Origin: a bacterium
Lineage (GTDB): Bacteria; NPL-UPA2; JAGMAN01
Direction of reading: 5' to 3'
DNA length: 6,259 bases
NCBI GenBank assembly: GCA_023130215.1
Contig: JAGMAN010000003.1
Coordinates: 1-6,259 of the forward strand
In this document: piece by piece, positions 1-6,259 of the stretch
How positions within the stretch are numbered: position 1 is the stretch's first letter
Layout: each line of letters starts with the position of its first letter
Notes under the pieces: generated by a model
What the model was told of the DNA's origin: nothing
Database searches by the model: none
What the model saw: the letters and a program-made list of their open reading frames with translations, nothing else
Position numbers and translations under genes: made by a program

Positions 1-509
1 CTGTGGCATAATCCTGTGACCTGAATATGTGATTTTCTCTGCATAGCCCGGCACAACATAGCCATGGGATTCGTATAATTAAGCAGGGTCGCATCCGGGC
101 AGTAACGTTCCATATCACGGCAGATACTTAACATTACTGGTATGGTGCGCAGTGCCCTGAAGATACCTGAAGGGCCCCTTGTATCTCCCACGTTAATGTT
201 AACTCCGTATTTCTTGGGGATTTCAATATCGTGCCGCCATACCTGCACGCCACCTGCCAGAATGGTACATATGACCACATCCGCACCTTTTAGAGCCTTT
301 TTTCGGTCTAAAGTTGCCTCAACCTTGGCTGGATATCCGCCCTTTTCAACAATGCTCTGTACCGCCTTCCTGGCAAATTCAAGACGTTCGGCATCTGTAT
401 CCATAAGAGCCAGTGTCGAGCCCTTCAGAATGGGAAAAGTCAATATGTCTCTCACCAAATTGCGAGTAAATCCGAGACTTCCAGCGCCGATAAAAGTAAT
501 TCTTGCCAT
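1..509 (-). CDS. Glycoside hydrolase family 4 (alpha-galactosidase/alpha-glucosidase type), N-terminal part, cut by window edge
   Basis: The frame runs open from the ATG at 509 to the window edge, giving 169 complete codons of a protein whose family is usually about 430-480 residues. The start is supported by GGAGG a few bases upstream. Visible GH4 features are an N-terminal Rossmann motif (ITFIGAGS, residues 4-11), an acidic strand end for NAD ribose binding (LMDTD, 35-39), the hallmark [16 protein letters not shown] (109-124), LNYTNPMAM (143-151) and GLCH at 166-169, whose Cys168 matches the metal-ligand cysteine of the family. GH4 enzymes are cytoplasmic and use NAD+ and a divalent metal in a redox-elimination mechanism on glycosides. 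The [13 protein letters not shown] segment looks most like MelA-type alpha-galactosidases, but substrate cannot be fixed from the N-terminus. It lies 52 nt downstream of the acyl-CoA ligase, so it could be cotranscribed or have its own promoter. The family is secure; the substrate is not. Confidence 0.9.
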
Positions 510-561
510 GAACTATCCTCCTTACAATCCAAAATGTGAAGTTTCGGTTCCCAACCTAAGG

Positions 562-2070
562 TCAGAGTTCCCGCAAGGCTCTTTTTAGAATTTTGCCGGT
601 TGGTGTCTTAGGGAGACTCTCCCTGAATTCCACATAACCGGGAACTTTGTAGTCGGCTATCCTCTCCTGGCAGTAAGTGATTACCTCCTCCTTGGTCATT
701 CTCTCTCCTTCCCGCAGGACGATGAAGGCCTTGGGCACTTCTCCTCTCAACCCATCGTGGATAACCCCGATAACGGCGGCCTCAGCTATCTTGGGATGGG
801 TATAGAGAACCTCCTCTATCTCCCGGGGATAGACATTGAATCCAGCTACATTGACCATGTCTTTTTTTCTATCTAAAATGTAGAAATATCCGTCCCTGTC
901 CTTCCTCCCTATATCTCCGGTATAGAACCAGCCGTCCTTTATTGCCTCCTCAGTTGCCTTTGGCTGGTTGAGATAACCTTTCATCACATTTGGACCTTTA
1001 ACTACAATCTCACCAATCTTCTCCGGCGGAAGATTCTTTCCCTCCTCATCCACAATGCGCATCTCGACTCCGGGAACAGGAATGCCGATAGAGCCTGGCT
1101 TACGCATTCCTTCAATGGGATTGACCGAAGTTACCGGTGAGCACTCAGTTGGTCCATCTCCCTCGTAGATGGAAACCTTATATTTTGCCTCAAAGGCTTT
1201 CATTACCTCAATGGGCAGAGCCGCTCCTCCTGATATACAGAGTCGTAAACTGCTGAGGTCACATCCTTCAGGGATAGCGGTGTTAGCCAGGACGGCATAC
1301 ATGGGAGGAACTCCAACGAACATGGTTACTTTCTCCTCAGCAATGGTTTGAAGTACCTGACGGGCAACGAATCTATCCATTATGACTACAGTTGAACCAA
1401 AGGATAGGGGAAAGAGCATACAGACAGTAGCGGCAAAGGCATGGAAGAGAGGAAGGACACAGAGAATTACCTCGGCAGATGTGGATTTAAAAGCCTCTTT
1501 GATAGAGGCTACATTGGAGAGGAGATTGTTATGGGTGAGCATAGCTCCCTTTGGTCTGCCGGTCGTCCCGGAAGTATAGATAATGGAGGCTGCCTCCTCA
1601 CCGGAAATTGCAATGGAAGGTTCCGCAGCAGGTTGTCTCCTTCTCAGGTTCAAGTAGGAGATGTCCTTCCAGAGCCATCTACGGTCAAAGATTATCTTAT
1701 GTTTTAGGTAAGGGAGTTGGGGAGAAATCTTCCTCAAGATTTCTCTGAATGGGGATGAGGTGAGGACGGCGCGGCTCTGGGAATCTCCTAAGATAAACCG
1801 CAGTTCATTTTCCTTGAACATTGTGTTCAAGGGAACGGCTGAGGCCCCAGCCCGGGAAACGGCAAAATAACTTATGATAAACTCTGGGCAATTGCCAAGG
1901 AGAATTCCTACTCGATCTCCTTTCTTTATACCCAGTTGAATCAGCCCATGAGCCAATCTGTTTGCCTCCTCGTTTAACTGCCCATAGGTTAGTCTTTTCT
2001 TTCCATAAATGAGAGCAATGCTTTCCGGATAACTCTGGCTCGACTCAGTTAGCATATCCCCTAAGTTCAT
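562..2070 (-). CDS. fadD: Long-chain fatty acid--CoA ligase (FadD-like, AMP-binding superfamily)
   Basis: This 502-residue protein is full length for an adenylate-forming acyl-CoA ligase, which activates a carboxylic acid with ATP and then transfers it to CoA. Core motifs appear in order: the P-loop YTSGTTGRPKG (165-175), the A5 motif GDGPTE (304-309) in place of the common YGxTE, the YTGD motif (383-386) with conserved Asp386, the DRKKD hinge region (400-404), and PKTPTGK near the C-terminus, with Lys493 as the expected adenylation lysine. No signal peptide or clear membrane segment is seen. The ATG lies 5 nt after the stop of the DUF4416 gene, so translation is probably coupled. The ribosome-binding candidate AGGAG sits unusually close to the start, with an AGGG further upstream. 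Long-chain specificity is inferred from overall similarity; medium-chain or aryl acids cannot be excluded. Placement after birA and coaX fits lipid metabolism, since biotin carboxylase and CoA supply both feed acyl chemistry. Confidence 0.92.
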   Translation of the reverse strand: MNLGDMLTESSQSYPESIALIYGKKRLTYGQLNEEANRLAHGLIQLGIKKGDRVGILLGNCPEFIISYFAVSRAGASAVPLNTMFKENELRFILGDSQSRAVLTSSPFREILRKISPQLPYLKHKIIFDRRWLWKDISYLNLRRRQPAAEPSIAISGEEAASIIYTSGTTGRPKGAMLTHNNLLSNVASIKEAFKSTSAEVILCVLPLFHAFAATVCMLFPLSFGSTVVIMDRFVARQVLQTIAEEKVTMFVGVPPMYAVLANTAIPEGCDLSSLRLCISGGAALPIEVMKAFEAKYKVSIYEGDGPTECSPVTSVNPIEGMRKPGSIGIPVPGVEMRIVDEEGKNLPPEKIGEIVVKGPNVMKGYLNQPKATEEAIKDGWFYTGDIGRKDRDGYFYILDRKKDMVNVAGFNVYPREIEEVLYTHPKIAEAAVIGVIHDGLRGEVPKAFIVLREGERMTKEEVITYCQERIADYKVPGYVEFRESLPKTPTGKILKRALREL

Positions 2071-2075
2071 ATCTC

Positions 2076-2594
2076 CTACCCTAAATATATCTTCCGAATT
2101 TGGTTAAATACTTCTATATAGTCTTTGCTCTTATAATCGGGATAGGTCCACGGCCAGGGCTGGAAACTTCCCTTCGTCCACCGAAGGGTAACCTCTCCGT
2201 ATATTCCCTTCCCTAAATAGACTCGGTGCTGGTGGTTCTTGGTAGAGGCTAAAATCAGTTTGGATGGTTCTATATAGCCCGGGTCCAGATTTATTCTGCG
2301 GCGATTAGAGTTGGGGTAGAGAAATTCTCTTTCCAGGTTATTGGTGAATATCTTTACATCCGCCAGATTTTCGGGCTCGACCAGAAGCTGAAAGCTGACG
2401 AATTTTCTCTTCAAATCCTTCCCCATCTCCGGTTCATAGTAATGGGTATGGTTAAAGGGCATGAGATCACTTTTAAAGTCTATCTGTCCAAATTTTTGAG
2501 AAAGTCTCTCCTGGAGCAGAGCAAAGAGGCCAGTCTCACCCGAGATCATTCCTATTATTAACTTTACTGGTTCAGGTCTTCTTACCTGGCCCAT
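2076..2594 (-). CDS. DUF4416 family protein of unknown function
   Basis: The 172-residue protein matches what I recall of the DUF4416 family along its whole length. Recognisable blocks are the N-terminal RRPEPVKLIIGMIS (5-18), DFKSDLMPFNHTHYYEPEMG (39-58), NLDPGY (102-107), HRVYLGKGIYGEVTLR (123-138) and WTYPDY (149-154). It is rich in conserved aromatic, His and charged residues, which hints at an enzyme or ligand-binding protein, but no catalytic motif of a known family is visible. No signal peptide or transmembrane helix is seen, so it is probably cytoplasmic. The start is chosen because PEPVKL a few residues in is where family members typically begin; the Shine-Dalgarno sequence is weak. 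It begins 27 nt after the coaX stop and ends 5 nt before the acyl-CoA ligase start, so it is in the middle of the cofactor operon. That position is the only functional clue. Confidence 0.85.
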   Translation of the reverse strand: MGQVRRPEPVKLIIGMISGETGLFALLQERLSQKFGQIDFKSDLMPFNHTHYYEPEMGKDLKRKFVSFQLLVEPENLADVKIFTNNLEREFLYPNSNRRRINLDPGYIEPSKLILASTKNHQHRVYLGKGIYGEVTLRWTKGSFQPWPWTYPDYKSKDYIEVFNQIRKIYLG

Positions 2595-2621
2595 GGTTAA
2601 AACCCAAAAGACATCTGCTCA

Positions 2622-3392
2622 TCAGTGACCTTTAGGCCCACTTTTCCGATTCTTTTCACGAATAATTCTTAAGCCTTCTAAAGTCAGGAAGGTATTCACC
2701 TCATCTATGGTTTTCGATTCGCCAGCTACTAAACTTGCCCATCCCCCCGTAGCTATCACTTTGGCTCCCTTGGCGAGTTCCTTCTTCATCCTCCTGACTA
2801 TCCCGTCCACTAACTCGGCAAATCCGTAGATGAGGCCGGATTGCATGCTTTCCACTGTCCTCTTGCCAATTATTCTCCTTGGCTTAATCAGCTCGATGCG
2901 GGGAAGCAAGGCTGTCTTCTCAAAGAGAGCCTCTATCGAAATCCCTATTCCCGGAGCAATGGCTCCCCCCAAATATTCTCCTTTCTCTGATAGGGCACAG
3001 AATGTGGTGGCCGTGCCGAAATCTACAATTATAGCTGGACCTCGGTAAAGATGGTGAACAGCTACAGCGTTGACTATCCGGTCTGCCCCTAACTCCTGAG
3101 GATAATCGTACTTTATAGTTAAGCCCGTCTTGATATCAGGTCCCACCACCAACGGCGAGAGATGAAAATATTGTTTGCTTATCTTCTCGAATGTCTCCAA
3201 TAGCGGAGGAACTACTGAGGAGATAATTATGCCTTTTATCTTCTTGGGATTAATTCGAGCCGAAAGAAGGATTCCATATTCATCGGCTGTCTTCTCTCTA
3301 TCAGTGGAGAGGGAAAGATGTTCAATCAACTTCTTCCCATCAAAGACTCCAATCAGAACAGTAGTGTTTCCAATATCTATGGTCAATAACAT
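2622..3392 (-). CDS. coaX: Type III pantothenate kinase CoaX
   Basis: CoaX phosphorylates pantothenate with ATP, the first step of CoA biosynthesis. It belongs to the ASKHA (actin-like ATPase) fold and needs a monovalent cation. The protein is 256 residues, the usual length. Seen motifs are the phosphate loop DIGNT (6-10), ELGADR (100-105), whose Asp104 fits the catalytic base, DFGTATTF (124-131), GGAIAPGI (142-149), the ESMQSGLIYG region (181-190) and the adenosine motif ATGG (214-217). The C-terminal LTLEGL (236-241) is also typical. The start is the ATG that follows the birA stop with no spacing (TAAATG), with GGAGG 8 nt upstream inside birA, so translation is probably coupled. The gene ends with tandem stops (TGATGA). 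Pairing of coaX with birA is a recurrent bacterial arrangement. No CoaA or CoaW gene is visible in the window. Confidence 0.96.
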   Translation of the reverse strand: MLLTIDIGNTTVLIGVFDGKKLIEHLSLSTDREKTADEYGILLSARINPKKIKGIIISSVVPPLLETFEKISKQYFHLSPLVVGPDIKTGLTIKYDYPQELGADRIVNAVAVHHLYRGPAIIVDFGTATTFCALSEKGEYLGGAIAPGIGISIEALFEKTALLPRIELIKPRRIIGKRTVESMQSGLIYGFAELVDGIVRRMKKELAKGAKVIATGGWASLVAGESKTIDEVNTFLTLEGLRIIREKNRKSGPKGH

Positions 3393-4202
3393 TTATTGTT
3401 CCTCCAGCACGGTAACATCTCCACCCACAAGTCGCTTTATGAAGCCACTATCCAGGCGAACCAGGAGAGCTCCATCCGAATCTATGTCAGTTGCCTGCCC
3501 TTCTATTATCTCACCTTGGAAGGAGACTCTAATCTGCCTTTCCAATGTGGTTGATAGCTCGCGCCAACGATTAGCCACCTTTTCAAACTGCCTATCCTTA
3601 AGAAGAAGACAATATTCCTCCAGGGTCCTTAAAATCTCCTGAAAGAGGTGAAGGCGAGAAACTTCTTTCCCCATCTCCTCTTTAAGGGAAGTAGCTCGCT
3701 TTCTGAGTTCCTCAGGGAACCTTTCTCTATCTACATTAACATTTATCCCTATACCAACAACAACGAATTTAACCAGGCCCACCTCAGCCGTCATTTCCGT
3801 TAATATCCCTCCTGCCTTTCGTTCTCTAATGAGAAGGTCATTCGGCCACTTAATTAAGACTGGCAACTGCGTCTCCTTCCTTATCGCCTCAGCCACAGCT
3901 ACAGCACATGCTAATAAGACCCTTCCCATCTGGGAAGGCGCAGTGGATGGATGAAGAATAACCGAAGCCCAGATTCCTTCCCCTGGAGGAGAAAACCAGT
4001 CTCTGCCCATCCTACCTTTCCCGGCCGTCTGCTCCTCAGCTAAGACAACCGTCCCTTCTTCCGCTCCCCCTTGAGCCAGCTCATGAGCCACCGTTTGGGT
4101 GGATTTAGTTTCCCGGAAACAATAGACCTCTCTGCCAATAACATTAGTTCCCAGCCCAGCCTTAATTTCATCTGGAACAAGAAAATTCGCTTCGCCCCTC
4201 AT
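3393..4202 (-). CDS. birA: Biotin--[acetyl-CoA-carboxylase] ligase BirA, monofunctional (no DNA-binding domain)
   Basis: BirA makes biotinyl-5'-AMP and attaches biotin to the carrier lysine of carboxylases. Numbering from the GTG at 4205, visible motifs are TKSTQ (33-37), the biotinyl-AMP loop AGKGRMGRDW (61-70), KWPNDLL (119-125) with the biotin-contacting lysine, AGGILTE (131-137), GIGINVN (151-157) and an SH3-like C-terminal domain (about 222-268). The N-terminal helix-turn-helix of bifunctional BirA repressors is missing, although linker-like residues (VPDEIKAGL, 10-18) remain; there is no room for more because nadC ends here. Two starts fit: GTG at 4205 and ATG at 4202. I prefer ATG, which overlaps the nadC stop as TGATG with GGAG 8 nt upstream. 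It therefore probably does not repress biotin genes directly. The stop abuts coaX with no spacing. Confidence 0.94.
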   Translation of the reverse strand: MRGEANFLVPDEIKAGLGTNVIGREVYCFRETKSTQTVAHELAQGGAEEGTVVLAEEQTAGKGRMGRDWFSPPGEGIWASVILHPSTAPSQMGRVLLACAVAVAEAIRKETQLPVLIKWPNDLLIRERKAGGILTEMTAEVGLVKFVVVGIGINVNVDRERFPEELRKRATSLKEEMGKEVSRLHLFQEILRTLEEYCLLLKDRQFEKVANRWRELSTTLERQIRVSFQGEIIEGQATDIDSDGALLVRLDSGFIKRLVGGDVTVLEEQ

Positions 4203-5137
4203 CACAATATCTCCAAACTTATGTCTAAAGCTTTGGCCGAATGGGTAAGAGCTCCAACTGAAATCACATTTACCCCAGTTCTGGCCACTTCTTTCACATT
4301 GTCTAAGCTGATGCCACCAGAGGCTTCCAATAACGGCCGACGATCGATAGTCAACGGTCGATAGAATCTATAAGCCGTGGACTGCCTGCCCCGTTGCGAA
4401 GCTATTCGGGGTAGGCCGTGGACTATCTTAACTGCCTTTTTCATCTGCCCGATGGTCATATTATCCAGCATAATTATATCTGCTCCGGCTTGAGCCGCCT
4501 GGCTAACCTCCATTAAATTTCCTGTCTCCACCTCAATCTTCATTTTAGGGGGAAGTCTTTTCCTCACTGTCTCTACCAATCTTCTTATAGTAATAGATCG
4601 GCGAAGACGAATATGATTATCCTTTACCAGAACTCCATCATAAAGTCCCATTCGATGATTATATCCTCCTCCTATCCCGACCGCATATTTCTCCAGCGCT
4701 CTCCAGCCTGGAGTGGTCTTTCGGGTGTCCATGATTTGGACCTTATATGGTCGGACTGCCGCTACAAATTTGGAAGTCAAGGTAGCTATTCCCGATAGAC
4801 GCTGAAGGAAATTGAGGGCAGTTCGCTCTCCCATCAATATGCTCCTCACCCGCCCAGCGACCTCAGCTATAACTGCGCCCTTTTTGGCCTTATCTCCATC
4901 CCTGACCTTTGCTCTGAACTGCGTCCTTCTTTGCTTTTTAGTTTCACCTTCAACCATCTTAAAAACTAATTGCGCTATCTTCAATCCAGCAATTATCCCT
5001 TCTTCCCTGGCAATGATAACTCCCTTTGCCATAACCCCGGCAGGGATAGTTGACTCCGTGGTTATATCACCCACCCCGATATCCTCAGTTAGAGCCATCT
5101 CCACCAACGGCTTTATGCTATCTAATTTAAGATTCAC
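4202..5137 (-). CDS. nadC: Nicotinate-nucleotide pyrophosphorylase (quinolinate phosphoribosyltransferase) NadC, with an in-frame insert
   Basis: NadC converts quinolinate and PRPP to nicotinate mononucleotide, CO2 and pyrophosphate in de novo NAD synthesis. Motifs in order: EDIGVGDITTE (18-28), GERTALNFLQRLSGIAT (103-119), DTRKTTPGWRALEKYAV (137-153), GGGYNHRMGLYDGVLVKDNH (156-175), IEVETGNL (201-208), LDNM (224-227), EASGGI (271-276) and SVGALTHS (293-300). Catalytic-site Arg, Lys and His residues appear intact. At 311 residues it is longer than the usual 270-300, because about 26 extra residues (240-265) sit between the KKAVKIV helix and the RRPLLEASGGI strand; they are encoded by repeat-like DNA. 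This site should be a surface loop, so activity may survive. The start is GTG at 5137 with AGGGG 5 nt upstream. The stop overlaps the birA start. No nadA or nadB is in the window. It is the first gene of the compact operon. Confidence 0.95.
   Translation of the reverse strand: MNLKLDSIKPLVEMALTEDIGVGDITTESTIPAGVMAKGVIIAREEGIIAGLKIAQLVFKMVEGETKKQRRTQFRAKVRDGDKAKKGAVIAEVAGRVRSILMGERTALNFLQRLSGIATLTSKFVAAVRPYKVQIMDTRKTTPGWRALEKYAVGIGGGYNHRMGLYDGVLVKDNHIRLRRSITIRRLVETVRKRLPPKMKIEVETGNLMEVSQAAQAGADIIMLDNMTIGQMKKAVKIVHGLPRIASQRGRQSTAYRFYRPLTIDRRPLLEASGGISLDNVKEVARTGVNVISVGALTHSAKALDISLEIL
4343..4420 (-). repeat. Palindromic repeat-like insert inside nadC (about 78 bp, in frame)
   Basis: The segment encodes the extra residues 240-265 of NadC and is dense in repeats. 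GCCGTGGACT occurs twice (4374-4383 and 4415-4424). Between the copies lies a 10-bp stem, 4384-4393 pairing with 4407-4416 with one G-T wobble, closing a 13-nt loop. CGATCGATAG (4341-4350) is followed by CGGTCGATAG (4355-4364). The encoded peptide (rich in R, Y, T and S) has no counterpart in the NadC family as I know it. It resembles small palindromic elements that insert in frame in genes, as described for Rickettsia, but that comparison is by behaviour, not by sequence. The boundaries are estimated from the protein family. Confidence 0.65.
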
Positions 5138-5142
5138 TTTAA

Positions 5143-5147
5143 CCCCT
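5143..5147 (-). promoter_or_regulatory. Ribosome-binding site supporting the GTG start of nadC
   Basis: AGGGG is placed 5 nt before the GTG at 5137. This spacing supports the GTG as the real start, and the conserved N-terminal block follows from residue 10. Confidence 0.6.
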
Positions 5148-5220
5148 ACATCTTGCGTAACTGGAGACTATCTGGAAGTTAGACATCCCCCTGCCCTCTA
5201 TATAACAGCTCGGCGCAGCC

Positions 5221-5250
5221 TCTACGAGTCAGGTGCAGTGACTCGATAGA
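5221..5250. repeat. Imperfect palindrome in the brnA-nadC intergenic region
   Basis: CGAGTCA (5225-5231) pairs perfectly with TGACTCG (5239-5245) around a 7-nt loop. TCTA (5221-5224) and TAGA (5247-5250) extend it to 11 pairs with one bulged A at 5246. No T-tract follows on the minus strand, so it is not a standard terminator. It lies 85 nt or more upstream of nadC and 11 nt past the brnA stop. It could be an operator, an mRNA-stabilising hairpin or a mobile palindromic repeat; the last is favoured because part of it recurs at 5625-5638. Confidence 0.6.
5228..5241. repeat. Direct repeat copy 1 (14 bp)
   Basis: GTCAGGTGCAGTGA is identical to the copy at 5625-5638, in the same orientation. Here it forms the core of the palindrome between brnA and nadC. 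The two copies bracket the antitoxin gene and toxin remnant. Confidence 0.75.
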
Positions 5251-5260
5251 ATCAGATATT

Positions 5261-5488
5261 TTAAGATAAGGCTTTTTCTATGCGTTCAGCCACCCAGACT
5301 TTGATGACAGATTGTCGAGGTACACCCAAACGTTTTGCTTCTTTATCTAATGAATGAATTATCCACAGAGGAAAATCTACATTAACTCTTTTCTGTTCTT
5401 GCTCAGACCTTCTGGCTTTTGACACATCCAGATATTTAGAAATATCCTTACCATCATCAAACCTCTTGTCAAACTCGTTAGCTTTCAT
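5261..5488 (-). CDS. brnA: BrnA/CopG-like ribbon-helix-helix antitoxin, apparently orphaned
   Basis: The 75-residue protein has a charged N-terminus (KANEFDKRFDDGKDISKYLD, 2-21) and a C-terminal ribbon-helix-helix. The latter consists of strand KRVNVDFP (33-40), a first helix at about 41-53, and GVPRQSVIKVWVAERI (55-70) as turn and second helix. This matches BrnA/CopG-type antitoxins, which bind and neutralise a BrnT ribonuclease toxin and repress their own operon. The ATG at 5488 is chosen over a longer frame to 5530 because AGGAGGAGG (5498-5506) precedes it and because the upstream codons belong to the toxin remnant in another frame. The start overlaps the stop of the brnT remnant by 11 nt, the expected toxin-first coupled order. 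Only the last third of the toxin remains, so the antitoxin probably has no functional partner here. It may persist as a repressor or as protection against related toxins. Confidence 0.82.
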   Translation of the reverse strand: MKANEFDKRFDDGKDISKYLDVSKARRSEQEQKRVNVDFPLWIIHSLDKEAKRLGVPRQSVIKVWVAERIEKALS

Positions 5489-5573
5489 AAATATCAACCT
5501 CCTCCTTTCTAGATCGTCGCACCGAAACAATCCTTATCTTTTCACCCCGAAAGGATATTTTTCGTGATTTTAC
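5478..5573 (-). pseudogene. brnT: 3' remnant of a BrnT-type toxin gene
   Basis: Reading the minus strand toward the stop at 5478-5480 gives a C-terminal peptide with SFRGEKIRIVSVRRS followed by RKEEVDIYES. This matches the end of BrnT toxins, where a strand-like RG-x-x-IRIIS is followed by an R-rich helix and a terminal YE. BrnT proteins are about 90 residues; only about 25-32 are present here. The frame stays open upstream to a TAA at 5643-5645, but the codons from about 5575 to 5642 encode the hairpin repeat and not toxin sequence. No start codon with a good ribosome-binding site is present. The N-terminal part with the catalytic residues is absent from the other frames I checked nearby. 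It overlaps the brnA start by 11 nt. The clearly homologous part starts near 5552; the exact breakpoint is uncertain. Confidence 0.7.
5498..5506 (-). promoter_or_regulatory. Ribosome-binding site deciding the brnA start
   Basis: AGGAGGAGG ends 9 nt before the ATG at 5488. It lies inside the brnT remnant, so antitoxin translation was originally placed within the toxin's 3' end. It argues for the 75-residue form over the 89-residue frame. Confidence 0.75.
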
Positions 5574-5588
5574 GCTGGAACTCACCCG

Positions 5589-5625
5589 CCCCCATGCTTT
5601 GCTTCGCAAAGCGAAGCTATGGGGG
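5589..5625. repeat. Hairpin repeat with two alternative stem-loops at the brnT breakpoint
   Basis: CCCCCAT (5589-5595) pairs with ATGGGGG (5619-5625). Inside are two overlapping perfect palindromes: GCTTTGC-TTC-GCAAAGC (5596-5612) and GCTTCGC-AAA-GCGAAGC (5601-5617). Only one can form at a time. No T-run follows on the minus strand, so it is a poor intrinsic terminator for the acetyltransferase gene. It sits where brnT coding similarity ends. Its GCGAAGCTAT word (5611-5620) is also in the nadC insert (4396-4405), in the same orientation. Confidence 0.75.
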
Positions 5626-5638
5626 TCAGGTGCAGTGA
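5625..5638. repeat. Direct repeat copy 2 (14 bp)
   Basis: GTCAGGTGCAGTGA is identical to 5228-5241. It starts on the last G of the hairpin at 5589-5625. The G-rich run followed by GTCAGGT resembles repeats I associate with REP-type (Y1 transposase) elements; no such transposase is in the window, so this link is tentative. Confidence 0.7.
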
Positions 5639-5641
5639 ATG

Positions 5642-5650
5642 GTTAGTCTC
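5642..5650. repeat. Inverted repeat, left arm, flanking the GNAT gene
   Basis: GTTAGTCTC is the reverse complement of GAGACTAAC at 6190-6198. The arms enclose the acetyltransferase gene with about 30 nt on each side. At 9 bp this could be chance. Confidence 0.35.
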
Positions 5651-5679
5651 CCTAATTAAATCTTTTGTGGAAAGAAAGC

Positions 5680-6156
5680 TCACAATTTCATATAGTAATC
5701 GACATCTTCATGTCGAATATTAAAACCTGCTCTTTCATATGCCCTTCGAGCTCGAGCATGTGCATAATCCAGTCCTGTGTGCACCTTGGCATACAGCATA
5801 TTCTGCTGTCGAAAATGCTCGAAAACAACTTTATACATTTGTTGACCAATACCTTTTAACCCACATTTATGGTCTACTGCGTTATTGCCAATTTCACCAA
5901 TCTTTTTTCCACTGTCCAAGCTAAATGTGACAAAACCAACGATACGGCCACCCTCTTCACAAACATAAACCCACTCAGGATGTTCTTCACAGTGGGCCTT
6001 GATTTGATTCCCCTTCTCTGTTGCTTCATTGGGAACGATACGCCCAAAGAGTTCATCGCCGTAGGCTTCTCTGAACATCTTATATATCTCATGCCACGCG
6101 CGATTTCCTATATCCATAATTGTTGGAAGATCCTCTGATTTATAAGAACGAATCAT
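5680..6156 (-). CDS. GNAT family N-acetyltransferase
   Basis: The 158-residue protein has the single-domain GNAT layout. It begins with the typical strand and helix (MIRSYKSEDLPTIMDIGNRA, 1-20). The central strands VYVCEEGGRIVGFVTF (63-78) come next, then the acetyl-CoA pyrophosphate-binding motif A HKCGLKGIG (96-104), in the expected position of R/Q-x-x-G-x-G/A. The C-terminal motif ARRAYERAGF (136-145) precedes a final strand (DYYMKL). GNAT enzymes transfer an acetyl group from acetyl-CoA to an amine; the substrate cannot be told from sequence. The ATG at 6156 has GAGG 5 nt upstream, and the family start fits. It is on the same strand as the downstream genes but separated by about 105 nt of repeat-rich DNA from the toxin remnant. 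A 9-bp inverted pair (5642-5650 and 6190-6198) flanks it. Confidence 0.9.
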   Translation of the reverse strand: MIRSYKSEDLPTIMDIGNRAWHEIYKMFREAYGDELFGRIVPNEATEKGNQIKAHCEEHPEWVYVCEEGGRIVGFVTFSLDSGKKIGEIGNNAVDHKCGLKGIGQQMYKVVFEHFRQQNMLYAKVHTGLDYAHARARRAYERAGFNIRHEDVDYYMKL

Positions 6157-6189
6157 ACCTGCCTCTCATTTGATATTGTTTATTCAAAA

Positions 6190-6198
6190 GAGACTAAC
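6190..6198. repeat. Inverted repeat, right arm, flanking the GNAT gene
   Basis: GAGACTAAC is the partner of GTTAGTCTC at 5642-5650. It directly precedes the sequence that resembles an insertion-sequence end. Confidence 0.35.
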
Positions 6199-6259
6199 GA
6201 GGCTGTAGAAAAACCCCATTTGAGACGTAAACCGCCAAAATCATTATTTCGCAACTCCA
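6199..6259 (-). mobile_element. Possible insertion-sequence end at the right edge
   Basis: GGCTGTAGAAAAACCCC (6201-6217) resembles the terminal inverted repeats of several IS families, which often begin GGCTGT and continue with an A-run. On the minus strand a frame is open from the edge to a TAG at 6194-6196, but its 21 codons match no family I know. The other end lies outside the window, so this is a weak call. Confidence 0.2.

Follow-up and report, generated by a model that had tools for sequence, protein, structure and literature searches.

An in-frame segment of NadC probably derived from a hairpin nested in heptanucleotide repeats

The nadC gene (carboxylating nicotinate-nucleotide diphosphorylase) of a 6,259-nt stretch of DNA, here called the window, contains an extra in-frame segment that is probably the remnant of a non-coding repeat, made up of a small hairpin within heptanucleotide tandem repeats, which came to lie in nadC before the genus diverged. 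The first-pass annotation of the window had reported about 26 extra NadC residues, and their presence was confirmed (Table 1). TIGR00078 matched the protein with 307.6 bits (cut-off 198.4), the match being split into two stretches either side of the insert; the best PDB relative, 1x1o, aligned to residues 14–241 and then to 267–310, with nothing between; and when 29 other NadC proteins were aligned with it, the insert was common to the two congeners (L003 and L004). The helix-to-strand connection at this site was short in 25 of the 29, one protein (L008) stopped short of the site and another (L025) had a long loop of unrelated sequence, so that similar residues were found in 0 of the 27 non-congeneric proteins aligned. 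A phage NadC that we considered as a candidate proved to be an ordinary NadC with about 42% identity.

Table 1 Coordinates of the NadC segment, its parts and dispersed repeats in the same genus
Feature	Position	Strand	Description
nadC	4202–5137	−	Carboxylating nicotinate-nucleotide diphosphorylase; intact, 311 aa
Extra NadC segment	4343–4420	−	Residues 240–265, about 26 residues; none such outside the genus
Degenerate heptanucleotide repeats	4341–4383	−	3' of the hairpin on the coding strand; include the CGATCGATAG-like pair and one direct-repeat copy
Hairpin core	4384–4416	.	10-bp stem 4384–4393/4407–4416 (one G.T), 13-nt loop 4394–4406; coding strand GCCTACCCCGAATAGCTTCGCAACGGGGCAGGC
Short heptad-like flank	4416–4427	−	5' of the hairpin; coding strand GATAGTCCACGG
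Dispersed-repeat loci, G000	L268:8793; L272:4972; L274:1123, 6617 and 6744; L279:4945		
Element loci, G002	L105 and L120		

An AlphaFold2 model of NadC based on 58 sequences had a mean pLDDT of 92.2 and a pTM of 0.91, and Foldseek identified it as a NadC fold (1x1o, TM-score 0.95 by target length). A contig scan for near relatives of the genus returned none and added depth for this model. The insert, with pLDDT values of 57–75, was predicted to form a loop between helix 229–240 and strand 269–273; such barrels carry their helix-to-strand loops on the side away from the active site. This predicted low-confidence loop, the open frame and the similar segments of the congeners support the earlier proposal that repeat-like DNA is tolerated in frame in NadC. 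A second NadC indel lies near window position 4600, after KDNHIRLRR: the genome of the window (G000) lacks a loop there (GDGKQGGKRLVGEKQG, about 16 residues) that is found in both congeners and partly in G003, which belongs to a different family of the order; its DNA has no clear repeat.

The direct repeat, the 10-bp stem around a 13-nt loop and the tandem pair described in the first-pass annotation are all present in the insert DNA, but they do not make up the single palindromic element that had been envisaged: the insert is a composite in which a hairpin lies between degenerate heptanucleotide repeats. The direct repeat spans 13 nt (TAAGCCGTGGACT/TAGGCCGTGGACT at 4371–4383 and 4412–4424), and the ACGATCGATAG/ACGGTCGATAG pair has a spacing of 14 nt, or two heptads, and therefore belongs to the heptad pattern. 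That period had been missed, as had an imperfect 12-nt terminal inverted repeat, longer than the features first noted, in which 4346–4357 pairs with 4416–4427. In the congener G002, the counterpart of the 4416–4427 flank is GATAGTCCATAGTCCA, two clear heptads, and the coding strand at the insert reads GATAGTCCATAGTCCACC-CCGAATAGCTTCGCAAGGGG-GCAGGCAGTCCATAGTCCATGGATTCTATCAACCATCTACTATCGACCATCGACCG. AGTCCA occurs on both sides of the hairpin, where a target-site duplication would be sought, but recurs in the heptads anyway. Overall, the 78–84 bp of insert DNA consist of two or three smaller hairpins plus heptads rather than one long stem-loop. The plus strand at 4336–4430 folded at −39.0 kcal/mol compared with −27.4 kcal/mol for dinucleotide shuffles (z = −3.4, 0 of 200), whereas the coding-strand fold was weaker (z = −1.4 against shuffles), and the hairpin was weaker in the congeners than in G000. 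Lag-7 self-similarity of the 59-nt tail that follows the hairpin was 0.42 in G000 (P = 0.005) and 0.62 and 0.52 in the congeners, values that 0 of 1,000 shuffles reached; taken alone, the G000 insert has weak heptad periodicity. Tandem Repeats Finder reported nothing in the window because the heptads are too degenerate, and Rfam had no match at the insert.

In both congeners examined (G001 and G002), the insert sits at the same codon and is equally long, in NadC proteins that are 76–79% identical, and the NadC of G003 has 18 insert residues fewer. Because it is common to all three species of the genus examined, the insert is old, and the comparison indicates that it most likely entered nadC before these species split. 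The prospect that several genera would share conserved residues here, which had been named as a finding against a repeat origin, did not materialize: the insert was absent outside the genus. The phylum was represented by nine genomes, all drafts, with G000 about 90% complete. Within the genus, the conserved residues of the insert are limited to an 11-residue core, PRIASQ(R/G)GRQS, found in all three species. The corresponding 11 hairpin-core codons (4379–4411) are identical in DNA in G001 and differ by one base in G002. Between G000 and G001, identity was 33/33 bases in the core, 31/51 in the other insert positions and 81% in the rest of the gene (core versus rest of insert, p about 1e-5). The core is also the longest run of identical codons between these two genomes; given a 70% same-codon rate at conserved residues, 11 of 11 unchanged codons have a chance of about 0.02, for one short run that was singled out post hoc. 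These patterns suggest, though not strongly, that the core is under constraint or is younger than the rest of the insert.

The first-pass annotation had called for a search for further copies of the 78-bp DNA in the genome and had regarded their absence as evidence against its reading, and for the NadC sequence that absence is what we found: BLAST and pattern searches detected no second copy in G000, where repeat counts refer to a sample of 20 contigs that, together with the window, total 267 kb, around 26% of the genome. The same types of search, extended to 386 genomes, ruled out that the NadC sequence belongs to a multi-copy family. Among the 386 genomes, the only exact matches to the core pattern were in the nadC genes of the three congeners, and matches with two mismatches elsewhere were no more frequent than in a reversed control. 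The single copy points to a relict rather than a current repeat family. Heptads could likewise be rejected as a current repeat of G000, which had no clear array and one chance-like pattern hit only. With neither a second copy nor a clear array in G000, we infer the source from relatives. Heptad patterns gave 17 hits in G003, 32 in G004 and few in G001 and G002, with arrays of the TAGACCA/TAGTCCA/TAGACTA type in G003 and G004; the arrays in these two genomes, and some in G001 and G002, lie mostly outside long open frames. Several G004 arrays enclose a GC-rich hairpin (for example, CAGTCCACCTGTCTGCGTGCAACCGCACAGGCAGGCAGTTCACAGTCC) and end GGCAGGCAGT, with an order of parts that matches the NadC insert, and a search with the insert peptide found those arrays (best E 2.5e-4), several of them with stops. 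The usual TAG-bearing heptads would place an in-frame stop in the nadC register, where the nadC units have TCT or TTG instead. A Y1 transposase was rejected as the mover, since PF01797 had no match in the roughly 90% complete G000; the counts in G002, G001, G003 and G004 were 0, 1, 2 and 6, respectively. Attempts to link the insert to a transposase, to defined ends or to a target duplication were unsuccessful.

We propose that heptad-plus-hairpin repeats of the type that is intergenic elsewhere in the order were the source of the segment, and that candidate routes of entry would be recombination or slippage seeded by the heptads, or a transposase acting on the hairpins. The insert may have been retained because it adds a net number of bases divisible by three and its units lack an in-frame stop, and because the barrel loop in which it falls connects a helix to a strand, apart from the conserved catalytic motifs. 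The open frame in three species makes translation of the loop as part of NadC likely, and the insert is probably nearly neutral in its effect on the enzyme, although the greater conservation of the core than of the remaining insert counts against a purely neutral relict. The distribution among the sequences would fit a gain of the insert rather than its loss elsewhere.

The conserved core peptide could instead mark a lineage-specific functional loop, such as an oligomer or partner contact, that was built by ordinary mutation and small indels and resembles a repeat by coincidence, and the long unrelated loop of L025 indicates that the site accepts other kinds of insertion. We regard such an origin as unlikely in view of the heptad period, which exceeds chance in all three species, the match of the insert peptide to intergenic heptad arrays of G004 and the divergence of the non-core insert, which is faster than that of the rest of the gene. 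Alternatively, the repeat origin could be right and the hairpin core still be selected as DNA or RNA, for instance as a recognition or regulatory hairpin in the nadC message. The uninterrupted run of identical codons described above is in line with such selection, but that one short run was picked out after the fact, the coding strand does not fold unusually well, the congeners have a weaker hairpin and Rfam offers no match, making this distinctly improbable.

A short, in-frame segment with a hairpin might also be present in the gene and yet be bypassed or excised, either during translation or ahead of it; we consider this very improbable, as the frame is open in three species and the heptad units lack in-frame stops, as expected if they are translated. 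An assembly or binning artefact, conceivable insofar as all the genomes are drafts, can be practically dismissed, because the insert occurs in an open frame, with diverged sequence, in three separate genomes. An old relict of hairpin-and-heptad repeat DNA remains our preferred explanation of the NadC segment.

The window contains other palindromes, at 5190–5260 and 5570–5655, with ends CTAAC..CACTGCACCTGACC ... GGCGGGTGAGTT..GCGTT that look like integron attC sites. We rejected kinship between the NadC hairpin and the palindrome at 5575–5645: the two are 80% identical over 20 nt, the palindrome is attC-like with its own conserved ends, and the likeness was treated as chance. Similar attC-like palindromes occur on L271 and L272 of G000 and on L222, L224, L226 and L228 of G004, where they are spaced every 0.4–0.9 kb, as in gene-cassette arrays. 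Those of the window flank brnA and a GNAT gene, which are typical cassette cargo. The BrnA antitoxin gene lies at 5261–5530, and upstream of it the minus strand at 5490–5585 holds only a BrnT remnant (PF04365 positions 60–77 of 77, E 0.02) that ends at the attC-like palindrome; from these matches, the BrnT toxin gene appears truncated.

The earlier suggestion of an invasion resembling that by Rickettsia palindromic elements (RPEs) held in part: the NadC DNA is single-copy, whereas other short palindromes do lie in frame, in murG of G000 and in an open reading frame of its congener G002. Both nadC and murG would be expected to be needed by the organism. Self-comparison of the 20 contigs revealed a 64-bp palindromic repeat on L269 (G000:C61), with copies at 14451–14514 and 17267–17330 that are 92% identical and 2.8 kb apart. 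One is in frame in murG (TIGR01133, 299 bits, cut-off 250), where, by comparison with PDB 3s2u, it lengthens a helix-to-strand connection by around 20 residues; the other lies outside a gene, just upstream of where a mannoside-phosphorylase-like ORF probably starts. This palindrome is unrelated to the NadC insert. A 25-bp piece of it ends contig C48 (L267:1–25). Compared with PDB structures, this MurG carries about 17 further residues around LARLSRNPFQPRRHFHGVLFHTLIHEQN, a second extra stretch whose DNA is able to fold into a hairpin (−20 kcal/mol over 75 nt).

G002 contains two copies of a sharp-ended element of about 90–110 bp, one of them in frame in a 595-aa dehydrogenase-like ORF. A dispersed repeat family related to this element, with ends like TACGGTGAAACACGGTGAAGCAGT and GCAGTACTGC, is mostly intergenic in G000. 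In the CoA-enzyme activase of G006 (L252/L233), the linker that joins its two ATPase domains holds around nine TCAGACC-like heptads in frame, and the orthologue in G008 (L253) has a GC-rich palindrome (−34.5 kcal/mol) in the corresponding linker. As the segments of the G002 ORF and the activases lie in poorly conserved regions, murG is the firmest parallel to NadC. The chances are about even that, in this poorly known phylum, protein genes have been invaded in frame time and again by several unrelated short repeats, comprising heptad arrays and no fewer than three palindromes, at helix-to-strand loops and domain linkers (NadC, MurG, the dehydrogenase-like ORF and the activase linker), which would make it a further such lineage beside Rickettsia and Wolbachia.

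RPEs (Ogata et al.) and their Wolbachia equivalents are short hairpin-forming DNAs of about 100–150 bp, multi-copy in their genome, that lie in frame in conserved genes and are tolerated (PMC10969869, PMC2229807, PMC3767692). Like them, the NadC insert is in frame in a conserved protein gene, with orthologues that have it at the same site; unlike them, it measures 78–84 bp, is a single-copy heptad-plus-hairpin composite and occurs in an unrelated lineage. The many-copy trait is absent for the NadC insert, whereas the murG palindrome has a copy outside a gene. The NadC insert is thus RPE-like in effect and not an RPE, given its size, its make-up and its lack of a repeat family of its own. Heptanucleotide tandem repeats have been described as TAACTGA in Beggiatoaceae (PMC4679880), where their presence in coding sequence was argued to be limited by stop codons, and as GGGAATC and GGGGATT (PMC4692102). 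The arrays considered here share seven-base units, short length, a mostly intergenic location in the order and stop-limited occurrence in coding sequence, and similar arrays occur in the lineage (G003 and G004) but none clearly in G000; they differ in their TAGACCA/TAGTCCA/TCGACCA type units, which are degenerate and hairpin-interrupted. MITEs such as ERIC and the Yersinia repeat are small, non-autonomous hairpin DNAs, mostly intergenic with some in-frame gene fusions (PMC2229807), from which the NadC insert differs in having no transposase, defined ends or target duplication tied to it, in a genome where no Y1 transposase was found.

Heptad repeats are thus already known, and what is less usual is their combination with a hairpin and the lineage in which it occurs. 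In-frame repeat invasion of conserved genes is best documented in Rickettsia and Wolbachia; an uncultured lineage in which heptads are among the sources and at least two repeat families take part makes a general route of loop gain testable, and NadC and MurG lend themselves to easy assays with and without the extra segment. If the reading that involves multiple repeats is true, repeat invasion would be a regular source of protein insertions in this lineage.
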